64,000 nucleotides of DNA from assembly GCF_011758565.1 (NCBI RefSeq), contig NZ_JAAMOX010000001.1, positions 1,217,838 through 1,281,837 of the forward strand, written 5' to 3'. Position 1 is the stretch's first letter, and each line of letters opens with the position of its first letter. This stretch comes from Lysinibacter cavernae (GTDB lineage Bacteria > Actinomycetota > Actinomycetes > Actinomycetales > Microbacteriaceae). Below, one piece after another: positions 1 to 64,000 of this stretch. Position numbers and translations under genes: made by a program. Below the pieces are notes generated by a model. It searched no databases. It was not told the DNA's origin and saw only the letters and a list, made by a program, of their open reading frames with translations.

Positions 1-168
1 GGCATCGGATTCAACATTGTGCAGTTCCAGCGCCTGTTTGCCCTTCCCGAGATGTGGAGTGGCATTATCCTGCTCGGCGTTATCGGTGTCTGCGCAAATG
101 CGCTCTTCCGTCTCATCGAGGGACGAGTTTTGACGTGGTACTTCAATATGCAAGTGAAAGAAAAGTAG
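1..168 (+). CDS. ABC transporter permease, C-terminal end (partial)
   Basis: The window opens inside this gene; frame 1 is open from base 1 to the TAG at 166-168 and gives the last 55 residues. They contain one hydrophobic helix (around WSGIILLGVIGVCANALF) and a short cytoplasmic tail ending in NMQVKEK. This resembles the end of an SsuC/TauC-type inner-membrane permease. The assignment rests mainly on the next gene, which starts 8 bp downstream and encodes the matching ATPase. The two would form an importer with the lipoprotein at 5494-6477. The family is likely, but the substrate cannot be read from this fragment. Confidence 0.7.
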   Translation, partial: GIGFNIVQFQRLFALPEMWSGIILLGVIGVCANALFRLIEGRVLTWYFNMQVKEK

Positions 169-176
169 GTAACAAC

Positions 177-1040
177 ATGTCGCAGACGAACGCAACGCCC
201 ATTGGCGCAACACCAACCGACACCGCACAAAGCCACGACGCAATCCTTGAAGTGCAGCACCTGCGCAAGGTGTACGGTTCTGGCCCAACGGCCGTTGAAG
301 CAATCGGAAACCTCGACTTCAGCATCCGGCCTGGCGAACTCGTGTGCATCGTTGGGCCATCTGGAGCTGGAAAAACGACCTTCCTTCGCTGCGTCTCCGG
401 GCTCCTCCAGCCAACCTCTGGCGCGATCGTACTTGAGGGCAAAACGGTCAACGGCCCGCCAGAGGGCATGGCCGTCGTGTTGCAGGAATACGGCCGCAGC
501 CTCTTCCCCTGGCTCACCGTGCAACAGAACATCGAACTCCCCCTCCTCGAAAAGAAACTCGACAAGGCAACACGGCAGTCGCTTATCGCAGAGTCCCTTG
601 AGGCCGTTGGACTCGGGGGTTCCGCCTCGAAATACCCGTGGCAGCTCTCCGGCGGCATGCAGCAGCGCGTGGCGATCGCACGGGCGATCGCGTTCCAGCC
701 GCACGTATTAGTCATGGATGAACCCTTTGCTGCGGTTGACGCCCAAACCAGGGCGGAGCTTGAGGACCTCGTCCGCACTATCTGGAAGACGATGGGTGTG
801 ACCGTCCTCTTTGTCACGCACGATATTGACGAGTCTGTGTATCTTGGGCAGCGCGTCATTGTGCTCTCAAGCGCACCGACCATGGTGCTTGAGGAAGTGA
901 TCATCGACCTCCCAGAGGTGCGTGATCAGCTCAGCACGCGCGCACTGCCAGAGTTCGCCGACCTGCGCACCCAGGTCTACGAGCTCATCCAGCGCGCCAA
1001 GCACGAGCGCTACTCGCCAACACCGGCGAGTGCAGCGTAG
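177..1040 (+). CDS. ABC transporter ATP-binding protein, SsuB/TauB (nitrate/sulfonate/aromatic-acid) family
   Basis: A 287-residue ATPase that would energise uptake of a small organic anion. It has Walker A (GPSGAGKT), a Q-loop (LQEYGRSLFPW), the signature LSGGMQQR and Walker B (VLVMDEPFAAVD), followed by the switch His in THDIDE. Length and motifs fit the SsuB/TauB/NrtD group. The frame is open further upstream, but ATG 177 is preferred because it starts 8 bp after the permease stop and the conserved domain follows about 20 residues later. Permease and ATPase are separated from the probable binding lipoprotein (5494) by the phd-like catabolic genes, so the inferred cargo is a phenylpropanoid or related aromatic acid. 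Confidence 0.88.
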   Translation: MSQTNATPIGATPTDTAQSHDAILEVQHLRKVYGSGPTAVEAIGNLDFSIRPGELVCIVGPSGAGKTTFLRCVSGLLQPTSGAIVLEGKTVNGPPEGMAVVLQEYGRSLFPWLTVQQNIELPLLEKKLDKATRQSLIAESLEAVGLGGSASKYPWQLSGGMQQRVAIARAIAFQPHVLVMDEPFAAVDAQTRAELEDLVRTIWKTMGVTVLFVTHDIDESVYLGQRVIVLSSAPTMVLEEVIIDLPEVRDQLSTRALPEFADLRTQVYELIQRAKHERYSPTPASAA

Positions 1041-1102
1041 CCGCATCCGCTCAGGGCCCCTGCGTGACGTTGCCGATAACCCGGCGGATTCAGGCGGGGG
1101 CC

Positions 1103-1618
1103 TTAGCCGTGAAACGCAACCAGTTTGAGATAGCCGAAGAGCCGCTCCCTATCCCGTGCGGTGAGCGAGCTCATAGCGAGTTCTTGGGACTGAGCGACGA
1201 GCGGGCCAGCCTCAGCATAGAGCGCCTTGCCAGCGGTGGTAGCCCTGATGACATTTGAGCGCCGATCCCTCGGGTCTGGCTCACGCCGCACGAGGCCGCG
1301 CTCTTCGAGTCGATCGATAAGCGCCACGATCTGGCTTGGGTCGAGGTCGAGAAACTGCGCGAGTTCTTTTTGTGACGGGTTTGTATCGCTGCACGCGAGG
1401 GACAGCACCGAGTACGAACGAACGCGGAGGTCGAGCGGCTCAAGCAGGGCGTTGGTTGCCGCCGAACGGGCCGCGCGGGCGCGGGCAAGCAAAAAGTCGA
1501 TGTCGTGGCCAAGATCCGTGTCGATAAAGCGTTCCATCGCGGATGCCGCGGCTCCGGCCTGGCGGGGTGCGGCTTCGCTGCCGGCAACGGTCGATTGTGC
1601 GGATGTCCGTGTCTCCAT
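1103..1618 (-). CDS. phdR: MarR-family regulator, PhdR/CouR-like
   Basis: A 171-residue winged-helix regulator with the MarR core: DNA-recognition region SQKELAQFLDLDPSQIVALI and wing ERGLVRREPDPRDRRSN. It is transcribed divergently from the SDR-amidohydrolase-acyl-CoA dehydrogenase-MaoC series. That is the position of PhdR in C. glutamicum, and CouR in Rhodococcus is also a MarR protein; CouR is released by a CoA thioester of the substrate. By inference it represses the 1796-6477 genes through the palindrome at 1705-1716. ATG 1618 is chosen; an in-frame GTG at 1624 is possible. It ends 62 bp from the convergent ATPase gene. Confidence 0.85.
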   Translation of the reverse strand: METRTSAQSTVAGSEAAPRQAGAAASAMERFIDTDLGHDIDFLLARARAARSAATNALLEPLDLRVRSYSVLSLACSDTNPSQKELAQFLDLDPSQIVALIDRLEERGLVRREPDPRDRRSNVIRATTAGKALYAEAGPLVAQSQELAMSSLTARDRERLFGYLKLVAFHG

Positions 1619-1704
1619 ATTCACAAGATTAGCCCGCCAGCCCCCTCAACCACATTATTGAGTTTATAAATTATAGAAAGTCTCAACTTTTGAAGAGAGT
1701 TCCA

Positions 1705-1716
1705 TCAACTAGTTGA
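1705..1716. promoter_or_regulatory. Candidate MarR operator in the AT-rich divergent promoter region
   Basis: A perfect 12-bp palindrome, TCAACTAGTTGA, lies in a markedly AT-rich 177-bp gap between the MarR gene and the SDR gene. A degenerate copy, TCAACTTTTGA, lies about 20 bp to the left (1683-1693). The TTGACT at 1713-1718 could be a -35 element for the rightward genes, but no well-spaced -10 is obvious. Operator function is inferred from position and symmetry. Confidence 0.5.
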
Positions 1717-1795
1717 CTTTTTCAATTATATAAATGATCATTAGATTACGTCAGTGCGGACATTCGACCGCCACCATCAAGCGAAGGAGCTTGCC

Positions 1796-2728
1796 ATGAG
1801 CCTTGTCGGAAAAGTTGCCATTGTCACAGGGAGCGGTCGCGGCCTCGGCCTTGCCTACGCCCAAGAACTGGCGCGACAGGGCGCATCCGTTGTCATCAAC
1901 GATGTTGACGAAGCCGTTGCTGCTGAGGCAGTAGCAAGCATTCGTTCAGCTGGCGGCAACGCAACTGCCGTCGTTGCACCGGTTGGCCCGACAGCAACCG
2001 CAGATCAGCTCGTAGCTGCGGCGCTCGACACATACGGACGCCTCGACATCCTCGTCACCAACGCCGGCGTACTCCGCGACACCGTGCTCTGGAAGATGAG
2101 CGACGACGACTTCGACACCGTCATCAACGTCCACCTGCGAGGAACATTCACCTGCGTTCGTGCGGCGGCCACCCACTTCCGCACGCAAGGACAGGGTGGG
2201 CGCATCATCTGCATCGGCTCTCCAACCGGGCAGCGCGGAAACTTCGGCCAAACCAACTACGCCGCGGCCAAAGCCGGCATTGTCGGCATGGTCCGCACCT
2301 GGGCGTTGGAGCTCGCCCGCGCCGAAGTCACCGTCAACGCCGTCATCCCAGTGGCCGCGACAGCCATGACAGACACCGTTCCGTTCTTTGCGGCGTTCAA
2401 CGAAGCGGCAGCAAAGGGCGAAGAGATGCCACCCTTTGCCCGCCGCGTACTCGGTTACGGCACCCCGAAGGATGTCGCCGGGCTCGTGAGCTTCCTCGCG
2501 TCGGATGCGGCCGCAAAGGTCACCGGCCAGGCAATCGGAGCAGGCGGCGACCGACTCCAGCTCTGGTCCCACCCAGAGGTTGTTGCCACGGCATTCCAAA
2601 ACGGCGGCTGGGACTACGACGTCCTCACCGAAGACTTTGGCTCGCTCTTTGGCAATCAGCAGCAGTCCGTCGGCGAGAAGATGCCAGACCTGCCAGCAGA
2701 ATTCCAACCAGCGCCAGCGGCACAGTAA
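1796..2728 (+). CDS. phdB: Short-chain dehydrogenase, probable 3-hydroxyacyl-CoA dehydrogenase (PhdB/CouN-like)
   Basis: A 310-residue classical SDR. It has the Rossmann motif TGSGRGLG (residues 11-18), NAG in the fourth strand, and catalytic YAAAK with Y155 and K159. It is about 55 residues longer than the usual 250-residue SDR; the extra part is a C-terminal tail ending in PAPAAQ. The start ATG follows GAAGGAG by 7 bp. In the phd/cou scheme it would oxidise the 3-hydroxy-phenylpropanoyl-CoA made by the hydratase at 4911 to the beta-keto thioester. The next gene begins 2 bp after its stop. The enzyme class is secure; the substrate is inferred from gene order. Confidence 0.85.
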   Translation: MSLVGKVAIVTGSGRGLGLAYAQELARQGASVVINDVDEAVAAEAVASIRSAGGNATAVVAPVGPTATADQLVAAALDTYGRLDILVTNAGVLRDTVLWKMSDDDFDTVINVHLRGTFTCVRAAATHFRTQGQGGRIICIGSPTGQRGNFGQTNYAAAKAGIVGMVRTWALELARAEVTVNAVIPVAATAMTDTVPFFAAFNEAAAKGEEMPPFARRVLGYGTPKDVAGLVSFLASDAAAKVTGQAIGAGGDRLQLWSHPEVVATAFQNGGWDYDVLTEDFGSLFGNQQQSVGEKMPDLPAEFQPAPAAQ

Positions 2729-2730
2729 CC

Positions 2731-3627
2731 ATGACCGCGACGCGTTATGAGCCGGGAGTTAACCCGGCATCCGTTGTGGCAATCGACACCCACGTTCACA
2801 TCGAGGTGGACGATCACGGGCACAACGCTCTCCCCGACGCGCTCGTTGAGGCCGCAAGCAAGTATTTCAAAGCTGGCGGTCCACGGCCAGACCTCGATTC
2901 GGTCGCGGAATACTACCGCGAGCGCAACATGGCCGCAGTGGTTTTTACGGTCGATGCCACAACCGCTCTCGGCCGCAAGCCGAACAGCAGCGAAGACATC
3001 GCTGAGGGTGCCGCGCGCAACAACGACGTGCTCATCCCGTTTGGCTCGGTTGACCCTCGCGGCGGGGCGGATGCCCTCGCCAAGCTGCACCGGTTGGCAG
3101 GCGACTCCGGTGTTCGGGGGTTCAAGTTCCACCCGACGGTGCAGAACTTCGACCCGAGCGACGAACAGTATTACCCGTTCTGGGAGGCGCTGCAAAACCT
3201 TGGCCTTCCCGCGCTCTTCCATACCGGGCAGTCCGGCATCGGCTCTGGCCTCCCAGGTGGATTTGGCCTCAAGCTTGGGCTCTCGAACCCCATCCTGCTT
3301 GACCCGCTCGCCGCTGACTTCCCCGAACTCAACGTGATCATGGCGCATCCATCGGTGCCGTGGCAGGACGAGGCACTCGCCGTCGCGACGCATAAGGCCA
3401 ACGTCTGGATTGACCTGTCCGGATGGTCGCCAAAGTATTTTCCGGAGAACCTCGTCAGGCACGCCAACTCGCTCCTGCAAGATCGGGTGCTTTTTGGCTC
3501 CGATTTCCCCCTCATTACCCCAGACCGCTGGCTAGACGATTTTGCAAAACTCTCGATCAAAGACGAGATCAGGCCAAAAATCATCAAGCAGAACGCGGCC
3601 AGATTACTCGGATTGGTGACCCAATGA
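2731..3627 (+). CDS. phdC: Amidohydrolase-2 (ACMSD-like) family metal-dependent hydrolase (PhdC/CouO-like)
   Basis: A 298-residue TIM-barrel metal hydrolase. Metal ligands are visible as HVH (H21, H23), the FKFHPTVQ strand, LFHTGQSG, MAHPSVPW and the late aspartate in FGSDFPLI. This is the amidohydrolase-2 pattern shared with aminocarboxymuconate-semialdehyde decarboxylase. In the phd and cou clusters the equivalent gene is thought to cleave the beta-keto thioester, releasing the shortened aromatic acid (vanillate, 4-hydroxybenzoate or protocatechuate). It lies 2 bp after phdB and overlaps the next start by 4 bp (ATGA), so translation is probably coupled. Confidence 0.85.
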   Translation: MTATRYEPGVNPASVVAIDTHVHIEVDDHGHNALPDALVEAASKYFKAGGPRPDLDSVAEYYRERNMAAVVFTVDATTALGRKPNSSEDIAEGAARNNDVLIPFGSVDPRGGADALAKLHRLAGDSGVRGFKFHPTVQNFDPSDEQYYPFWEALQNLGLPALFHTGQSGIGSGLPGGFGLKLGLSNPILLDPLAADFPELNVIMAHPSVPWQDEALAVATHKANVWIDLSGWSPKYFPENLVRHANSLLQDRVLFGSDFPLITPDRWLDDFAKLSIKDEIRPKIIKQNAARLLGLVTQ

Positions 3628-4817
3628 CCAGATCGGCAGCCCCAACGCCCTCCTCGTTTTACCCCGCTGACCAATACGGTTTCTCGCTTGAGCTCAGTGC
3701 TGCGGAGCTCACCGTCCTCGGCAAGCTCAGGGTTGTGCTCGACGAGGATGTTGCGCCTCTCCTCTCTGACTACTGGGAGCAGGGCCAGTTCCCCTACCAA
3801 ATCGTCGACACGCTCATTGGGCTCAGCCTCATGAATCCCCCAGAATTTGAGGGATCTCCAGCAAGCGACCTGTATGCGGGCTTCCGCAATTTTGAACTCG
3901 CCAGAACGGACGCCTCAATCGCCACGTTCTATAACGCCCAGTCAGGTCTCTTCCGCACCACCGTGATGCGCGGCGGCACCGATGAACAGGTCGCACGCTA
4001 TGACGAGGCCATCCAGAGCTTTGCATTCACGGGAGTGTTTGCGCTCACCGAGCCTGACCACGGCTCGGATATCGCTGGAGGCCTTGCCACAACCGCAACG
4101 CGCGACGGCGACACCTGGACAATCAACGGCGCAAAGCGTTGGATCGGCGGTGCGTTCTCCGCCAATGTGCTTGCCGTGTTCGCGCGAGATACCGCCGATG
4201 GTCAGGTCAAAGCGTTTCTTGTCCCCACCGACGCGCAGGGCGTCGCCCTCACCAAAATTGAGCGAAAGACATCGCTCCGGATCATGCAGAACGCCGACAT
4301 CACGCTTTCGGAGGTGAAGGTTCACGAGTCAGACCGGCTCGGTCGCATCAATTCGTTTGCGGATGTCGCTGGCCTACTGCGGGTGATGCGCTCCGACGTC
4401 GCCTGGATTGCGACGGGGCTGCAGTGCGGCGCCTACGAGGCCGCCCTCCGGTACGTGCGCGAGCGGGAACAGTTTGGTAAACCACTCGCCTCGTTCCAGC
4501 TTGTACAAGAAAAACTCGCCACGATGCTTGGCAACCTCACCGCATCCCTCGGCATGGTGGTGCAGCTCACCAAACGCCAATCGACTGGCCACTACGCCGA
4601 CGAGAACTCAGCGCTTGCCAAGATGTTCGTCTGCACGAGGATGCGCGAAACCGTTGCGCTCGCAAGGGAGGTTGTCGGCGGCAATGGCATCATCCTCGAC
4701 ACCGACGTTGCCAGGTTCCACGCGGATGCCGAAGCCGTCTATTCCTACGAAGGAACCCACGAGATCAACGCGCTCATCGTGGCTCGGGCAGCAACCGGCA
4801 TCGGCGCGTTTCGCTGA
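3624..4817 (+). CDS. phdD: Acyl-CoA dehydrogenase (PhdD-like)
   Basis: A 397-residue FAD-dependent acyl-CoA dehydrogenase of full length. It shows the FAD/substrate signature (ALTEPDHGSD, followed by WTINGAKRWIGG), the middle beta domain, and the C-terminal helical domain with REREQFGKPLASFQ and YSYEGTHEIN. The Glu of the last motif is the likely catalytic base. It would saturate or desaturate the propanoid side chain, for instance feeding dihydro-ferulate or phenylpropionate analogues into the cinnamoyl-CoA route. ATG 3624 overlaps the amidohydrolase stop (ATGA); the longer open frame runs through that gene and is rejected. Confidence 0.88.
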   Translation: MTRSAAPTPSSFYPADQYGFSLELSAAELTVLGKLRVVLDEDVAPLLSDYWEQGQFPYQIVDTLIGLSLMNPPEFEGSPASDLYAGFRNFELARTDASIATFYNAQSGLFRTTVMRGGTDEQVARYDEAIQSFAFTGVFALTEPDHGSDIAGGLATTATRDGDTWTINGAKRWIGGAFSANVLAVFARDTADGQVKAFLVPTDAQGVALTKIERKTSLRIMQNADITLSEVKVHESDRLGRINSFADVAGLLRVMRSDVAWIATGLQCGAYEAALRYVREREQFGKPLASFQLVQEKLATMLGNLTASLGMVVQLTKRQSTGHYADENSALAKMFVCTRMRETVALAREVVGGNGIILDTDVARFHADAEAVYSYEGTHEINALIVARAATGIGAFR

Positions 4818-4865
4818 TTGTCCCGCCCCTCAGGCTCATCCCTATCCCCACCAACATCTGAAACA

Positions 4866-4897
4866 CCGAATCCCGGAACCCGAATCCCGAACCCCGA
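4866..4897. repeat. Short tandem repeat ahead of the MaoC gene
   Basis: The 93-bp gap between the acyl-CoA dehydrogenase and the MaoC gene contains a roughly 13-bp unit (CCGAATCCCG plus variable end) in two full copies and part of a third, ending just upstream of the ribosome-binding site. No hairpin or promoter is evident. It may be a slippage-prone spacer; no function is claimed. Confidence 0.5.
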
Positions 4898-4910
4898 AGA
4901 AAGAAGCACC

Positions 4911-5369
4911 ATGACCGACCAAACAACCGCAACCTTCGACGAGCTCCCCGCCCTGATCGGCACCGACCTTGGATACACCGACTATCGCGAGGTTACGCAG
5001 GACCAAATCAACACGTTTGCGGATGCCGCCGACGACCACCAGTGGATCCACACCGACCCGGAAAAGGCCAAGGACGGACCATTTGGCGCGCCAATCGCCC
5101 ACGGATTCCTCACCCTTTCGCTTGCGATCCCGATGTGGACTGAGCTGTTTGACGTGACCGGCGTGGCGACAAAGGTCAACTATGGTCTCGACAAGGTTCG
5201 GTTTCCCGCCCCCGTCACGGTTGGCTCTCGCATCAGGATGAACGCGGTCATCGCTGACGTCACCGAGATCCCTGGCGGCGTACAGCTTGGCGTTGACCAA
5301 ACCATCGAGATTGAGGGCCAGACAAAACCTGCCGTGGTCTCGAAGGGGCTGTACCGCTTTTACGCCTAA
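4911..5369 (+). CDS. phdE: MaoC-family enoyl-CoA hydratase (PhdE/CouM-like)
   Basis: A 152-residue single hot-dog-fold hydratase. The MaoC signature is clear: FADAADDHQWIHTDP supplies the Asp/His pair, and APIAHGFLTLS the second conserved His. It would add water to the CoA-activated cinnamate double bond, giving the substrate for the SDR. It keeps the phdB-C-D-E gene order, but with a 93-bp gap instead of an overlap. ATG 4911 follows GAAAGAAG. Domain call secure, pathway role inferred. Confidence 0.85.
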   Translation: MTDQTTATFDELPALIGTDLGYTDYREVTQDQINTFADAADDHQWIHTDPEKAKDGPFGAPIAHGFLTLSLAIPMWTELFDVTGVATKVNYGLDKVRFPAPVTVGSRIRMNAVIADVTEIPGGVQLGVDQTIEIEGQTKPAVVSKGLYRFYA

Positions 5370-5493
5370 CCGAAACTGCTTCCGCGGCGGCGGTCGCACT
5401 CCCCCTGATGAGCGCAGTTCAGAACACACTGTTGGCCGGCCCCTCCTGGCCTGCCAAGCCCACCCGTCTCAAGGAAGAGAAGGAAGTATCACC

Positions 5494-6477
5494 ATGAAAC
5501 ACCTCACCAAGATGATCACCATTGGGGCCGTCGCAGCGCTCGCGCTCACCGGATGTAGCTCCTCAAACGGCGGTGGCGATGATGCCGCGGCCCCAAGCTC
5601 GGAGAACATGACCGACGTGCAGGTTGGCATCCTCACGATCGCGCCCTCCGTTGCGATGCAGTACGGCATCGACGAAGGAATCTTCGCAGAACACGGCCTC
5701 AACGTTGAGCTGCAGACCGGCCAGGGTGGTGCAGCCCTGCTCCCTGCATTGTCCTCGGGTTCGATGGCCTTCGCCATTGGCAACCCGCTCTCCGGCATCG
5801 TTGCAACGGAGAAGGGTCTCGACATCAAGATCGTGACGGGCTACAGCAACTCAAAGGCTGACGGCGAAGACATCAACGGCGTCGTGGCAAAGAAATCATC
5901 GGGAATCGAGTCGTTCGCCGATCTCGAAGACAAAAAGGTCTCGGTCAACACGCTCAAAACCCAGGGCGACCTCACCATCAGCGAGAGTGTCAAGATTGAT
6001 GGCGGCGACCCGGCGAAGGTCAACTTCCTTGAAATGCCGTTCCCCGATATGGAGGCGCAGCTCTCGTCAGACAATGTTGACGCGATCTGGATACCAGAAC
6101 CCTTCCTCAGCAAAGCGCTCGCTGACCCAAATAATGTGCTGATCGGCTACCCGAACCAGACCGCCCTCCCTGGGCTGCCAACAATGGTCGCCCTCACAAG
6201 CGGCAAATACGCGACCGAGAACCCAAAGGTGGTAAAGGCGTTCCAGGAGGCCATGGCCGAAACGCTCACAAAGGCTGAGGAAAACCCGGAGGCCGTCCGC
6301 GCCCTCCTGCCGTCGTTCATGGATATGCCCGAAGCCGTCGCCACCAACCTGCGCATGGAGACGCTCGACGCGGAGGTACCCACTCAGGTACTGTCGGATC
6401 TTGGAGATCTCATGGTCGAGTACAAGTACGTCGAAAAAACACCCGACGTCAAGGCAATGATTGTCAGCTCCAACTAG
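5494..6477 (+). CDS. ABC transporter substrate-binding lipoprotein (SsuA/NMT1-like)
   Basis: A 327-residue lipoprotein. The signal peptide ends in the lipobox LTGC (C21), followed by a Ser/Gly/Asp linker. The mature part has the NMT1/SsuA layout: VGILTIAPSVAMQYGIDEG, then IFAEHGLNVEL, a FAIGNPLSG region and the WIPEPFLSKAL segment. It would capture the ligand outside the membrane and pass it to the permease/ATPase at 1-1040. A strong AAGGAAGAGAAGG ribosome-binding site precedes ATG 5494; the longer reading frame overlaps the MaoC gene and is rejected. C. glutamicum uses an MFS carrier (PhdT) in its phd cluster, so this importer is a lineage difference. Confidence 0.88.
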   Translation: MKHLTKMITIGAVAALALTGCSSSNGGGDDAAAPSSENMTDVQVGILTIAPSVAMQYGIDEGIFAEHGLNVELQTGQGGAALLPALSSGSMAFAIGNPLSGIVATEKGLDIKIVTGYSNSKADGEDINGVVAKKSSGIESFADLEDKKVSVNTLKTQGDLTISESVKIDGGDPAKVNFLEMPFPDMEAQLSSDNVDAIWIPEPFLSKALADPNNVLIGYPNQTALPGLPTMVALTSGKYATENPKVVKAFQEAMAETLTKAEENPEAVRALLPSFMDMPEAVATNLRMETLDAEVPTQVLSDLGDLMVEYKYVEKTPDVKAMIVSSN

Positions 6478-6484
6478 CTGAGTG

Positions 6485-6514
6485 GATGTTGGGGCCAACG
6501 GTGGCCCCAACATC
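6485..6514 (+). terminator. Strong hairpin after the binding-protein gene
   Basis: A perfect 13-bp stem (GATGTTGGGGCCA / TGGCCCCAACATC) with a 4-nt loop starts 7 bp after the stop codon. No U-tract follows, so it is either a non-canonical terminator or a 3' stabiliser. It would lower expression of the CoA ligase relative to the phdBCDE and binding-protein genes. The rest of the 214-bp gap shows nothing notable until the GGAAGAAGGA ribosome-binding site of the ligase. Confidence 0.65.
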
Positions 6515-6691
6515 CCGCCTCGGTCGCTCCCCCGGTTCTATTCTTCGTTCCTCACCCGTCCTCTCGCTCACTCATGCAGCACATCCCCCTGCCCGAGTCC
6601 ATCGTCTTGTTGTTCACCTCATTACACCCGCTGTCGTTTACCCATCCAGCCAACGCCGCTGTTGCCGCTGGAAGAAGGACCCCACGTTCTC

Positions 6692-8251
6692 ATGCGAAAC
6701 CAAGGAATCGGCTCGTGGATTCACCGCCGCCGCGAAAAATCAGCAGCCAACATCGCCGTCGTGAGCGGCGATCAGAGTGTCACCTACGCCGAACTTGACC
6801 GGCGCATTAACGCCTTCGCGGCGGCGCTTGCGCAGCGGGGCATCCGAAGCGGCGACCGCGTCGCCTACCTTGGCGAAAATCACACGGCATTCCTCGAAAC
6901 CTTCTTCGCCTGCGGCGTACTTGGCGCCATTTTTGTGCCGCTCAACACGAGGCTCGCGCCGCCAGAGGTGCGGTACGCGCTTCGGGACTCGGGCAGCAGC
7001 ATCCTTGTGCACGCTGATTCCCTTGAACCGCTCGCCGCCGCAGGCAGCGTCGACACCTTTATCGACCGCCGCATAATTGTGAATGACCGCACCGAGGTCG
7101 AGTGGACGACGCCGATTGGTGCGGTGCCACTCTCTGACCGCATCCTCATCGAATCGCATGAAACGGTCATCGCTGAGCACCTTGGCAGCGCAGCACATAT
7201 TGATGCAGAGGTGAGCCTTGATGACCCTGCCATGATTCTGTACACCTCAGGCACAACGGGGAGCCCAAAGGGCGCGCTGTTGACCCACGAGAACCTAACC
7301 TGGAACAGCTACAACGTACTCGTCGACTACGACGTTGTGAGCAGCGACATCGCCCTCATCATCTCGCCAATGTTCCATGTAGCCTCCCTCGATATGGGCG
7401 TGCTCCCGGTCATCCTGAAGGGCGGAACGGTTGTGCTCGAGCCGCGCTTTGACCCAGGTAGAGCCCTTGAACTCATTGAGCTGCATCGCGCCACAATGAT
7501 CAGCGGAGTGCCAACCACGTATCAGCTCATCTGCGAGCATCCGCTCTGGGACCAAACCGATATTTCGTCACTCAAGAAGCTCACCTGCGGCGGATCGGCT
7601 GTGCCAGTTCGCGTGCTGAACGCCTACGAAGACAGAGGCCTCGCGTTCTCTGGCGGATACGGGATGACCGAGACGGCACCAGGCGCCACAAGCCTCAACC
7701 CGTCAAAATCCCGGGCCAAAATGGGCTCTGCCGGGCTGCCACATTTCTTCACGGATCTGCGGATCGTGGATACCAACGGCCGTGTGCTGCCCGCAGGCGA
7801 AGTTGGCGAAATCCAGTTGTCTGGCCGAAACGTCATCCGCGAATACTGGAATAAGCCAGAGGCAACCGAAACTGCATTTGCCGATGGTGAGTGGTTTATG
7901 TCTGGCGACACCGGCTACGTTGACGACGACGGGTACCTCTTTGTTACGGGACGTATCAAGGACATGATCGTGTCTGGCGGCGAAAACGTGTACCCCGTTG
8001 AGATCGAGCAGCTCATCGTTGAGCTTCCCGCGGTCGACAGCGTTGCCGTCATCGGCATTCCTGACGAGCGCTGGGGCGAAGTCCCGCACGCGGTTGTGAC
8101 GCTGCGCAGCGGATCGACGCTGGATGCCGCTGCGGTGCAGGCGCATCTCTCCGGACGCATCGCTCGCTACAAAATCCCGAAGACGCTTCAGGTTGTGGCT
8201 GAGATGCCACGAACGGCGAGCGGCAAAATCAGAAAAACCGACCTGCGGTAG
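6692..8251 (+). CDS. phdA: Acyl-CoA ligase (AMP-forming), probable phenylpropanoid-CoA ligase (PhdA-like)
   Basis: A 519-residue ANL-superfamily ligase with all core motifs: P-loop LYTSGTTGSPKG, GYGMTETAPG, the hinge GDTGYVDDDGYLFVTGRIKD and the catalytic lysine in TASGKIRK near the C terminus. It would activate the aromatic acid with ATP and CoA, the first step of the pathway encoded upstream. ATG 6692 follows GGAAGAAGGA; the frame is open 70 codons further upstream, but that part is low-complexity and overlaps the hairpin. C. glutamicum phdA is likewise apart from phdBCDE. The exact substrate is not determined by sequence. Confidence 0.82.
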   Translation: MRNQGIGSWIHRRREKSAANIAVVSGDQSVTYAELDRRINAFAAALAQRGIRSGDRVAYLGENHTAFLETFFACGVLGAIFVPLNTRLAPPEVRYALRDSGSSILVHADSLEPLAAAGSVDTFIDRRIIVNDRTEVEWTTPIGAVPLSDRILIESHETVIAEHLGSAAHIDAEVSLDDPAMILYTSGTTGSPKGALLTHENLTWNSYNVLVDYDVVSSDIALIISPMFHVASLDMGVLPVILKGGTVVLEPRFDPGRALELIELHRATMISGVPTTYQLICEHPLWDQTDISSLKKLTCGGSAVPVRVLNAYEDRGLAFSGGYGMTETAPGATSLNPSKSRAKMGSAGLPHFFTDLRIVDTNGRVLPAGEVGEIQLSGRNVIREYWNKPEATETAFADGEWFMSGDTGYVDDDGYLFVTGRIKDMIVSGGENVYPVEIEQLIVELPAVDSVAVIGIPDERWGEVPHAVVTLRSGSTLDAAAVQAHLSGRIARYKIPKTLQVVAEMPRTASGKIRKTDLR

Positions 8252-8404
8252 GGGTGGTTGCGGGTAGGGGTGATTGCGGGCGCGGGTGATTGCGGGCGCG
8301 TGAGCGTGGCGGGCGCGTGAGCATGGCGGGCGTGGCTCCGTGAGGAGCGCGCAAAGCTCTGCAGGGTGCGCGCAAAGCTCCGCGGGAGCGAGCGCAGCTC
8401 TGCG

Positions 8405-8473
8405 AGGAGTGCGGGCGTAGCTCCGCAAGGAGTGCGGGCGTAGCTCCGCAAGGAGTGCGGGCGTAGCTCCGCA
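8405..8473. repeat. Three exact tandem copies of a 23-bp unit
   Basis: Copies lie at 8405-8427, 8428-8450 and 8451-8473. The unit begins AGGAGTGCGGGCG and ends TAGCTCCGCA. GCTCCGC and the following GGAG of the next copy can pair, so the array is also a string of small hairpins. Decayed versions of the unit flank it from about 8335 to 8500. Confidence 0.85.
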
Positions 8474-8617
8474 GTGAGCGGATATAGCTCCGCAAAGAAG
8501 CGAGAACGTCCACCGCCCCGCCCCCTCTGCTCCCCGCCCTGCTCCCCGAAAGCATGGCTTCGCAGGAGCAAAAACTTCCCCAGCTCCGCCAGGAGCATCC
8601 GCAGTTCCACGAGCCAG

Positions 8618-8675
8618 CAGATCTGACGCAAGAGTTCCTTCCCACGCGGTTATAGGAACTCTTGGGTCAGATCTG
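8618..8675. repeat. Palindromic repeat family A, copy 1
   Basis: The 21-bp arms (8618-8638 and 8655-8675) match at 20 of 21 positions. They begin CAGATCTGAC and end AAGAGTTCC towards a 16-bp loop. A related copy lies at 43476-43533. Both lie downstream of convergent or ending genes, so they may act as terminators as well as being dispersed repeats. Confidence 0.85.
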
Positions 8676-8710
8676 CGCTTCCGGGTAGCTCCGGACGAGG
8701 ACTTCTGGAA

Positions 8711-8768
8711 TCGAGGGCGGGATTTTCACGTTATTTTGCGTGAAATGGGGTGGATATCCCGCCCTCGA
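8711..8768. repeat. Palindromic repeat family B, copy 1 (diverged)
   Basis: Perfect 13-bp outer arms TCGAGGGCGGGAT (8711-8723) and ATCCCGCCCTCGA (8756-8768) enclose an inner stem TTTCACG (8724-8730) / CGTGAAA (8739-8745). The outer arm and GGTGGATATCCCGCC are shared with copies at 39676-39735 and 41077-41136, but the loop differs. Confidence 0.8.
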
Positions 8769-8811
8769 ATGTGACTGGGCCGAATTCAGTGGGTGCGGTG
8801 GGAATTGAGTT

Positions 8812-8876
8812 GGGGTGGGGTGGGGTGGGGATTGGGCTGGGATACGCTGCGGTTGGCCCAACCCAGCCCAGCCCAA
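8812..8876. repeat. GGGGT run and nested hairpin
   Basis: Four GGGG runs separated by single T (8812-8830) are a textbook G-quadruplex motif on the + strand. Immediately after, TTGGGCTGGG (8832-8841) pairs with CCCAGCCCAA (8867-8876), and inside it GGTTGG (8851-8856) pairs with CCAACC (8858-8863). The hairpin lies 29 bp beyond the PadR stop and could terminate that leftward transcript. Confidence 0.7.
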
Positions 8877-8904
8877 ACCCAAGCCACCCGCCCCTCAAAT
8901 CCCC

Positions 8905-9483
8905 CTACGCCAGGTCGTCAATAACCGTCAGCGCCCGCTTCGCCCAGCGGACCTCAGCCTGGGCTCGCTCGATCATGCCCTCGTACGCCAGCGCCTTGTA
9001 CCCTTCGATGCGCGGCCACTCGCTCTCTGGGTAGTTTTCGAGGCGTTTGGCGAGCACTGGGTTGCTGTGGTCGTGGATGGCGTCAATCATGTCTTGCCAG
9101 ACGATGATGAGCGCGGCGTAGTGTTCGATATGCGCGCGCATCTGCGCGCGGGCGGCCTCGGGCGATGCCCATTCGAGGTACGCGGTCTTAAGACTGATGG
9201 GGTTTCGTTCGCGCGGGTAGTCGAGGGTTTCGTTCATCCATGCCCGGAAGGCTTGTTCCCCGGATGGCGTGATTGAGTATCGTTTCTTGGTGCCTTTTGT
9301 GCCCCAGCGTTCGTCTTTTCCGGTGATGAGGCCATCGGCTTCCATGCGGCGCAGCTCTGGGTATATCTGCGAGTCGGGCGCGTGCCAGACGTAGCCAACC
9401 GATTGTTCAAAGTGTTTGTAGACGTCATAGCCGGTCATTGGCTGTGACGTGAGCAGGGCGCAGAGTGCGTATCGCAGGCTCAT
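8905..9483 (-). CDS. vanR: PadR-family regulator, VanR-like
   Basis: A 192-residue PadR protein of the long (Vir_act_alpha_C) type. The N-terminal winged helix contains LTSQPMTGYDVYKHFEQSVG, then PDSQIYPELRRMEADGLITG; the C-terminal half is helical. ATG 9483 has AAAGGAG 8 bp upstream. It is divergent from vanA. In C. glutamicum VanR is also PadR-like and represses vanABK until vanillate is present, so the same role is inferred, with the palindrome at 9646-9667 as operator. Confidence 0.85.
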   Translation of the reverse strand: MSLRYALCALLTSQPMTGYDVYKHFEQSVGYVWHAPDSQIYPELRRMEADGLITGKDERWGTKGTKKRYSITPSGEQAFRAWMNETLDYPRERNPISLKTAYLEWASPEAARAQMRAHIEHYAALIIVWQDMIDAIHDHSNPVLAKRLENYPESEWPRIEGYKALAYEGMIERAQAEVRWAKRALTVIDDLA

Positions 9484-9607
9484 GGTCGACTCCTTTGAAC
9501 GGTTGACGGATGCGGTGCCGCGCGAGCATTCGGCCCGGCGGATGCCCGGCCACGTAATCCTGTCTTCCCCCACGTTAGCGGGTGAGGTAACCCTATGAAA
9601 AACGTCG

Positions 9608-9667
9608 TTGCAAATATCTATGCGGATAGGTATTCTCAATTCAAACCACTATCGATGTAGATAGTGG
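9608..9667 (+). promoter_or_regulatory. vanA promoter with PadR-type operator
   Basis: -35 TTGCAA (9608-9613), 17-bp spacer, -10 TATTCT (9631-9636). About 10 bp downstream lies a perfect inverted repeat CCACTATC (9646-9653), 6 bp, GATAGTGG (9660-9667), covering the expected transcription start. A weaker CTAT-GCGG-ATAG element lies in the spacer. The layout fits repression by the divergent PadR protein. Confidence 0.72.
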
Positions 9668-9709
9668 GTTCTGGTAGCGCTCAACGATGACGCCCAGGAA
9701 AGGAACACC

Positions 9710-10900
9710 ATGACCCTCCTCGAAAACGCCGCGGCCAAGCAATCAATCAGGTCCAGGCCCGTCGGCAACACTCCGACCATCAAGAATCTCGGCTCCACAA
9801 CCGATAAAGTCCTGAATTTCCCGCTCAACGCCTGGTACGTGGCCGCCTGGGATTACGAGATCACCCGCAACCCCATCGCCCGAACCATTGCCGGCCGACC
9901 ACTCGCCATCTATCGCACCGAGGACGGCAAAGCCGTCGCCCTCGCCGACGCGTGCTGGCACCGCCTCGCCCCACTTTCGATGGGCAAACCCGTAGGCCGC
10001 GACGGCATCCAGTGCCCCTATCACGGAATCGTCTACAACTCGGCCGGCCGCTGCATCTCGATGCCCGCACAAGAAACCATCAACCCCAGCGCAACCGTTC
10101 CGTCGTTTCCCATTGTTGAGCGATACCGGTACGCCTGGGTGTGGATTGGCGACGCGACGCTTGCCGATCCGGCAAAGATCCCAGACATGCACCAGCTCGA
10201 CGACCCAGAGTGGGTTGGCGATGGGCTCACCATCGGGGTGAATTGCAACTACCAGCTTGTGCTCGACAACCTCATGGACCTCACCCACGAGGAGTTTGTG
10301 CACAGCAGTAGCATCGGCCAGGACGAGCTCAGCGAGAGCGACTTTGTGGTCACCCACGACGACACAACGGTGACGGTCACTCGCTGGATGCTCAACATCG
10401 ATGCTCCCCCGTTCTGGCGCAAAAATATGCGAGATAAGTTCCCCGATTTTGAGGGGAAAGTTGACCGCTGGCAGATCATCACGTTTGAGGCGCCATCAAC
10501 CATCTGCATCGACGTTGGGGTCGCGAAGGCCGGCACCGGCGCGCCTGAGGGCGACCGCAGCCAGGGAGTAAACGGGTTTGTAATGAATACCATTTCGCCC
10601 CAGAACGACCGCTCATGCCACTATTTTTGGGCTTTCATGCGCAACTACCGCCTCGAAAGCCAGCTCATCACGACGCAGCTCCGCGATGGCGTCTCGAAGG
10701 TCTTCAAAGAAGACGAAGACATGCTTGAGGCACAGCAGGCAGCCATCGATGCTAACCCTGACTACGAGTTCTACAGCCTGAACATCGACGGCGGCGGCAT
10801 GTGGGTTCGCCGACTCATCGAGCGGATGCTTGAGGCAGAAGGTCGCCCCGCCTCCGCACAGCCGGAACACGCCCACCGCGCGCCAAAGGCGGCCCGCTAG
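9710..10900 (+). CDS. vanA: Vanillate O-demethylase, oxygenase subunit
   Basis: A 396-residue Rieske oxygenase that would convert vanillate to protocatechuate and formaldehyde, using electrons from VanB. The N-terminal Rieske 2Fe-2S centre is C82-x-H84 in ACWHRLAPL and C102-x2-H105 in QCPYHG. The mononuclear iron site follows in NLMDLTHEEFVHSS. Length and the VanA-type N terminus (FPLNAWYVAAWDYE) fit. ATG 9710 follows CAGGAAAGG. It heads a vanA-vanB-MFS series as in C. glutamicum vanABK. Confidence 0.92.
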   Translation: MTLLENAAAKQSIRSRPVGNTPTIKNLGSTTDKVLNFPLNAWYVAAWDYEITRNPIARTIAGRPLAIYRTEDGKAVALADACWHRLAPLSMGKPVGRDGIQCPYHGIVYNSAGRCISMPAQETINPSATVPSFPIVERYRYAWVWIGDATLADPAKIPDMHQLDDPEWVGDGLTIGVNCNYQLVLDNLMDLTHEEFVHSSSIGQDELSESDFVVTHDDTTVTVTRWMLNIDAPPFWRKNMRDKFPDFEGKVDRWQIITFEAPSTICIDVGVAKAGTGAPEGDRSQGVNGFVMNTISPQNDRSCHYFWAFMRNYRLESQLITTQLRDGVSKVFKEDEDMLEAQQAAIDANPDYEFYSLNIDGGGMWVRRLIERMLEAEGRPASAQPEHAHRAPKAAR

Positions 10901-10967
10901 CCGCGCATCCGGAAGCACCAGCATCCACCATCCTCAACGCGCCAACACAGAACAGGTCAACGACGAC

Positions 10968-11975
10968 ATGGCAGCACATAATCAAGAAGTCTGGCAACGC
11001 GGCAGGGTCATCGAGGCCGACTACGTGGCAACCGACATCAAACGGATCGTTTTCGAGCCGACTCTGCCGGTGAAGGCAGCCCCTGGGACGCATCTCACGG
11101 TGGCAATCGAGATCGACGGCGCAATCGACACGCGCTCGTATTCGATCGTTGCGTCGAGCGACGACGGGACCCGGCTCACCCTCAGCGTCTTCAAGACAAG
11201 AAACACGCGGGGCGGGGCAATCCTGATGCACAACCTCAAGGTGGGCGATAGCATCGCAATGACGCAGCCGATGCAAAACTTCCCGCTCCGTATTGGAGCC
11301 GAGCGATACGTGCTCGTTGCCGGCGGGGTCGGCGTCACCGCGATGGTCAATATGGCACGGGTGCTTCGTGAGATCGGCGCGAACTACGAGCTTGTCTACG
11401 TCGGACGCAATCGCGAGGCAATGGCCTATCTCGACGATCTCACGGCTCTGCACGGCAACCGGATGCGCGTCTTTGTTGATGACGAGGGCAATTCACTCAA
11501 CGTTGACAAACTGCTCGGGAGCATCGCCGAGCATCCGTTCGCCACCGAGACCGAACTGTACATGTGCGGTCCGATTCGACTCATGGATGGCATCCGCCGG
11601 TCGTGGGCCTCGCACGGCCTCAACCCGCCAAATCTGCGCTTCGAAACGTTTGGCAACAGCGGCTGGTTTGAGCCGGAGGACTTCATTGTGCGCATCCCCC
11701 GCCTTGGAATCGAAACAACCGTTGGCGTTGGCAGCTCAATGCTTGAGGCGCTCGAATCGGCTGGGGCCGACATGATGTTCGACTGCCGAAAGGGCGAGTG
11801 TGGCCTGTGCGAGGTTCGCATCATTGACCTCGAAGGCGAGATCGACCACCGCGACGTGTTCTTCAGCGAGCAGCAGCAGCGCGACAACACGAAGATGTGT
11901 TGCTGCGTCTCTCGCGGAGCGAACCCAAACGCCGCCAACGGCACCCGAACAGTCATTACCCTCGACGTTTCCTAG
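10968..11975 (+). CDS. vanB: Vanillate O-demethylase, reductase subunit
   Basis: A 335-residue phthalate-dioxygenase-reductase-type protein. It has an N-terminal flavin-binding barrel (RSYSIVASSDDG), a NAD-binding domain (VAGGVGVTAM) and a C-terminal plant-type 2Fe-2S ferredoxin domain with CRKGECGLC (C273, C278, C281) and a last Cys in KMCCC. It passes electrons from NADH to VanA. ATG 10968 is chosen because the conserved domain begins immediately after it; the ribosome-binding site is weak. The gap to vanA is 67 bp. Confidence 0.92.
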   Translation: MAAHNQEVWQRGRVIEADYVATDIKRIVFEPTLPVKAAPGTHLTVAIEIDGAIDTRSYSIVASSDDGTRLTLSVFKTRNTRGGAILMHNLKVGDSIAMTQPMQNFPLRIGAERYVLVAGGVGVTAMVNMARVLREIGANYELVYVGRNREAMAYLDDLTALHGNRMRVFVDDEGNSLNVDKLLGSIAEHPFATETELYMCGPIRLMDGIRRSWASHGLNPPNLRFETFGNSGWFEPEDFIVRIPRLGIETTVGVGSSMLEALESAGADMMFDCRKGECGLCEVRIIDLEGEIDHRDVFFSEQQQRDNTKMCCCVSRGANPNAANGTRTVITLDVS

Positions 11976-12086
11976 CGTTGTCCGCGGCGCCGGCATCGGC
12001 CCCTTGATCCCAACGCGGCGGCTCATCCGCTGAACACATCCTTCTCGCGCATCCGCGATCATTTCACCAACCCAGAAAGCTCCCCC

Positions 12087-13439
12087 ATGACTCTCCTCGA
12101 ACGCATCGACGCGTCCAAAATGTCCGGTTACCAGTGGCTCATCATTGCCCTCTGCGTACTCCTCAACGCCATGGATGGCTTTGACGTCCTCGCAATGGCC
12201 TTCACCGCGGGAAGGGTGTCTGACGAGTTTGGGCTGAGCGGTGGCGAGCTTGGTCTGCTGCTGAGCGCAGGCCTCGTTGGCATGGCGATTGGGTCTCTCA
12301 CCCTCGCACCGTTTGCCGATGTGATCGGGCGACGCCCGATGATTCTTCTCTCTGTCGGCCTTGCCACGGCCGGAATGTTACTGTCGGCAACGGCGAACTC
12401 AGCATTCGAACTCGGGGCCTGGCGGGTGGTCACTGGCCTCGGAATTGGCGGCATCCTCGCCTGCACCAACGTCATCGCGAGCGAGTATTCATCTCGGCGC
12501 TGGCGCGGAATGTGCATCAGTATTTATACGGCAGGCTATGGCATCGGAGCCACCATCGGCGGAGCCGTTGCGGTCACGCTGCAACAGCACCATGGCTGGC
12601 GGTCAGTCTTTATTGTTGGCGGGCTTGCAACCGGTGTCATCCTGATTCTCCTTGCCGTACTGCTGCCCGAGTCGGTTGCCTATCTGGTGACCAAGCGCCC
12701 TGCAGGTCTGCTCGAACGGCTCAACCGCATCGCGAAGAAAATCGGGCAGCCTGCCACGACCTCGCTCCCCCAGCCGGTGCTGCGCACTGGGACATCCTCA
12801 AATACGGTGAGCGAGCTCTTCTCACCGGCCAACCGTCGATCAACCGGGCTCATCTGGGCCGCGTTCTTTGCCATCATGTTTGGGTTCTATTTTGCCAACA
12901 GCTGGACGCCGACACTCCTCCAGACCGCGGGCATGACCGCAGACCAGAGCGTCATTGGCGGCATGGCGCTCACCCTCGGCGGCACGTTTGGCGCGCTCCT
13001 GTATGGCGCGCTCACCACAAAGTGGAACAGCAAGACCGTCATGCTTATCTTTGTTGTCCTCTCGGCGGTCAGCATGGCGTTGTTCATTTGGTCAGTTGGC
13101 ATCCTCGCCCTTGCGTTCATACTCGGGGCGCTGGTTGGGATGCTCATCAACGGCTGCGTTGCCGGCCTCTACACGCTCACGCCGGGGCTCTACCCCGCGC
13201 AGATCCGCAGCACTGGCTCAGGCTGGGCGATCGGCGTCGGCCGCGTTGGGGCTATCCTCGCCCCGATGCTCGCCGGCAATCTTCTTGATGCCGGGTGGAC
13301 CGCCGAAATGCTTTACCTTGGCGTTGGCGCTGTGGTGCTGCTCGCGGCCGCTGCGGTATGGGGGCTGCGCCCGCAACACGTCTCGAGCGGAGCAGCTGCG
13401 CCCGCGCCCATCGAGGCCGAGGCCGCCACCGTGCGCTAG
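12087..13439 (+). CDS. vanK: MFS transporter, AAHS (aromatic acid:H+ symporter) family, VanK-like
   Basis: A 450-residue 12-helix major facilitator. The N-terminal DGFDVLAMAF in helix 1 and FADVIGRRPM in loop 2-3 are AAHS-family features; the Asp in helix 1 is needed for aromatic acid uptake in PcaK. It is third in the van series, the position of VanK in C. glutamicum, so vanillate or protocatechuate uptake is the likely role. The ribosome-binding site is poor (AGAAAGC). Substrate is inferred from neighbours only. Confidence 0.82.
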   Translation: MTLLERIDASKMSGYQWLIIALCVLLNAMDGFDVLAMAFTAGRVSDEFGLSGGELGLLLSAGLVGMAIGSLTLAPFADVIGRRPMILLSVGLATAGMLLSATANSAFELGAWRVVTGLGIGGILACTNVIASEYSSRRWRGMCISIYTAGYGIGATIGGAVAVTLQQHHGWRSVFIVGGLATGVILILLAVLLPESVAYLVTKRPAGLLERLNRIAKKIGQPATTSLPQPVLRTGTSSNTVSELFSPANRRSTGLIWAAFFAIMFGFYFANSWTPTLLQTAGMTADQSVIGGMALTLGGTFGALLYGALTTKWNSKTVMLIFVVLSAVSMALFIWSVGILALAFILGALVGMLINGCVAGLYTLTPGLYPAQIRSTGSGWAIGVGRVGAILAPMLAGNLLDAGWTAEMLYLGVGAVVLLAAAAVWGLRPQHVSSGAAAPAPIEAEAATVR

Positions 13440-13519
13440 GCCGTTCGGTTGTTGGGCTGCCGGGCGCGGCTCCCAACAACCGTTTTGCCGTTCCCGCTGA
13501 GTCCGTGATATAAATCAGT

Positions 13520-13534
13520 GTTCGCATAACGAAC
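13520..13534. promoter_or_regulatory. Palindrome GTTCG-N5-CGAAC upstream of the second AAHS transporter
   Basis: GTTCG CATAA CGAAC; with flanking bases the symmetry extends to GTGTTCG / CGAACAC (13518-13536). The same 5-5-5 palindrome occurs at 16950-16964 and, with one mismatch, at 17034-17048. From memory it resembles the 15-bp operator of the IclR-type regulator PcaR. A shared regulator encoded outside the window is inferred. Confidence 0.6.
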
Positions 13535-13679
13535 ACGTGTCCGCATCGCAGCGGATGCCGGATCATTCCTCGGGGCCACAATTCACGACCCCAGAATCCC
13601 GGCCCTACGTTGTTTGAATGCACACCGAACGCCCACCGAACCCCTCGACTGGGCCGAAGGAATGAAGCAAGGAGGCTCC

Positions 13680-14930
13680 ATGAATCAGAGCAAACAGGCC
13701 GCACGCGGTCTCAGCTGGCCAGTCGTGCTGTGCTGGATCACCATCATGCTTGATGGGTTTGATCTCGTCGTACTCGGCACGGTCATCCCGACCCTGAACG
13801 AGACGGGCGACATCGGGTTCAACCCGCAGGCCGCGACCTTTGTTGCCACAATTGGCCTCGTTGGCGTTGGCCTCGGCGCAATTGTTATTGGGCCACTTGC
13901 CGATAGTTTCGGCCGCCGAATGTCACTCCTCGTCTGCGTCGCCGTCTTCTCCGTCGCGACGCTCGCCATCGCCTGGGCACCGAGCGTTGCGGTCTTTGGC
14001 ACCCTTCGCTTCGTTGCTGGCCTTGGGCTCGGAGCCTGCCTGCCAACCGTGCTTGCGTACATGAGCGAATTCACGCCAGCTCACCGCAGCGGTCGGGGAA
14101 CCACCCTGACGATGACCGGATACCACGTTGGCGCGGTCCTGACCGCGCTCTTGGCGCTCATCATCGTTCCCGACTGGCGCATGATGTTTGTGATCGGCGG
14201 CGTTGCCGGCCTGATCGTTCTTCCCATCATTGCGTTCAAACTGCCAGAGTCACAGTCGTTCCTCGACGCTAAGAAACGCGCGGTCTCAGGCGAAGCTGCC
14301 TCACCCGCCGTCACGACCGCAACAAAGACGTTGCTCACGAAGCCCTACCTCTTTATCAGCATCGGCATTTGTGTTGCGTCGTTCATGGGACTCCTGCTGG
14401 TCTACGGCCTCAACACGTGGTTGCCTCAGATCATGAAGGATGCCGGCTACCCAATGGGCGACAGCCTCGCGCTGCTCCTGCTGCTTAACGTTGGCGCGGT
14501 TGCCGGGCTCGTCCTCGCGGGAAGCCTCGCCGACCGCAACGGAACCAAGAAGATCACGCTGGTCTGGTTCGGACTCGCCGCCGTCTTCCTTGCCGCCCTG
14601 AGCATCCGGATGGAGGCCCAGGTACTCGTCTACATTGCGGTGTTCATCACGGGCGTGTTTGTGTTCTCGGCCCAGGTACTTGTCTACGCCTTTGTGAGCC
14701 AGCTCTACCCGGTGCAGGCACGCGGAACCGCGCTCGGGATGGCTGCGGGCGTTGGCCGCGCCGGTGCCATTTGTGGCCCCTTCATCATGGGCACGCTCGT
14801 GACGGCCGGCTTCGCTTACCCGTGGGGCTTTTACGCGTTCTCTGCGGCAGCGTTGCTTGCCGTGATTGCGCTCGCGTTCCTTCCTCGCAAGGCCCCGGTA
14901 GCGGCCGCTCAAGAAAGCGTCACCGCGTAG
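13680..14930 (+). CDS. MFS transporter, AAHS family (PcaK-like)
   Basis: A 416-residue 12-helix major facilitator with DGFDLVVLGTVIP in helix 1 and GPLADSFGRRMS in loop 2-3, as in PcaK/BenK-type carriers of 4-hydroxybenzoate, protocatechuate or related acids. ATG 13680 follows AAGGAGG. It has its own upstream region with the GTTCG palindrome (13520) shared with the quinate/shikimate promoters, so it may be co-regulated with those genes rather than with van. It ends in a very strong terminator. Confidence 0.82.
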   Translation: MNQSKQAARGLSWPVVLCWITIMLDGFDLVVLGTVIPTLNETGDIGFNPQAATFVATIGLVGVGLGAIVIGPLADSFGRRMSLLVCVAVFSVATLAIAWAPSVAVFGTLRFVAGLGLGACLPTVLAYMSEFTPAHRSGRGTTLTMTGYHVGAVLTALLALIIVPDWRMMFVIGGVAGLIVLPIIAFKLPESQSFLDAKKRAVSGEAASPAVTTATKTLLTKPYLFISIGICVASFMGLLLVYGLNTWLPQIMKDAGYPMGDSLALLLLLNVGAVAGLVLAGSLADRNGTKKITLVWFGLAAVFLAALSIRMEAQVLVYIAVFITGVFVFSAQVLVYAFVSQLYPVQARGTALGMAAGVGRAGAICGPFIMGTLVTAGFAYPWGFYAFSAAALLAVIALAFLPRKAPVAAAQESVTA

Positions 14931-14942
14931 CATCCAACCCAC

Positions 14943-14990
14943 AAACGTGCCCCTGGCATCCATTCGTAAATGGATGCCAGGGGCACGTTT
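14943..14990. terminator. Bidirectional intrinsic terminator
   Basis: A perfect 22-bp stem (14943-14964 / 14969-14990) with loop CGTA. The right arm ends in GTTT followed by TATTT, and the left arm begins with AAA, giving a U-tract in both directions. It separates the convergent transporter (ending 14930) and aroQ (ending 15011). Confidence 0.93.
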
Positions 14991-15010
14991 TATTTGCCAG
15001 CCTGCCGAGC

Positions 15011-15445
15011 CTAGCGCCCAGCGATCTGCTCAAGCGCCAGCCGGTATGACCCAAATCCGAAGCCAGCGATGATGCCCGTTGCCACGCCGCTAATGTAGCT
15101 CACCTGCCGAAAATCCTCGCGGGTGTGCGGGTTCGTGAGGTGCACTTCGATGAGCTCGATGCCCGCGCTCGAAACCTGCGCGGCGGCATCGCGGAGCGCG
15201 ATGGAATAGTGGGTGAAGGCCGCGGGGTTGAGGATGACCGGGGTACGAGCATCGACCGCGTCGTGCAGCCAGCCAACCAGCTCTGCTTCACTGTTGCTCT
15301 GGCGCAGGTCAATCGTGATGCCTTCTGGCGCCTGCGCCTCAAGCTGCTCACGCAGATCGGAGAGGGTTTCACTGCCGTACTTTTCTGGTTCTCTCGTGCC
15401 AAGCCGGTTAAGGTTGGGGCCGTTGAGTACGAGCACGGTGGTCAT
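15011..15445 (-). CDS. aroQ: Type II 3-dehydroquinate dehydratase
   Basis: A 144-residue type II dehydroquinase of normal length. It has LNGPNLNRLGTREPEKYG with the catalytic Arg/Tyr region, the QSNSEAELVGWLH segment, NPAAFTHYSIALRDA and the EVHLTNPHTREDFR motif. It interconverts 3-dehydroquinate and 3-dehydroshikimate. It lies 115 bp downstream of an MHS permease on the same strand and beside a quinate/shikimate dehydrogenase, so a catabolic role like QsuC is likely rather than, or in addition to, aromatic biosynthesis. Confidence 0.93.
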   Translation of the reverse strand: MTTVLVLNGPNLNRLGTREPEKYGSETLSDLREQLEAQAPEGITIDLRQSNSEAELVGWLHDAVDARTPVILNPAAFTHYSIALRDAAAQVSSAGIELIEVHLTNPHTREDFRQVSYISGVATGIIAGFGFGSYRLALEQIAGR

Positions 15446-15502
15446 TCATCCTCCAAACACTGTGGGCGCGGTCTTCGACGCCCTTCATTAGTTAAGCACA
15501 CG

Positions 15503-15534
15503 ACCCCGACAACCACGTGTGCGGTTGCCGGGGT
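15503..15534 (-). terminator. Hairpin between the MHS permease and aroQ
   Basis: ACCCCGACAACC (15503-15514) and GGTTGCCGGGGT (15523-15534) pair across an 8-nt loop; the single mismatch becomes a G-U pair in the leftward transcript. No U-tract follows. It could attenuate read-through from the permease into aroQ. Confidence 0.55.
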
Positions 15535-15560
15535 TGCGCTGACGCGGTCAGATCTCTTGC

Positions 15561-16904
15561 CTAGTCGACCGGGTTACCAAGCTCGGCGAGCGGCGTCTTG
15601 TAGGTCTCCTTGGCCCACAGCGCACCAATAATCGCAATCACGGAGGATGCGGCAACGATGCACGCGGCCGGCAGCCAGTTCGATTTGTCGTCGCCAACGA
15701 GCGCGGTTCCAAGCATCGGGGTGAAGCCGGCCGCCACAATACCTACCTGCAGGGCGATCGCCATACCCGTGTAGCGAACCTTGACGTTGAAGAGTTCAGA
15801 GAACCAAGCCGGATACACGGCGTTCGAGGCGGCATAGGTGAACGAGGTAATAAGGATGCTCATCACCAGAATCATCGCGATATTGGCCGTCGAAATCACC
15901 GAGAAGTAGACAAAGATGAGCAGCCCAGAGCCGATCACGCCGCAGATGAACACCTTGCGGCGGCCAAATTTGTCGGACAATCCGCCCATGAGCGGCTGGG
16001 TGAACACGGCAAGAATGTTCGCGATGATGCTGATCCACAGCATGGTCGCGGCCGGGATGCCAAGCGACACCGCGTAGGCCAAGCCAAAGGCCTGCATGAA
16101 GATGTTGGTGACGGTCTCAAACGACATGAGGCCAACCTGGAAGAACTGCGCGGTGTGCGTGCGGAACATGACCAGGAACGGCAGCTTCGCGGTCTGGCCG
16201 GATTCCTGCTTCTCCTCAAAGATTTCGGGTTCGTCAAGCGAACGACGCACAAAGAACGCAACAGCGAGCACCGCGATCGACAGCCAGAACGGAATCCGCC
16301 ATCCCCACGAGAGCATCTGCGCTTCCGGCATGTTCGCGACGGGGATGAAGGCCAGCGAAGCCATGACGATGCCGAGCGAGATGCCGGCGAGCGTGAAGCT
16401 CGCAAAGAATCCGCGTCGCCCTGCCGGGGATTCCTCGACCGTGAGCGTTGAAGCACCGGCGGTTTCGGCACCGGCCGAAAGTCCCTGCAGCAGGCGAAGC
16501 ACAACGAGCAGGGCCGGGGCCCAGTATCCGGCCGTATTAAAGTCGGGCAGCACGCCGATCAGGAAGGTTGCGGCACCCATCAGCACAAGGGTGAGCACTA
16601 GCGTGTTCTTTCGGCCCATCTTGTCACCGAGGTGCCCAAAGACCACTGCACCAAATGGCCGAGCAACGTAGGCAACACCCATCGTCGCGAACGACGAGAG
16701 CAGCGCAATGGTGTCATCACCGGCAGGGAAGAAGATCTTCGAGAAGACAAGACTCGCGGCTGTCGCATAGATGAAGAAGTCGTAGTATTCGAGCGCCCCG
16801 CCAAGGAAGCCTGCGAGGGCAGCTTTTTTTGCCCGCTTGAGTTGACGGGCCGCGGCGGATGCCGCCGTAGGCCGTTCATCCGTCCGTACTGGTGTTGTTG
16901 TCAT
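15561..16904 (-). CDS. MFS transporter, metabolite:H+ symporter (MHS) family, probable shikimate/quinate permease
   Basis: A 447-residue 12-helix carrier of the ShiA/KgtP group. GALEYYDFFIYATAASLVF in helix 1 and FGHLGDKMGRKNTL in loop 2-3 are typical of the MHS family; a second GRKK-like loop (LSDKFGRRKVF) lies midway. ATG 16904 is preceded by GGAAG. The aroQ gene follows and the dehydrogenase is divergent, so it is the inferred import route for quinate or shikimate. A second MHS gene begins at 63029. Confidence 0.82.
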   Translation of the reverse strand: MTTTPVRTDERPTAASAAARQLKRAKKAALAGFLGGALEYYDFFIYATAASLVFSKIFFPAGDDTIALLSSFATMGVAYVARPFGAVVFGHLGDKMGRKNTLVLTLVLMGAATFLIGVLPDFNTAGYWAPALLVVLRLLQGLSAGAETAGASTLTVEESPAGRRGFFASFTLAGISLGIVMASLAFIPVANMPEAQMLSWGWRIPFWLSIAVLAVAFFVRRSLDEPEIFEEKQESGQTAKLPFLVMFRTHTAQFFQVGLMSFETVTNIFMQAFGLAYAVSLGIPAATMLWISIIANILAVFTQPLMGGLSDKFGRRKVFICGVIGSGLLIFVYFSVISTANIAMILVMSILITSFTYAASNAVYPAWFSELFNVKVRYTGMAIALQVGIVAAGFTPMLGTALVGDDKSNWLPAACIVAASSVIAIIGALWAKETYKTPLAELGNPVD

Positions 16905-16949
16905 TTGTCGTCTTCCACGTTGAAGGGCCAGGGGGCACCGAGACAGGTT

Positions 16950-17048
16950 GTTCGCTGAGCGAACTCATGTTCGCTAGCAATTCGATAACGGTACATGACA
17001 TTTGAACCGGACGCAAAGAATCCTTTAAGTCCTGTTCTCTCTGCGAAC
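16950..17048. promoter_or_regulatory. Divergent promoter region with two GTTCG-N5-CGAAC operators
   Basis: GTTCGCTGAGCGAAC (16950-16964) lies 46 bp upstream of the permease start, and GTTCTCTCTGCGAAC (17034-17048, one mismatch) lies upstream of the dehydrogenase. Extra half-sites occur at 16969-16975 (GTTCGCT) and 17061-17067 (TGCGAAC). One dimeric regulator could control both directions. No regulator gene lies here, unlike the LysR-type QsuR of C. glutamicum. Confidence 0.62.
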
Positions 17049-17163
17049 TTTCGTGCCTTGTGCGAACAGCGCTAGTATTGCGTCAGACATCCGCCTTCAC
17101 GGCCGGCCTCGCGGGCCACCGGAACGGCCACACCAGCACCGCCTCAGTTGCCAAGGAGGGCAC

Positions 17164-18036
17164 ATGAGCACCACACACGAATCGCACCTAGTTGGGCTCA
17201 TCGGGCAGGGGGTACTGCCCTCGCTCACCCCTGCGCTGCACGAGCGCGAGGCCGACCAGCACCGCATCCGCTACCTCTATCGACCACTCGATCTCGACAT
17301 CATGAGCTACGAGCCAACCCAGGTTGGCTCACTCCTGCGGGCAGCTGCGGAATTTGGCTACACGGCAGTTAATGTCACCCATCCGTGCAAACAGCTCGTG
17401 ATGGACGCGCTCGACGAGGCCAGCGACGACACCCAGCGCCTTGGAGCAGCCAACACGGTACTCATTCGCGACGGCAAGTTCATCGGACACAACACAGATT
17501 TCTCCGGTTTCTCATCGGCGCTCGCCACCGGCTTGCCAGGCGTTGCCGTTGATCGCGTGGTGCAGCTTGGCGCCGGCGGTGCGGGTTCGGCCGTGAGCTA
17601 CGCGCTTCTTGCCGCCGGCGTTTCGTCGCTCAGCATCGCAGACCTCGACGTTGCCCGCGCCGAGGAACGGGCCGCGTCGCTCAGCGCACTCTTCCCCGAC
17701 GCATCCGTGACCGCCTTTGATCGCGGCGACATCGGGGCCGCACTCGGCAACGCCGACGGATTTGTGCACGCCACCCCCGTCGGCATGCACTCGCACCCGG
17801 GCATGCCGGTTGAGGCATCCCTGCTGCGCCCAGACCTATGGGTGGCGGATGTGGTCTACCGCCCGTTAGAAACGGAACTCGTTCGCACCGCCAGGGATCT
17901 CGGCTGCCGCGTGCTCGACGGGGGCTACATGGCGGTTGGCCAGGCGGCGGATGCGTTTACCCTTATTACTGGGATCAGCCCAGACCGCGACCGCATGCGT
18001 CGGCACTTTTTGGAGCTGATTGCGGAGGGGCGGTAG
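17164..18036 (+). CDS. qsuD: Quinate/shikimate dehydrogenase, probably NAD-dependent (QsuD-like)
   Basis: A 290-residue AroE-superfamily enzyme. The substrate site shows SLTPALHEREA, the catalytic lysine in NVTHPCKQ and the aspartate in NTDFSGF; the nucleotide fold has GAGGAGSA. The second strand continues as LSIADLDVARAEER: acidic residues replace the NRT-type basic motif that binds NADP in biosynthetic AroE, so NAD use and a catabolic direction are predicted. ATG 17164 follows AAGGAGGG. It is paralogous to 60225-61172. Confidence 0.87.
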   Translation: MSTTHESHLVGLIGQGVLPSLTPALHEREADQHRIRYLYRPLDLDIMSYEPTQVGSLLRAAAEFGYTAVNVTHPCKQLVMDALDEASDDTQRLGAANTVLIRDGKFIGHNTDFSGFSSALATGLPGVAVDRVVQLGAGGAGSAVSYALLAAGVSSLSIADLDVARAEERAASLSALFPDASVTAFDRGDIGAALGNADGFVHATPVGMHSHPGMPVEASLLRPDLWVADVVYRPLETELVRTARDLGCRVLDGGYMAVGQAADAFTLITGISPDRDRMRRHFLELIAEGR

Positions 18037-18136
18037 AGGTCGCCACCCTGCCGAGCCGTATCGGCCGCCAGAACCTCGCCCCTATGGGCGGCGCGGGCGC
18101 TGGCTTCGGCCTCATACCGATCGCCAGGAAGGGAAG

Positions 18137-18613
18137 CTAAAGCCCGGCATCCTGACGCGCGTCGTAGAGGTCGCGGTGAGCGAGGATGGTGTCGCGGTTC
18201 ACGACCGCCCAGCGGGCAAGCACCGACACCGGAACGATGAGGGTCTCCCCCAGTTCCGTCACCGAATACTCCACCCGCGGCGGCACCTCGGCAAACACCT
18301 CGCGCGACACCAGCCCGTCGCGCTCGAGATTGCGGAGCGTGTGCGTCAGCATGCGCTGAGAAATACCGGGCACGCTTTTGTGCAGCGCAGAGAAGCGCCT
18401 CGGCCCCTCCGAGAGCGCGCCGATAATCAGTAGGCTCCACTTATCGGCAACTCGATCAAGCATGTCGCGGATGATCGCGCTCGTCTCGGCCGCAGCATCG
18501 CACGCGCCGCTCAGGCGCAGCTCATCAAACTCGGCCTCGCGCTGGGTGGTATTTGCCGAGGCCTCGTTGGCGATGATTCCAGCGTTACCGCTGGCAACTG
18601 TGACGGCATCCAT
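18137..18613 (-). CDS. HxlR-family transcriptional regulator
   Basis: A 158-residue winged-helix protein. The HxlR core is clear: VADKWSLLIIGALSEGPRRF, then ISQRMLTHTLRNLERDGLVS and the wing PRVEYSVTELG. ATG 18613 follows GGGGAG and is preferred to a TTG 12 bp upstream. It is divergent from a DoxX-type gene, a common HxlR arrangement in which the regulator controls a redox or electrophile-stress membrane protein. Effector unknown. Confidence 0.87.
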   Translation of the reverse strand: MDAVTVASGNAGIIANEASANTTQREAEFDELRLSGACDAAAETSAIIRDMLDRVADKWSLLIIGALSEGPRRFSALHKSVPGISQRMLTHTLRNLERDGLVSREVFAEVPPRVEYSVTELGETLIVPVSVLARWAVVNRDTILAHRDLYDARQDAGL

Positions 18614-18814
18614 TAGGCTCCCCAAGTTCGTATTTCACGTTGTTGCTTCGTATTCGGACCGTGCGGCGTAGCAATGCAGTCTGCCTGAAGGCTCTCGCTT
18701 CACGGCCAATCCGCGACACCGCTCGCTTCGATTTTCGGCCCCATTCGGCACACGGATGTTCGTGGCGCACACTGCAGTGCGCGACTGTCGTGCTGTATAA
18801 CTAACTCTATTACG

Positions 18815-18835
18815 GGTTACGTACTAGAAGTAACC
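18815..18835. promoter_or_regulatory. Candidate HxlR operator
   Basis: Perfect inverted repeat GGTTAC (18815-18820), 9 bp, GTAACC (18830-18835), ending 18 bp before the DoxX start in a 240-bp divergent region. The arm spacing suits an HxlR dimer. Function inferred from position. Confidence 0.6.
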
Positions 18836-18853
18836 ATTGATGAAAGGTATCGA

Positions 18854-19216
18854 ATGAACATCGCCCTCTGGATTGCGGCAGGCCTGCTCGCGGCCGTCTA
18901 CCTCATGAGCGGAACCCTCAAGGCCACGCAGCCGGTCGAAAAGCTCAAGAAGCAGATGGGCTGGGTCGAGGACTTCCCTCCAACGTTTGTCAAGATCCTT
19001 GGAGTACTGCAGATCCTCGGGGCAATCGGCCTCATCCTCCCCCTCGCGACGGGCATCGCGCCCATCCTCACCCCAATCGCCGCGGCCTGCTTTGTGGTCG
19101 TGCAGATCCTTGCGATCGCCGTTCACATTCGCCGCAAGGAATACAGCATCGCGATCAACGTTGTGCTGCTTCTGCTTGCCCTCTTCGTGGCCGCCTTCCG
19201 CTTCGCAAGCGCCTAA
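18854..19216 (+). CDS. DoxX-family membrane protein
   Basis: A 120-residue protein with four predicted helices. The first carries WIAAGLLAAVYLMSG with KATQP after it, and the central motif is PTFVKILGVLQILGAIGLILP, typical of DoxX/DoxX-like proteins. The family is associated with quinone or thiol redox at the membrane. Divergent HxlR regulator at 18137-18613. Product role beyond the family is not visible. Confidence 0.83.
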   Translation: MNIALWIAAGLLAAVYLMSGTLKATQPVEKLKKQMGWVEDFPPTFVKILGVLQILGAIGLILPLATGIAPILTPIAAACFVVVQILAIAVHIRRKEYSIAINVVLLLLALFVAAFRFASA

Positions 19217-19323
19217 CCCGAGGCAAGGTCCCGGCTTTTCGGCACTTTTCAGATTGCCTCCCGCAGGATTGGCTTGGCGGGAACAAATCAGGATAAGATA
19301 GCTGAGTTGCCTGCAAGGGACAA

Positions 19324-19397
<74 letters not shown>

Positions 19398-19402
19398 CAG
19401 AT

Positions 19403-19434
19403 AAGGTCGGAAACTCGAAAGAGTTTTCGGCCTT
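19403..19434 (+). terminator. Hairpin after tRNA-Pro
   Basis: AAGGTCGGAAACTC (19403-19416) pairs with GAGTTTTCGGCCTT (19421-19434) across a GAAA tetraloop, with two G-U pairs. It lies 5 nt after the tRNA and probably ends its transcript. Weak T-content follows. Confidence 0.65.
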
Positions 19435-19460
19435 TGTTGGTTTCTGGATACATTCCTTGT

Positions 19461-19814
19461 CTACGACGCAGCGGGAGCTTCACCCATTGTCAGCTCAGCC
19501 TCGGCACCCGCGGGCAGGAGGAACCAGCCCAAGAAGGTCACCCCCTCATGCATTGCATCAAAACGACTGATGGTTTCATTGCCGGGCTCAAAGAAGGTGT
19601 CACCCGCGTGCAGGATACGTTCGCCTTCCACCCCAACTTGAAAGTGAACAGATCCCTGTTCGATTACTCCAAAGACAGGTCCGTTATGCCAGTGCGCTCC
19701 GGGAGTAACGCCAGGAGCAATTGAGATTCTTCGCACTTCGATCTGGTCAACAGTCAGGCTAGAGGCAAGGACGTGACGGTCGAGGGTTACGCGAGTAACA
19801 GGTTGTAGTTCCAT
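19461..19814 (-). CDS. Cupin-domain protein
   Basis: A 117-residue single cupin. The two motifs are recognisable: PGAHWHNGPVFGVIEQG (metal-binding HWH and a glycine-rich turn) and AGDTFFEPGNETISRF. Such proteins bind a metal and small ligand; some act as dioxygenases or isomerases, others as sensors. It stands alone between tRNA-Pro and a divergent DUF4386 gene. No specific function claimed. Confidence 0.78.
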   Translation of the reverse strand: MELQPVTRVTLDRHVLASSLTVDQIEVRRISIAPGVTPGAHWHNGPVFGVIEQGSVHFQVGVEGERILHAGDTFFEPGNETISRFDAMHEGVTFLGWFLLPAGAEAELTMGEAPAAS

Positions 19815-19973
19815 GCGTCAATATTGCTCTCCCCACACCGCGATGAGCAGCGCCACGCGGTCAATCCGACAAGCCAATCGATTGAGCCCCAGACACGGCC
19901 ATCGATTCAAAATAAGCAAAGCGGCAACCATCGCTTCTGCACACCCACACACGAGCTCCAATGTAAAGAATAT

Positions 19974-20002
19974 TTGACACAGCTCACCCGGACGCCTACG
20001 CT
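19974..20002 (+). promoter_or_regulatory. Sigma-70-type promoter for the DUF4386 operon
   Basis: -35 TTGACA (19974-19979), 17-bp spacer, -10 TACGCT (19997-20002), 35 bp before the ATG at 20037. The -35 is a consensus match and the spacing ideal. Confidence 0.75.
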
Positions 20003-20036
20003 CAAGAATGTCAAAGATTTTTTACACGGAGAGATC

Positions 20037-20717
20037 ATGAACGCCACCGCATCCCCCGCCCAGAACATACGTCGCTCAAACCTCATCGCAGGCCTTGCGC
20101 TCCTCCTCATGGCTGTCCTTGCCGCGTTTGGCAACCTGATAGCCATCGACCCGCTAATCGTCCCCGACGAGGCGGCGGCAACGGCCGAAAACTTCCTCGC
20201 ATCCAACGGCCTTCTCTGGGCCGGTATTGGCGCCTTGACGGTTGTGGCCGCACTCGATGTCATCGTGGCAATCACGCTGCTGCCGCTGTTATCGCTCGTG
20301 AATCGAAGGCTGGCCGTGATCGCCACGGTCCTGCGGATTCTGTATGCGGCGCTGTTCCTCGTCGCGATTGCCCAGCTGGTGGTCGCAGCGCTGAACACAC
20401 AGACTCCCCAAGCGACTCTCGCCGTAACAGAGCTCTTCACCATGATTTGGCAAGCCGCACTCGTGCTGTTTGGCGTTCACCTACTCCTGGTCGGCTACCT
20501 CGCGGTGCGTTCCCCGATGCTTTGGACCATACTGGGAGTGCTCCTTGTCGTTGCGGGCCTCGGATACGTCATCGACGGGGTTGGCAACGTGGCAATCGCG
20601 GGTTACAGCGGGAACATCGCACAGTTTGCCTTCGTCGGCGAAGTAGTGCTCATCGTCTGGCTTTTGGCACGAGGGACACGGCTGAGCATCCCCACACAGG
20701 AAGGAACACGCGCATGA
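20037..20717 (+). CDS. DUF4386-family membrane protein
   Basis: A 226-residue protein with about six hydrophobic helices and the DUF4386 pattern: N-terminal NLIAGLALLLMAVLAAFGNL, a loop near residues 45-60, the LNRR-like LSLVNRRLAVIATVLRILYA and a GYVIDG turn near the C terminus. Function of the family is unknown. ATG 20037 follows CGGAGAG and is preferred to the upstream open frame, which runs through the promoter. It overlaps the next gene by ATGA. Confidence 0.72.
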   Translation: MNATASPAQNIRRSNLIAGLALLLMAVLAAFGNLIAIDPLIVPDEAAATAENFLASNGLLWAGIGALTVVAALDVIVAITLLPLLSLVNRRLAVIATVLRILYAALFLVAIAQLVVAALNTQTPQATLAVTELFTMIWQAALVLFGVHLLLVGYLAVRSPMLWTILGVLLVVAGLGYVIDGVGNVAIAGYSGNIAQFAFVGEVVLIVWLLARGTRLSIPTQEGTRA

Positions 20718-21139
20718 GCGCCGAGGAGAAAAACACCTGGGCATTTGGACTCATCGCCCTGCTGTCGTATGCGACCTACGTCACCGTTCTGCTCGCTCAA
20801 GCCGCCGGCGCACCCCTGACGGAGGCCGAGTATGTCACCCCCATGCTGTACTCAATCGGAGGCGCCGTGCTCGCTGGAATCATCGCGGGCATTGTCTTCG
20901 GCGCAACGGCAGGTAAGGGCCAGCCACGCAAAGACCAACGAGACAAGCAGATCTACCGATTCGGGGAATACGCGGGGCAAGGATTCCTCATCGGCGGCGC
21001 GATCGTCGCACTCATCCTTGCGATAATGCAGGCCAACTACTTTTGGATTGCAAACGTCATCTACCTCGCCTTTGTCCTCGCCGCAATCGTGTCGAGCGTG
21101 GCGCGCCTCGTAGCCTACCGAAGAGGGTTCACTTCGTGA
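20714..21139 (+). CDS. Four-helix membrane protein of unknown function
   Basis: A 141-residue protein with four predicted transmembrane helices (about 9-31, 43-64, 89-108 and 112-133) and a basic cytoplasmic loop (KGQPRKDQRDKQIYRFGEYAG). Family not recognised with certainty. It overlaps the DUF4386 gene (ATGA) and the following XRE regulator (GTGA). Membrane protein followed by a 70-residue XRE repressor is a frequent autoregulated unit in Gram-positive bacteria. Confidence 0.68.
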   Translation: MSAEEKNTWAFGLIALLSYATYVTVLLAQAAGAPLTEAEYVTPMLYSIGGAVLAGIIAGIVFGATAGKGQPRKDQRDKQIYRFGEYAGQGFLIGGAIVALILAIMQANYFWIANVIYLAFVLAAIVSSVARLVAYRRGFTS

Positions 21140-21354
21140 CCAAACCGACCCGCATCACCAACTCCATCCGAGCGCTCCGCACGGCAAGGGGCGACCTCAC
21201 TCAGGCGCAACTCGCCGAGCGAATCGGCGTCACCCGCCAGACAGTCATCGCCATCGAACAGGGCAAGTACTCCCCCTCCCTCGAGATGGCATTTCAGATC
21301 GCCGAGGTGTTCGGGGTGCCGCTCACCGAGGTGTTTCACTATCCGAAGCGCTAA
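21136..21354 (+). CDS. Small XRE-family transcriptional regulator
   Basis: A 72-residue Cro/CI-type helix-turn-helix protein and nothing more: RTARGDLTQAQLAERIGV, TRQTVIAIEQGKYSPSLEM and FGVPLTEVFHYP cover the whole domain. The GTG start overlaps the previous stop (GTGA). It probably regulates its own three-gene operon. The motif at 21378-21399 follows as terminator. Confidence 0.83.
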   Translation: MTKPTRITNSIRALRTARGDLTQAQLAERIGVTRQTVIAIEQGKYSPSLEMAFQIAEVFGVPLTEVFHYPKR

Positions 21355-21377
21355 GAGACGTCTCGTCTGCGAGTCCG

Positions 21378-21399
21378 GCTGAGGACACTTGCCCTCAGC
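21378..21399. terminator. Hairpin between convergent XRE and sigma-factor genes
   Basis: GCTGAGG (21378-21384) pairs with CCTCAGC (21393-21399) over an 8-nt loop. A short palindrome GAGACGTCTC (21355-21364) precedes it. Neither has a U-tract; the position between converging genes suggests termination in both directions. Confidence 0.5.
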
Positions 21400-21442
21400 G
21401 CAAGGCTCACCAGCCAGACCGTCCCTATTGGCCAGATGAGAC

Positions 21443-22720
21443 CTAGTCGAAGGCCTCCCACCCCGGTGTTGTGTCGTCCTTCACCTCGGCTGGCGCTGGC
21501 GATGACGGAGGGATGACCGCGGGTGCAGCCGGCGGCGCGGGTGGTGGCGTATCGGATTCGGCGACAGGGGCGGGAACCGCTGGCGCTTCGGGCGGCTGAA
21601 CAGCAGCAGGCGCCGGCGTCACCCCGCGGTCGAGCGTTGGCTCGGGAAGCACCTCAACGGGAGTCTCAACAACTGGCTCATCGGGCTTAGCGTCAGCAGG
21701 AACAGGCGGACTTTCGACTGGATGGGTTCCATAGTCAATTGCGACCGGGGTCACCGGAACAATCGTGACCTGATCAGCAAGCGCCAACCCACCAAAGACG
21801 GCGCCGGTTACCAGGACTGCGGCGCTCCCAACAAGCGCCAGTTTTGCGCCAACAGAAAAACCTGTCGAAGTCGGCGCAACGACCGCCGCTGAGGCGGAGC
21901 CCGAGGATCCCCCCGCAAAGGCGGCAAGTCCTACCCCGGAGCCGCCAAGGATGAGCGGCGCAACGACCGCGCGCATCTGCTTGCCAACATCGCTCATCCG
22001 TTCGACCGAGCGTCGGCAAGCTTCACAGCCATCAAGGTGATTCTGCACGGAGACGCTGTCCCGTTTCCCCGATTGGTTTCGCACAAAGCGAGCCAACTTT
22101 TCGGCCATTGCATGACACTCACCTGACGGCATCTGCTCGGCGTGAAGGGAAAGGTAAGCAACCTTGAGCCCGTCGCGGGCGCGCAGCGCGAGCTGCGCGA
22201 CCGCGTTTGCGTTCATTCCGATCTTGGCGCCAACATCTGAAAGATCAAGCCCATCAACTTCAATCAGCCAGAGGACGCTTTGCCAGCGCTCCGGGAGCTG
22301 CCGAAACGCTTCGTACACGAGCTCGCGCTCGCCCATTTCTTCGTTTCTATCCAGTTCTTGCAACTGCGGCAGGTAGTTATCAGCGTCGTCAGGGAGGGCA
22401 ACGGTGGCTACGTCAACGGCCCGAATATGCAGGTTTCGTAAGACCATGTTCAGGTAGGCACGGAACGACTCGGTTGGGCCCTTTCCTCGATTCAGCACGC
22501 CGAGGATGCGCTCAAACGCTTCGCTGAGGAGATCCTCTGCGTCTCGCCGGTCGCGTACGAGATGGAGCGCGTATCTGATGCCATTCTCGTAGTTTCGGTT
22601 GTAGAGCTCGGTGAAGGCGACCACGTCGCCGTGCCGTACGCGATCGCACAGCACGGCATCCGTGATCAACTCATCTTCCTCAGCACGAGCACGCTGAGTG
22701 TTCTCCATTTTTCCCCCCAT
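21443..22720 (-). CDS. Sigma-70 family (ECF-type) factor fused to zinc-finger, transmembrane and proline-rich segments
   Basis: A 425-residue protein. Residues about 20-190 are an ECF sigma factor: region 2 (FTELYNRNYENGIRYALHLV, RDAEDLLSEAFERIL) and region 4 (LPERWQSVLWLIEVDGLDLSDVGAKIGM). Residues about 205-245 resemble an anti-sigma zinc finger (HLDGCEACRRS). A single helix near 290-310 (KLALVGSAAVLVTGAVFGGLAL) leads to a Pro/Val/Glu-rich exported tail. Sigma and its restraint are thus one polypeptide, anchored in the membrane. It starts 11 bp after the stop of the giant adhesin gene; a second ATG at 22708, preceded by GGGGGGA, is an alternative start. Confidence 0.82.
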   Translation of the reverse strand: MGGKMENTQRARAEEDELITDAVLCDRVRHGDVVAFTELYNRNYENGIRYALHLVRDRRDAEDLLSEAFERILGVLNRGKGPTESFRAYLNMVLRNLHIRAVDVATVALPDDADNYLPQLQELDRNEEMGERELVYEAFRQLPERWQSVLWLIEVDGLDLSDVGAKIGMNANAVAQLALRARDGLKVAYLSLHAEQMPSGECHAMAEKLARFVRNQSGKRDSVSVQNHLDGCEACRRSVERMSDVGKQMRAVVAPLILGGSGVGLAAFAGGSSGSASAAVVAPTSTGFSVGAKLALVGSAAVLVTGAVFGGLALADQVTIVPVTPVAIDYGTHPVESPPVPADAKPDEPVVETPVEVLPEPTLDRGVTPAPAAVQPPEAPAVPAPVAESDTPPPAPPAAPAVIPPSSPAPAEVKDDTTPGWEAFD

Positions 22721-22731
22721 TGTCTACCGCC

Positions 22732-25700
22732 CTAACGGTTGTTGTATTTCCTTCTCAGCCCAAGCACGAGGCCCATCATGACTGCCCCGATACCGAGTAT
22801 CAGGATCGGCCACGAGTCGCCAGTGCCCGTGAGCTGCAGCCGTGATGGCTGAGCGCTCCCCGCGTTGCTGCCATCACTCGGGTTACCCGGCGCACCAGGC
22901 GTTTCCTTTGCACCGGGGCCTTCCGGATCGACCGGAGGAACAACCGCCGTTTCAAAGGTATTCACCGCGGTGATGCTCAGCTGCTGGAGTGACTCTGGCG
23001 TACCTTCGGTCACAACAACCGCCTGATCATACGAGCCGTAGTCCACCGTGTGCGCGACGGCCGTTCCCGCGTCAGTTTCCGTCGCGAAGCAGTGTGTGCC
23101 GAGCGGCAACTTTGTGCGGTTGCCAACGTCGTCGATCATGCGCTTATTCTGGTCAATCTTGATCTTGACGGTTCCAGAGTAGAGCGTCGAAATGACGGTG
23201 TCGCCGTTCGCAAGGGTCTCAGGAACCTGGCACGTCACGAGGATAGAAAAGACATCATCCTTGACCTGCGCAAGCGCCTCAGCTGGACCCTCGGCGCGTT
23301 TTGAGATGCTCAAGGCACCCGCCGAGTAGTAGTTCGTGAGCGACGCCACAACCGTGTTTTCTGGTACGGATGCGTCGGCCGCCTTCTTCACGACCGTCAC
23401 GGTAGCGGCAGCGGCGTTGTCGTCCGCCTTGCCCTTGTCCGTTTCGGTAACCGTACACGTCGTACCGAGTGGCAGGTTGGTGATCGGTGCCGAGGTGACA
23501 CTCGTCGCGCCATCGGGCACGGTGAGCTCAACGTCGTCAACGGGGATCGTCCTCCCCCTCACCTCACAAGCGACAGCAAAGGTCAGCGTGTCTCCGTAGG
23601 CAAACGCGTCAACACCGGCACCTTCGAGCTGCTTCGTGATGACGATGCCGCCCGTTGCCTCAACCGCAAGGTCAAGGGTGAGGTTGGTGAAGTCATCGCT
23701 CAGCAGAGGATTGGTGATCACACCGGCCACGTCGTCCCCAAGGGGTCCGTTTCCTGTGACGTTCGGTGGATCGATATCAGCCGAAAGGTTCAGGAGCCCT
23801 GCGCTGCGCAGTCCGCCGTCTGGCAGTTCTTCGTTGTTGTTATCAACATCCTCATTAAGGTTTGTATTCGGGTCTGACTGCACACCGTGCGGGGATGCGG
23901 AGAAGCCATACAACGGCCCGCCCTCAGCAAACTGGTCCGCCGATACTCGTACGTAGTAGTCACCAGTATCAAGCTTATTTGCGACCCAACGGCCGTTGGC
24001 ATCCGTCGTCACGGTCTCAACAACCGTCTCGGTGCCGTTGACCACACGAACAACTTCAACCGTGACTCCTGCAGGAGCGCCAGTGTCAATCGCGGGGTCA
24101 TACACGCCGTTCTCGTCGTTGTCCTGCCAGATAAGGTCTCCAATGCTGAAGCCAAGCACTTGGGTGTATGGCTCATTTGAGACAACGGGCTGCGTCGCGT
24201 AGGTTTCCGACCACACCGCAAACATTCCGACGTAGAGGTCAGCCGCAGAGTTGTCCTGCGCGGCAAGCTTCACGGTTGCCGAGACCAACGTCTGGGCCTC
24301 GAGGCTGTCGGTTTGAATGAACCGGATCGCCGTCACCTCGCCGATGTTCGCCGGGCAACCGGTCGTGCCGAAGTCGGCCTCGGTGCACCAGCGCGTGCTT
24401 CCGCCCGAGAGCGCGTTGGAGGCATCGTTTGCCAGATCAGATACGGTCTCTGCCGCGGCAGAGGTGTAGTACCAGTCACCGGCAAGCTCGCCAGTCATAC
24501 TGCCCGTCGCAACCGGCTTCGCAGGAATTTCTGCAAGCTTCAGCGAACCGGAATAATCAGAGCCGTAGGTGTGTCGAGCAGATTCGTAGCCGGCTACGTT
24601 GTCCCCCGTCTTGGGGAACACAAAGATACTGTCTGTCGGCATGATCTTGGCGCCTGAGGCGGTGTTGCCCCAGTTCAGCTTCCACTGCTGGGTTTGGTCA
24701 GTTGTGTTGATCCGCTGATCAACATCCATCTCAACCTGCAGTCCCTCTGGGGCGTACATAATGACGCCACGGGTTGCCTCGTGGAACTGCTTTTTGTAGA
24801 TCACGTTGTCAGCAAGCACATCTACCGTGTTGATCAGTTCAGAACCAGACGCAACAAACATCGAGCCCGAGGTGCACACGTCAATCTTGGGAAGGTTCTC
24901 ACTCGCCGCCCGATCACCGTACGACCAGGTCAGGGTGGTCAGTCCCTTGGCATTTGTGCCAAGGATAGGCCCGGAGACGCCGTCGGGGGTGACCGTACAT
25001 GCTGGCTCGAACCTGAGCGAAGCTGGCAGCGTGTCAACCACCGTCAAGTCTCGCGCCTGAGCAGACGGAACCGTCGACGAGACGTACGGCGAGATCGTCC
25101 AGGTGAACGGGTCTCCCGCGTTTGTGGTGTTCAGGTTATCGTCACCAGACGCATCCTGATTTGCGGTCTTCGTGATTCCAAGAGCAACGCTCTGGAAGGC
25201 GAGACGGTCACCACGAGCGCTCGGCCCAGCATGGGTGTTTGGGTCGTAAGTTGAGGGATTCTTGTAGCCACCGTTCGCGCGGCTTCCCGTGAAGTTTGCG
25301 AGGATAACGCCGGACTCAATGGCCTGGCCGTCGTTTGGTCCGCCATAGAAGTTCACGCGGGTCACCAGCTTTGCGCGCAGCATCAGTGAGGTGAACGCGT
25401 CAAGCTGGTTGTTCTTTGGGGTCATGCGGATGATCGCGATGTCCTCAAGGTTCCATCCGTCTGCCACAGGATCGGTGCTAAAGATCAGGTCGCCCGCCGT
25501 TGCTGCTGAGGTTCCACAGTCTTGTGCAATACCTCGCTGGGCCGTCCAGTCACCCGTGTAGCGTGCCGTGGTCGAGTCATAGGTCTGCATGAGCGGGTTG
25601 CCCCACGAGCCGCCTGCCGTCAACTTGCCGTATTCAACGGTGATGCCCTCAGAAGCCGGATCGAAGGCGTGCTTTGTCGGCGCTCCGCCGGGTGTGGCAA

Positions 25701-27924
25701 GAGAGAGCGAGGCGAGCATGCCGGCGGACGGTCCACCAGAGAACGGCGCAAGTGTCTGCACCGAGTTATCCCAGACGTCACACACCTGTGCATTGGCGAC
25801 GGGGATAGTGCCCGTGGAGTTTGTGGTGTTCAGGTAGGTGTACATCTCCTCGCCACCGGTGGTCAGTCCGTCACCAAGCAACCAGCCGGAAAGACCGGTC
25901 GGGATGATTTCCTCGGTGTTCTTATAGTCGGGGCTTGGCGTGCCGTTGACGTGAACGGTCAGCGGGTCTCCGGATGCTGGGATCTTTCCGTATGCCTTCA
26001 CAAGGGCACCACTCGCCCTGACGTCGAGGTCGTGGGTCACGCAGTTGTCACCGCTGGCGGTGTTTCCGTCCCAGCCTGGCTCGTTTCCCCCACCAAAGTT
26101 GCTCACTCCGCCTGGTGACGTTGGCTCAAAATCGGTGTAGCAGTTTGTCACGCTGTAGAGACCGGTGACCAGCGGGTCGCCGTCTTTCCAGCCGTTCAGG
26201 GCCGGGTTCTTTGCCTTATTTGCCTTCATCAGCGCAGACAGCGGATAGGCAACCGTGACACGACCAACACTTGCGAGCGCGTGGGCGCCCATCGAATTGG
26301 TGCGGTCCATCGATGTGGTCGGAACCGACGCAAGCGTTGTGTCTGCCCCCGTGACCTTGACGCCAAACGAACCAGACGCGTCAGCGGCGCTGTCACAGGC
26401 GAAGTCGCTCGACTGCAGTTGGTTATCGCCTCGCGCAACACCGGCGGCGACGGCGCCTGGCAACATCCACGACTTTGAGTAGCTGTCGTTCAGCGCGCCA
26501 CAGTATCCCGGCGCGGGAGCCGCACCGTATTTTGCGAGCTCAGGGTCAATCAGGTCACGAAACTCGAACGAGTCGCCAATTGATTGTTGGCCCTTTTTAC
26601 CGCCGTATCCCTCGATCACCGCTGAATAAGTGACCAGCAGCGAGTCTTCGACCAGCCCGGTCACGGGATTCGTGAGCTTATACACCCCGGAAACAACCTG
26701 AAGCCCACCCTGTGGGTCTTGGTCTCCGTGACGCTTGACGAGGTTGAATCGGGGGGCGGCAGAAACATGAACAGGGTCGATGTCGTACTGCTTACTTGGG
26801 AGGGCGTCGTTGCTTGCCGAGTAGGCAATCGCCGACGTCTCAAATGACGAGTCGTTGGGAGATTCACCCGTTGTCAGGATGTTGATTCCAAACGGGCGTG
26901 CTGAGCCGGTATCAATCGGGCCAACGTTACAGATCAGGCGCTGGTCCCCGTTTGCCTCAACAAGAATCTGGGACTTCACCGACCGGTCGATGCGGCACAG
27001 CGTTGGTACCTGAGCCGCCCCGCTCACCTGGAAGTTGACCTTTGCGCCGTCCGTTGCCTTCAGCAGCACCTCAAGAATCACGTCGCCAACGGGCAGTAGC
27101 TTGTCGTCAACGCCCTTCTGCAGGTTGGTTGCGCCGATGGTGTACGCGATGCTGGTGATATCGTTCGTCGCGACCCGGTTATCGTACAGCGAGCAGTCGT
27201 TACCTGGCTCGGCCGTCGGGCAGATGTTATTCACATCGGGAAGCGTGCCAGAGCCAGTAACGATTCCGCCACCGTTTGGCAGGCTGGTATCACTGCTCGC
27301 GAGGCCCAGCGAGAGCTGGGGAATCGGCCGGAGCCCGCCGTTCACGGCTGCGGAGGTTCCGCCAGCAACGGTCACCGGCGCGATTGCGGTGTGCAGCGTT
27401 GGCGGCGCTTCCGCCTGCCCAACCAGGTCAGAGTGTGACGTGCTTGGCATAATCCAGCGATAGTTCTGTGAGGGAGACACGGCACGAACCGTGTAGCTTC
27501 CGTCAGCTACCGCCGTAAACGCGTATTCGCCGGTGTCACCTGTTGTGGTGCTGGCAACGATGTTGCCCGTCGATCCGAGGAGGTCAATCTTGACCCCGCC
27601 GCGACCTGCCGACTCCAGCCCAGCTCCTGCAACGCTCGGATCACCGAAGGATTCCGTCGAGCCAAGAATGTTGTCGTCTTGTGATCCGTTACCGTTGAGG
27701 TCGATCCAGACGATGCCGTGCACACCCTCGGAGACCTCACCGGGGTTCACAACGGAACGCGGGCTTGACCCTGCCGGATTGTTGACGGCGGATGCCAGCA
27801 TTGACGGCGATACGGTGAGCATCGAGGTGATGAGCGCGGCGCTCACTACGGTAGCGAGCGTTGACCCAAGGTATCGACGATGTTCGCCGTTCCGGTTGAG
27901 CCTGGTTTTTTGATTCCCCAACAA
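22732..27924 (-). CDS. Giant LPXTG-type surface adhesin with SdrD-B-like and DUF5979 domains
   Basis: A 1730-residue wall-anchored protein. A long signal peptide (residues 1-47, hydrophobic TLATVVSAALITSMLTV) is followed by an SdrD-B/Cna-B-like domain (about 65-155: VHGIVWIDLNGNGSQDD, GVKIDLLG), a large beta-rich central part, a second SdrD-B-like domain (about 1330-1425: IGDLIWQDNDENGVYDP), and two DUF5979 domains (from GGIVITKQLEG and ALSISKRAEG). The end is a Gly/Pro/Asn linker, a sorting signal LQLTGTGD, a hydrophobic helix and RRKYNNR. A sortase is needed; none is in the window. The start is TTG 27924 with GGGA upstream. The sigma gene follows at once. Confidence 0.85.
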   Translation of the reverse strand: MLGNQKTRLNRNGEHRRYLGSTLATVVSAALITSMLTVSPSMLASAVNNPAGSSPRSVVNPGEVSEGVHGIVWIDLNGNGSQDDNILGSTESFGDPSVAGAGLESAGRGGVKIDLLGSTGNIVASTTTGDTGEYAFTAVADGSYTVRAVSPSQNYRWIMPSTSHSDLVGQAEAPPTLHTAIAPVTVAGGTSAAVNGGLRPIPQLSLGLASSDTSLPNGGGIVTGSGTLPDVNNICPTAEPGNDCSLYDNRVATNDITSIAYTIGATNLQKGVDDKLLPVGDVILEVLLKATDGAKVNFQVSGAAQVPTLCRIDRSVKSQILVEANGDQRLICNVGPIDTGSARPFGINILTTGESPNDSSFETSAIAYSASNDALPSKQYDIDPVHVSAAPRFNLVKRHGDQDPQGGLQVVSGVYKLTNPVTGLVEDSLLVTYSAVIEGYGGKKGQQSIGDSFEFRDLIDPELAKYGAAPAPGYCGALNDSYSKSWMLPGAVAAGVARGDNQLQSSDFACDSAADASGSFGVKVTGADTTLASVPTTSMDRTNSMGAHALASVGRVTVAYPLSALMKANKAKNPALNGWKDGDPLVTGLYSVTNCYTDFEPTSPGGVSNFGGGNEPGWDGNTASGDNCVTHDLDVRASGALVKAYGKIPASGDPLTVHVNGTPSPDYKNTEEIIPTGLSGWLLGDGLTTGGEEMYTYLNTTNSTGTIPVANAQVCDVWDNSVQTLAPFSGGPSAGMLASLSLATPGGAPTKHAFDPASEGITVEYGKLTAGGSWGNPLMQTYDSTTARYTGDWTAQRGIAQDCGTSAATAGDLIFSTDPVADGWNLEDIAIIRMTPKNNQLDAFTSLMLRAKLVTRVNFYGGPNDGQAIESGVILANFTGSRANGGYKNPSTYDPNTHAGPSARGDRLAFQSVALGITKTANQDASGDDNLNTTNAGDPFTWTISPYVSSTVPSAQARDLTVVDTLPASLRFEPACTVTPDGVSGPILGTNAKGLTTLTWSYGDRAASENLPKIDVCTSGSMFVASGSELINTVDVLADNVIYKKQFHEATRGVIMYAPEGLQVEMDVDQRINTTDQTQQWKLNWGNTASGAKIMPTDSIFVFPKTGDNVAGYESARHTYGSDYSGSLKLAEIPAKPVATGSMTGELAGDWYYTSAAAETVSDLANDASNALSGGSTRWCTEADFGTTGCPANIGEVTAIRFIQTDSLEAQTLVSATVKLAAQDNSAADLYVGMFAVWSETYATQPVVSNEPYTQVLGFSIGDLIWQDNDENGVYDPAIDTGAPAGVTVEVVRVVNGTETVVETVTTDANGRWVANKLDTGDYYVRVSADQFAEGGPLYGFSASPHGVQSDPNTNLNEDVDNNNEELPDGGLRSAGLLNLSADIDPPNVTGNGPLGDDVAGVITNPLLSDDFTNLTLDLAVEATGGIVITKQLEGAGVDAFAYGDTLTFAVACEVRGRTIPVDDVELTVPDGATSVTSAPITNLPLGTTCTVTETDKGKADDNAAAATVTVVKKAADASVPENTVVASLTNYYSAGALSISKRAEGPAEALAQVKDDVFSILVTCQVPETLANGDTVISTLYSGTVKIKIDQNKRMIDDVGNRTKLPLGTHCFATETDAGTAVAHTVDYGSYDQAVVVTEGTPESLQQLSITAVNTFETAVVPPVDPEGPGAKETPGAPGNPSDGSNAGSAQPSRLQLTGTGDSWPILILGIGAVMMGLVLGLRRKYNNR

Positions 27925-28237
27925 AAGTATTCCCTAAGTTTCGTTCAAATAATGTGCTTGCGGAGCGACACTCTTGGCGCCCGCCCGCACCACTTCGCAG
28001 TGCGTCAGCATTAAAGGATTCAAAAACCCGATCCCCATTACGGGTGTTTCCCAAACGAATCCAACTGATTTTGCGATCGAACGAGCTGCTGCCCCTCAGC
28101 CGACACGTTTACCGTTGTCGCCTGCGCAGCCGTCACATACAAAATAGCAATTCAGCCACAACAACGGCTGTGAAACGGGCAGTCATCCAGACTTGCAATA
28201 ATGGCAGTAACCAGCGTTAAGGTCTATGCTGTGAGGC
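27925..28237. other. Divergent intergenic region upstream of the giant adhesin
   Basis: These 313 bp hold no gene. On the minus strand, GGGAAAC (28046-28052) followed about 15 bp later by CGGGTT resembles an ECF-type -35/-10 pair and would drive the adhesin-sigma pair. On the plus strand, TATGCT at 28225-28230 lies 7 nt before the TetR ATG. The first is a weak inference. Confidence 0.35.
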
Positions 28238-29622
<1,385 letters not shown>

Positions 29623-29631
29623 TCGACACAC

Positions 29632-29669
29632 GGCCGCATCCGCTGGCTGAGCCGGTTCAGGATGCGGCC
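29632..29669 (+). terminator. Hairpin after the SDR gene
   Basis: Perfect 10-bp arms GGCCGCATCC / GGATGCGGCC with an 18-nt loop, 9 bp after the stop codon. No U-tract; probable factor-dependent or weak terminator. Confidence 0.5.
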
Positions 29670-29725
29670 ACACCCGCCTCACCTCGACGGGGCGAGCCTC
29701 CCCCACGATTCCCTAGACTGATCGC

Positions 29726-30511
29726 ATGACACTGAGAGTCGCAGCGATTCAAGCGGAGGCAAGGCCAGGCGCGGTGGATGCAAACATCCACACGGCCGCA
29801 CGTCTTGCCACGCAGGCCACGACGGCGGGAGCCGAGTTTCTTGTCTTTCCGGAGGCATTCGCAACCGGCTATGACGCCCGGGTCTTTGCGCAGCCCCTGC
29901 CAACGCTCGCCGAACCGTCATGGTTGCTGCCGCTTCAAACCGTCATAGATGCGACGGGTGCCACGGCCGTGCTCAACACCGCGCTCGACCACGGCGGCTA
30001 TCGAGGCCTCACCGATCTACTCCTCACCCCTGGCCAACCGGCAACGGCCGCATACCGCAAGCAGCACCTCTACAACAGCGAGCGCGAGACCTTCTCGCCA
30101 GGCCCTCACGGGGTCAGCCTGCAGTTGAAGAGCATCACCATCGCCCTGTCGGTCTGCTACGACGCCAACTTTCCGGAGCATGCCGCAGCCGCGGCCGCAG
30201 ACGGCGCAAGCCTCTACGTCAATAGCGGCGCCTATTTCCCTGGAGGAGCGCGCCGCCGCGATCTGCACGCCGCGGCACGAGCGCTCGACAATGGCATGTA
30301 CGTTCTCTTCAGTGGACTCGTCGGCAGCCCAAGCGATTTCATCGGGGGCTCTACCATCTTCGACCCGCTCGGGCGCCGCATCGCGCAGGTGTCAGCGGGC
30401 GAAGGAATTGCCGTCGCCGACATCGATCAGGCAATCGTCGATGCCGCGCGCGGCGACCAGCGCATGTGGTCGGATCGCCGTGATTCGCTCGGAGCCCGAG
30501 TCAACCTATAG
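29726..30511 (+). CDS. Carbon-nitrogen hydrolase (nitrilase superfamily)
   Basis: A 261-residue single-domain amidase of the nitrilase superfamily with the catalytic triad in place: E43 (LVFPEAFATGYD), K112 (YRKQHLYN) and C144 (ALSVCYDANFPE). Such enzymes hydrolyse small amides or carbamoyl compounds. The ATG lies 6 nt after a TAGACT -10 element (29714-29719) without a Shine-Dalgarno sequence, so the mRNA is probably leaderless. Neighbours give no clue to the substrate. Confidence 0.85.
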   Translation: MTLRVAAIQAEARPGAVDANIHTAARLATQATTAGAEFLVFPEAFATGYDARVFAQPLPTLAEPSWLLPLQTVIDATGATAVLNTALDHGGYRGLTDLLLTPGQPATAAYRKQHLYNSERETFSPGPHGVSLQLKSITIALSVCYDANFPEHAAAAAADGASLYVNSGAYFPGGARRRDLHAAARALDNGMYVLFSGLVGSPSDFIGGSTIFDPLGRRIAQVSAGEGIAVADIDQAIVDAARGDQRMWSDRRDSLGARVNL

Positions 30512-30567
30512 CGCGATGATCCAACGAGCGATTCAGCTACAAAGTTCGGGTGGTTGCACGCCGACCA

Positions 30568-31389
30568 TCAGGGAAGATCAGCGGTCAGCTCGGCAACCGC
30601 GCTACCGTCGGGAAGCATCACGGCTCGGTTACCAAGCGGCTCGGGAAGATCAATAGGAACAAGCGCGATGGGATCAAACGGACCAGACTTGGCGCAGTAT
30701 CCAGCATCCATTCCTACCCCGTTGGAATACTGTCGAACCAGTTCGGATGGCACCCTGTCGATACGGATGATCACGCGTTCTGGGTCGGATTCGACGCTGA
30801 GCCCGCTCACATCACACCTGGTGGTAACGCCAATAACAAGGTCGGCGCGCGACAGCAGCGCATCCCGCTCCCGGTTCATCGCGAGGGCTGTGTCTGCAGA
30901 ACCGCGCTGTTTCCAGCCAGGAACGCGCTGCAGATAGGCGGGGCTGGTGCCGCTATCTTGCACAACCTGATAACCAACAACGGCAGACGAGCCCGCAGTG
31001 TCTTCGTTGGGCTCGCCCGTGGCCGGCAGAACGTCATCAATCAGAATCTTGGTCGACACGTTGGTTCCACCGTTGCCCCACAGGTCATCAACCTGCTGCT
31101 GAAACTCTGCCCGAGCGGTCTCTGCCTCGCGCGCCGCTTCGGACTGCTCGTGTTGCGCCCACAGCGACAGGATAATCCCGCTGGCTACCAGCATCGCGAC
31201 AACGCCAATCATGCCTCGGACGCGCAGAACGGTGCGGCCGGCATCGCTGAGCTCGATCTCGTTACCGTCCCGAAATTGCCACCCGGTCACGAGGCGACTC
31301 ACTCGCCAGTGAGTATCCGGGGAGATCAACGCCCACAGCGAGACGCCCAGCCCGAACACTGCGAGCAAGATACCGAGCAGCAGCAACAA
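30568..31389 (-). CDS. Membrane protein with large exported domain, function unknown
   Basis: A 273-residue protein, family not recognised. It has a hydrophobic N-terminal helix (about 1-22), a short loop with WRVSRLVTGWQFRDG, a second helix (about 58-80: GMIGVVAMLVASGIIL), a charged coiled-coil-like stretch (SEAAREAETARAEFQQQVDDL) and an exported C-terminal part containing CD and YC cysteines. The start appears to be TTG 31389 with AGGGG upstream; the N terminus is therefore uncertain. It is convergent with the hydrolase and downstream of the histidine kinase on the same strand, 201 bp away. Confidence 0.6.
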   Translation of the reverse strand: MLLLLGILLAVFGLGVSLWALISPDTHWRVSRLVTGWQFRDGNEIELSDAGRTVLRVRGMIGVVAMLVASGIILSLWAQHEQSEAAREAETARAEFQQQVDDLWGNGGTNVSTKILIDDVLPATGEPNEDTAGSSAVVGYQVVQDSGTSPAYLQRVPGWKQRGSADTALAMNRERDALLSRADLVIGVTTRCDVSGLSVESDPERVIIRIDRVPSELVRQYSNGVGMDAGYCAKSGPFDPIALVPIDLPEPLGNRAVMLPDGSAVAELTADLP

Positions 31390-31426
31390 AATTTCGACCC
31401 CTATCGGCTATCCGAGGCACGCTCGG

Positions 31427-31442
31427 CCGGTGAGATCACCGG
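31427..31442. promoter_or_regulatory. Palindrome in the gap between kinase and membrane-protein genes
   Basis: CCGGTGA (31427-31433), 2 bp, TCACCGG (31436-31442). It lies 38 bp upstream of the 30568-31389 gene start and could be an operator or a small hairpin. The rest of the 201-bp gap is unremarkable. Confidence 0.35.
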
Positions 31443-31590
31443 GCAGGAGCGAACGCCAAGCCGTCGCGGTTGGCGATGCAGTAACGGGTCACTCATGCAC
31501 AACATCCTCTTCGCATAATTTCATATATCACCCTAGCAAGTGCGGAAAACTTGGCTGTGGTCGCGTCAGCAGAACGTCTCGGAAACGTGA

Positions 31591-32700
31591 CTAACGGCCC
31601 ATCGGGAACTGCACCACAACTCTGAGTCCCCCTGCATCCCTCGGGATAATCGTGAGAACGCCATCGTGGGCGGTGACAATACTCTTCACAATCGCCAGAC
31701 CGAGGCCAACTCCGGCATGATCCGTCTTCGTCTGGTCGTCGTGTGACCGGTCCGCTCGGATGCGCTCGTTTCCGCGCTGAAATGGCTCGGTCAGCGTCGC
31801 GACGAGCTCTGGGCTCAGCCGCTCCCCCGTATTCTCAACGACGAGCGAGACGCCGCCTGCGCCGGTGGCCGTCGTAACCCAGACCGTTCCCGCTTCTGGC
31901 AGGTTGTGCACAATCGCGTTGTGCACAAGGTTGGTTGTCATCTGGAGCAGCAATGAGTTTGACCCAACGGCCACGCTGATGTCGCCGATCGTTTCGAGCG
32001 AAATACCGCGCCGCTCAGCAAATGGGAGCAACGTCTCGGCCGCCTCCTCCGCAACGAGGGAAAGGTCAACGCGCTCCCGCACAAAGTTGCGCTGGTCGGC
32101 ACGGCTCAGCATGAGCAGCGCCTCGGTGAGATCGATGGCCCTCGAATTGACAGCCTGGAGGCGAGCAAGCACCTCATCAGTGTTGCGATGTGGATCGTTT
32201 CTGGCCACATCCAACAGCGTCTGCGAGATCGCGAGCGGAGTACGCAGCTCGTGGGATGCATTTGCCGCAAAACGCTGCTGCTCGGCGACGTGCGCCTCAA
32301 GTTTGGCAAGCATCGTGTCAAAGCTGTCGGCGAGTTCGCGAAATTCGTCGGTTGGGCCTGGAAGCTGGATGCGGTGCGCGAGCGAACCGCCCGACGCGAG
32401 GCGCGTTGCCTCGGTAATCCGCGAAAGGGGCGCGAGCATCCGGCCGGCAAGAAACCAGCCGCCGAGTAATCCAAAAACGATCAGGAACAGAAACGCCCAG
32501 GCCACTGCGGGGGTAAAAGCCCGAACGAGGTCGTGGCGACCAGGCATGAAGCCGCCCGTTGTATTCATTGCTTCGACCGGGACGTACCGCAGCAGAAACA
32601 GCCACACGATTACGAGCAACAGTCCGCCTGCGAGCAGGATCACGCCAGCGTAGCTGAGGGTGAGTTTGAGCCGGACGCTGAGCCCCTGCCGTCTACCCAC
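31591..32700 (-). CDS. Sensor histidine kinase (VanS-like position)
   Basis: A 369-residue two-helix kinase. TM1 is at about 13-38, a short 25-residue exported loop follows, and TM2 at about 67-88; then HAMP (LAPLSRITEATRLASGG), the dimerisation helix with H150 in ANASHELRTPL, and an ATPase domain with NAIVHN, the G1 region and GVGLGLAIVKSI. A loop that small suggests sensing within the membrane. The GTG start overlaps the response-regulator stop by 8 bp. It lies divergent from vanY- and vanZ-like genes, so envelope stress is a plausible signal. Confidence 0.87.
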   Translation of the reverse strand: MGRRQGLSVRLKLTLSYAGVILLAGGLLLVIVWLFLLRYVPVEAMNTTGGFMPGRHDLVRAFTPAVAWAFLFLIVFGLLGGWFLAGRMLAPLSRITEATRLASGGSLAHRIQLPGPTDEFRELADSFDTMLAKLEAHVAEQQRFAANASHELRTPLAISQTLLDVARNDPHRNTDEVLARLQAVNSRAIDLTEALLMLSRADQRNFVRERVDLSLVAEEAAETLLPFAERRGISLETIGDISVAVGSNSLLLQMTTNLVHNAIVHNLPEAGTVWVTTATGAGGVSLVVENTGERLSPELVATLTEPFQRGNERIRADRSHDDQTKTDHAGVGLGLAIVKSIVTAHDGVLTIIPRDAGGLRVVVQFPMGR

Positions 32701-33418
32701 GGCCGCTGCCCTCGGTAGGCGTCAGCGGAGCAGTCTTTTGAGCAGTGGCGCCAGATGCCGGCGCCTCGATCCGATACCCAACACCGGTGACGGTTGCGAT
32801 GAGCCACGGCTCCCCCAGCCGCTTACGGAGCGAGGATACCGTGATGCGCACGGCGTTCGTGAACGGGTCCGCGTTTTCGTCCCAGGCCCGTTCAAGAAGT
32901 TCTTCGGCGCTGATGACTCCGCCCTCCGCCGAGACAAGCACCTCAAGGACGGCAAACTGTTTCCTGGTGAGCGCAATGTAGCGGCCGTCCCGATAGACCT
33001 CACGCCTGAACGGGTCGAGCCGAAGCCCAGCGATCTCGCGAACTGGCGGCCGGTTACGGGAGCGCCTTCGGTCGAGGGCCCTGAGCCGCAGCACAAGCTC
33101 TTGCAGTTCGAAGGGTTTGGTGAGGTAATCGTCGGCACCAAGTTCGAAGCCGGATGCTTTATCGTCGAGGCGATCGGCAGCGGTGAGCATGAGGATGGGC
33201 ATCCCGCTTCCTGAGGCCACGATGCTCCGCGCGATCTCGTCGCCGGATGGCCCAGGAATATCACGGTCGAGCACGGCGATGTCGTAGTCGTTGATGCTGA
33301 GCAGTTCGAGTGCCGCATGTCCGTCACCCGCGATATCGGCGGCAATCGCTTCGAGGCGAAGGCCGTCGCGAATGGCCTCAGCCATAAACGCCTCGTCTTC
33401 AACCACCAATACCCGCAT
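32693..33418 (-). CDS. OmpR-family response regulator (VanR-like position)
   Basis: A 241-residue regulator with a receiver domain (acidic VEDEAF, phospho-acceptor D51 in VLDRDIPGPSG, Lys in DDYLTKPF) and an OmpR winged helix (ALTRKQFAVLEVLVSAEGGV ending VTGVGYRIE). ATG 33418 is chosen because the domain begins right there. It is cotranscribed with the kinase and divergent from the vanY/vanZ pair, 86 bp away, which it likely controls. This is distinct from the PadR protein at 8905 named VanR after vanillate. Confidence 0.88.
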   Translation of the reverse strand: MRVLVVEDEAFMAEAIRDGLRLEAIAADIAGDGHAALELLSINDYDIAVLDRDIPGPSGDEIARSIVASGSGMPILMLTAADRLDDKASGFELGADDYLTKPFELQELVLRLRALDRRRSRNRPPVREIAGLRLDPFRREVYRDGRYIALTRKQFAVLEVLVSAEGGVISAEELLERAWDENADPFTNAVRITVSSLRKRLGEPWLIATVTGVGYRIEAPASGATAQKTAPLTPTEGSGRG

Positions 33419-33504
33419 AGATTCAATGCTACAAGTCGGACATATCGTGAGCGTATGCAAAAACGCATACGGCCTGGCAACAGCAACCCCAATTAACTGG
33501 GCAC

Positions 33505-34152
33505 ATGAGTCAAATCAGTACGCGACCCGCGAAGCAGCACACCGTCTTGAAAATCTTCGCGGTCGGATTAGGAATTGTTGCCATTATTCTCGGGATCGTT
33601 TTCTGTCAGGCGCTGTCGTCGTCATCATCATCCGACGCGCTCAGTACACACGACGAACGCTGGCCTCGCGGAACGAGGGACGAACCCGCCGGTCCAGCAA
33701 CGACGGCGGACGGCATCCTCCCTGAGCGGGCCTCGGTCTTCAGCGACGATCTGCCAGGCGTGACGCAGCTTGAACCGAACCTACTCGCTGCAATTCGGGC
33801 AGCTGCTTCTGATGCAGCTGACGACGGCATCGAGTTCTTTGTGAACAGCGGCTGGCGCTCCCCCAAATATCAAAAACAACTGCTCAACGAGGCGGTTGCA
33901 ACATACGGGTCTGTCGAGGAAGCCGCAAACTGGGTTGCCACGCCAGAGACGTCGCCCCATGTCTCTGGCGAAGCCGTGGATATTGGCGACTTTGATGCGA
34001 CCTACTGGCTCTCGCAGTACGGTGCGACATACGGCCTCTGCCAGATCTACAGCAACGAGTCGTGGCACTACGAGCTTCGGGATGAGGCCGCGACAGAGGG
34101 CTGCCCCCTCGCCTACCTCGATCCGACACACGACCCGCGGATGCAGCGATGA
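33505..34152 (+). CDS. D-alanyl-D-alanine carboxypeptidase-like (VanY/M15) membrane-anchored protein
   Basis: A 215-residue protein with an N-terminal membrane anchor (about 14-36, FAVGLGIVAIILGIVFCQAL), a linker and an M15-type zinc peptidase domain. VNSGWRSPKYQ and SPHVSGEAVD give H152 and D159 as metal ligands; ESWHYEL gives H188. It would trim the terminal D-Ala from peptidoglycan stem peptides outside the membrane. It overlaps the VanZ-like gene by ATGA, and a two-component system is divergent. Confidence 0.84.
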   Translation: MSQISTRPAKQHTVLKIFAVGLGIVAIILGIVFCQALSSSSSSDALSTHDERWPRGTRDEPAGPATTADGILPERASVFSDDLPGVTQLEPNLLAAIRAAASDAADDGIEFFVNSGWRSPKYQKQLLNEAVATYGSVEEAANWVATPETSPHVSGEAVDIGDFDATYWLSQYGATYGLCQIYSNESWHYELRDEAATEGCPLAYLDPTHDPRMQR

Positions 34153-34814
34153 GCGGCCGCATCGTGGGGTTCGGGTCTCAGACGGCCCAGCGCATCCGGA
34201 GTCCGTTTCGGCCGAAGTACCGGTCAAGTTTCCAGCCTGCACCGGGGCAAAGGCTGCCAATGCCGGCAGAGCGAGTGTTGCTTGTTGCGCTCTTCGCCGT
34301 TTACCTTTCGCTCCTTGTCTGGATCGTGCTGTGGAAGCTTGAGGTTCCATTCATCGGCACCGGTGCGACGCGCACCATTAAGCTTGTTCCTTTTCTCTCC
34401 ACGATGGATGCCGGGCCGAGTGCGCCAAGCGAGGTCGCCGCCAATATCCTGATCTTTGTCCCGTTTGGGCTCTATCTTGGGATGCTGAAACCAACCTGGC
34501 CGGTCTGGACGTCCGCATGCATCGTGGCCGGTTCAAGCCTGCTTCTTGAGGTTATACAGTATGTGCTGGCAATCGGCGTGGCAGATATCACCGACGTGCT
34601 CGCCAACGCTGCCGGCGGTGTTGCGGGCGTTGGGCTGTACCGCCTGAGCCGTCGTGCGTTGACGACTCAAACGGAAGTTGTACTTCGTTGGGTGTGCCTA
34701 GTGGGAACGGTGGTTGCGCTACTCGTGTGCGTGATTGTTGTGGCGTCGTCGCTGCGGTACGGGGCACCGATGAACATGACTCCCCACAACCTACCGACAG
34801 TGATCGCCGGTTAG
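34149..34814 (+). CDS. VanZ-family membrane protein
   Basis: A 221-residue protein with about five helices and VanZ features: VWIVLWKLEVPF, KLVPFLSTMD, then ANILIFVPFGLYLGML and LEVIQYVLAIGVADITDVLANAAGG. VanZ confers low-level teicoplanin resistance in enterococci and is widespread in envelope-related loci. Coupled to the VanY-like gene. No vanH, vanA or vanX is present, so true vancomycin resistance is not implied. Confidence 0.85.
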   Translation: MSGRIVGFGSQTAQRIRSPFRPKYRSSFQPAPGQRLPMPAERVLLVALFAVYLSLLVWIVLWKLEVPFIGTGATRTIKLVPFLSTMDAGPSAPSEVAANILIFVPFGLYLGMLKPTWPVWTSACIVAGSSLLLEVIQYVLAIGVADITDVLANAAGGVAGVGLYRLSRRALTTQTEVVLRWVCLVGTVVALLVCVIVVASSLRYGAPMNMTPHNLPTVIAG

Positions 34815-34859
34815 CGGCGGCTCTGACCGCCAAACATCGCACCGGCTACGATAAGGGTC

Positions 34860-35663
34860 ATGCATCGTTCAGCAGCCAAGACGTTTTTTGCAGCGCTCTG
34901 CGCGATTTCGCTCACCGGCGCGCTCTCGGCCTGCAGCATCCTCAGCCCCGAGATTTCGCCAGTTGCCACCGATCCAGCGGCGCCGAAGGATACGTCTGTG
35001 GCCGACTCGAGCTCGTCATTCCGCCCGGTCATGGCGACCGGAGAGCCAGGGGCCGCACTCCGTGTGCTTGAGTCGTACTACGTCAGGGATGCCGACATTA
35101 CCCAAGCCCTCGACGATGCCAAAGCCCTCATCAACACAACCGTCGCGGTTGGCTACGCGGATGTCCTTGAGGAATTCCCCAACATCGCTGACCAGTTTCT
35201 CGCGCTCGACTGCTCTATCCCGCTCGAAGACCGCTCCCCACAAGTCGACAACCCCGCCGAGCCGCTCGTCGCCTGCGATGTTGACGGGATGCGCAAATAC
35301 CTGCTCGCACCAACCGAAATCGGAAGCTCATCGCTCACCTCCGTTCAGACAGTCAACCGCGATGGCTACTGGGCAATCACATTGGAGTTCACCGACGACG
35401 GCGCGCAGGCGCTCAAAGCCGTCACAAGCCGCCTCACGAATTTTCCCGAGGCACGGTCACCGCTGGCCGACTCCCCCGACGCCGACCTCGCATGGCTTGG
35501 ACTCAGCAGCGAATCGGCATTTAAGCAGCTCGCAATCGTTGGAAACGCGCTCGTACTCTCGGCCCCGCAGGTGATGTCACCCATCCCAGACGGCGTTATT
35601 GATATTTCCGGCAGCTTTACAGAAGAAAGCGCCGAAGAACTCGCGGAACTGCTCAGCGACTAG
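34860..35663 (+). CDS. Lipoprotein with SecD P1-head-like domain
   Basis: A 267-residue lipoprotein: signal peptide with lipobox LSAC (about residue 25), a Ser/Asp linker and a domain resembling the exported P1 head of SecD. Recognisable are LEFTDDGAQALKAVTSRL, FKQLAIVGNALVLSAPQVM and DISGSFTEESAEELAELL. In SecD these residues lie in a loop that assists protein release; here the domain stands alone without the SecDF membrane helices. A -10 TACGAT (34847-34852) lies 7 nt before the ATG, so the transcript is probably leaderless. Function unknown. Confidence 0.72.
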   Translation: MHRSAAKTFFAALCAISLTGALSACSILSPEISPVATDPAAPKDTSVADSSSSFRPVMATGEPGAALRVLESYYVRDADITQALDDAKALINTTVAVGYADVLEEFPNIADQFLALDCSIPLEDRSPQVDNPAEPLVACDVDGMRKYLLAPTEIGSSSLTSVQTVNRDGYWAITLEFTDDGAQALKAVTSRLTNFPEARSPLADSPDADLAWLGLSSESAFKQLAIVGNALVLSAPQVMSPIPDGVIDISGSFTEESAEELAELLSD

Positions 35664-35797
35664 CTGGCAGGGGCATCCAACACGACGCTCAGCAAGGCAA
35701 CGCAAGCTGGAATGACGTGGCTTTCGGTGGTCGAATTGTCGCTATTTTCCGCTTTTGGCCGTGTGAAAGCTCTCGCCTTAGTCCGGAATACCCGTCA

Positions 35798-35962
35798 TCA
35801 TCGATTGGATTCCGGCGACCGATTGTTGGTGAGCTTGCTCAGATGCTCCATCTCCTGATGAACATGCTGAGCCCGATTATGGATACCGTTGCGGGCATCG
35901 GCTAGGGCCTGCCTCCCCTGGCGGAGAGCGCCCTCTTCAGCTGAAATCACATATTCGCTCAT
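35798..35962 (-). CDS. 54-residue protein in the WXG100-like operon
   Basis: A short frame read from ATG 35962, with GGGGA 8 bp upstream, 21 bp after the lipoprotein stop. The product begins MSEYVISAEEGALRQGRQ and is a single predicted helix rich in Ala/Gln/His (residues 4-45), then a polar tail ending ESNR. It looks like the first helix of an ESX-type helical hairpin without the W-x-G turn and second helix, so it may be a truncated partner of the 36490 protein or a separate small helical protein. Confidence 0.5.
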   Translation of the reverse strand: MSEYVISAEEGALRQGRQALADARNGIHNRAQHVHQEMEHLSKLTNNRSPESNR

Positions 35963-35983
35963 AGTTTCCCCGTCTCCCCTATC

Positions 35984-36493
35984 TCAAGATGGTTTGATGT
36001 CGGTGCAGTACAGGGTTGCGTTCAGCGTTCCCTTAACTTCTGTGCCGTTGACAAAGTTCATGTCGTCAGACTTCAGGTCTCCCACCTCGCTGTCAACGGC
36101 AGACGATACTCTGACCGTACCTTTCCCCTCGACAACCACGATTCGTCTCCCGCCAGAAGACGTTGACTCAACCTCCATTGGCACGCTTTCCCCATCAAAA
36201 ATCCCCAAAAGCGCGGTTTCTTTATCGTTCACGAGCGCAGTTGCGGACCTGGATTCACCTTCCCGCGGTAGGAAGAAATGGAATGAGCTTTGGGGACCAC
36301 CACGAAGCGATGTCCCGCCCACGTATTCGTCCTCGCACGTAACTGCATCCGGGTGGGCAACAAGAGTTACTTCGTTACCTTCAAACGTGAACGTCATCGA
36401 TACCTTCGATTCCTGTGCAGGCGAACACCCAGTCATTGCGACCAGACAGCCAACGGATAGCAGCCCCACAATAGAGGTAAGAACTCTACTCAT
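35984..36493 (-). CDS. Small lipoprotein of unknown function
   Basis: A 169-residue lipoprotein: signal LLSVGCLVAMTGC with the lipid-carrying Cys at about residue 23, then a 145-residue exported domain with two cysteines (VTCEDEY and LYCTDIKPS at the C terminus) that could form a disulfide. Family not recognised. ATG 36493 overlaps the stop of the WXG100-like gene (ATGA), which fixes the start over a GTG 9 bp upstream. GC content looks lower than in flanking genes. Confidence 0.65.
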   Translation of the reverse strand: MSRVLTSIVGLLSVGCLVAMTGCSPAQESKVSMTFTFEGNEVTLVAHPDAVTCEDEYVGGTSLRGGPQSSFHFFLPREGESRSATALVNDKETALLGIFDGESVPMEVESTSSGGRRIVVVEGKGTVRVSSAVDSEVGDLKSDDMNFVNGTEVKGTLNATLYCTDIKPS

Positions 36494-36774
36494 AGCTTCC
36501 ACGCTACCGCTCTCTGGTTATCAAACTCATTCAACCGGGTGACGGATGTCTGCGCGACGCGGCGAGCATCCGCGGCCAGGTGTTGCAACCGGTTTAGTTG
36601 CGCCTCACACTTGCGCATGCGCGAAAAGAACGATTGTTGGGCCTCACCGCTCCACGAACTTTCCAATAAAAGCATCCGAGAACGCAAACGCTCAATTTCC
36701 GTATCAATAGCTCGAACTGCCGACTCAATCTGCGAGAGACTCATCGTGGCTTGTCCTTCATCTAGTCCAATCAT
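36490..36774 (-). CDS. WXG100-like (ESX) small helical protein
   Basis: A 94-residue protein with the WXG100 plan: helix 1 (about 12-38), the turn SSWSGEAQ with W41-x-G43, then helix 2 with FFSRMRKCEAQLNRLQ and a long tail. Such proteins are secreted by type VII systems or serve as N-terminal export domains. ATG 36774 follows GGGAG by 6 bp. No EccC/EssC ATPase lies in the window. The next gene overlaps by 4 bp. Assignment rests on length and the W-x-G turn. Confidence 0.62.
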   Translation of the reverse strand: MIGLDEGQATMSLSQIESAVRAIDTEIERLRSRMLLLESSWSGEAQQSFFSRMRKCEAQLNRLQHLAADARRVAQTSVTRLNEFDNQRAVAWKL

Positions 36775-37195
36775 CAAAGACTCCCATGTGAATTTGACTC
36801 GCTATGGCCTCAAGTGCGCGTGGGAGTTCATCACCTGGTTTTGGGGCCGGAATAAGAGGGCTTTCCGACAGCGCACGAAACTCCAACTGCCCCGACAGGA
36901 TTCCTCGAACGCGGGCTTTGAACTCCTGAGGGACATCCGGCATTTGACAGAGTTCGGTGAGTTCGTCACGTAGGACCTGAACGATGGGCGCTGAGGCCGG
37001 TATACCGTCCAATAGTGATGGTTCATCAGCCCCGATCAGCACCGAAAGATCTGGCTCAAATGCGTCGTTCACGATATCGCTCACGCTAACGGCAATAACA
37101 GTCAAATACCAAATTGACGGTAAGCCGGCCGAGCCACTCGTCACCCGCGACTCCGACCATCCGCTTGGGCGCGCGACGTTTCTCCTCGTAGGCAC
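36758..37195 (-). CDS. Hypothetical protein, first gene of the WXG100-like operon
   Basis: An up to 145-residue soluble protein without a recognised family; acidic and Pro-containing (EPDLSVLIGADEPSLLDG, LIPAPKPGDELPRALEAIA). The furthest start is GTG 37195; a GTG at 37144 with GGAG 6 bp upstream is more attractive and gives 128 residues. It overlaps the WXG100-like gene by 17 bp. It might be a chaperone or immunity-type partner of that operon, but nothing in the sequence proves it. Confidence 0.45.
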   Translation of the reverse strand: MPTRRNVARPSGWSESRVTSGSAGLPSIWYLTVIAVSVSDIVNDAFEPDLSVLIGADEPSLLDGIPASAPIVQVLRDELTELCQMPDVPQEFKARVRGILSGQLEFRALSESPLIPAPKPGDELPRALEAIASQIHMGVFDDWTR

Positions 37196-37236
37196 CCGAC
37201 GATGCGGCTGTCACTATACCGATTCCATACAGCTAC

Positions 37237-37292
37237 TTGCATTCCCGGTACTCGGTGCTACTATGTAGTGGTACTCAGTTACACCGAGTACC
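37237..37292 (+). promoter_or_regulatory. Promoter and PadR operator of the PadR-DUF1048-DrrAB operon
   Basis: -35 TTGCAT (37237-37242), 16 bp, -10 TACTAT (37259-37264). Perfect 11-bp inverted arms GGTACTCGGTG (37247-37257) and CACCGAGTACC (37282-37292) bracket the start region. A second GGTACTC at 37270-37276 pairs with GAGTACC at 37286-37292 (9-bp spacer). Two overlapping operators with one shared arm suggest cooperative autoregulation by the PadR protein. Confidence 0.75.
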
Positions 37293-37305
37293 GAAAGGAG
37301 AACGC

Positions 37306-37665
37306 ATGAGCAAGCAAATGACCGAGATGCTCAAGGGCACGCTCGAAGGCATTGTGCTCGCGATTATCGCGGTAAAACCGGCTTACGGGTACGAGATCAC
37401 AACCCAGCTTCGCGACGAGGGATTCACCGACATCGCAGAGGGCACAATCTACGCACTGCTCGTCAGGATTGAGCAACGCGGCCTCGTTGACGTCGAGAAA
37501 GTCCCCTCCGAAAAGGGACCGCCCCGCAAGGTCTACACCCTGAACACTCAGGGCAGCGAGTACCTCAACGAATTCTGGGGCACGTGGGAGTTCCTTGCGG
37601 AACGCATCCACCGACTGCAAGAACACATCAACAACACAAACAACAGCACGACCGAAGGAGAATAA
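37306..37665 (+). CDS. PadR-family regulator (short type)
   Basis: A 119-residue PadR protein consisting of the winged helix (LEGIVLAIIAVKPAYGYEIT, EGTIYALLVRIEQRGLVDVE, wing PPRKVYTLN) and one C-terminal helix. ATG 37306 follows AAAGGAG. It heads a four-gene operon with DUF1048 and a DrrAB-type exporter, the layout of LmrR-like drug-responsive PadR repressors. Confidence 0.88.
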   Translation: MSKQMTEMLKGTLEGIVLAIIAVKPAYGYEITTQLRDEGFTDIAEGTIYALLVRIEQRGLVDVEKVPSEKGPPRKVYTLNTQGSEYLNEFWGTWEFLAERIHRLQEHINNTNNSTTEGE

Positions 37666-37667
37666 TC

Positions 37668-38030
37668 ATGGCCGCAGGATGGATTGAACTTGTCACGGGC
37701 TCGTTCGAAGACAAGAAGCGCTGGCGCCAGTACAAGGCCCGCAAAGAGCAGCTCCCCACAAACTACCGCACCGCGATCGACGGCATCGAACGGTACTTCA
37801 TGTATGCGGGCAACGTCGTCAAGGGCGATGTCATGATGCAAATGTTCGACGACCTCGCCGACCTCATCGAGCAGGCGGCAGCCGACGGAACCCCCGTCCG
37901 CGACATCGTTGGCGACGACCCAGTTGAGTTTGCCGAAACATTTATCGCTAACTACTCCGACGGTCAGTGGGTCAACAAGGAGCGCAAGCGCCTCACCGAC
38001 GCCATCGACAAGGCCACCACCGAATCCTAA
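37668..38030 (+). CDS. DUF1048-family protein
   Basis: A 120-residue soluble helical protein with the DUF1048 pattern: FEDKKRWRQYKARKEQLP, YRTAIDGIERYFMY and a C-terminal WVNKERKRL segment. DUF1048 genes commonly stand between a short PadR regulator and an ABC exporter, as here, and their role is undescribed. The start is 2 bp after the PadR stop; GAAGGAG precedes it. Confidence 0.8.
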   Translation: MAAGWIELVTGSFEDKKRWRQYKARKEQLPTNYRTAIDGIERYFMYAGNVVKGDVMMQMFDDLADLIEQAAADGTPVRDIVGDDPVEFAETFIANYSDGQWVNKERKRLTDAIDKATTES

Positions 38031-38051
38031 GCAGCAACGGAGGTCACAATC

Positions 38052-38885
38052 ATGTCAACACCGCTACCCCCCGAACCGGCCCTCAGCGTGCAGGGCATCA
38101 CCAAATCATTCAAGAACCTCCCGGTACTCACCGGCGTCAACTTCGAGGTCAGCGCGGGCAGCATTTTCGCCCTTCTTGGCTCAAACGGAGCGGGCAAGAC
38201 AACGCTCGTGCGCATCCTCTCAACCCTGCTCAAGGCAGACGGCGGCACCGCGAAGGTCAACGGATTCAACGTCGCCACTCACCCAGGCGACGTGCGCGAA
38301 TCCATCAGCCTCACCGGCCAGTTCGCAGCCGTCGATGAGGTGCTCACCGGGCGCGAGAATCTCATCCTCATCGCGAAGCTCCGCCACCTGAAAAATCCGT
38401 CCGCAATTGCCGATGAGTTGCTCGCCCGCTTCTCCCTCACCGAGGCAGGCAAGCGCAAAGCGGCCACGTACTCCGGCGGGATGCGGCGGCGGCTCGACAT
38501 CGCTATGAGCCTCATCGGCAGCCCTCCGGTAATCTTCCTTGACGAGCCAACAACAGGGCTCGACCCGCAGGCCCGCATTGAGGTCTGGCAGACTATCCAG
38601 CAACTCGCAAAGGGCGGCACAACCGTCCTGCTCACTACCCAATACCTTGACGAGGCAGAGCAGCTCGCCGACCGGATCGCGATCCTACACAAGGGCACGA
38701 TCATCCAGAACGGCACACTCGCCGAGCTCAAGCAGCTCCTCCCCGCCGCCAAGGTCGAATACGTCGAGAAGCAACCCTCGCTTGAGGATGTCTTCCTCGC
38801 CCTCGTTGGCGAACCGGACGACACCCCCGCAACCACAACCGCCGACGGCACCGCCGCGGTGCCAACAGGAAAGGAACTCCGATGA
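38052..38885 (+). CDS. ABC transporter ATP-binding protein, DrrA (daunorubicin resistance) family
   Basis: A 277-residue ATPase: Walker A GSNGAGKTT, Q-loop SLTGQFAAVDEVLTGRENL, signature YSGGMRRRLDIAM, Walker B VIFLDEPTTGLDPQ, switch TQYLDEAEQL and the DrrA-type C-terminal region ending in EDVFLALVGE. FAAVDEVLTGRENL is diagnostic of DrrA. It overlaps the permease by ATGA. The pair would export hydrophobic drugs or lipids. Confidence 0.9.
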   Translation: MSTPLPPEPALSVQGITKSFKNLPVLTGVNFEVSAGSIFALLGSNGAGKTTLVRILSTLLKADGGTAKVNGFNVATHPGDVRESISLTGQFAAVDEVLTGRENLILIAKLRHLKNPSAIADELLARFSLTEAGKRKAATYSGGMRRRLDIAMSLIGSPPVIFLDEPTTGLDPQARIEVWQTIQQLAKGGTTVLLTTQYLDEAEQLADRIAILHKGTIIQNGTLAELKQLLPAAKVEYVEKQPSLEDVFLALVGEPDDTPATTTADGTAAVPTGKELR

Positions 38886-39646
38886 CCGCCCACATGCTCA
38901 GCGACACCCGCGTCTTGACCGGGCGCTCGTTGCGCCACATCCTCCGCAGCCCCGACACGATCATCACCACGGCGGTGACGCCGATCGCCCTCATGCTGCT
39001 GTTTGTGTACGTTCTCGGCGGGGCCATTAATACCGGCTCAAGCGAGTCGTATATCAACTACATGCTTCCCGGCATCCTCCTCATCACGATCGCGTCTGGC
39101 ATCGCGTATACCGCCTACCGACTCTTTCTTGATATGCAGGGTGGCATTTTTGAACGCTTCCAGTCCATGCCAATTGCGCGGTCGAGCGTGCTGTGGGGAC
39201 ATGTTCTCACCTCGGTCGCCGCCAACCTGGTTTCGGTGGCAATCGTCACGGGAGTTGCGCTCCTCATGGGGTTTCGCACCGGCGCATCCGTTGGAGCGTG
39301 GCTTGCCGTGGCCGGCATCCTCGTGCTCTTCACCTTGGCGCTGACCTGGGTCGCAGTCATCGCGGGGCTCTCGGCGAAGACAGTGGATGGCGCAAGCGCG
39401 TTCAGCTACCCGCTCATCTTTCTCCCGTTCATCAGCTCAGCCTTTGTGCCAACCGCGTCGATGCCAGGGCCTGTTGCGTGGTTCGCCGAAAACCAGCCGG
39501 TCACGTCGATCGTCAACACCATCAGGGCCCTCTTCGCGGAACAACCCGTTGGCAGCGAAATCTGGATAGCGCTCGTCTGGCTGGTAGGCATCCTCGCGAT
39601 CGCATACGGCTTCGCAAACGCCATCTATCGAAAGAAGATCAGCTAG
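38882..39646 (+). CDS. ABC-2 transporter permease, DrrB family
   Basis: A 254-residue, six-helix ABC-2 permease. The N terminus has TVLTGRSLRHILRSPDTI-type DrrB features, then YINYMLPGILLITIASGIAY, FERFQSMPIARSSVLWGH and FPFISSAFVPTASMPGPVAW. It partners the DrrA-type ATPase upstream. Four regularly coupled genes (PadR, DUF1048, DrrA, DrrB) form one unit. Confidence 0.88.
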   Translation: MTAHMLSDTRVLTGRSLRHILRSPDTIITTAVTPIALMLLFVYVLGGAINTGSSESYINYMLPGILLITIASGIAYTAYRLFLDMQGGIFERFQSMPIARSSVLWGHVLTSVAANLVSVAIVTGVALLMGFRTGASVGAWLAVAGILVLFTLALTWVAVIAGLSAKTVDGASAFSYPLIFLPFISSAFVPTASMPGPVAWFAENQPVTSIVNTIRALFAEQPVGSEIWIALVWLVGILAIAYGFANAIYRKKIS

Positions 39647-39675
39647 CAAACACTTGCTTGCGAGGCCCCGCTCGG

Positions 39676-39735
39676 GATCGGCGGCGGGATATCCACCCAA
39701 TTCCAGCGCGAATATGGTGGATATCCCGCCGCCGA
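39676..39735. repeat. Palindromic repeat family B, copy 2
   Basis: A perfect 21-bp inverted repeat: arms at 39676-39696 and 39715-39735 containing GGCGGGATATCCACC, around the asymmetric 18-bp loop CAATTCCAGCGCGAATAT. It starts 30 bp after the DrrB stop and may terminate that operon. An almost identical copy in the same orientation is at 41077-41136. The remaining 198 bp to the next gene show nothing clear. Confidence 0.9.
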
Positions 39736-39933
39736 TTGCATGCCAGCCATGCCAGAGGTAACAGGGGGTAGAACTTATGCACAGCCTTCGCCTGTGTTTG
39801 CGGCTAATCGCGTGTCTCGTGCCCTCGACCGAGGCGCAGCCCAGTCACAGCAAGGCTTCTGTAAAGACCGAGCGCGTTTGGGGGCTGTGGACAGCCGCAA
39901 CAGGCATCCGTGGTTCACCGGCAGGATGCTCGC

Positions 39934-40968
39934 ATGACGTCTTCACTCCCACTCCCGTTCAACGCCAAGGCCTTCCGAATCGCGGATGCGCTGGATGCCG
40001 GAATCCCAGGACGCCGACTCGATCGCAACGACCTCCTCAGGCCGTATTACGGGATCCGCGTCGCGAGACAGCCACCCAACGGCAGGACCGCGGGTACCGC
40101 ACGCTCCGTCGAACAAACCGTCGAGCTACTCGCAAGTCACTATGCGCCACGACTCACGCCCGGACAATTCTTTAGCCACACAACGGCGGCGGCGCTATGG
40201 GGCATCCCGCTCCCCAAGCACGCATACACATCGCGGAATGAGACAACGCAGAAACGGTATCAGACCACGAGCGGCCCGAGCGCAGGCGTCCCCATCCATG
40301 TGAGCGCAGGCGTCCCCTTTCGCGGGCCCGACACAGCAGGGGTTGTCGGCCACCGCTTAGCCGAACCACTCAATAGCATCACCCGCCTAGCGAAAGACGG
40401 ACTGAACCTGCCAGTGAGCGCGCCAACCGCGACCTGGTTGCAGCTGTTTGCATTGGACTGCGGCCTCACCAATGACGATCTGGTCGCAGCCGCAGATTAC
40501 CTCGTCCGGCGGCCAGAATTCCCGCAACACGGGCGGCCATTCACCAGCATCGAAGAGCTGACCGTAGCGACTCAGGCCTACAGGGGGCGCGGAAAACGCC
40601 GGGCAATCGCGGCGCTCGCCGAGATTCGTGAGGGTTCGGATTCTCGCCCCGAATCTCTTCTTCGCTTGCTCCTTTGGCGGGCCGGCTTGCCAGAGCCCGA
40701 GCTCAATCCTGTTATCGCTGGCGCCAATGGCATCCGTATTGGCCGGGCCGACCTGGTGTACCTGCCGTGGAAAGTCATCGTTGAATACGACGGGGATCAG
40801 CACCGCCGAGATACAACGCAGTACGAACACGACATGACTCGACTTCAGGATTTTCACGTGTCCGACTGGGTGGTGCTCCGGTTCCGAAAGACCGCTCTGT
40901 TTCAGACGCCTCAGCTCGTGGTCCACCAGGTAAGGGCGATGCTCATGCGCCGCGGATGGACTCCGTGA
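39934..40968 (+). CDS. AbiEi-antitoxin-like/DUF559 endonuclease-domain protein
   Basis: A 344-residue protein. The N-terminal part resembles the AbiEi-type helix-turn-helix region of actinobacterial proteins (FRIADALDAGIPGRRL, LLRPYYGIRV), followed by an AbiEi-like middle. The C-terminal 110 residues are a DUF559/Vsr-like nuclease fold: RPESLLRLLLWRAGLPEPEL, IVEYDGDQHR and WVVLRFRKTAL. No toxin partner is adjacent. ATG 39934 is preferred. It is bracketed by the family B palindromes at 39676 and 41077. These proteins are abundant in Actinobacteria and their role is unsettled. Confidence 0.72.
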   Translation: MTSSLPLPFNAKAFRIADALDAGIPGRRLDRNDLLRPYYGIRVARQPPNGRTAGTARSVEQTVELLASHYAPRLTPGQFFSHTTAAALWGIPLPKHAYTSRNETTQKRYQTTSGPSAGVPIHVSAGVPFRGPDTAGVVGHRLAEPLNSITRLAKDGLNLPVSAPTATWLQLFALDCGLTNDDLVAAADYLVRRPEFPQHGRPFTSIEELTVATQAYRGRGKRRAIAALAEIREGSDSRPESLLRLLLWRAGLPEPELNPVIAGANGIRIGRADLVYLPWKVIVEYDGDQHRRDTTQYEHDMTRLQDFHVSDWVVLRFRKTALFQTPQLVVHQVRAMLMRRGWTP

Positions 40969-41076
40969 CTGGCTCGCCCGATTCGTATGTGTCGCTACGT
41001 GCCAAGGGCCCCTTTCTCTCTCCCCCGCCCCCCCCAAAAAAAATCTGGGACTGCACTTCAAGCACCCCCATCGGGA

Positions 41077-41136
41077 ATCGAGGGCGGGATATCCACCAAA
41101 TTCCAGCGCGAATATGGTGGATATCCCGCCGCCGAT
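41077..41136. repeat. Palindromic repeat family B, copy 3
   Basis: Arms at 41077-41097 and 41116-41136 pair at 19 of 21 positions; the 18-bp loop differs from copy 2 only at its first base. Copy and loop have the same orientation as copy 2. A C8/A9 homopolymer tract lies just upstream (about 41023-41043). Confidence 0.9.
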
Positions 41137-41162
41137 AAACGAACCCTATCGCTCACGTCATC

Positions 41163-41176
41163 AACGATGTATCGTT
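41163..41176. promoter_or_regulatory. Candidate PadR operator
   Basis: AACGAT-GT-ATCGTT is a perfect 14-bp palindrome, followed by another ATCGTT at 41181-41186. It lies 32 bp before the PadR start at 41209, in the only promoter-like stretch of the gap. Confidence 0.58.
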
Positions 41177-41208
41177 AAGTATCGTTCGCATGTCTATAGG
41201 AGGTCATC

Positions 41209-41754
41209 ATGAGCAGTTCGTTCCCCACAAGTGGTTTTGGTATTGGCAATCCAGCCGATGGCGTGTGGCAGGTCATGGACCAGCTACGGTCATCCTTCGA
41301 AAAGCGTTCGGGCACCCGCGTCGGCCGCGGAGACGTGCGGGCGGCCGTTCTTGCGCTCCTCACCGAGCAACCCATGCACGGATACCAGATCATCCGCGAA
41401 ATCGAACAGCGCAGTGGCGGCTCGTGGAAGCCAAGCGCAGGCTCCGTCTACCCAACCTTGCAATTGCTTGCAGAAGAGGGTCTCATTAGCGCCGAAGAAT
41501 CAAACGGCCGCAAAACCTATGTCCTCACCGACGCCGGGCAGGAAGAAGCCGCGGAGGCAGCAGCCCAAGCACCGTGGGGAGCCACGGCCAACTCAACGGG
41601 CAGCGGCCACACCGCCCTCCCAAAATCCGGCATGGAACTCGCCCAGGCGGCAGCCCAGGTCAACCGAACCGGCACACCAGAACAGATTCAGCAGGCAGTC
41701 ACCGTGCTCGACGAGGCCCGCCGCCGCCTGTACTCGATTCTCGCCCAGGACTGA
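41209..41754 (+). CDS. PadR-family regulator
   Basis: A 181-residue PadR protein with an extra N-terminal segment (residues 1-38) before the winged helix: RAAVLALLTEQPMHGYQIIR, SWKPSAGSVYPTLQLLAEEG and wing NGRKTYVLTDAG. The C-terminal part is Ala/Gln-rich and helical. A strong AGGAGG precedes ATG 41209. The ABC1 kinase gene starts 5 bp after its stop. Confidence 0.87.
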   Translation: MSSSFPTSGFGIGNPADGVWQVMDQLRSSFEKRSGTRVGRGDVRAAVLALLTEQPMHGYQIIREIEQRSGGSWKPSAGSVYPTLQLLAEEGLISAEESNGRKTYVLTDAGQEEAAEAAAQAPWGATANSTGSGHTALPKSGMELAQAAAQVNRTGTPEQIQQAVTVLDEARRRLYSILAQD

Positions 41755-41759
41755 CCGGC

Positions 41760-43469
41760 GTGACAGCCTCCGAGCAGGGGCCCCTTGCCCTCGACGAGAG
41801 CATCACCCGCAAGCGGTACCGCCGCATCCTTCGGTTCGCCGGTGCCAATCTCGTTGTGACGTGGTGGTTCGAATTGTTCCTCCCCCGCATCGGCCTTGCA
41901 GCGGTCTCGGAACGAGGCAGGGCCAAGCGGATGCAGCGCTTCGCGAAGCGATTTCATGTGCTCGCCGTCGACCTCGGCGGGCTCATGATCAAGGTTGGCC
42001 AGTTCATGTCGTCGCGGCTCGACGTCTTACCACCCGAGATCACGGCCGAGCTCGAAGGGCTGCAAGACGAAGTTCCGCCGGTAGCGTTTGCCAACATCAG
42101 AGCGGTCGCGGAGGCCGAGCTCGGGGTCACTCTTGAGACCGCATTCGCAAGGGTTGACGAGATTCCCGTGGCGGCCGCATCCCTCGGCCAGGCGCACAGG
42201 GCCAGCCTCTCGCCAGTTGACGCCGCAGAGACAGGGTTGAGCGAGGTTATCCTCAAGGTTCAGCGACCTGGCATCGATCAGATCGTTGCCGTCGATCTTG
42301 CAGCGCTCCGCCGCGTCGGCGGATGGCTCAGTAGGGTCCGCGTCATCGCAAACCGCGTCGATATGCCGGCGCTGGTTGAAGAATTTGCTCAAACCAGTCG
42401 CGAAGAAATTGATTATCTCCACGAGGCCGCAAACTCGGAACGCTTTGCCGAAGACTTCGCTCACGATCACCGCGTGGCAGTCCCAAGCGTCATCTGGGAA
42501 CGGACGACGCGACGAGTTCTCACACTCGAGGATGTCACTGCCATCAAGATCACCGATGCCTCGTCGCTTCGCGCGGCCGGCATCGACCCTGGACACGTGG
42601 CCTCGGTCTTTGCCGAAGTCATGTTTGAGCAGCTGTTCACCAAGGGCTTTTTTCATGCAGATCCGCATCCGGGCAATATTTTTGTCACGCCAACACCAAT
42701 GGATGCTGGCGACAACCAGCCGTGGAGGCTGACCTTTATCGATTTCGGCATGATGGGCGAGGTTTCATCTCACACCCGCGCCGGGCTGCGAAAGCTGCTC
42801 ATCGCGGCAGCGTCGCGCGACGGCAAGGGCTTAGTGACGGCGATGGGCGATCTTGGTGTGCTCCTCCCATCTGCCGAAACAGCAGATCTTGAACGGGCAA
42901 TGACCCAGTTATTTGCACGGTTTGGCGGCATGGGCTTTGCCGAACTTCGGGAGGTTGATCCTCGAGAATTTCGCGATTTTGCGGTGCAGTTTGGCGATGT
43001 TGTTCGGTCGCTCCCGTTTCAGCTCCCCGAGAATTTCCTGCTGGTTATTCGGGCGATGTCACTCACCTCCGGCGTGTGCAGCGCCCTCAATCCGGCGTTT
43101 AACCTCTGGGATTCGGTTGAGCCGTTTGCCTCGCAACTCCTGCGGGATGAGGGCGGCAACGCGGCGAAGGATGTGGCGCAACAGGCCCTCGAACTCATTG
43201 GCATCGCGTGGAGATTGCCAAAACGGCTTGATGAACTCATCACGAAGGTTGAAGACGGCAAGATTGCGGTCACGACCCCCGCGCTCGACCGACGGCTCGA
43301 CCGGCTCGATCGCACTGTTCGCAGGGCGATCTCTGCCCTCATCTTCGGTTCGCTACTCATCGCGGGAGCGGTCTTGCACGGAGAGCACCCGACAGTTGGC
43401 ACCATCCTCATGGCAGCGTCGGCACTCCCCCTCCTGCACGCGCTCTTCGCGGCTCGCATCGGCAGATAG
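41760..43469 (+). CDS. ABC1/UbiB-family atypical kinase
   Basis: A 569-residue UbiB-type protein. The family's KxGQ motif is present (LMIKVGQFMSSR), as are the Ala-rich loop (AAASLGQAHRASL), ILKVQRPG, EEIDYLHEAANSERF, FFHADPHPGN (catalytic loop) and FIDFGMMGE (DFG-like). Two hydrophobic C-terminal helices (about 520-567) anchor it. ABC1 proteins bind ATP and support quinone or lipid metabolism. The GTG 41760 start follows the PadR stop by 5 bp. Pairing with PadR control is unusual. Confidence 0.87.
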   Translation: MTASEQGPLALDESITRKRYRRILRFAGANLVVTWWFELFLPRIGLAAVSERGRAKRMQRFAKRFHVLAVDLGGLMIKVGQFMSSRLDVLPPEITAELEGLQDEVPPVAFANIRAVAEAELGVTLETAFARVDEIPVAAASLGQAHRASLSPVDAAETGLSEVILKVQRPGIDQIVAVDLAALRRVGGWLSRVRVIANRVDMPALVEEFAQTSREEIDYLHEAANSERFAEDFAHDHRVAVPSVIWERTTRRVLTLEDVTAIKITDASSLRAAGIDPGHVASVFAEVMFEQLFTKGFFHADPHPGNIFVTPTPMDAGDNQPWRLTFIDFGMMGEVSSHTRAGLRKLLIAAASRDGKGLVTAMGDLGVLLPSAETADLERAMTQLFARFGGMGFAELREVDPREFRDFAVQFGDVVRSLPFQLPENFLLVIRAMSLTSGVCSALNPAFNLWDSVEPFASQLLRDEGGNAAKDVAQQALELIGIAWRLPKRLDELITKVEDGKIAVTTPALDRRLDRLDRTVRRAISALIFGSLLIAGAVLHGEHPTVGTILMAASALPLLHALFAARIGR

Positions 43470-43475
43470 CGAGCG

Positions 43476-43533
43476 CAGATCCGACGCTAGAGTTCCTATG
43501 CCCCACGTTTTGGGAACTCTTGTGTCAGATCTG
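43476..43533. repeat. Palindromic repeat family A, copy 2
   Basis: Arms 43476-43496 and 43513-43533 match at 18 of 21 positions and share CAGATC, AGAGTTCC and GGAACTCT with copy 1 at 8618-8675; the 16-bp loops have the same length but differ. It lies 7 bp after the ABC1 stop and between convergent genes, so it can serve as a terminator. Confidence 0.85.
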
Positions 43534-43566
43534 TGAGCCGAGATCCTGAGGGTGGCCGCGCGGGGG

Positions 43567-44403
43567 CTACCGAATCGTAATAGCGACCTCAACCGCGTAG
43601 TCGTGCTCGCTCGCACCGATAACAGATTGACGCACTTCCGCGTTGCGCAATGAAACCTCACGCTCCGATACGTGATCGAAGAGCGCAACGACCGCTGGAT
43701 GCGTGGCGCCCTCTGGCAGTTCGGGTCCATCAGTAGCGTGCCAGGTGGCAACGAGCTCGGTTCGCGCCGGCAACTCGTCGACGATCGTCTCTGGGCCGCC
43801 CCAGTCTGTCATCAGGCGCGTTGGGGTCGGCCAGCAGCACATCAGTTCAACCGTGCCGTGGTTGGCCGGGCCAAGCGTCGTCCAGAATTGACCACTCGGC
43901 GAGAGGCCGTCACCCTGGAGTAGCCCAAAGAGTTCGGCAAATTGCTCTCCTGCCAGCTCATTTGCGTCGTCAAGTTCTTTGACTCGCTCCGGCTCGGCGG
44001 GCACGTGTACTTTCCTCGCTACAAATGGTTGCGGGGCACACGCCCGCTCGATGACGTTCGTTGGCACCCCGAGGGCGGCAATTATCTGCGTGGCGGCTTC
44101 ATATGCGAGGTCTTCACGGAGGCGTTCGGCAGCAACACGGTCTCGGTGTGCCGCGAGCAGGAGGGCGGCATCCGCTCCGGGCGCTTCCGCCGTTGCTTGA
44201 ATGGTTGCCACTTCGGCGAGCGGCACTCCGGCGTCGCGGAGGGCGCGGATGATGACACCCTCACGCACCTGATGCTCGGCATACTTGCGATAGCCAGAGG
44301 CCTCGTCGATAGCTGAGGGAGCCAAAACTCGCTTCTCGTCGTAGTGCCGCAGTGCTTTCACGCTCAGCCCGGTAATTCCCGAAAACTCTCCAATATTTAG
44401 CAT
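43567..44403 (-). CDS. MerR-family regulator with GyrI-like effector domain
   Basis: A 278-residue regulator. The MerR domain is complete (GEFSGITGLSVKALRHYDEKRVL, YRKYAEHQVREGVIIRALRDAGVPL), followed by a coiled linker and a C-terminal GyrI/Bacterial-transcription-activator effector-binding domain (residues about 130-278), as in multidrug-sensing BmrR-like proteins. The target gene is not obvious; the channel gene at 44585 is divergent. Confidence 0.84.
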   Translation of the reverse strand: MLNIGEFSGITGLSVKALRHYDEKRVLAPSAIDEASGYRKYAEHQVREGVIIRALRDAGVPLAEVATIQATAEAPGADAALLLAAHRDRVAAERLREDLAYEAATQIIAALGVPTNVIERACAPQPFVARKVHVPAEPERVKELDDANELAGEQFAELFGLLQGDGLSPSGQFWTTLGPANHGTVELMCCWPTPTRLMTDWGGPETIVDELPARTELVATWHATDGPELPEGATHPAVVALFDHVSEREVSLRNAEVRQSVIGASEHDYAVEVAITIR

Positions 44404-44584
44404 GTATCGAGCATCTCATCTCCTCTTACGGGAGGGTCAAGTTCGATTCTGGATGCGGTCAGGTAGCGTGGGTTTGACGCGCTCCAATACCGATATCCGG
44501 CGTGACCGCTCAGCCTCATGCTCTTCGGGTGATCCCGCTTGCTGGCGGGCCGTGGAGAATGCTGAGCAACTGCGAGGAGAGACA

Positions 44585-45298
44585 ATGTCACCCACCACGT
44601 CGGCACACCGAGCGATCTCTGCGAGCGCCTCACGCTGGAGGTCTCGCTATTGGTTGGTCCTGCTCCTCGTGGCGGTGTCGTATGTGGCGTGTGCGGTGCA
44701 GACGGGGCCGAACCCAAGCTCGCTGTCCTTACTCATTCAGCTGGTCACAATCGCTGTCACGCTGCAGGTGGCAGCGGTGAGGCCACGTATTCGGCGTTTT
44801 GGTTGGATGTTTGCCGCGGTCATAGGCGTTGCCACGCTTATCGGCACACTGCTTGGCGCAGAGGGACACACCCTTGATGTGACGCTTGCCGCGGTTTCCG
44901 TCATCGCTTACGCTGCGGCGGCGGCCATCATCATTGCTGATCAGGTGCGGCAGCGTTCGTTCAATTTGCAGGCCCTCTGGGCAGTGATCGCCGCGTATGT
45001 CATGGTTGGCCTGAGCTTCACGTTTGTCTACAATTTGGTCTCACTCGTTTCGGCAGCGCCGGTGTTTGGTGAGGGCCAGGCTGATTCCCTGTCGAGCCAG
45101 CTGTTCTTCTCCTTCACGACGCTCACAACAACCGGCTACGGAAACATGGTGCCGGTCACGCCGATGCTGCAGAGCATCGCCATTCTTGAGGCCATTGCCG
45201 GGCAGCTCTTCCTGATCACCGCCGTTGCACGAATCGTGAACGCGAATAAATCGATCAAAAGCACCCGTGCGCACGATTCGGAGGCGGACGAGCGCTGA
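44585..45298 (+). CDS. Two-helix ion channel (Ion_trans_2), probable K+ channel
   Basis: A 237-residue membrane protein. About five hydrophobic helices precede a pore region: FFSFTTL then the selectivity filter TTTGYGNMVP (181-190), and a last helix IAILEAIAGQLFLITAVARIV. TGYG is the K+-selective signature. No RCK or cyclic-nucleotide domain follows; the tail is short and charged. GAGGAGAG precedes ATG 44585. The upstream open frame is rejected. Confidence 0.85.
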   Translation: MSPTTSAHRAISASASRWRSRYWLVLLLVAVSYVACAVQTGPNPSSLSLLIQLVTIAVTLQVAAVRPRIRRFGWMFAAVIGVATLIGTLLGAEGHTLDVTLAAVSVIAYAAAAAIIIADQVRQRSFNLQALWAVIAAYVMVGLSFTFVYNLVSLVSAAPVFGEGQADSLSSQLFFSFTTLTTTGYGNMVPVTPMLQSIAILEAIAGQLFLITAVARIVNANKSIKSTRAHDSEADER

Positions 45299-45331
45299 TT
45301 ACAGCTGCGTCGGCTCGGTCAGACGCCGCAG

Positions 45332-45754
45332 TCATTGACGAGTGAGGCGCATCGCCATCGCTTGGGTCACGCTGCTGTCGTCCGCGAGGCGGCGATACTC
45401 GGCGGTGCCTCGGCCATAGAGGGCAACCTTCGCGTCGGTGTCGTGGTGGATTCCCCAGCCGTACTGCTTGCCCAACGGTGATGCGCGGAGGCACGCCTGT
45501 GGTTTTGCGACGAAGGATGCGAAAGCTTCGGCTCGTTCCGACGGCTTCAGTTGCGATTCGTCCACGCCGGCACGAATCAGGTGAACGGCAAAGAGAAGTT
45601 CATCAGAAGTACGCGCATACGGGGCCGACGAAAGCAGCTCGTATTGCAGGGAGGCAATTGTGGGCTTTGCTCCGCGCAATCGGCCACAAGCATGGGCGTT
45701 TTCTTGGCCACATCCGCGCACAACCGCCGCTCGTTCCGGCTCGGTTCTCCACAA
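45332..45754 (-). CDS. DUF6157-family protein, N terminus apparently disrupted
   Basis: The region from KPTIASLQYELLSSAPYART to the end matches my recollection of DUF6157: FAVHLIR, QACLRASPLGKQYGWGIHHD, KVALYG and AMAMRLTRQ. The family normally begins with a TFI-VAEDCP-like segment; in this frame that part is replaced by VVRGCGQENAHACGRLRG. The neighbouring frame instead reads PMLVADCAEQSPQLPP over the same bases, so a small deletion with frameshift is suspected. No good start exists (TTG 45754 or GTG 45721). It may be a decaying gene. Confidence 0.5.
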   Translation of the reverse strand: MWRTEPERAAVVRGCGQENAHACGRLRGAKPTIASLQYELLSSAPYARTSDELLFAVHLIRAGVDESQLKPSERAEAFASFVAKPQACLRASPLGKQYGWGIHHDTDAKVALYGRGTAEYRRLADDSSVTQAMAMRLTRQ

Positions 45755-45858
45755 CCCAGCCAGCCAGACATATCCACAGATTACTCACGGGGCTTTCTTC
45801 GCAGGCTCCCCGTCAACTACGATCTTTTTCAGAGAAACCTGTACGAGAGGATGCCGGG

Positions 45859-48612
45859 GTGGGCTTTCACAATCTGACCAGCTATCGAACACAGCGCAAG
45901 TTGACGAGCCAGCCATCGCGGCGAATCAGCTTGCTCGCGGTGTTCGCCCTCGTCGCTGGCCTCTCGTTTGTGGCATTTGCTGCGCCGCAGGCAGCGTCGG
46001 CCGATGTGAGCGCACAGTGCGCATCCCCGACTCGAACCGTCTCACCGTCTGACCGTTCCATTTCCGTAGCCAGCGGCGAAACGGTTCTGGTTGCTGCCGA
46101 CTTCACCGGCGGCATCGACGCACTGCCAACAAATGGCGCCCTCTGCATCGCCTCTGGCGCGACGCTGACCGGCTCGTACCTGAATAATGCGGCGGGGTCA
46201 CTCTCTGTTGCCGCCGGGGGTTCACTCTCGCTTCCGTCGATTGCCGTCGCAACCGGATTCCTCCTCGACGTTGAGGGCTCGGCTGCGGTCGCCGGCCTGG
46301 CGATGAATGGCAATGCCACGATACACGTTGCCGATGGTGCAACGTTCACCTCGGCAGGCTCAATTGCCTCGGCCTCGGGGGAATTTCATAACGAGGGCGA
46401 GTTCCATGTTGACGGTGCGCTCGATCTGAACACCGGCGTCCTGTTCGAAAACTCCGGCATCCTCTCGGTCAAGGGCGGTGCCAATATCAACGGCCAGCTC
46501 ACGAACTCCGGAATAGCCAACTTCTCGCTCGGGTTGACCATCAACGGATCGGGCTCGCTCCACAATAGTTGCGCGGTCAACGCGCTCGGCGATCTCATGA
46601 ACAACGGTGGCACCTCACAGAACGAGGGCATTGTTCTCACAACGGGCAACTTCACCAATAACGGGCGTTGGACTCAGTCTCACAACGGGGTATCAAGCGC
46701 GGTCGGCTTCACCGACGACGGCACCGTCACCGGGTTTGGTCGCTATCACTTCACTGGCAACTCGAGCGTGCAGGGCACATTTATCGGAGACTCTGCGGCA
46801 GACCCCATCGTGGTGCAATCAACAGCCCCCGGCTCACAACTCTTCAACACGCAAACAGGCGGTGTCTCAAATGCCATGAGGGGCACGGTGAACCTACTCG
46901 TGCCGTTCCCCGCGTGTGGGTCAACAACAGAACCGAGCCCAACCGCCGACGTTGAGGTCGCCAAGGACGGCCCGGCAACCGTCTTCGAAAACGGAGTTGT
47001 CACCTACACCATCACGGTCACCAACCACGGCCCCTCTGCCGCGGCAGGGGTCACTGCATACGACCAGCTCCCCACGGGTTTCACGCTCGACCCGGCATCA
47101 ACGACGGGCACCGTGAACAGCGGTCGCATCAGCTGGAGCCTCGGTGATCTTGGCGTCAACGAGACGATCACGCTCTCCTTCTCTGGAACGGCCACCGCGC
47201 CTGTTGGCACCATTCTCACCAACGGCGCGATTGCATCCTCAACAACTCCGGACACCGCGCCAAGCAACAACGACGGAACATCGGAATCCAGCAGGGTATC
47301 GACCGAGGTGATCGCGACTCCCCCACCCGCGAATGTCGCGCCCGTTGCAAACGATCTCACTCGTGACACCAGCACCAGGCTGCTTGAGGTCGGTCAGGTG
47401 CAAGCATCCGATGCAGATGCCGGACAAAAACTCACCTACACAAAGGCGACGTCCCCCGCGCACGGAAACGTGTATTTCACCGCATCCGGCGGGTTTGTCT
47501 ATCTCTCCGACGCCGACTTTAGCGGCTTCGACAGCTTCGATTATCAGGTGTGCGACAACGGCACTCCCGTGCTGTGCGATACGGCAACCGTGACCTTTAA
47601 CGTGTACCCGCGAGCCATAGATGACAACGCGCAAACGTTTGAAGCATCGCCCGTCGCTATTCCGCTCCTGGCAAACGATATCCCGGGCAGCCAACTCGAA
47701 ACGACAATCACGGCCACCCCAGCCAACGGCCAGGTCTCTGTCAACGCCACCGCGGGTGTGGCCACATATGTCCCTGCCGATGGTTTTACGGGAACCGACA
47801 CCTTTGAGTATCAGATCTGTTCGCTCACTTCTCCCCAGCTGTGCGCTATCGCCACGGTGACGGTGACCGTCATCGCCGAGAACAACCCTCCGGTAGTTCA
47901 ACCGCTGACACAAATAACGGTCGTCGATTCGGCAACCACCGAAACCGTGACCGCAACCGACCCAAACGCTGGGGATATCCTGACCGATGAAAGCGGAATC
48001 CCGCCACGCAGCGGCAGCGTTTCTGTCGATGCGGGCGGAACCGTTGTCTACACCCCGCATCATGGCTTTGCAGGCCGGGATGAGTACACGGTCATCGTCT
48101 GTGACGACGGCACGCCCCAGCTCTGCGCTACCGGACTCGTCAGCGTAGAGATCTTGCCGCTTGCGTCACCCGATTTGGCAACAACGCGGGCAGGAACTCC
48201 CGTCTCCATCGAGGTACTCACAAACGATGCAGGAACCGTCTCTGCCCCCACCGTCGCCTCGCAGCCAACCAACGGATCGGTCAGCATTACTGGCGGAACA
48301 GCCGTCTACACTCCAGCGACCGGTTTTGTAGGGACCGACAGTTTCACCTACACAATTTGCGCGCTCGAGGCGGCTGACCTCTGCGCAACAACAACCGCAA
48401 CTATCACGGTAACCGCTGCACAGCCCGGTACTACACCGCCTGGTACAACACAGCCCCCAGCTCACGGTGGAAATGCCTCCGGACCAAGCACGGGAGGCCT
48501 GGCCGTCACCGGCGCCAACGACCCAATCGCGCCTGCCCTCGGATGGGCAGCTTTGGCAGCAGGCTTCGCCTGCATTGCCGCGGCCAGAAGCCGCAAACAG
48601 CGCCAGATCTAG
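45859..48612 (+). CDS. Wall-anchored adhesin-like protein with DUF11 and Ig-like/cadherin-like repeats
   Basis: A 917-residue exported protein. The signal peptide (about 20-50, RISLLAVFALVAGLSFVAFA) precedes a 280-residue stretch of short Gly/Asn/Ser-rich strands (MNGNATIHVADGATFTSAGS and similar) that looks like a beta-helix. Then come a DUF11 domain (about 370-460: DVEVAKDGPATVFENGVVTY) and four Ig-like repeats of the type GFTGTDTFEYQICSLTSPQL. The tail has a Pro/Gly linker, the sorting signal GLAVTGAND, a helix and RSRKQRQI. The GTG start at 45859 has GAGAGG 8 bp upstream. Confidence 0.82.
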   Translation: MGFHNLTSYRTQRKLTSQPSRRISLLAVFALVAGLSFVAFAAPQAASADVSAQCASPTRTVSPSDRSISVASGETVLVAADFTGGIDALPTNGALCIASGATLTGSYLNNAAGSLSVAAGGSLSLPSIAVATGFLLDVEGSAAVAGLAMNGNATIHVADGATFTSAGSIASASGEFHNEGEFHVDGALDLNTGVLFENSGILSVKGGANINGQLTNSGIANFSLGLTINGSGSLHNSCAVNALGDLMNNGGTSQNEGIVLTTGNFTNNGRWTQSHNGVSSAVGFTDDGTVTGFGRYHFTGNSSVQGTFIGDSAADPIVVQSTAPGSQLFNTQTGGVSNAMRGTVNLLVPFPACGSTTEPSPTADVEVAKDGPATVFENGVVTYTITVTNHGPSAAAGVTAYDQLPTGFTLDPASTTGTVNSGRISWSLGDLGVNETITLSFSGTATAPVGTILTNGAIASSTTPDTAPSNNDGTSESSRVSTEVIATPPPANVAPVANDLTRDTSTRLLEVGQVQASDADAGQKLTYTKATSPAHGNVYFTASGGFVYLSDADFSGFDSFDYQVCDNGTPVLCDTATVTFNVYPRAIDDNAQTFEASPVAIPLLANDIPGSQLETTITATPANGQVSVNATAGVATYVPADGFTGTDTFEYQICSLTSPQLCAIATVTVTVIAENNPPVVQPLTQITVVDSATTETVTATDPNAGDILTDESGIPPRSGSVSVDAGGTVVYTPHHGFAGRDEYTVIVCDDGTPQLCATGLVSVEILPLASPDLATTRAGTPVSIEVLTNDAGTVSAPTVASQPTNGSVSITGGTAVYTPATGFVGTDSFTYTICALEAADLCATTTATITVTAAQPGTTPPGTTQPPAHGGNASGPSTGGLAVTGANDPIAPALGWAALAAGFACIAAARSRKQRQI

Positions 48613-48883
48613 GAAACGTGCGACGCCCCACCAGAGTTACATATCACTCGATGTAACCACAATCAATATCTTGACACACTAACTTTCAACACTCACTCCA
48701 TTTGTCCAGGGAACCAACGGGTACGCCACAGCTAAGAATGCTCACGACCGTTTATTTATCTGCCATAATATATATCAAGCGAGGGCTTGGGGGCCCTCGC
48801 AGTAGGAATCTAGGGTTCCTACGTTGGGGGTTCTTTTGGGGGTTCCCAATCACGTTAATCAACGGATTGAGAAGAGAAAAAAC
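48613..48883. promoter_or_regulatory. Promoter and structured 5' leader of the SipW-type export operon
   Basis: After an AT-rich stretch (ATAATATATATC, 48765-48776) that could hold the -10, three hairpins follow in tandem: GCGAGGGC (48779-48786)/GCCCTCGC (48793-48800); GTAGGAA (48802-48808)/TTCCTAC (48816-48822); TTGGG (48836-48840)/CCCAA (48845-48849). A direct repeat TTGGGGGTTC (48824-48833, 48836-48845) overlaps the last. Ribosome-binding site GAGAAGAG is left free. It could stabilise the mRNA or act as an attenuator; no known riboswitch was recognised. Confidence 0.55.
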
Positions 48884-49468
48884 ATGAACAAGCTTTCTAA
48901 AGGTCTAATCGTTTCTGGTCTTGGCGTCGCACTTCTGCTCGGAACCGGCGGCTCACTCGCACTCTGGAACGTCAGCGCGCAGAGCGAGGCAGGCAGCATC
49001 AACACCGGTGATCTGAACCTCGTCGTCGCTCCTACCGGCCAAACATGGGAGATCCAGACCGGTCCGGCCACCTGGGCACCAATCGCCGACATTGCCGACT
49101 TCAAGATGGTTCCGGGCGACGTCGTCCGCCTGACCCAGCCGATGAACGTCACCCTTGTTGGTGACAACATGAAGGCAAGCCTCACGGTAGACACCGAGGC
49201 AGCCGTAGTGTCGGGTGACGCAACCGCCGCAGACCTCTTTACAGTCAACACGAGCTTCCTTGCACCCGATGTCGCTGGCGTCCAGCTGCCGGTGCAGACT
49301 CCAGGAACCAACGTTTGGAACTTCAGCGAGCAGGTGCTCGGCGGAACCCAGACGTTCAAGCAGCAGATCACCTTCGACTTTTCCGCAGCGGCGTCAGACC
49401 GGGTCGGGAGCGTCTCGAAGGTTGACCTGAGCAAGACCAACTTCGTCCTTGAGCAGGTTGCGCTCTAA
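48884..49468 (+). CDS. Alternate signal-mediated exported protein (RER_14450/TasA-like), first subunit
   Basis: A 194-residue secreted protein. Its signal peptide is the SipW-dependent alternate type (KGLIVSGLGVALLLGTGGSLALW), directly followed by SAQSEAGSINTGDLNL, the sequence typical of the RER_14450 family and of Bacillus TasA/camelysin precursors. The mature part is beta-rich, with the repeated phrase KASLTVDTEA and no sorting signal. It would be cleaved by the SipW-type peptidase at 50286 and could polymerise as a surface fibre. ATG 48884 follows GAGAAGAG. Confidence 0.82.
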   Translation: MNKLSKGLIVSGLGVALLLGTGGSLALWNVSAQSEAGSINTGDLNLVVAPTGQTWEIQTGPATWAPIADIADFKMVPGDVVRLTQPMNVTLVGDNMKASLTVDTEAAVVSGDATAADLFTVNTSFLAPDVAGVQLPVQTPGTNVWNFSEQVLGGTQTFKQQITFDFSAAASDRVGSVSKVDLSKTNFVLEQVAL

Positions 49469-49490
49469 CCAAGCGCTACTTCTACAGGCC

Positions 49491-49531
49491 TACTGGCGAG
49501 TGGATCGCTCATATCGATACACTCGCCAGTA
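49491..49531 (+). terminator. Intra-operon hairpin after the first exported subunit
   Basis: A perfect 12-bp stem TACTGGCGAGTG (49491-49502) / CACTCGCCAGTA (49520-49531) with a 17-nt loop, 22 bp after the stop and 31 bp before the next gene. No strong U-tract follows. It may partly terminate transcription or protect the upstream message, giving more of the first subunit than of the downstream proteins. Confidence 0.72.
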
Positions 49532-49561
49532 AGTCACCGTTTTCAGGGGAGGTAAAGCGGC

Positions 49562-50218
49562 ATGGGCACGACAGAATCACTGAGCATCATGGCTCACTTG
49601 CGCACGTTCCGACTCCCCCTCGCGCTCCTCGCACTCGCAACGACTGCCATCCTCATCTTGAGCACAGGCAACTCGTTTGCGACGTGGATGGTGTCGCAAC
49701 AGGGCAAGGGCACCATCAACACGGGTCGTTTGAGTTTTCAACTCATGGATGCAAACGGCCAGAACGCTTCACCTTCAGATCCAAACAGCTCGGCATCACC
49801 GAGCTACTCGTTTCAGGCGCTGACAATCAGCGCATTATCACTCCTGCCTGGCGATACCAGAGTTGCGCTGATGAAGGCCACGAACACGGGTGACACACCG
49901 CTCACACTGTCTATCACCGGCATAGGGAACTCGGGCTCGTCGGCAGCACACAAGGATTTAGTTGACACGATGCGCATGGGCATTGTTTCGTCAGCGTCAA
50001 CCACATGCGATCCCGCAACGATCACAAGCTTCCGCGCCGTCAGCTCGGTGACCGCAACCGAAGCGGTGCAGGTCGTCCCTGCGGCATCCGCACTCAAACC
50101 GGGCGAAAGCACCAACCTCTGCGTTGGATATCAGCTCTCAGACACCACACCGAACAGCACCCAGGGACTCGCCATCAGGTTCACGTTCCAAGTGCGAGCG
50201 GACCAGCACCGACCTTAA
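49562..50218 (+). CDS. Alternate signal-mediated exported protein, second subunit
   Basis: A 218-residue secreted protein with the same architecture: hydrophobic LALLALATTAILILSTGNSF, then ATWMVSQQGKGTINTGRLSF, aligned with the first subunit's ALWNVSAQSEAGSINTG. The mature region has a Ser/Pro linker, LLPGDTRVALMKATNTGDTP, and two cysteines (TTCDP and TNLCVG) that may form a disulfide, unlike the first subunit. GGGGAGG precedes ATG 49562. Possible minor or tip subunit. Confidence 0.78.
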   Translation: MGTTESLSIMAHLRTFRLPLALLALATTAILILSTGNSFATWMVSQQGKGTINTGRLSFQLMDANGQNASPSDPNSSASPSYSFQALTISALSLLPGDTRVALMKATNTGDTPLTLSITGIGNSGSSAAHKDLVDTMRMGIVSSASTTCDPATITSFRAVSSVTATEAVQVVPAASALKPGESTNLCVGYQLSDTTPNSTQGLAIRFTFQVRADQHRP

Positions 50219-50285
50219 CCACAACCTGTTGCCATCCGCAACGACAACAACACAACCCAGATGGGCGCATAGAAAGGGGCACAGC

Positions 50286-50864
50286 ATGGCAGCACACGCA
50301 GCTAACCGTCGCTCCCGCACCGCATGGGACATCACCAAAGCAATTGCGTTTGGCGTTGTTGTATCGGCGCTCATTGTGATTGTCGCGGCCCTTATTGTTG
50401 TGCCGCGTGCCACGGGGTCGACCACCTACACAATCTTGACCAACTCGATGGCCCCGGGACTTCCGCCAGGGACGGTCATCGTGACCCAGCCGCGCGCGAT
50501 CTCCGACATCCGCGTTGGTGACGTCATCACTTACCAGGTCGAATCGGGCAAGCCAGCGGTCATCACTCACCGCGTGGTTGGCATCAGCACCGACACCAGA
50601 GGCGAGACCGCGTTTATTACCAGGGGCGATAACAACTCGGTCAACGATCCTGAACCAATCATTCGCGAGCAGGTACTCGGCGTAGTTATCTACTCGGTTC
50701 CCTATATTGGCCTCGCTATTAACGCCGTGACAGGAAACGCAAAACTGCTTGTACCCGTTCTCATCGCGGTCGTGTTCATCCTTTGGGGCCTTGGCTATGT
50801 GGTCTCATACGTACTTTCACGAAAAAAGAAGCAGGCCGCCCTCCCGGAAGACGATGCCGCATGA
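50286..50864 (+). CDS. sipW: Signal peptidase I, SipW (archaeal/ER) type
   Basis: A 192-residue membrane peptidase: helix (about 20-44), catalytic serine in TNSMAPGLPPG, and HRVVG in place of the lysine box, i.e. the Ser-His arrangement of SipW and eukaryotic signal peptidases rather than the Ser-Lys dyad of LepB. The later RGDNNSVND box is conserved, and a second helix (about 155-180) ends in KKKQ. It should process the alternate signal peptides of its neighbours. ATG 50286 follows GAAAGGGG. The next gene overlaps by ATGA. Confidence 0.9.
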   Translation: MAAHAANRRSRTAWDITKAIAFGVVVSALIVIVAALIVVPRATGSTTYTILTNSMAPGLPPGTVIVTQPRAISDIRVGDVITYQVESGKPAVITHRVVGISTDTRGETAFITRGDNNSVNDPEPIIREQVLGVVIYSVPYIGLAINAVTGNAKLLVPVLIAVVFILWGLGYVVSYVLSRKKKQAALPEDDAA

Positions 50865-51667
50865 AGCGCCGGACGCTCACAGTCACCATGGCGGTGACCA
50901 CAATCACTATGGTCTCGTTGGCCATTCCGTCGTTGGCCACGGCCAAGTCAAACTCGTACGTAGACGGCATTGCACCCGTTGCGCAGCCTGAGCCTCTCCT
51001 GCTCAGCAATGACGGAACCGTCTGGGGAACAACACTTCCTGAACCACTCTTCGACGCGGCCCATCGCTACGTTCCTGGAGAAGTACTTGAGTCAGGTTTC
51101 TGGATCCTCAACAATTCCGGACACCCCGCTTTGTACACGGTGCAGGCCACAAACGTGAACATGACTACCGCACTCGCTGGCACCCTCAGCATGACAGTTG
51201 GTGGCGACGGTCTCACATCGGCCCCGCTGACCAACTGCTTGACGATGGTACGCAACACACCAATTGCGGCGGGCGAACGACTCTACATCCAAAGCGCTGT
51301 TTCGCTCAGCGAAGCTGCGCCCCTCGACGCACGAAACCAGGTGGCTTCGTTCGGAATCGGCACAACCCTGCACGACGCTCCACTCACGATTGCTGACGGT
51401 CAATGCCTGGATGACACGGATAATACCCTGCCTCCTATTGCCCCGATCGATACCGACCCACCTTCAACGCAGACGCCTGCGCCGCCAACAACCGAGACAG
51501 CTCCGAGCGACGGATCAGGCAGTTCAGCATCGCAAGCCGTTTCGGCACCTGCATCACAACTCGCGCTGACCGGCGCATACCTGGGAATCTGGGCCCTGCT
51601 CGCTGCGGCTCTCTCGGTGGGAGGCATTCTCATTGGCTTCCGTAAACGAAAGGCAACTCATGAGTGA
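50861..51667 (+). CDS. Wall-anchored protein of the SipW-type operon
   Basis: A 268-residue exported protein with a conventional signal peptide (MAVTTITMVSLAIPSLATA), a beta-rich domain (about 35-185) containing YVPGEVLESGFWILNNSGHP and two cysteines, a Pro/Thr/Ser linker, the sorting signal LALTGAY, a hydrophobic helix and FRKRK. It may tether the secreted fibre subunits to the wall. It overlaps sipW (ATGA) and, by 8 bp, the RCC1 gene, so the three are translationally coupled. A sortase is required from elsewhere. Confidence 0.78.
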   Translation: MKRRTLTVTMAVTTITMVSLAIPSLATAKSNSYVDGIAPVAQPEPLLLSNDGTVWGTTLPEPLFDAAHRYVPGEVLESGFWILNNSGHPALYTVQATNVNMTTALAGTLSMTVGGDGLTSAPLTNCLTMVRNTPIAAGERLYIQSAVSLSEAAPLDARNQVASFGIGTTLHDAPLTIADGQCLDDTDNTLPPIAPIDTDPPSTQTPAPPTTETAPSDGSGSSASQAVSAPASQLALTGAYLGIWALLAAALSVGGILIGFRKRKATHE

Positions 51668-53363
51668 TCTTGGCTACGGGATGGCGGCACAAACCGAATC
51701 GCGGCGACGCTCGCTTCGCCGCTGGGTTGGTGCGGCCACAGTGCTCGTGTGCACGCTTGCCGGTGTACTTGGCTCGATGCCTGCCGAAGCACTCTGGAGC
51801 ATTAACGATGCCAAATTCACCGCAGTAGCCTCAACAGACGTACTCACCGCCCCGACTAAACCATCCGCGCTGTTGCCTGAGGCAAACGCACTGTCGGTCA
51901 GCACGAGCACCGGCCCAAGCAGCGACACACTCTCGCCCTCGTATACGTTTGAGCGCTCGACAACAAGTGACTTTGCTTCCCCAACGACGCTGCACAGCGA
52001 CAGCCCGACGGTGAGGGACACCGGAAACGTTGCGCCAACGGCCACCCCGATGAAGCTCAGCAAGATTTCGACCGGGGTAAATTCCTCGTGTGGGCTCTCG
52101 GCTGGTGACGTGTACTGCTGGGGCCAAAACGATACTGGGCAGCTCGCCCAGGGAACCCTCTTCACGAGCTCAAACGTGCCGCTCAAGGTGCTGCGGGTAA
52201 CCGATAACGCCGGTTCCCAGATTCCTGCCGCCGCCGTCTTTGTCGACGTTTCGGTTGGCGAGGGAACCGCTTGCGCCGCAACAACGAAGGAAGCCTATTG
52301 CTGGGGCATTAACCGCTCAGGCAATGCGACGGCCAACCTTGCCGGCGTCATTACGCTCGCCCGAAAGGTTCCGACCGGGGTCATTGACGGCATCAGCTCG
52401 ATCTCCGTCGGCTACGACCACACCTGCGCAATCTTTGGCTCGCGGGGCGCAAGCTGCTGGGGCGGCAACCTCAGCGGACAGATGGGAAACGGCAACTCGG
52501 GCGTGAGCGGAGCCTTCGCTCCAACCCAGGTTGCGACATACGGTGTTGCAGGCTCGGCGATTCCGAACGGTGCGGTTGCCACAAAGGTCAGCGCTGGCAA
52601 TCAGTACACCTGCCTCATCGCTTCCAATAACGCGTATTGCTTCGGCATCAACACATACGGCTCCCTTGGCAACGGAAACACAACCATGTATGCGGTTCCT
52701 CAGCGGGTTGTGACGGGCACGATGCCGATCAACACCGTGTCAGACATCGTGACGGCGGTTGAGTCCCAGAACAACGTTCGCGCATCGTGCGCGATTGCAA
52801 ACTCAAATGTGTATTGCTGGGGTGCTGCCTCGTACGGCGCGCTTGGCAACGGAACGGTTGCCCCAAACGTCTCCAGCCCGGTCCGCGTCCTCCAGGTTCC
52901 AGCAGGAACAGCCTTTTCCCTCGCGAGCGGAAGCTCCGGCCACTGCGTCATGACGATGACCAACATCTCGTGGTGCTGGGGCGGGGGGACGGCAGGGCAG
53001 CTCGGAAATGGGATGGCCGACGTCTCGTTACCAATCCAGACCATCGTCCCGCAGGGCAAGATAGTGGTTCAGATTTCGAGCAATTCGAGTACCCGGTGCT
53101 GGTTGTTCTCCGACGGCACGGCCGGATGCGCCGGCGCTGGTGGCTACGGCAGGCTTGGTGACGGCGGCGCCGCACGTCCGAACGCGTACACCCACACGAT
53201 TGTCGCGATGCCGAGCACCCTGAAATGCGCGACAGGTGCCGTCTTGCTTGCCGACAACACGTGTTCGCTCACGTCAAACACCACGTACTACTACCGGGTG
53301 TCGGTCACACTCGGCAACTGGTCAAGCCCTGTCTCCGCCGTCGCCGCGCTCAAGACGGCCTAG
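51660..53363 (+). CDS. Secreted RCC1-repeat protein
   Basis: A 567-residue exported protein. The signal peptide ends in AEALWSINDAKFTAVAS, similar to the alternate type. An Fn3-like half (STGPSSDTLSPSYTFERSTT) is followed by seven RCC1 blades (for example CGLSAGDVYCWGQNDTGQLA, YTCLIASNNAYCFGINTYGS), each with paired cysteines and CWG. The C terminus resumes an Fn3-like strand pattern (TYYYRVSVTLGNWSSP). The propeller thus seems inserted in an Fn3-type domain. No sorting signal or membrane tail. Last gene of the operon. Confidence 0.83.
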   Translation: MSDLGYGMAAQTESRRRSLRRWVGAATVLVCTLAGVLGSMPAEALWSINDAKFTAVASTDVLTAPTKPSALLPEANALSVSTSTGPSSDTLSPSYTFERSTTSDFASPTTLHSDSPTVRDTGNVAPTATPMKLSKISTGVNSSCGLSAGDVYCWGQNDTGQLAQGTLFTSSNVPLKVLRVTDNAGSQIPAAAVFVDVSVGEGTACAATTKEAYCWGINRSGNATANLAGVITLARKVPTGVIDGISSISVGYDHTCAIFGSRGASCWGGNLSGQMGNGNSGVSGAFAPTQVATYGVAGSAIPNGAVATKVSAGNQYTCLIASNNAYCFGINTYGSLGNGNTTMYAVPQRVVTGTMPINTVSDIVTAVESQNNVRASCAIANSNVYCWGAASYGALGNGTVAPNVSSPVRVLQVPAGTAFSLASGSSGHCVMTMTNISWCWGGGTAGQLGNGMADVSLPIQTIVPQGKIVVQISSNSSTRCWLFSDGTAGCAGAGGYGRLGDGGAARPNAYTHTIVAMPSTLKCATGAVLLADNTCSLTSNTTYYYRVSVTLGNWSSPVSAVAALKTA

Positions 53364-53415
53364 GCGCACAAACCGCTCCCAGGTTGCAACCACAATCGCT
53401 CGTTAGGCTTCGGAT

Positions 53416-54339
53416 GTGGCGAAGCATCCGGCCGCCGAACAGGATTCGGTCAGCGACCAAGACCGATTTACGTCGGTTGAGCAGTCGCTTGATGACCGCA
53501 TCCACCGCTGGCTCAGGGGCCTCCCTCGGAATCGAGTATCGTCGTTTCTAACCGGCCTGCTCATCTTTGGCATCAAGCAAGCGTGGGCCTGCATTTTTGG
53601 CGCCCTGCTGCTTGTCGCGATCCTCGCAACGCAACTCTGGTACCCGGATAATGCGTGGCTTGCCCGCAACGACCTGTTGACCCTGATCGCTATCGCAATC
53701 CAGATCACGCTGCTTGCCACAAAGTTGGAGACGGCAAAAGAGCTCAGAGTTGTTCTCATCTTTCACGTTGTTGGCACGGGGATGGAACTCTTCAAGACAC
53801 AGATGGGGTCGTGGACCTATGAGCAGGAGGGGTTTCTGCACATCGGCCCTGTCCCCCTGTTCACCGGCTTCATGTATGGGGCGGTTGGCTCGTACATGGT
53901 TCGCGTCTACCGACTCTTTGATCTTCGATTCAACCGCTATCCGCGGCAGTGGGTCACCGCCGTGATCGCATCCGCGATCTACGTCAATTTCTTCTCGCAT
54001 CACTTTGTGTGGGATGCCAGGTGGCTCTTGCTTGCCGTCGTCGCGGTGGCATTTGGCCCAACCGTGATGCACTACCGCGTTCGAGAGCGTTATTTTCGAA
54101 TGCCGTTATTGGTGGCATTTGGACTCGTTGCCCTGTTTATTTGGATCGCCGAGAACGCGGCCACGTTTGGCGGCGCCTGGCTCTATCCCAACCAGGCCGA
54201 TGGTTGGAGCTTGGTCTCGCCGCAGAAGATCGTTTCGTGGTTTTTGCTCATGATCATTTCAGTGTCGCTCGTGACCTGGCTCTATCCACCAAAGCGTTTG
54301 GTTGTGCATCACGAGAGGGGCAGCGAAGTCTCCGCGTAG
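53416..54339 (+). CDS. DUF817-family membrane protein
   Basis: A 307-residue protein with about eight helices and DUF817 features: FGIKQAWACIFGALLLVAIL, LETAKELRVVLIFHVVGTGM, ELFKTQMGSWTYEQEGFLHI and VPLFTGFMYGAVGSYMVR. Function of the family is unknown. The GTG 53416 start lies 6 nt after TAGGCT (53404-53409) without a Shine-Dalgarno sequence, suggesting a leaderless mRNA. Confidence 0.85.
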   Translation: MAKHPAAEQDSVSDQDRFTSVEQSLDDRIHRWLRGLPRNRVSSFLTGLLIFGIKQAWACIFGALLLVAILATQLWYPDNAWLARNDLLTLIAIAIQITLLATKLETAKELRVVLIFHVVGTGMELFKTQMGSWTYEQEGFLHIGPVPLFTGFMYGAVGSYMVRVYRLFDLRFNRYPRQWVTAVIASAIYVNFFSHHFVWDARWLLLAVVAVAFGPTVMHYRVRERYFRMPLLVAFGLVALFIWIAENAATFGGAWLYPNQADGWSLVSPQKIVSWFLLMIISVSLVTWLYPPKRLVVHHERGSEVSA

Positions 54340-54397
54340 CATCAAGCCCGCGGCTCGCAGCCCGCAGCTTGCGATGACGGCTAGCTATCAAACACAT

Positions 54398-54431
54398 CTA
54401 GTTGATTTACTGAACTAGTTAGACATACAAT
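54398..54431 (+). promoter_or_regulatory. Promoter and operator of the PadR-HAAS pair
   Basis: -35 TTGATT (54402-54407), 18 bp, -10 TACAAT (54426-54431), 6 nt before the ATG at 54438. The inverted repeat CTAGTT (54398-54403), 9 bp, AACTAG (54413-54418) covers the -35 element; a further CTAG follows at 54433-54436. Fits autorepression of a leaderless PadR mRNA. Confidence 0.7.
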
Positions 54432-54437
54432 CTAGTC

Positions 54438-54812
54438 ATGACCCCAACTCATCGTGATGCAGCGGAAGACTGGCCAAGCGACTGGCTCCGCGCTACCCTC
54501 GGCCTCTGCACGCTTCGATCACTTGAGGCTGGGCCGTCCTACGGCTACGCCATCATCTCTTCTCTCAAAGACAGCGGCCTCGGCACAATCAAGGGCGGAA
54601 CGCTCTATCCCCTCCTCACCAGGTTTGAAGAGGCCGGTCTCGTGAGCACCGAGTGGCGGGCAGGCGATGGCGGCCCCGGCCGCAAGTTCTTTGCCCTCAC
54701 CACAACCGGACGCGCAGAACTCAACCGGCTCCGCACAGAATGGGCAGCGTTCACCACAATCAGCAATTCATTCCTAACAGCCGACCCTATCGGCGAGGAG
54801 GTTTTCTCATGA
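54438..54812 (+). CDS. PadR-family regulator
   Basis: A 124-residue PadR protein: LGLCTLRSLEAGPSYGYAII, GTIKGGTLYPLLTRFEEAGL, wing GPGRKFFALTTTG and a short C-terminal helix. It overlaps the next gene by ATGA. PadR plus HAAS-domain membrane protein is a recurrent pair in Gram-positive bacteria. Start is leaderless (see promoter). Confidence 0.87.
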   Translation: MTPTHRDAAEDWPSDWLRATLGLCTLRSLEAGPSYGYAIISSLKDSGLGTIKGGTLYPLLTRFEEAGLVSTEWRAGDGGPGRKFFALTTTGRAELNRLRTEWAAFTTISNSFLTADPIGEEVFS

Positions 54813-55546
54813 ACAACGCCAACAAGGCATCCGCCTACCGCACCAACGATAAATGGTTGGAAGCCTTCATCCTCGAACTCAGGATGCAAGATGTGAGCGG
54901 CAAGGTCATCGGCGACGCGGTCGCAAGCGCACAAGAACTCTTGCACGACAGCGGCGAACAGGCATACGAGATGTTTGGATCACCCCGCGAATACGCCGCC
55001 TCGCTGGCGCTTCCCAAACGACAGGCTCCAGAGTGGAACCGGCACGGCGGCATCTGGCCCTCGATGCTTGGGCTACTCGCGTTTGTTGTATTCAATACTT
55101 CAAGCACCGCGCTGCTCAGGGGGCACGATGTCATGCTCACCCCCGTCCAAGTTCCCCTCTTTGCGATCCCCGTTATGCTCGTGTGCACGATTCCGCTCTA
55201 CCTCGGCGCGATCATCCGCAACCGGTGGATCCTCAGCGCCGTCCTCGCACTTGGCGCCTTCGGCGCGGTCTTTGCGTCGCTCCTCACCCCAAAGTCCCCC
55301 GCCGATGCCTGGCTGGTGATTGCCCCACTGCCACTCGTAATAATCGGCGGAATCGGCCTTATCGCGGTCGCAACCTGGGGCACCGTCATGACGAGACAAG
55401 AGATGTCTGAGCATCTCATCCAAGACCCCATCACCGGCAAAACGGCCGAACGACGTGGCGAAAGCCTGACCATTCGCATCGTTGCGTTCTGGATGCTGCC
55501 GGCCCTGTCCGCCGTGCTCTTCGCCGTCACCATGCTCAACAGATAA
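54809..55546 (+). CDS. HAAS-domain (DUF1700-like) membrane protein
   Basis: A 245-residue protein. The N-terminal 80 residues are a soluble helical domain of HAAS type (WLEAFILELRMQDVSGKVIG, VASAQELLHDSGEQ, AYEMFGSPREYAASL), followed by about six helices in the C-terminal half. Such proteins are thought to relay signals with their PadR partner. Coupled to the PadR gene by ATGA. Exact role unknown. Confidence 0.75.
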   Translation: MNNANKASAYRTNDKWLEAFILELRMQDVSGKVIGDAVASAQELLHDSGEQAYEMFGSPREYAASLALPKRQAPEWNRHGGIWPSMLGLLAFVVFNTSSTALLRGHDVMLTPVQVPLFAIPVMLVCTIPLYLGAIIRNRWILSAVLALGAFGAVFASLLTPKSPADAWLVIAPLPLVIIGGIGLIAVATWGTVMTRQEMSEHLIQDPITGKTAERRGESLTIRIVAFWMLPALSAVLFAVTMLNR

Positions 55547-55582
55547 TGGCTTGCTGCACAGTGCGGCACTAGAATCAGTCGG

Positions 55583-58576
55583 GTGAGTAGCGAGCATCCC
55601 GATACCAAAGGCGAAGACTCGCTCTCCGAGTATTACGAGGCTGAGGCCGCCGCGGCCGAGAGCGCCGGTCCCGATTCATCAGCGAAGGACGACGCTGACC
55701 GCATCCTAAGCACCACACCACAACCGTCAAAGCTCTATGTTGCGCTTTCCGATTGGCTGCTCGGAGTGGAGGCATGGCTTCGCTCGCACGGCGGATCCCG
55801 CCTTCGGAAGGGCCTTCGCGGGTTCTGGGCGGTCGTGGCCCTTGCGGGCGTTGTGCTGCTGATCGGCCCGATCATCAACAAGCCGCTGAGCCTCGACGAC
55901 ATCACAGGTTCTTCAACAACGGCAACCGAACACTGGATCGCCAGAGACTTCAACGTCGACTACCGCATAGACCGCAACAACAACGGCGAGCTGCGGGCAA
56001 CCGTCACAGAGCACATCACGGCGTTCTTCACCGAGAAATCAAATGAGACAGGCATCACCAGGGTCCTCGCGACGCAGTACGAGGGCCACGCGCTCAACCC
56101 CAGGTTGCTGACGGCAACGCTCGACGGGGTAACGGTACAACCAGCCGAGACGGTCAGCGGAAACCAACTTGCCCTCTCGGTGGATACCGGCACCAGGCTC
56201 CAAGGCGATCACGAGTTTGTCATGACCTACGAACTCAGCAACCTGGCCTACTCGGCAACCGATACGGCATCAGAGCAGGCCGTTGATCTCCTCAAATGGG
56301 ATGTGTTTGGGCCGTCTTGGGCACAAGCCCTCGCTGGCCTGGACGTGAGCATCACGGTGCCAAAGGAGCTGGATGATCGCCTCATCCGGCAGCCGAGAGG
56401 CAGCCTTGCCTGGACCATCGTCGGGGCTGGGCAGTGGCTCGAACGCGAGCCAGGCTCAGGGAGCGACGTTACCTATCAGTTCACAAACGACCAGAACATC
56501 CCGCCACACGCTCAGGCGTCGTTCACGATGAGTTTTGAGGAGGGCACCTTTACGATGCCCCCGCCAACACTCACCTACTGGATTCAGGTATTCGGCCCGC
56601 TCGCGCCGCTCGCGTTTCTTGCCCTCACGCTGCTGTTCGCCCTCGCGGCACGGGCCGTCGCCTGGAGCGATGCCAGAGGTCGACCCTGGTACATCGTGCA
56701 GTACGACCCGCCAAAGGGTGTCTCACCGCAGACGGCCGCGTACATCCTGCGTACTCCACAAACGGTTGAGCTTGCCGAAGCCCTCGAGTTTGCGCGCACC
56801 GATGGCAAGAAAACTCGGAAGGCAAGTTTGAGGGAGGCAGCCAAGGTTGCCCGCAGGACGGGACGCGCTGGCAACCTCCCCCGCGCGCTCACGCACTATT
56901 ACTCCAGCCCCGAACGGCGAGGGCAGCTCACGAAGGGGTACCGAAAGGTTCCCCGCGGTTTTGTACGTGACTTCTTTATTGCAGCCCCGATTGCGCTCAC
57001 GATCGTGCAGTTTGGCTTGATCAGGCAGCTTTCGAACCAAGTGGTGCTCTCGGTTATCTGGTGGCCGTTTGCCTTTGTGCTTGTGTCGTCGTTTCTTGCC
57101 GCCGTTGTGCTCTGGGTTGCGCTCTCGGCAAGGCCCCTCACGAGGAAAGGCGCCCTCGTCAAGCAGCACCTCCTTGGCATAGAGGCGTTCTCGGAGCGCA
57201 CACAACTCCTGCAGCGCACCGAGACGAGCAACAAGTTGCTCCCCTACGCAGTGCACGCTGGAAACGCAAAAGACGCAGGGCAGCGCGTTGCGACGCTGAT
57301 CGAACACGAGCTTGGGCCTGATGCCACGGCAGGTTGGCGCACTCGCGAGTTTCTCAGCTGGCCGCGTATCCTGGTCCGCGTTCTGTCGCCGCTCCTGATT
57401 ATTGGCGCGCTTGCCGCCGCAGTAGCCCTGCCAACCCCGTACCCGCAGTCAGTTGACTACGAGTCCTACTGGGGCGACATTCCTGGCACGCTCTGGACAA
57501 AAGTCGAGGCGATCGAAGCCTCTGCAACCCTGTCGCGAACGCCGGAGGGAAGCGCTCGACTTGAAGTTAACCAACAACTCGAGGTCAACTTCTCGGACGA
57601 GAGCTCACAAACGCCACAGTTTGCACAGCAGTGGCCGGACTCAGCCAACGGGCAGGACCTCGGCCTCGAGGTGACCGCCGTTCGCATCGACGGCAAGGAT
57701 GTCCCGTTTGCCGTCGAACGGGACCACGACACCAAACTCGTGCGAACCAAACTCGTTGAGGTGCTCACGGGAACACACACCCTCGACATTGACTACGCCC
57801 TCAACGCTGCGGCCTTCGCCGCTGACGAGAACGGGCTCGTTGACCGCGTTCGGTGGGCCGCGTTACTTGACGGCTGGGAGCACACAACCGGCTGGGGAGA
57901 CGACCCTGCCCCAAAGCCGGTTCGGATTTCGTTCACACTCGATGACACGCTTGCCGCTCTTGCCACAGAGAGCGGCTGGATCACGAAGGATACCGAGTCC
58001 TCCGAACGCGCGCGCGAGTGGAAGGCAACGGTCATTCCGTTTGGCGAACTCAAGGAGCTTGGCGCCCGCGCCGCAGCAGCCTCGGAATCAAGCTCAGCAT
58101 CAGCGGGGGCACACACCCACGTGCTGCTGATTGAGCAGGATGAGTTTGGCGGCTGGCCGCTCGACCCAACGCTTGACGATGTTGGCGCCATGCTCGATTT
58201 TCCCGCCGGCACATTTACGCAACCGGACGAGGGCACGCTCCGGTTCACCCAGTTTGTCCAAACACTTCCCGTCTTGGCCATCGGGTTGCTTTCCGCGATT
58301 GCCATCCTGTGTTTACCCGCTGCGGCGCTCATCGGGAGAACGACAGGGCTGCGGCTGTCAGAGCAGGGCCTGCATAGGGATCTCCTTCGTTGGCTGGCAC
58401 CGTGCGCATCCGTTGCCGCGTTTGTCCTGTTTGTGTGGGCAAGCTCTGTGATGCCGAGCGATCATCCGCTGCTTCCCCTCGTTGGGTTTCCCCCGGTTAT
58501 CGCCATCCTCGTGAGTGTGATCGGGCTCGTCGTCGCGAGGCCGCGGAAACAACACCGCATACCGGCCAAGCCATAA
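55583..58576 (+). CDS. DUF2207-family membrane protein, duplicated architecture
   Basis: A 997-residue protein. A cytoplasmic acidic N terminus and a helix (about 82-98) lead to an exported DUF2207 domain (about 118-320: FNVDYRIDRNNNGELRATVT). Three helices around 330-355 and 460-520 flank a cytoplasmic DUF2207 C-terminal module (YIVQYDPPKGVSPQTAAYIL). A second exported domain of similar type (about 630-880: ATLSRTPEGSARLEVNQQLE) and C-terminal helices follow. The two exported domains suggest an internal duplication. GTG 55583 lies 7 nt after TAGAAT (55570-55575): leaderless. Function unknown. Confidence 0.78.
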   Translation: MSSEHPDTKGEDSLSEYYEAEAAAAESAGPDSSAKDDADRILSTTPQPSKLYVALSDWLLGVEAWLRSHGGSRLRKGLRGFWAVVALAGVVLLIGPIINKPLSLDDITGSSTTATEHWIARDFNVDYRIDRNNNGELRATVTEHITAFFTEKSNETGITRVLATQYEGHALNPRLLTATLDGVTVQPAETVSGNQLALSVDTGTRLQGDHEFVMTYELSNLAYSATDTASEQAVDLLKWDVFGPSWAQALAGLDVSITVPKELDDRLIRQPRGSLAWTIVGAGQWLEREPGSGSDVTYQFTNDQNIPPHAQASFTMSFEEGTFTMPPPTLTYWIQVFGPLAPLAFLALTLLFALAARAVAWSDARGRPWYIVQYDPPKGVSPQTAAYILRTPQTVELAEALEFARTDGKKTRKASLREAAKVARRTGRAGNLPRALTHYYSSPERRGQLTKGYRKVPRGFVRDFFIAAPIALTIVQFGLIRQLSNQVVLSVIWWPFAFVLVSSFLAAVVLWVALSARPLTRKGALVKQHLLGIEAFSERTQLLQRTETSNKLLPYAVHAGNAKDAGQRVATLIEHELGPDATAGWRTREFLSWPRILVRVLSPLLIIGALAAAVALPTPYPQSVDYESYWGDIPGTLWTKVEAIEASATLSRTPEGSARLEVNQQLEVNFSDESSQTPQFAQQWPDSANGQDLGLEVTAVRIDGKDVPFAVERDHDTKLVRTKLVEVLTGTHTLDIDYALNAAAFAADENGLVDRVRWAALLDGWEHTTGWGDDPAPKPVRISFTLDDTLAALATESGWITKDTESSERAREWKATVIPFGELKELGARAAAASESSSASAGAHTHVLLIEQDEFGGWPLDPTLDDVGAMLDFPAGTFTQPDEGTLRFTQFVQTLPVLAIGLLSAIAILCLPAAALIGRTTGLRLSEQGLHRDLLRWLAPCASVAAFVLFVWASSVMPSDHPLLPLVGFPPVIAILVSVIGLVVARPRKQHRIPAKP

Positions 58577-58622
58577 CCCGCATCCGAGGGCCAACCGCCG
58601 AGTCTCCTCCCCCGTTCGCTCG

Positions 58623-58651
58623 TTGTCTGAAACACATCTTGACCGTACAGT
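58623..58651 (+). promoter_or_regulatory. Promoter of the 2TM-domain gene
   Basis: -35 TTGTCT (58623-58628), 17 bp, -10 TACAGT (58646-58651), 7 nt before the ATG at 58659. The arrangement implies a leaderless transcript and decides between the two in-frame ATGs (58653, 58659). Confidence 0.62.
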
Positions 58652-58658
58652 TATGACT

Positions 58659-58958
58659 ATGGAAACGTTCAACACCCCAACCCCAGACGAAGACCCGCTG
58701 CGCGCGCAAGCGGTCAAGCGGCTCAAGGCAAAGGCCGAGTTCGTCAATTACCTGTGGGTGTGGCTTGGCGTGACGCTCATCGTCAACGTGGTGTGGTTCT
58801 TCTCCGGATACCACTCGTATTACTGGCCCATCTGGCCGATGCTTGGCATGGGAATCGGCGCGTTCTTCATGGGACTCAACGCATACGGCCCCGCAACACG
58901 AGGAATCACGGAAGACCGCATCCAAGCCGAAATGCGCAAGCTCTCCGACAAGCAATAG
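58659..58958 (+). CDS. 2TM-domain small membrane protein
   Basis: A 99-residue protein: polar N terminus, a basic AQAVKRLKAKAEFVNYLWVW segment, two helices (about 31-48 and 53-72) with a YHSYYWPIWPMLG turn, and a charged tail. This matches the 2TM-domain family often fused to LytTR or kinase domains; here it stands alone. Start chosen from the promoter. It is convergent with the SseB-like gene, 11 bp apart. Confidence 0.78.
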   Translation: METFNTPTPDEDPLRAQAVKRLKAKAEFVNYLWVWLGVTLIVNVVWFFSGYHSYYWPIWPMLGMGIGAFFMGLNAYGPATRGITEDRIQAEMRKLSDKQ

Positions 58959-58969
58959 CTGATGCGGCG

Positions 58970-59848
58970 TTAGCGCTGCAGAAATTCCCCTGCGCTCACG
59001 GCCACCGCTTCGCCTGCGGGATTAACCAGAACGCCTGCCCGGCCGCTGTCGGCAACCATCGTGCTGATATCGGCAAAGGATACGGCCGTCGTTTGGGCTG
59101 CGGGATGCCAGGCAAAAACCTCTGCCGGCGAGGTAAATGCGAGCGAGTAGACGGGTTCCGGTTGCCCTGGTGCCGAGGCACGCCCAGTGACCGTTGGCGA
59201 ACCCATACCGGTCACGTTGCCGGCTTCGTCTGTGATCTCAAGCGCGGCGACGTAGAGCGTTGGCGTTGAGGCGAGCGCCTGGACAAAGTGCGGCCAGGGA
59301 ATGTCGTTGGTCATCATCGCCGATTTGAGGCGCTCGTTCAGGCTCGGCATCGAGGTGAGTCCCCGCTCGATTTCGGCGGAGTACATGATGCACGTGAGGT
59401 CTGGCGATCCCGGGTTAATCGCAATACCGTCGTAGTCGGTCATGGCCTGGGCAAGAACGGCTGGTGCGGGCTGACCAAATGAGTTGGGCCGTGTGCCGGT
59501 CCGATACTTGGCCAATTCCTCGTTGCTTGTGAAGGCAAGGAGCAGCTTCCTACCGTCGTTATCGGCTTTGTATCCAATGGCGAGGATGCTTCCCACTTCA
59601 AAGGGCGAGCCGCCAGCGCCAAGTGTCGAGTCCGAGCCGTCGAGCAGCAACGAACCAAACGCGCACTGACGCAGCACGTTATTCATGGTCTGTGCATCTT
59701 TGCGCTGCGACCATTGGGCGAGCGCCGCCTCGACTGCCTCGTGGTGGATGAGCTGCACCTGCTCACCTGCTCCGCTCTGCTGTTCACCTGCTCTGCTTTG
59801 CTGCGCATCGGTGCCCGTGGTCTTCTTGTTTCGCGAGAACAGTCCCAT
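58970..59848 (-). CDS. SseB-family protein
   Basis: A 292-residue soluble protein. The N-terminal 35 residues are a Gln/Gly/Ala-rich linker; residues about 45-160 form an SseB-like domain (LLAFTSNEELAKYR is characteristic), and the C-terminal half has an SseB C-terminal-like region. Function in actinobacteria is unknown. ATG 59848 is clear. Confidence 0.75.
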   Translation of the reverse strand: MGLFSRNKKTTGTDAQQSRAGEQQSGAGEQVQLIHHEAVEAALAQWSQRKDAQTMNNVLRQCAFGSLLLDGSDSTLGAGGSPFEVGSILAIGYKADNDGRKLLLAFTSNEELAKYRTGTRPNSFGQPAPAVLAQAMTDYDGIAINPGSPDLTCIMYSAEIERGLTSMPSLNERLKSAMMTNDIPWPHFVQALASTPTLYVAALEITDEAGNVTGMGSPTVTGRASAPGQPEPVYSLAFTSPAEVFAWHPAAQTTAVSFADISTMVADSGRAGVLVNPAGEAVAVSAGEFLQR

Positions 59849-60007
59849 ACACAGAGGCTAACCCGTATCTCCGCGACGAGGGGCGCACCGCGCCTCTGAC
59901 CCGGCACAGTTTGGTCGCAAATCCACCTCTCCTCGGCGCCTTGAGTGGATCTGCGACCAATCTGCGACCGTCCCTGCGGGAGAGGGACGCGAAGGAGGCC
60001 CAGCGCG

Positions 60008-60080
60008 CGCGGTTCTCGCGGGAGGCCCAGTACGAGGTTCTCCCGAGATGTCCACGACGCGGTTCTCGCGAGAGGCCCAG
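60008..60080. repeat. 23-bp direct repeat with 50-bp period
   Basis: Copies at 60008-60030 and 60058-60080 differ at one base (CGCGGGAGG versus CGCGAGAGG). Each contains CGCG-GTTCT-CGCG, a small palindrome. A third partial copy (GGAGGCCCAG) lies at about 59994-60003. Confidence 0.75.
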
Positions 60081-60142
60081 CGCGGGCGCGGTTACGAGGT
60101 ATTCGTCGCGTGTCGGTTGACAGGTTTTGCTCCCGCACCTCA

Positions 60143-60164
60143 TAATGGACGAACTAGTCCGTTA
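60143..60164. promoter_or_regulatory. Candidate operator upstream of the quinate/shikimate operon
   Basis: TAATGGAC (60143-60150), 6 bp, GTCCGTTA (60157-60164): 7 of 8 positions pair, with a centre ACTAGT. It differs from the GTTCG-N5-CGAAC boxes at the other quinate/shikimate locus, so the two may answer to different regulators. TetR- or GntR-like symmetry; inferred only. Confidence 0.5.
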
Positions 60165-60224
60165 GATGAGTTCGCGGCAATCGGCCCAAGTCAACGACGA
60201 TGACCTGTCCGGGAGGACCAAAGC

Positions 60225-61172
60225 ATGACCACCCCCAGCGCGAGCATCCCCAGCGCCACAACTCCGGCAGCAGCTGACCACATCATCACCGTTGCACTCA
60301 TCGGGGAGGGCATCTCAGCTTCCTTCACCCCACCGATGCACGAGCGCGAGGCCGAACATCTTGGACTTCACTATCGCTACGAGACCTGGGACCTTCTCAC
60401 AATGCAGGAGAGCGCAGACGACATCGGCCTCCTCCTCGACCGCGCTCGCGATCGTGGGCTTGCTGCCCTCAACATCACGCACCCGTGCAAGCAGCGTGTG
60501 CTCGCACACCTCGATGAGCTGAGCCCCGAGGCAGCGCACCTTGGGGCGGTCAACCTCGTACTCATCCGCGACGGGCGATTCATCGGCCACAACACCGACT
60601 GGACCGGGTTTCGCGCGGCCGTGCTAGACGGTCTCCCCTCGATCGCCGGCAGTTCGGTAGCCCAGTTCGGCACCGGCGGCGCCGGAGCGGCAACGGCCTA
60701 CGCCCTGCTTGACCTTGGCGTTTCGACGCTCACCCTGGTTGACGTCGACTCCGCGCGAGCCCTCGCGGCCGCCGACTCGCTGCAGGCCAATTTCCCCTCG
60801 GCACGCGTGACCGCCGCATCCGCAGTCGACGCCCCTCTCTTCCTCGGCCAGCAACAGGGCGTTGTGCATGCCACCCCAACGGGAATGGCGGAACATCCAG
60901 GGGTCGCGTTCGACGTGTCGCTCCTCAACCCGGATGCCTGGGTCGCCGACGTGGTCTACCGCCCCCTGCGCACGCAGCTTATTGAGCAGGCATCGGCGGC
61001 AGGGCATGCCGTTCTCGACGGCGGCCGCATGGCGGTCGGGCAGGCGGCCGACAGCATCCGACTCATCACTGGAATTGAGCCAAAACCAGAGCGGATGCGG
61101 AAGCATTTTCTCGAACTCCTCGCCAATGAGCAGGCGGCGCAGCCTGCCTCAGCGATGAACGAAGGTGCTTAA
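60225..61172 (+). CDS. Quinate/shikimate dehydrogenase, second paralogue, probably NAD-dependent
   Basis: A 315-residue AroE-superfamily protein. Substrate motifs are SFTPPMHEREA, NITHPCKQRVL and NTDWTGF, and the nucleotide motif GTGGAGAAT. As in the 17164 gene, the second strand ends with acidic residues (LTLVDVDSARA), which favours NAD. The two proteins share long stretches such as GGRMAVGQAADS and GGYMAVGQAADA. It has an extra N-terminal 15 and C-terminal 12 residues. ATG 60225 follows GGGAGG. The dehydratase gene starts 2 bp later. Confidence 0.87.
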   Translation: MTTPSASIPSATTPAAADHIITVALIGEGISASFTPPMHEREAEHLGLHYRYETWDLLTMQESADDIGLLLDRARDRGLAALNITHPCKQRVLAHLDELSPEAAHLGAVNLVLIRDGRFIGHNTDWTGFRAAVLDGLPSIAGSSVAQFGTGGAGAATAYALLDLGVSTLTLVDVDSARALAAADSLQANFPSARVTAASAVDAPLFLGQQQGVVHATPTGMAEHPGVAFDVSLLNPDAWVADVVYRPLRTQLIEQASAAGHAVLDGGRMAVGQAADSIRLITGIEPKPERMRKHFLELLANEQAAQPASAMNEGA

Positions 61173-61174
61173 GC

Positions 61175-62998
61175 ATGAAAACATCCATTGCAACCGTCTG
61201 CATCGGCGGAACGCTTGAGGCAAAACTTGCCGCAACTGCCGCCGCAGGGTTTGACGGCATTGAGGTGTTTGAAAACGACCTCATTGGCAGCGACCTGAGC
61301 CCCGAAGACATCAGGAGCATGTGCGGCGATCTCGGCCTCAGCATCGACCTGTACCAGCCGTTCCGCGACTTCGAGGGAGTAACGGAGGAGCAGCTTGTCA
61401 AGAACCTGCGACGGGCCGAGCGGAAATTTGAGCTCATGCACCGGCTGGGAACAGACACCATCCTAGTCTGCTCAAATGTGGCTACCGCAACCGACAGCTC
61501 AGATTCCCTCGCCGTTGACCAGCTCGGTCGACTCGGCGAGTTGGCCGCAAAGCACGAGGTAAAGGTTGCCTACGAGGCGCTCGCCTGGGGCAAACACGTA
61601 TCGCGTTTCCTGCACTCGTGGCGAATTGTTGAGGCCGTCAACCACGCCAACGTTGGGGTGTGCCTCGACAGCTTCCACATTCTTTCGCGTGGCGACGATC
61701 CCGCCGGAATCGCGGCGATTCCTGGCGACAAGATTTTCTTCTGCCAGCTTGCCGATGCCCCCGCGCTGTCGATGGATGTGCTCAGCTGGAGCCGCCACTA
61801 TCGGCTTTTCCCGGGTGAGGGCGCGTGGGACCTGCCCGCGTTTGTCTCCCGCGTCCTCGATACCGGATACGCTGGCCCGCTGTCGCTTGAGGTATTCAAC
61901 GATGTGTTCCGCCAGACCGACCCCTTCGTCACCGCAAAAGAGGCTTATCGCTCACTCGTGAGCCTTGACGAATCCGTTCAAGCAAGCCGCGGCCAGGCGC
62001 TCGGTTCAACGGTGGATGCCGCAGGCTCGGCCATCCCGTCGGCCCCCGCAAGCTCCGGCCTCAGCTTTATCGAGCTGAGCGAAGGCCTCAGCCACGAAAC
62101 TCCGCAGCTGCTCAACGCCCTCGGATTTCAGGATGTTGGCCTGCACCGACGCAAAAACGTGTCACTGTGGACCCGCGACGGCGTCAACGTTGTGGTCAAC
62201 CACGATCTTGTCGGCCCAGCGGCCATCGCCTCGCTTGGGGTTGACGTTCCAGATGTTGCTGCGGCAAGCCAACGCGCCGCGGCCCTCCACGCAGAGGTCA
62301 CGCCTCGCGACGAGGCCGGCGACGAAGACAGCATGGCCGGCTTTGTCACGCCAGACGGGACAAAGCTCTTCTTCAGCGCGGATAAACGCCGCTGGCGCAG
62401 CGAGTTTCCGCCCGCCCCAGAAGGGGATGCATCACAGACCGCTCCCACCCGGTTTGACGGCTTTGACCACATCGCGCTCATGCAACCGTGGCAGCGCGCT
62501 GACGAGGCCGTCCTGTTCTACCGCAGCGTGCTTGGGCTGTCCGGAGCCGGAAGTCTCGACGTTCCCGGCGTGCGTGGCCTCGTGCAGAGTCGTACCCTCG
62601 AATCACCAGGCTCCGCCATCCGCCTCGCCCTCAACGTGCCACCGGGCGAGCCAAACGTCGAAACCATTCTGCCGGTGCACTTTGCGCTCGCATGCACCAA
62701 CCTCGTTGCAACGGTTCGCGAGCTCAAAGCCGCTGGTGTGCAGCTCCTCCCCATCCCCCGCAACTACTACGACGATCTGCAGGCCCGCTTCGATCTCACC
62801 GACGAGGAGATCGAAACCTACCAATCGCTCGACATCCTCTTCGACCGGGATGCGAGCGGCAGCTTCCTGCAGGCCTACACGACCACCGGCGGCAACCTCT
62901 TTATCGAACTGGTTGAGCGTCAAGACGGCTATACCGGCTACGGGGCGGCAAATGCCCCCGTTCGCATGGCCTCACAGCAGCGCCGCACAACGGCCTAA
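61175..62998 (+). CDS. qsuB: 3-Dehydroshikimate dehydratase fused to a VOC/HPPD-like domain (QsuB type)
   Basis: A 607-residue two-domain enzyme. Residues 1-275 are a TIM barrel of the AP-endonuclease-2/sugar-isomerase family (AAGFDGIEVFENDLIG, VGVCLDSFHILSRGDD, GYAGPLSLEVFNDVFRQ) that dehydrates 3-dehydroshikimate to protocatechuate. Residues about 290-600 are two vicinal-oxygen-chelate modules like hydroxyphenylpyruvate dioxygenase (DHIALMQPWQRADEAVLFYR, NLFIELVERQDGYTG). The metal-binding His and Glu are conserved. It is coupled to the dehydrogenase (2-bp gap). It performs the key catabolic step. Confidence 0.9.
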   Translation: MKTSIATVCIGGTLEAKLAATAAAGFDGIEVFENDLIGSDLSPEDIRSMCGDLGLSIDLYQPFRDFEGVTEEQLVKNLRRAERKFELMHRLGTDTILVCSNVATATDSSDSLAVDQLGRLGELAAKHEVKVAYEALAWGKHVSRFLHSWRIVEAVNHANVGVCLDSFHILSRGDDPAGIAAIPGDKIFFCQLADAPALSMDVLSWSRHYRLFPGEGAWDLPAFVSRVLDTGYAGPLSLEVFNDVFRQTDPFVTAKEAYRSLVSLDESVQASRGQALGSTVDAAGSAIPSAPASSGLSFIELSEGLSHETPQLLNALGFQDVGLHRRKNVSLWTRDGVNVVVNHDLVGPAAIASLGVDVPDVAAASQRAAALHAEVTPRDEAGDEDSMAGFVTPDGTKLFFSADKRRWRSEFPPAPEGDASQTAPTRFDGFDHIALMQPWQRADEAVLFYRSVLGLSGAGSLDVPGVRGLVQSRTLESPGSAIRLALNVPPGEPNVETILPVHFALACTNLVATVRELKAAGVQLLPIPRNYYDDLQARFDLTDEEIETYQSLDILFDRDASGSFLQAYTTTGGNLFIELVERQDGYTGYGAANAPVRMASQQRRTTA

Positions 62999-63028
62999 CT
63001 CAGCATGTCCAATTCACCGAAAGGATCA

Positions 63029-64000
63029 ATGATGACCCAACCAACCGTTTCCGTCGCCAATCCCAAAAAGGCGGCAATCGCTGCCTGGATCGGCAGCGCG
63101 CTCGAATACTACGACTTCTTTATCTACGGAACGGCGGCGGCCCTAGTCTTTAGCCGCGTCTTCTTCCCCGACTCGGACCCCTTGGTTGGCACGCTGCTTG
63201 CCCTCGCGACCTTCGGCGTTGGCTACCTTGCCCGCCCGCTCGGCGCGTTTGTGCTTGGTCACATGGGCGACACGATCGGCCGCAAGCGAGTGTTGGTCCT
63301 GACCGTGATGCTCATGGGCATCGCGACCGTGGTTGTTGGCTTCCTGCCAACCTACGAACAGGTTGGCATCCTTGCTCCGATCTTGCTCGTACTCATGCGA
63401 CTCATCCAAGGATTTTCCGCGGGTGGAGAGCAGGCAGGCGCAAACTCGTCATCGCTTGAGCACGCCCCGGCAAACCGCCGCGCGTTTGTCACAAGCTTCA
63501 CGCTCAGCGGAACGCAGGCAGGCCAAATTCTGGCCACGGCTGTCTTCATCCCCGTTGCACTTTTGCCTGAAGACCAGTTGCTTTCCTGGGGATGGCGCGT
63601 GCCATTCTGGCTCAGCGGGGTCGTCGTCGTTGTTGCGCTTGTCATCCGACGCACCCTTGATGAGACACCAGTCTTTACCGGCGAGATCGCCAGCAACGTC
63701 ATTACTGAGGGCCCACTCAAGGTACTGTTCCGCGACCACCTCGGCGCCGTCATCCGCGTGATCTGCTGCGCCGTTGTTGCTTCGGTCAGCACCATCTTCA
63801 CCGTCTACGCGCTGTCGTATGCGGTGAACACGGTAGGGCTCGACCGCACAACAATTCTGTGGGTTGGTGTGCTCTCGAACGTGATAGCCCTCGCCGCGAT
63901 CCCACTGTTTGCCTCGCTGTCGGACCGTATTGGCCGCAAGCCGGTCTTCCTGTTTGGAACCATAGGCAGCGCCGTGCTGATGTTTGGATACCTCTGGGCC
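63029..64000 (+). CDS. MFS transporter, MHS family (3'-truncated by window end)
   Basis: The first 324 residues of an MHS carrier, open to the last base. IGSALEYYDFFIYGTAAALV in helix 1, GHMGDTIGRKRVLV in loop 2-3 and LSDRIGRKPVF midway match the 15561 permease and the shikimate/metabolite symporter family. AAAGGA precedes ATG ATG at 63029. It follows qsuB by 30 bp on the same strand and is the inferred importer for that operon's substrate. Confidence 0.85.
   Translation, partial: MMTQPTVSVANPKKAAIAAWIGSALEYYDFFIYGTAAALVFSRVFFPDSDPLVGTLLALATFGVGYLARPLGAFVLGHMGDTIGRKRVLVLTVMLMGIATVVVGFLPTYEQVGILAPILLVLMRLIQGFSAGGEQAGANSSSLEHAPANRRAFVTSFTLSGTQAGQILATAVFIPVALLPEDQLLSWGWRVPFWLSGVVVVVALVIRRTLDETPVFTGEIASNVITEGPLKVLFRDHLGAVIRVICCAVVASVSTIFTVYALSYAVNTVGLDRTTILWVGVLSNVIALAAIPLFASLSDRIGRKPVFLFGTIGSAVLMFGYLWA

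Follow-up and report, generated by a model that had tools for sequence, protein, structure and literature searches.

The proteins exported as SipW cargo have been described to make filaments in Bacillus and Clostridium (PMC9674648, PMC7395162), and the SipW fibre of Clostridium perfringens was reported to be independent of a neighbouring sortase (PMC7395162). TapA of the Bacillus system, whose first five residues are nearly equal to those of TasA, was found to have a complete fold and to donate a strand (PMC10151520). SipW/TasA fibres have been investigated in these two genera; an actinobacterial form and a binding function constitute a gap in the literature searched, in which no paper dealing with both RCC1 and SipW was found. 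Here, an operon of Lysinibacter cavernae is analysed for which we see an even chance that it encodes a SipW/TasA-like surface fibre, of the type by which biofilms are held together, with protein D as the link to the wall and protein E, an RCC1 propeller protein, in the role of donor-strand initiator or cap. That a fibre forms, that it depends on SipW and that E binds a ligand is what we infer for this operon.

The window, i.e. the whole stretch of 64,000 nucleotides that was analysed, was confirmed to carry five genes in the same orientation (A to E, plus strand, positions 48884-53363 of the window), with the following features:

48776..48883, plus strand: structured 5' leader of A, with two short inverted repeats ahead of the ribosome-binding site (RNA fold of 48750-48890, z -3.7 versus shuffles)
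48884..49468, plus strand: A, SipW-class exported subunit of 194 aa, putative major subunit (TIGR04089 1.8e-31; TIGR04088 above cut-off)
49491..49531, plus strand: perfect 12-bp stem-loop directly 3' of the A stop codon (RNA fold of 49466-49565, z -5.4)
49562..50218, plus strand: B, second protein with a SipW-like N-terminus (FATWMVSQQGKGTINTGRLSF), 218 aa (sequence; profile comparison with A)
50286..50864, plus strand: C, SipW-type signal peptidase I of 192 aa, Ser54/His95 (TIGR02228 1.8e-26)
50861..51667, plus strand: D, with canonical-looking signal peptide, unnamed conserved domain and LALTG sorting signal at 51560-51574 (sequence)
51660..53363, plus strand: E, RCC1 propeller protein of 567 aa with a SipW-like N-terminus, without wall anchor (Pfam RCC1 2.3e-25)
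51789..51845, plus strand: SipW-like junction and putative donor segment of E, ALWSINDAKFTAVASTDVL, residues 44-62 (alignment; matching to A, to B and to further loci, weak for E)
51825..52028, plus strand: FnIII-like domain of E, first part, residues 56-123 (profile of joined halves, moderate evidence)
52041..53219, plus strand: propeller of E with seven blades, each with one spaced pair of Cys, residues 128-520 (sequence and model)
53256..53360, plus strand: FnIII-like domain of E, second part, residues 533-567 (joined-halves profile)

The coupling of the five genes in one operon, as proposed by the first-pass annotation, was borne out: A and B are separated by 93 bases and B and C by 67 bases, C and D overlap by 4 bases and D and E by 8 bases, and the gene set goes beyond chance because Klugiella xanthotipulae keeps the same order (A-B-C-D-B'-E, with an additional E and A upstream). 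Gene U (45859-48612, LAVTG), a candidate sixth gene of the set, was dropped, since the Klugiella operon has no called counterpart next to it. No two-component regulator was called among the genes flanking the operon, no sigma-70-like promoter was found at the operon, and Rfam gave nothing at E <= 1 for the operon and the leader of A. The regions downstream of A in other loci had fold z-scores of -2 or below in 7 of 10 cases; the stem-loop after A may serve in processing or attenuation and would then raise the output of A relative to the downstream genes.

Protein C is the predicted Ser-His signal peptidase of SipW type: it passes TIGR02228 (92.9 bits, cut-off 51.85), Ser54 (TNSMAP) and His95 (ITHRV) being invariant in four aligned sequences including that of the window, and stays below the cut-off of the Bacillus SipW equivalog NF046067 (73.1 bits, cut-off 190). 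The claim of two alternate-signal proteins held for A, a member of TIGR04089 (109.6 bits, curated cut-off 60) that also passes the SipW signal-peptide model TIGR04088 (20.4 bits, cut-off 19), and in part for B, which is covered by no family model (no NCBIfam match at E <= 1, so neither TIGR04089 nor TIGR04088; best Pfam match not below 0.18) and resembles A in its N-terminal 90 residues, to which the profile match is confined (probability 84%). B, which could alternatively start at an internal ATG (49589), is 51% identical to its Klugiella counterpart; a relationship to D was rejected (2% in the comparison). The designation of both proteins as TasA-like subunits was weakly supported for A on the basis of its AlphaFold model (pLDDT 84) and without such support for B: the TasA fibre 8aur appeared at Foldseek rank 8 (E 0.075, TM 0.38) behind a top five of type 1 pilus subunits, none reaching E 0.001, and its superposition on A (Z 5.7, rmsd 4.2, 138 aligned) was tied with unrelated Ig-like structures. 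No Pfam family, TasA/camelysin included, matched A at E <= 1, and a six-sequence profile of A found no chain in the PDB. TIGR04089 is present in 66 of 150 sampled genomes of the family.

The LALTG of D, described previously, is followed by a hydrophobic stretch and a terminal RKRK; this is the pattern of a class E type sortase substrate, the class E motif being LAXTG (PMC5148588). D belongs to no Pfam family and gave chance-level matches to the PDB; at E <= 1e-3 it has matches in 67 of 398 family genomes. The sequences of A, B and E contain no sorting signals, and the three sortase matches of the genome are remote, being on another contig or, within the same contig, at a distance of over 450 kb.

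The secreted seven-bladed RCC1 propeller anticipated for E was recovered as well, by seven C[WFA]G repeats, by PF00415 (2.3e-25) and by superposition of its model on the RCC1-fold protein UVR8 (Z 49); BLIP-II chains (1jtd, 3qhy) were also among the structural matches (Z 26). Its SipW-like N-terminus (ALWSINDAKFTA...) had been overlooked in the first-pass annotation; at E <= 5, TIGR04088 gave no match to any of 20 RCC1 proteins, E among them. According to the sequence comparison, the propeller is apparently inserted in an FnIII-like domain: no Pfam match for FnIII reached the gathering score, and the joined halves gave weak Pfam matches (PF16656 1.1e-4, PF16655 1.8e-4, SusE 0.0015, fn3 0.0085; one of ten gave no match) as well as PDB matches to FN3 chains across the join (0.0045-0.36), the top PDB match being a capsid decoration protein (0.0015). 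The L. cavernae genome encodes a further RCC1 protein (L019) with an ordinary signal peptide and its own wall anchor, not near SipW.

Among relatives, the five-gene set was found again in Klugiella, and the A/C/D core without E, in most cases together with a B-like gene, was present at six loci, spread over five other genomes of the family that had been chosen by their D matches. Of 28 RCC1 genes, 8 had a SipW-like gene at a distance of 5 kb or less (0.39 expected, P 9e-9, window included), or 7 of 27 with E of the window removed (P 1e-7); with tandem RCC1 genes merged, the ratio was 6/25 (P 1e-6), and 5/24 (P 2e-5) minus the window. For this count, RCC1 matches were manually combined to genes, and 8 of 45 signal-peptidase matches (E above 1e-9) were left out. 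Of 12 additional genomes of the family, two (G385, G231) showed the adjacency again, as did G595, G653 and the metagenome-assembled genome PROP3 outside the family. In the order-level search, 41 of 396 genomes had an RCC1 match at 1e-20; for 40 of these (G000 left out), a SipW-like gene was present within 5 kb only in G653 and G595 (two places). RCC1 genes not near SipW are thus the majority (20/28; 10 of the 12 additional genomes of the family; 38 of the 40 at order level); a SipW-like gene occurred in the examined DNA at two of 17 named loci, and the three E homologues of G023, of the same family, are far from its SipW genes. The RCC1 proteins that adjoin SipW mostly lack a wall anchor and combine a SipW-like N-terminus with a propeller that is apparently set into an FnIII-like domain. 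A loose xTG pattern classed 5 of the 14 RCC1 proteins sorted by eye as SipW-type as anchored; these hits, without hydrophobic stretch and positive tail, were judged false by eye.

Two RCC1 proteins of G131 start with a subunit domain homologous to the stand-alone subunits of the same locus (E-values 7e-15 and 9e-14; 2e-13 and 3e-9; 14 sequences searched), and a subunit-RCC1 fusion was likewise recognised by inspection in G231, which belongs to the same genus. At 8 of 11 loci, the mature RCC1 N-terminus had its best match in a subunit of its own locus (permutation P about 1e-5), whereas controls at nine loci revealed no own-locus preference for the signal core (P 0.39) or the downstream 25 residues (P 0.32). 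Once the residues up to the aromatic had been removed, the own-locus subunit still ranked first at 7 of 11 loci; a cleavage site should not require as much. Exceptions were Klugiella (ranks 7 and 9), G231 (ranks 4 and 5) and E of the window, whose own partner ranked 2 of 11, and 10 of 11 on the part after the aromatic. Scored with a profile built from subunit N-termini, E obtained 2.7 bits and is not distinct, 15 of the 309 background proteins attaining this value; of the 27 RCC1 proteins, L050b, L014, L060, L054b and L053 scored above all 309, and L054c and L050a were equalled or exceeded by one background protein, L054c itself, which was inadvertently included in the background. A regular expression for the junction matched 13 of 14 RCC1 proteins sorted by eye as SipW-type, E being the sole failure (charge filter), and 1 of 13 others; it was rejected as a specific marker because 44 of the 309 background proteins matched too. 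The comparison with other loci, rather than the window alone, supports the propeller as a probable component of SipW systems and not a bystander, by adjacency, fusions and matched N-termini.

In the proposed mechanism, C would process A, B and probably also E by removal of their signal peptides, as motif and adjacency suggest. A, made in excess, and B would represent Ig-like or jelly-roll subunits that polymerise in the TasA manner, the freshly cleaved N-terminal segment of one entering the next. D would be exported via its ordinary signal peptide and be attached to peptidoglycan by a sortase of the genome, thereby tying the fibre to the wall. E would act as a minor, TapA-like component of complete fold and without anchor, whose free N-terminal segment starts or caps the fibre and whose cysteine-rich propeller would serve as binding head at the fibre end. 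The complete propeller and the missing anchor would equally suit an independent binding or inhibitor protein that is released by the same export route, A and B possibly forming fibres, if SipW-like N-termini merely tag cargo of the peptidase; the BLIP-II matches and an N-terminus unlike that of A or B past the junction point in the same direction. Since the own-locus match elsewhere outlasts removal of the residues up to the aromatic, and subunit domain and propeller are fused in G131 and apparently in G231, this explanation is considered rather unlikely.

Whether there is a fibre at all bears on an improbable alternative, according to which A, B and D form a non-fibrous coat or matrix that E decorates non-covalently, donor-strand assembly being absent. 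The likeness of A to solved fibre subunits is indeed weak and common to many Ig-like surface domains; however, type 1 pilus subunits take the first five places among its structural matches and the TasA fibre the eighth, albeit none at E 0.001, and the SipW cargo of Bacillus and Clostridium makes filaments in the published accounts (PMC9674648, PMC7395162). A covalent pilus polymerised by sortase, with D as basal pilin, would account for the sorting signal of D and the three sortase matches, but has a very low probability: A, B and E lack such signals, the cluster itself contains no sortase, those of the genome are distant, and the C. perfringens fibre was described to dispense with the neighbouring enzyme (PMC7395162).

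Returning to the donor-strand fibre, we tentatively extend it to several families of Actinomycetota, with somewhat less than even confidence: RCC1 propellers would be exchangeable heads of SipW-exported fibres, each with a subunit-matched donor strand or a subunit fusion, and each would act as a TapA-like initiator that ends up as the binding tip of the fibre. If true, Gram-positive bacteria would have an equivalent of tip adhesins. The recurring, sometimes fused propeller with its subunit-matched N-terminus offers a handle on dedicated heads in Gram-positive donor-strand fibres and possibly a modular means of displaying a binding fold of ring shape; the similar SipW-RCC1 pairings in some relatives suggest a little-studied way to put binding heads on surface fibres. 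The system had been called largely undescribed, which applies to the RCC1 partner E, the new part, for which no description was found in the literature searched; A and the peptidase class have NCBI models, and the family of A is common.

Compared with known entries, A is a clear member of NCBIfam TIGR04089 of Actinomycetota, an alternate-type signal peptide protein family whose entry gives no function and mentions neither RCC1 nor D. BLIP-II shares the RCC1-like propeller with E; it is secreted by an actinomycete as an independent inhibitor protein that binds beta-lactamase, and we know of no SipW context for it. The LPXTG-anchored RCC1 proteins of bee-gut bifidobacteria likewise present a propeller at the surface, but by their own wall anchor, which E lacks; in the portion of that source consulted, no mention of SipW was found (PMC4449606). 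The sipW-bsaABCRSD operon of C. perfringens also combines SipW with several secreted proteins, and the strong hairpin after A has a parallel there in a predicted terminator, subject to read-through, that follows the gene of the major subunit; the C. perfringens operon differs by an internal two-component regulator, and no RCC1 gene is mentioned in the corresponding part of the account (PMC7395162). Bacillus subtilis tapA-sipW-tasA shares with the L. cavernae operon the dedicated SipW-type peptidase and subunits with SipW-type N-termini and, with other loci though not the window, a minor component that mimics the subunit at its N-terminus. In contrast, the fibre proposed here would be built of subunits of TIGR04089, with a protein (D) that bears a wall-sorting signal and, as minor component, an RCC1 propeller in place of the Ig domain of TapA.

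The operon occupies a single stretch of the window:

48884-53363, genes A-E, all five co-directional

The coordinates and gene identities assigned here by the first-pass annotation stand: A matches TIGR04089 as a SipW-class exported protein, C is a SipW-type Ser-His signal peptidase, D ends in an LALTG wall-sorting signal and E is an RCC1 protein. Of the "two TasA-like subunits" proposed at the same time, the resemblance of the B N-terminus to that of A was retained; the TasA-like label finds, for B, no backing in a family match. C overlaps with D, and D with E; translation is therefore probably coupled within both pairs. Directly 5' of the operon (45859-48612) lies a large LAVTG-anchored surface protein with four Big_9 stretches and DUF11; large proteins, two with LAVTG, also occur near the SipW loci L015-L017. 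A 1704-aa protein with the anchor-like end RLQLTGTGD... (22732-27846, minus strand) is adjoined by a gene resembling, by eye, an ECF sigma factor (21443-22669).

E carries seven RCC1 repeats, and its AlphaFold model (pLDDT 76, pTM 0.73; residues 1-59 below 50) superposes on UVR8, which has the RCC1 fold, over 358 residues (Z 49, rmsd 2.0). Every blade contains one closely spaced cysteine pair, which fits an extracellular life of the protein; a wall anchor is absent from E. On moderate evidence the propeller appears to be inserted within an FnIII-like domain: When the flanks before and after the propeller of nine homologues were joined in silico and compared with PDB chains, FN3 chains matched across the join (Fn3-like protein, 0.0045; Robo3, 0.015); the best match was not FN3, being a capsid decoration protein (0.0015). 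The N-terminus of E (...PAEALWSINDAKFTAVASTDVL) shows the aromatic junction, as do A (SLALWNVS...) and B (SFATWMVS...), and in all three a leucine follows 15-16 residues past it (manual count). The formal SipW signal model matched neither the E nor the B N-terminus, and a profile of subunit N-termini gave only a moderate score for E.

The link between RCC1 and SipW recurs, yet most RCC1 genes are located elsewhere. An E-like RCC1 match at 1e-10 was obtained in 15 of 150 family genomes; among the 28 RCC1 genes of these 15, 8 (E of the window included) had a SipW-like gene within 5 kb, versus 0.39 expected; with tandem genes merged the ratio was 6/25 (expected 0.33), and without the window 5/24 (P 2e-5). 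A wider profile search detected E-like RCC1 proteins in 24 of 398 family genomes (E <= 1e-25), with SipW beside RCC1 in two (G385, G231) of the 12 genomes new to it. Outside the family, the pairing was present in two of 40 genomes searched within the same taxonomic order (G653, G595), and in the Actinomycetota MAG PROP3. Among 27 translated RCC1 proteins, 14 were called SipW-type by eye; none of these has a recognisable wall anchor, and 11 show an FnIII-like C-terminus by pattern (L053 also by eye; not L014 and L056a). An anchor-like C-terminal signal is present in 8 of the 13 others, L056b being the sole anchored RCC1 protein close to SipW. In G023, an E-like RCC1 gene far from SipW (L051, 8364-11402) has, by eye, an IS30-type transposase-like gene after it.

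Two RCC1 proteins of G131 (L054a, L054b) open with a subunit domain roughly 170 residues long, followed in both by the split FnIII-like domain and the propeller. Searched among 14 sequences, this domain matched the stand-alone subunits of its own locus at 7e-15 and 9e-14 (L054b) and at 2e-13 and 3e-9 (L054a; the latter over 90 residues). By inspection, the fusion layout is alike in G231, of the same genus, inside an array with three SipW genes; in this 17-kb stretch (L243, G231:C1:162000-179000), the three SipW-type peptidases are accompanied by four or more subunit-like proteins and by RCC1 proteins, two of them complete and a third in part; one RCC1 protein starts with a subunit-like domain.

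At loci with SipW, RCC1 and subunit genes, the 23-24 residues from the junction were compared between RCC1 proteins and subunits (peptides picked by eye; same-family loci not independent; G653 excluded, as no subunit was found beside its pair). The own-locus partner scored highest at 7 of 9 loci (P 2e-5) and, with G385 and G231 added, at 8 of 11, the observed sum being reached in none of 100,000 permutations (P 1e-5). The P value remained 1e-5 when the two fusion-bearing loci were dropped, and also when the residues up to the aromatic were removed (first rank at 7/11 loci). In the 9-locus set, the own-partner match was absent both from the 18 residues preceding the compared segment (P 0.39) and from the 25 that follow it (P 0.32), which, as judged from sequence, confines the similarity to the segment corresponding to the TasA donor strand. 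The partner in the window itself ranked second, and tenth without the residues up to the aromatic; further exceptions were Klugiella (ranks 7 and 9) and G231 (ranks 4 and 5). In consequence, the argument from matched N-termini rests, for the A-E operon, on its relatives.

Of 150 family genomes, 66 contain TIGR04089, and D matches occur in 67 of 398 (E <= 1e-3). The search for the five-gene set in relatives was successful in Klugiella xanthotipulae (G018, Microbacteriaceae), which has the same order with a further B-like gene, A-B-C-D-B'-E, plus another E and A upstream. An 80-aa E-like remnant between two Klugiella A genes (L048, 13599-13841) suggests duplication and subsequent decay of E. Six loci chosen for D hits and spread over five other genomes (G023 with two, G190, G040, G268 and G083 with one each) contain A, C and D together with B-like or additional A-like genes; E was absent from the DNA stretches examined around each. 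The genome of the window contains five SipW-like loci beyond the operon, and at one of these (L014) SipW once more has an RCC1 protein (922 aa) as its partner. At L018 (G000:C1:1961000-1975000), an apparently identical SipW-type subunit gene pair appears twice (308-1780 and 6861-8333; equal lengths and starts), separated by two genes that resemble those of succinyl-CoA ligase subunits and by one for a 775-aa SipW-like protein, either a recent duplication or an assembly artefact. One SipW-type peptidase (L067, 8520-9761) itself ends in an LAYTGA-type anchor-like stretch.

In Foldseek, the solved structures nearest to the A model were donor-strand pilins; the TasA fibre came eighth, and no match was significant. 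A strong stem-loop is located 3' of the A stop codon (z -5.4), and, of 10 other regions downstream of A genes, 7 also gave z <= -2 (exceptions: both G023 loci and L205). The leader before A (48776-48883) is strongly structured as well (z -3.7), without an Rfam match, and is possibly a regulatory element.

The export class and the subunit family are already known to NCBI, and wall-anchored RCC1 proteins have been reported from bifidobacteria (PMC4449606). A literature search covering few subscription papers and preprints returned neither a paper naming both "RCC1" and "SipW" nor a description of an actinobacterial SipW system. It is tentatively proposed, as a reading somewhat less probable than its negation, that RCC1 propellers are exchangeable heads of SipW-exported donor-strand fibres across several Actinomycetota families, TapA-like initiators having become binding tips. 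In the operon, D would serve to attach the fibre to the wall. In Clostridium perfringens, the major subunit gene is described as being followed by a predicted terminator with read-through (PMC7395162), and the hairpin past A may, by this likeness, be a device for an excess of A. The minor component TapA of Bacillus subtilis is described as a complete fold with an N-terminus nearly that of TasA, which is donated to start the filament (PMC10151520, PMC9674648); by analogy, E and its relatives would act in this way too, the Ig domain of TapA being replaced by a propeller.
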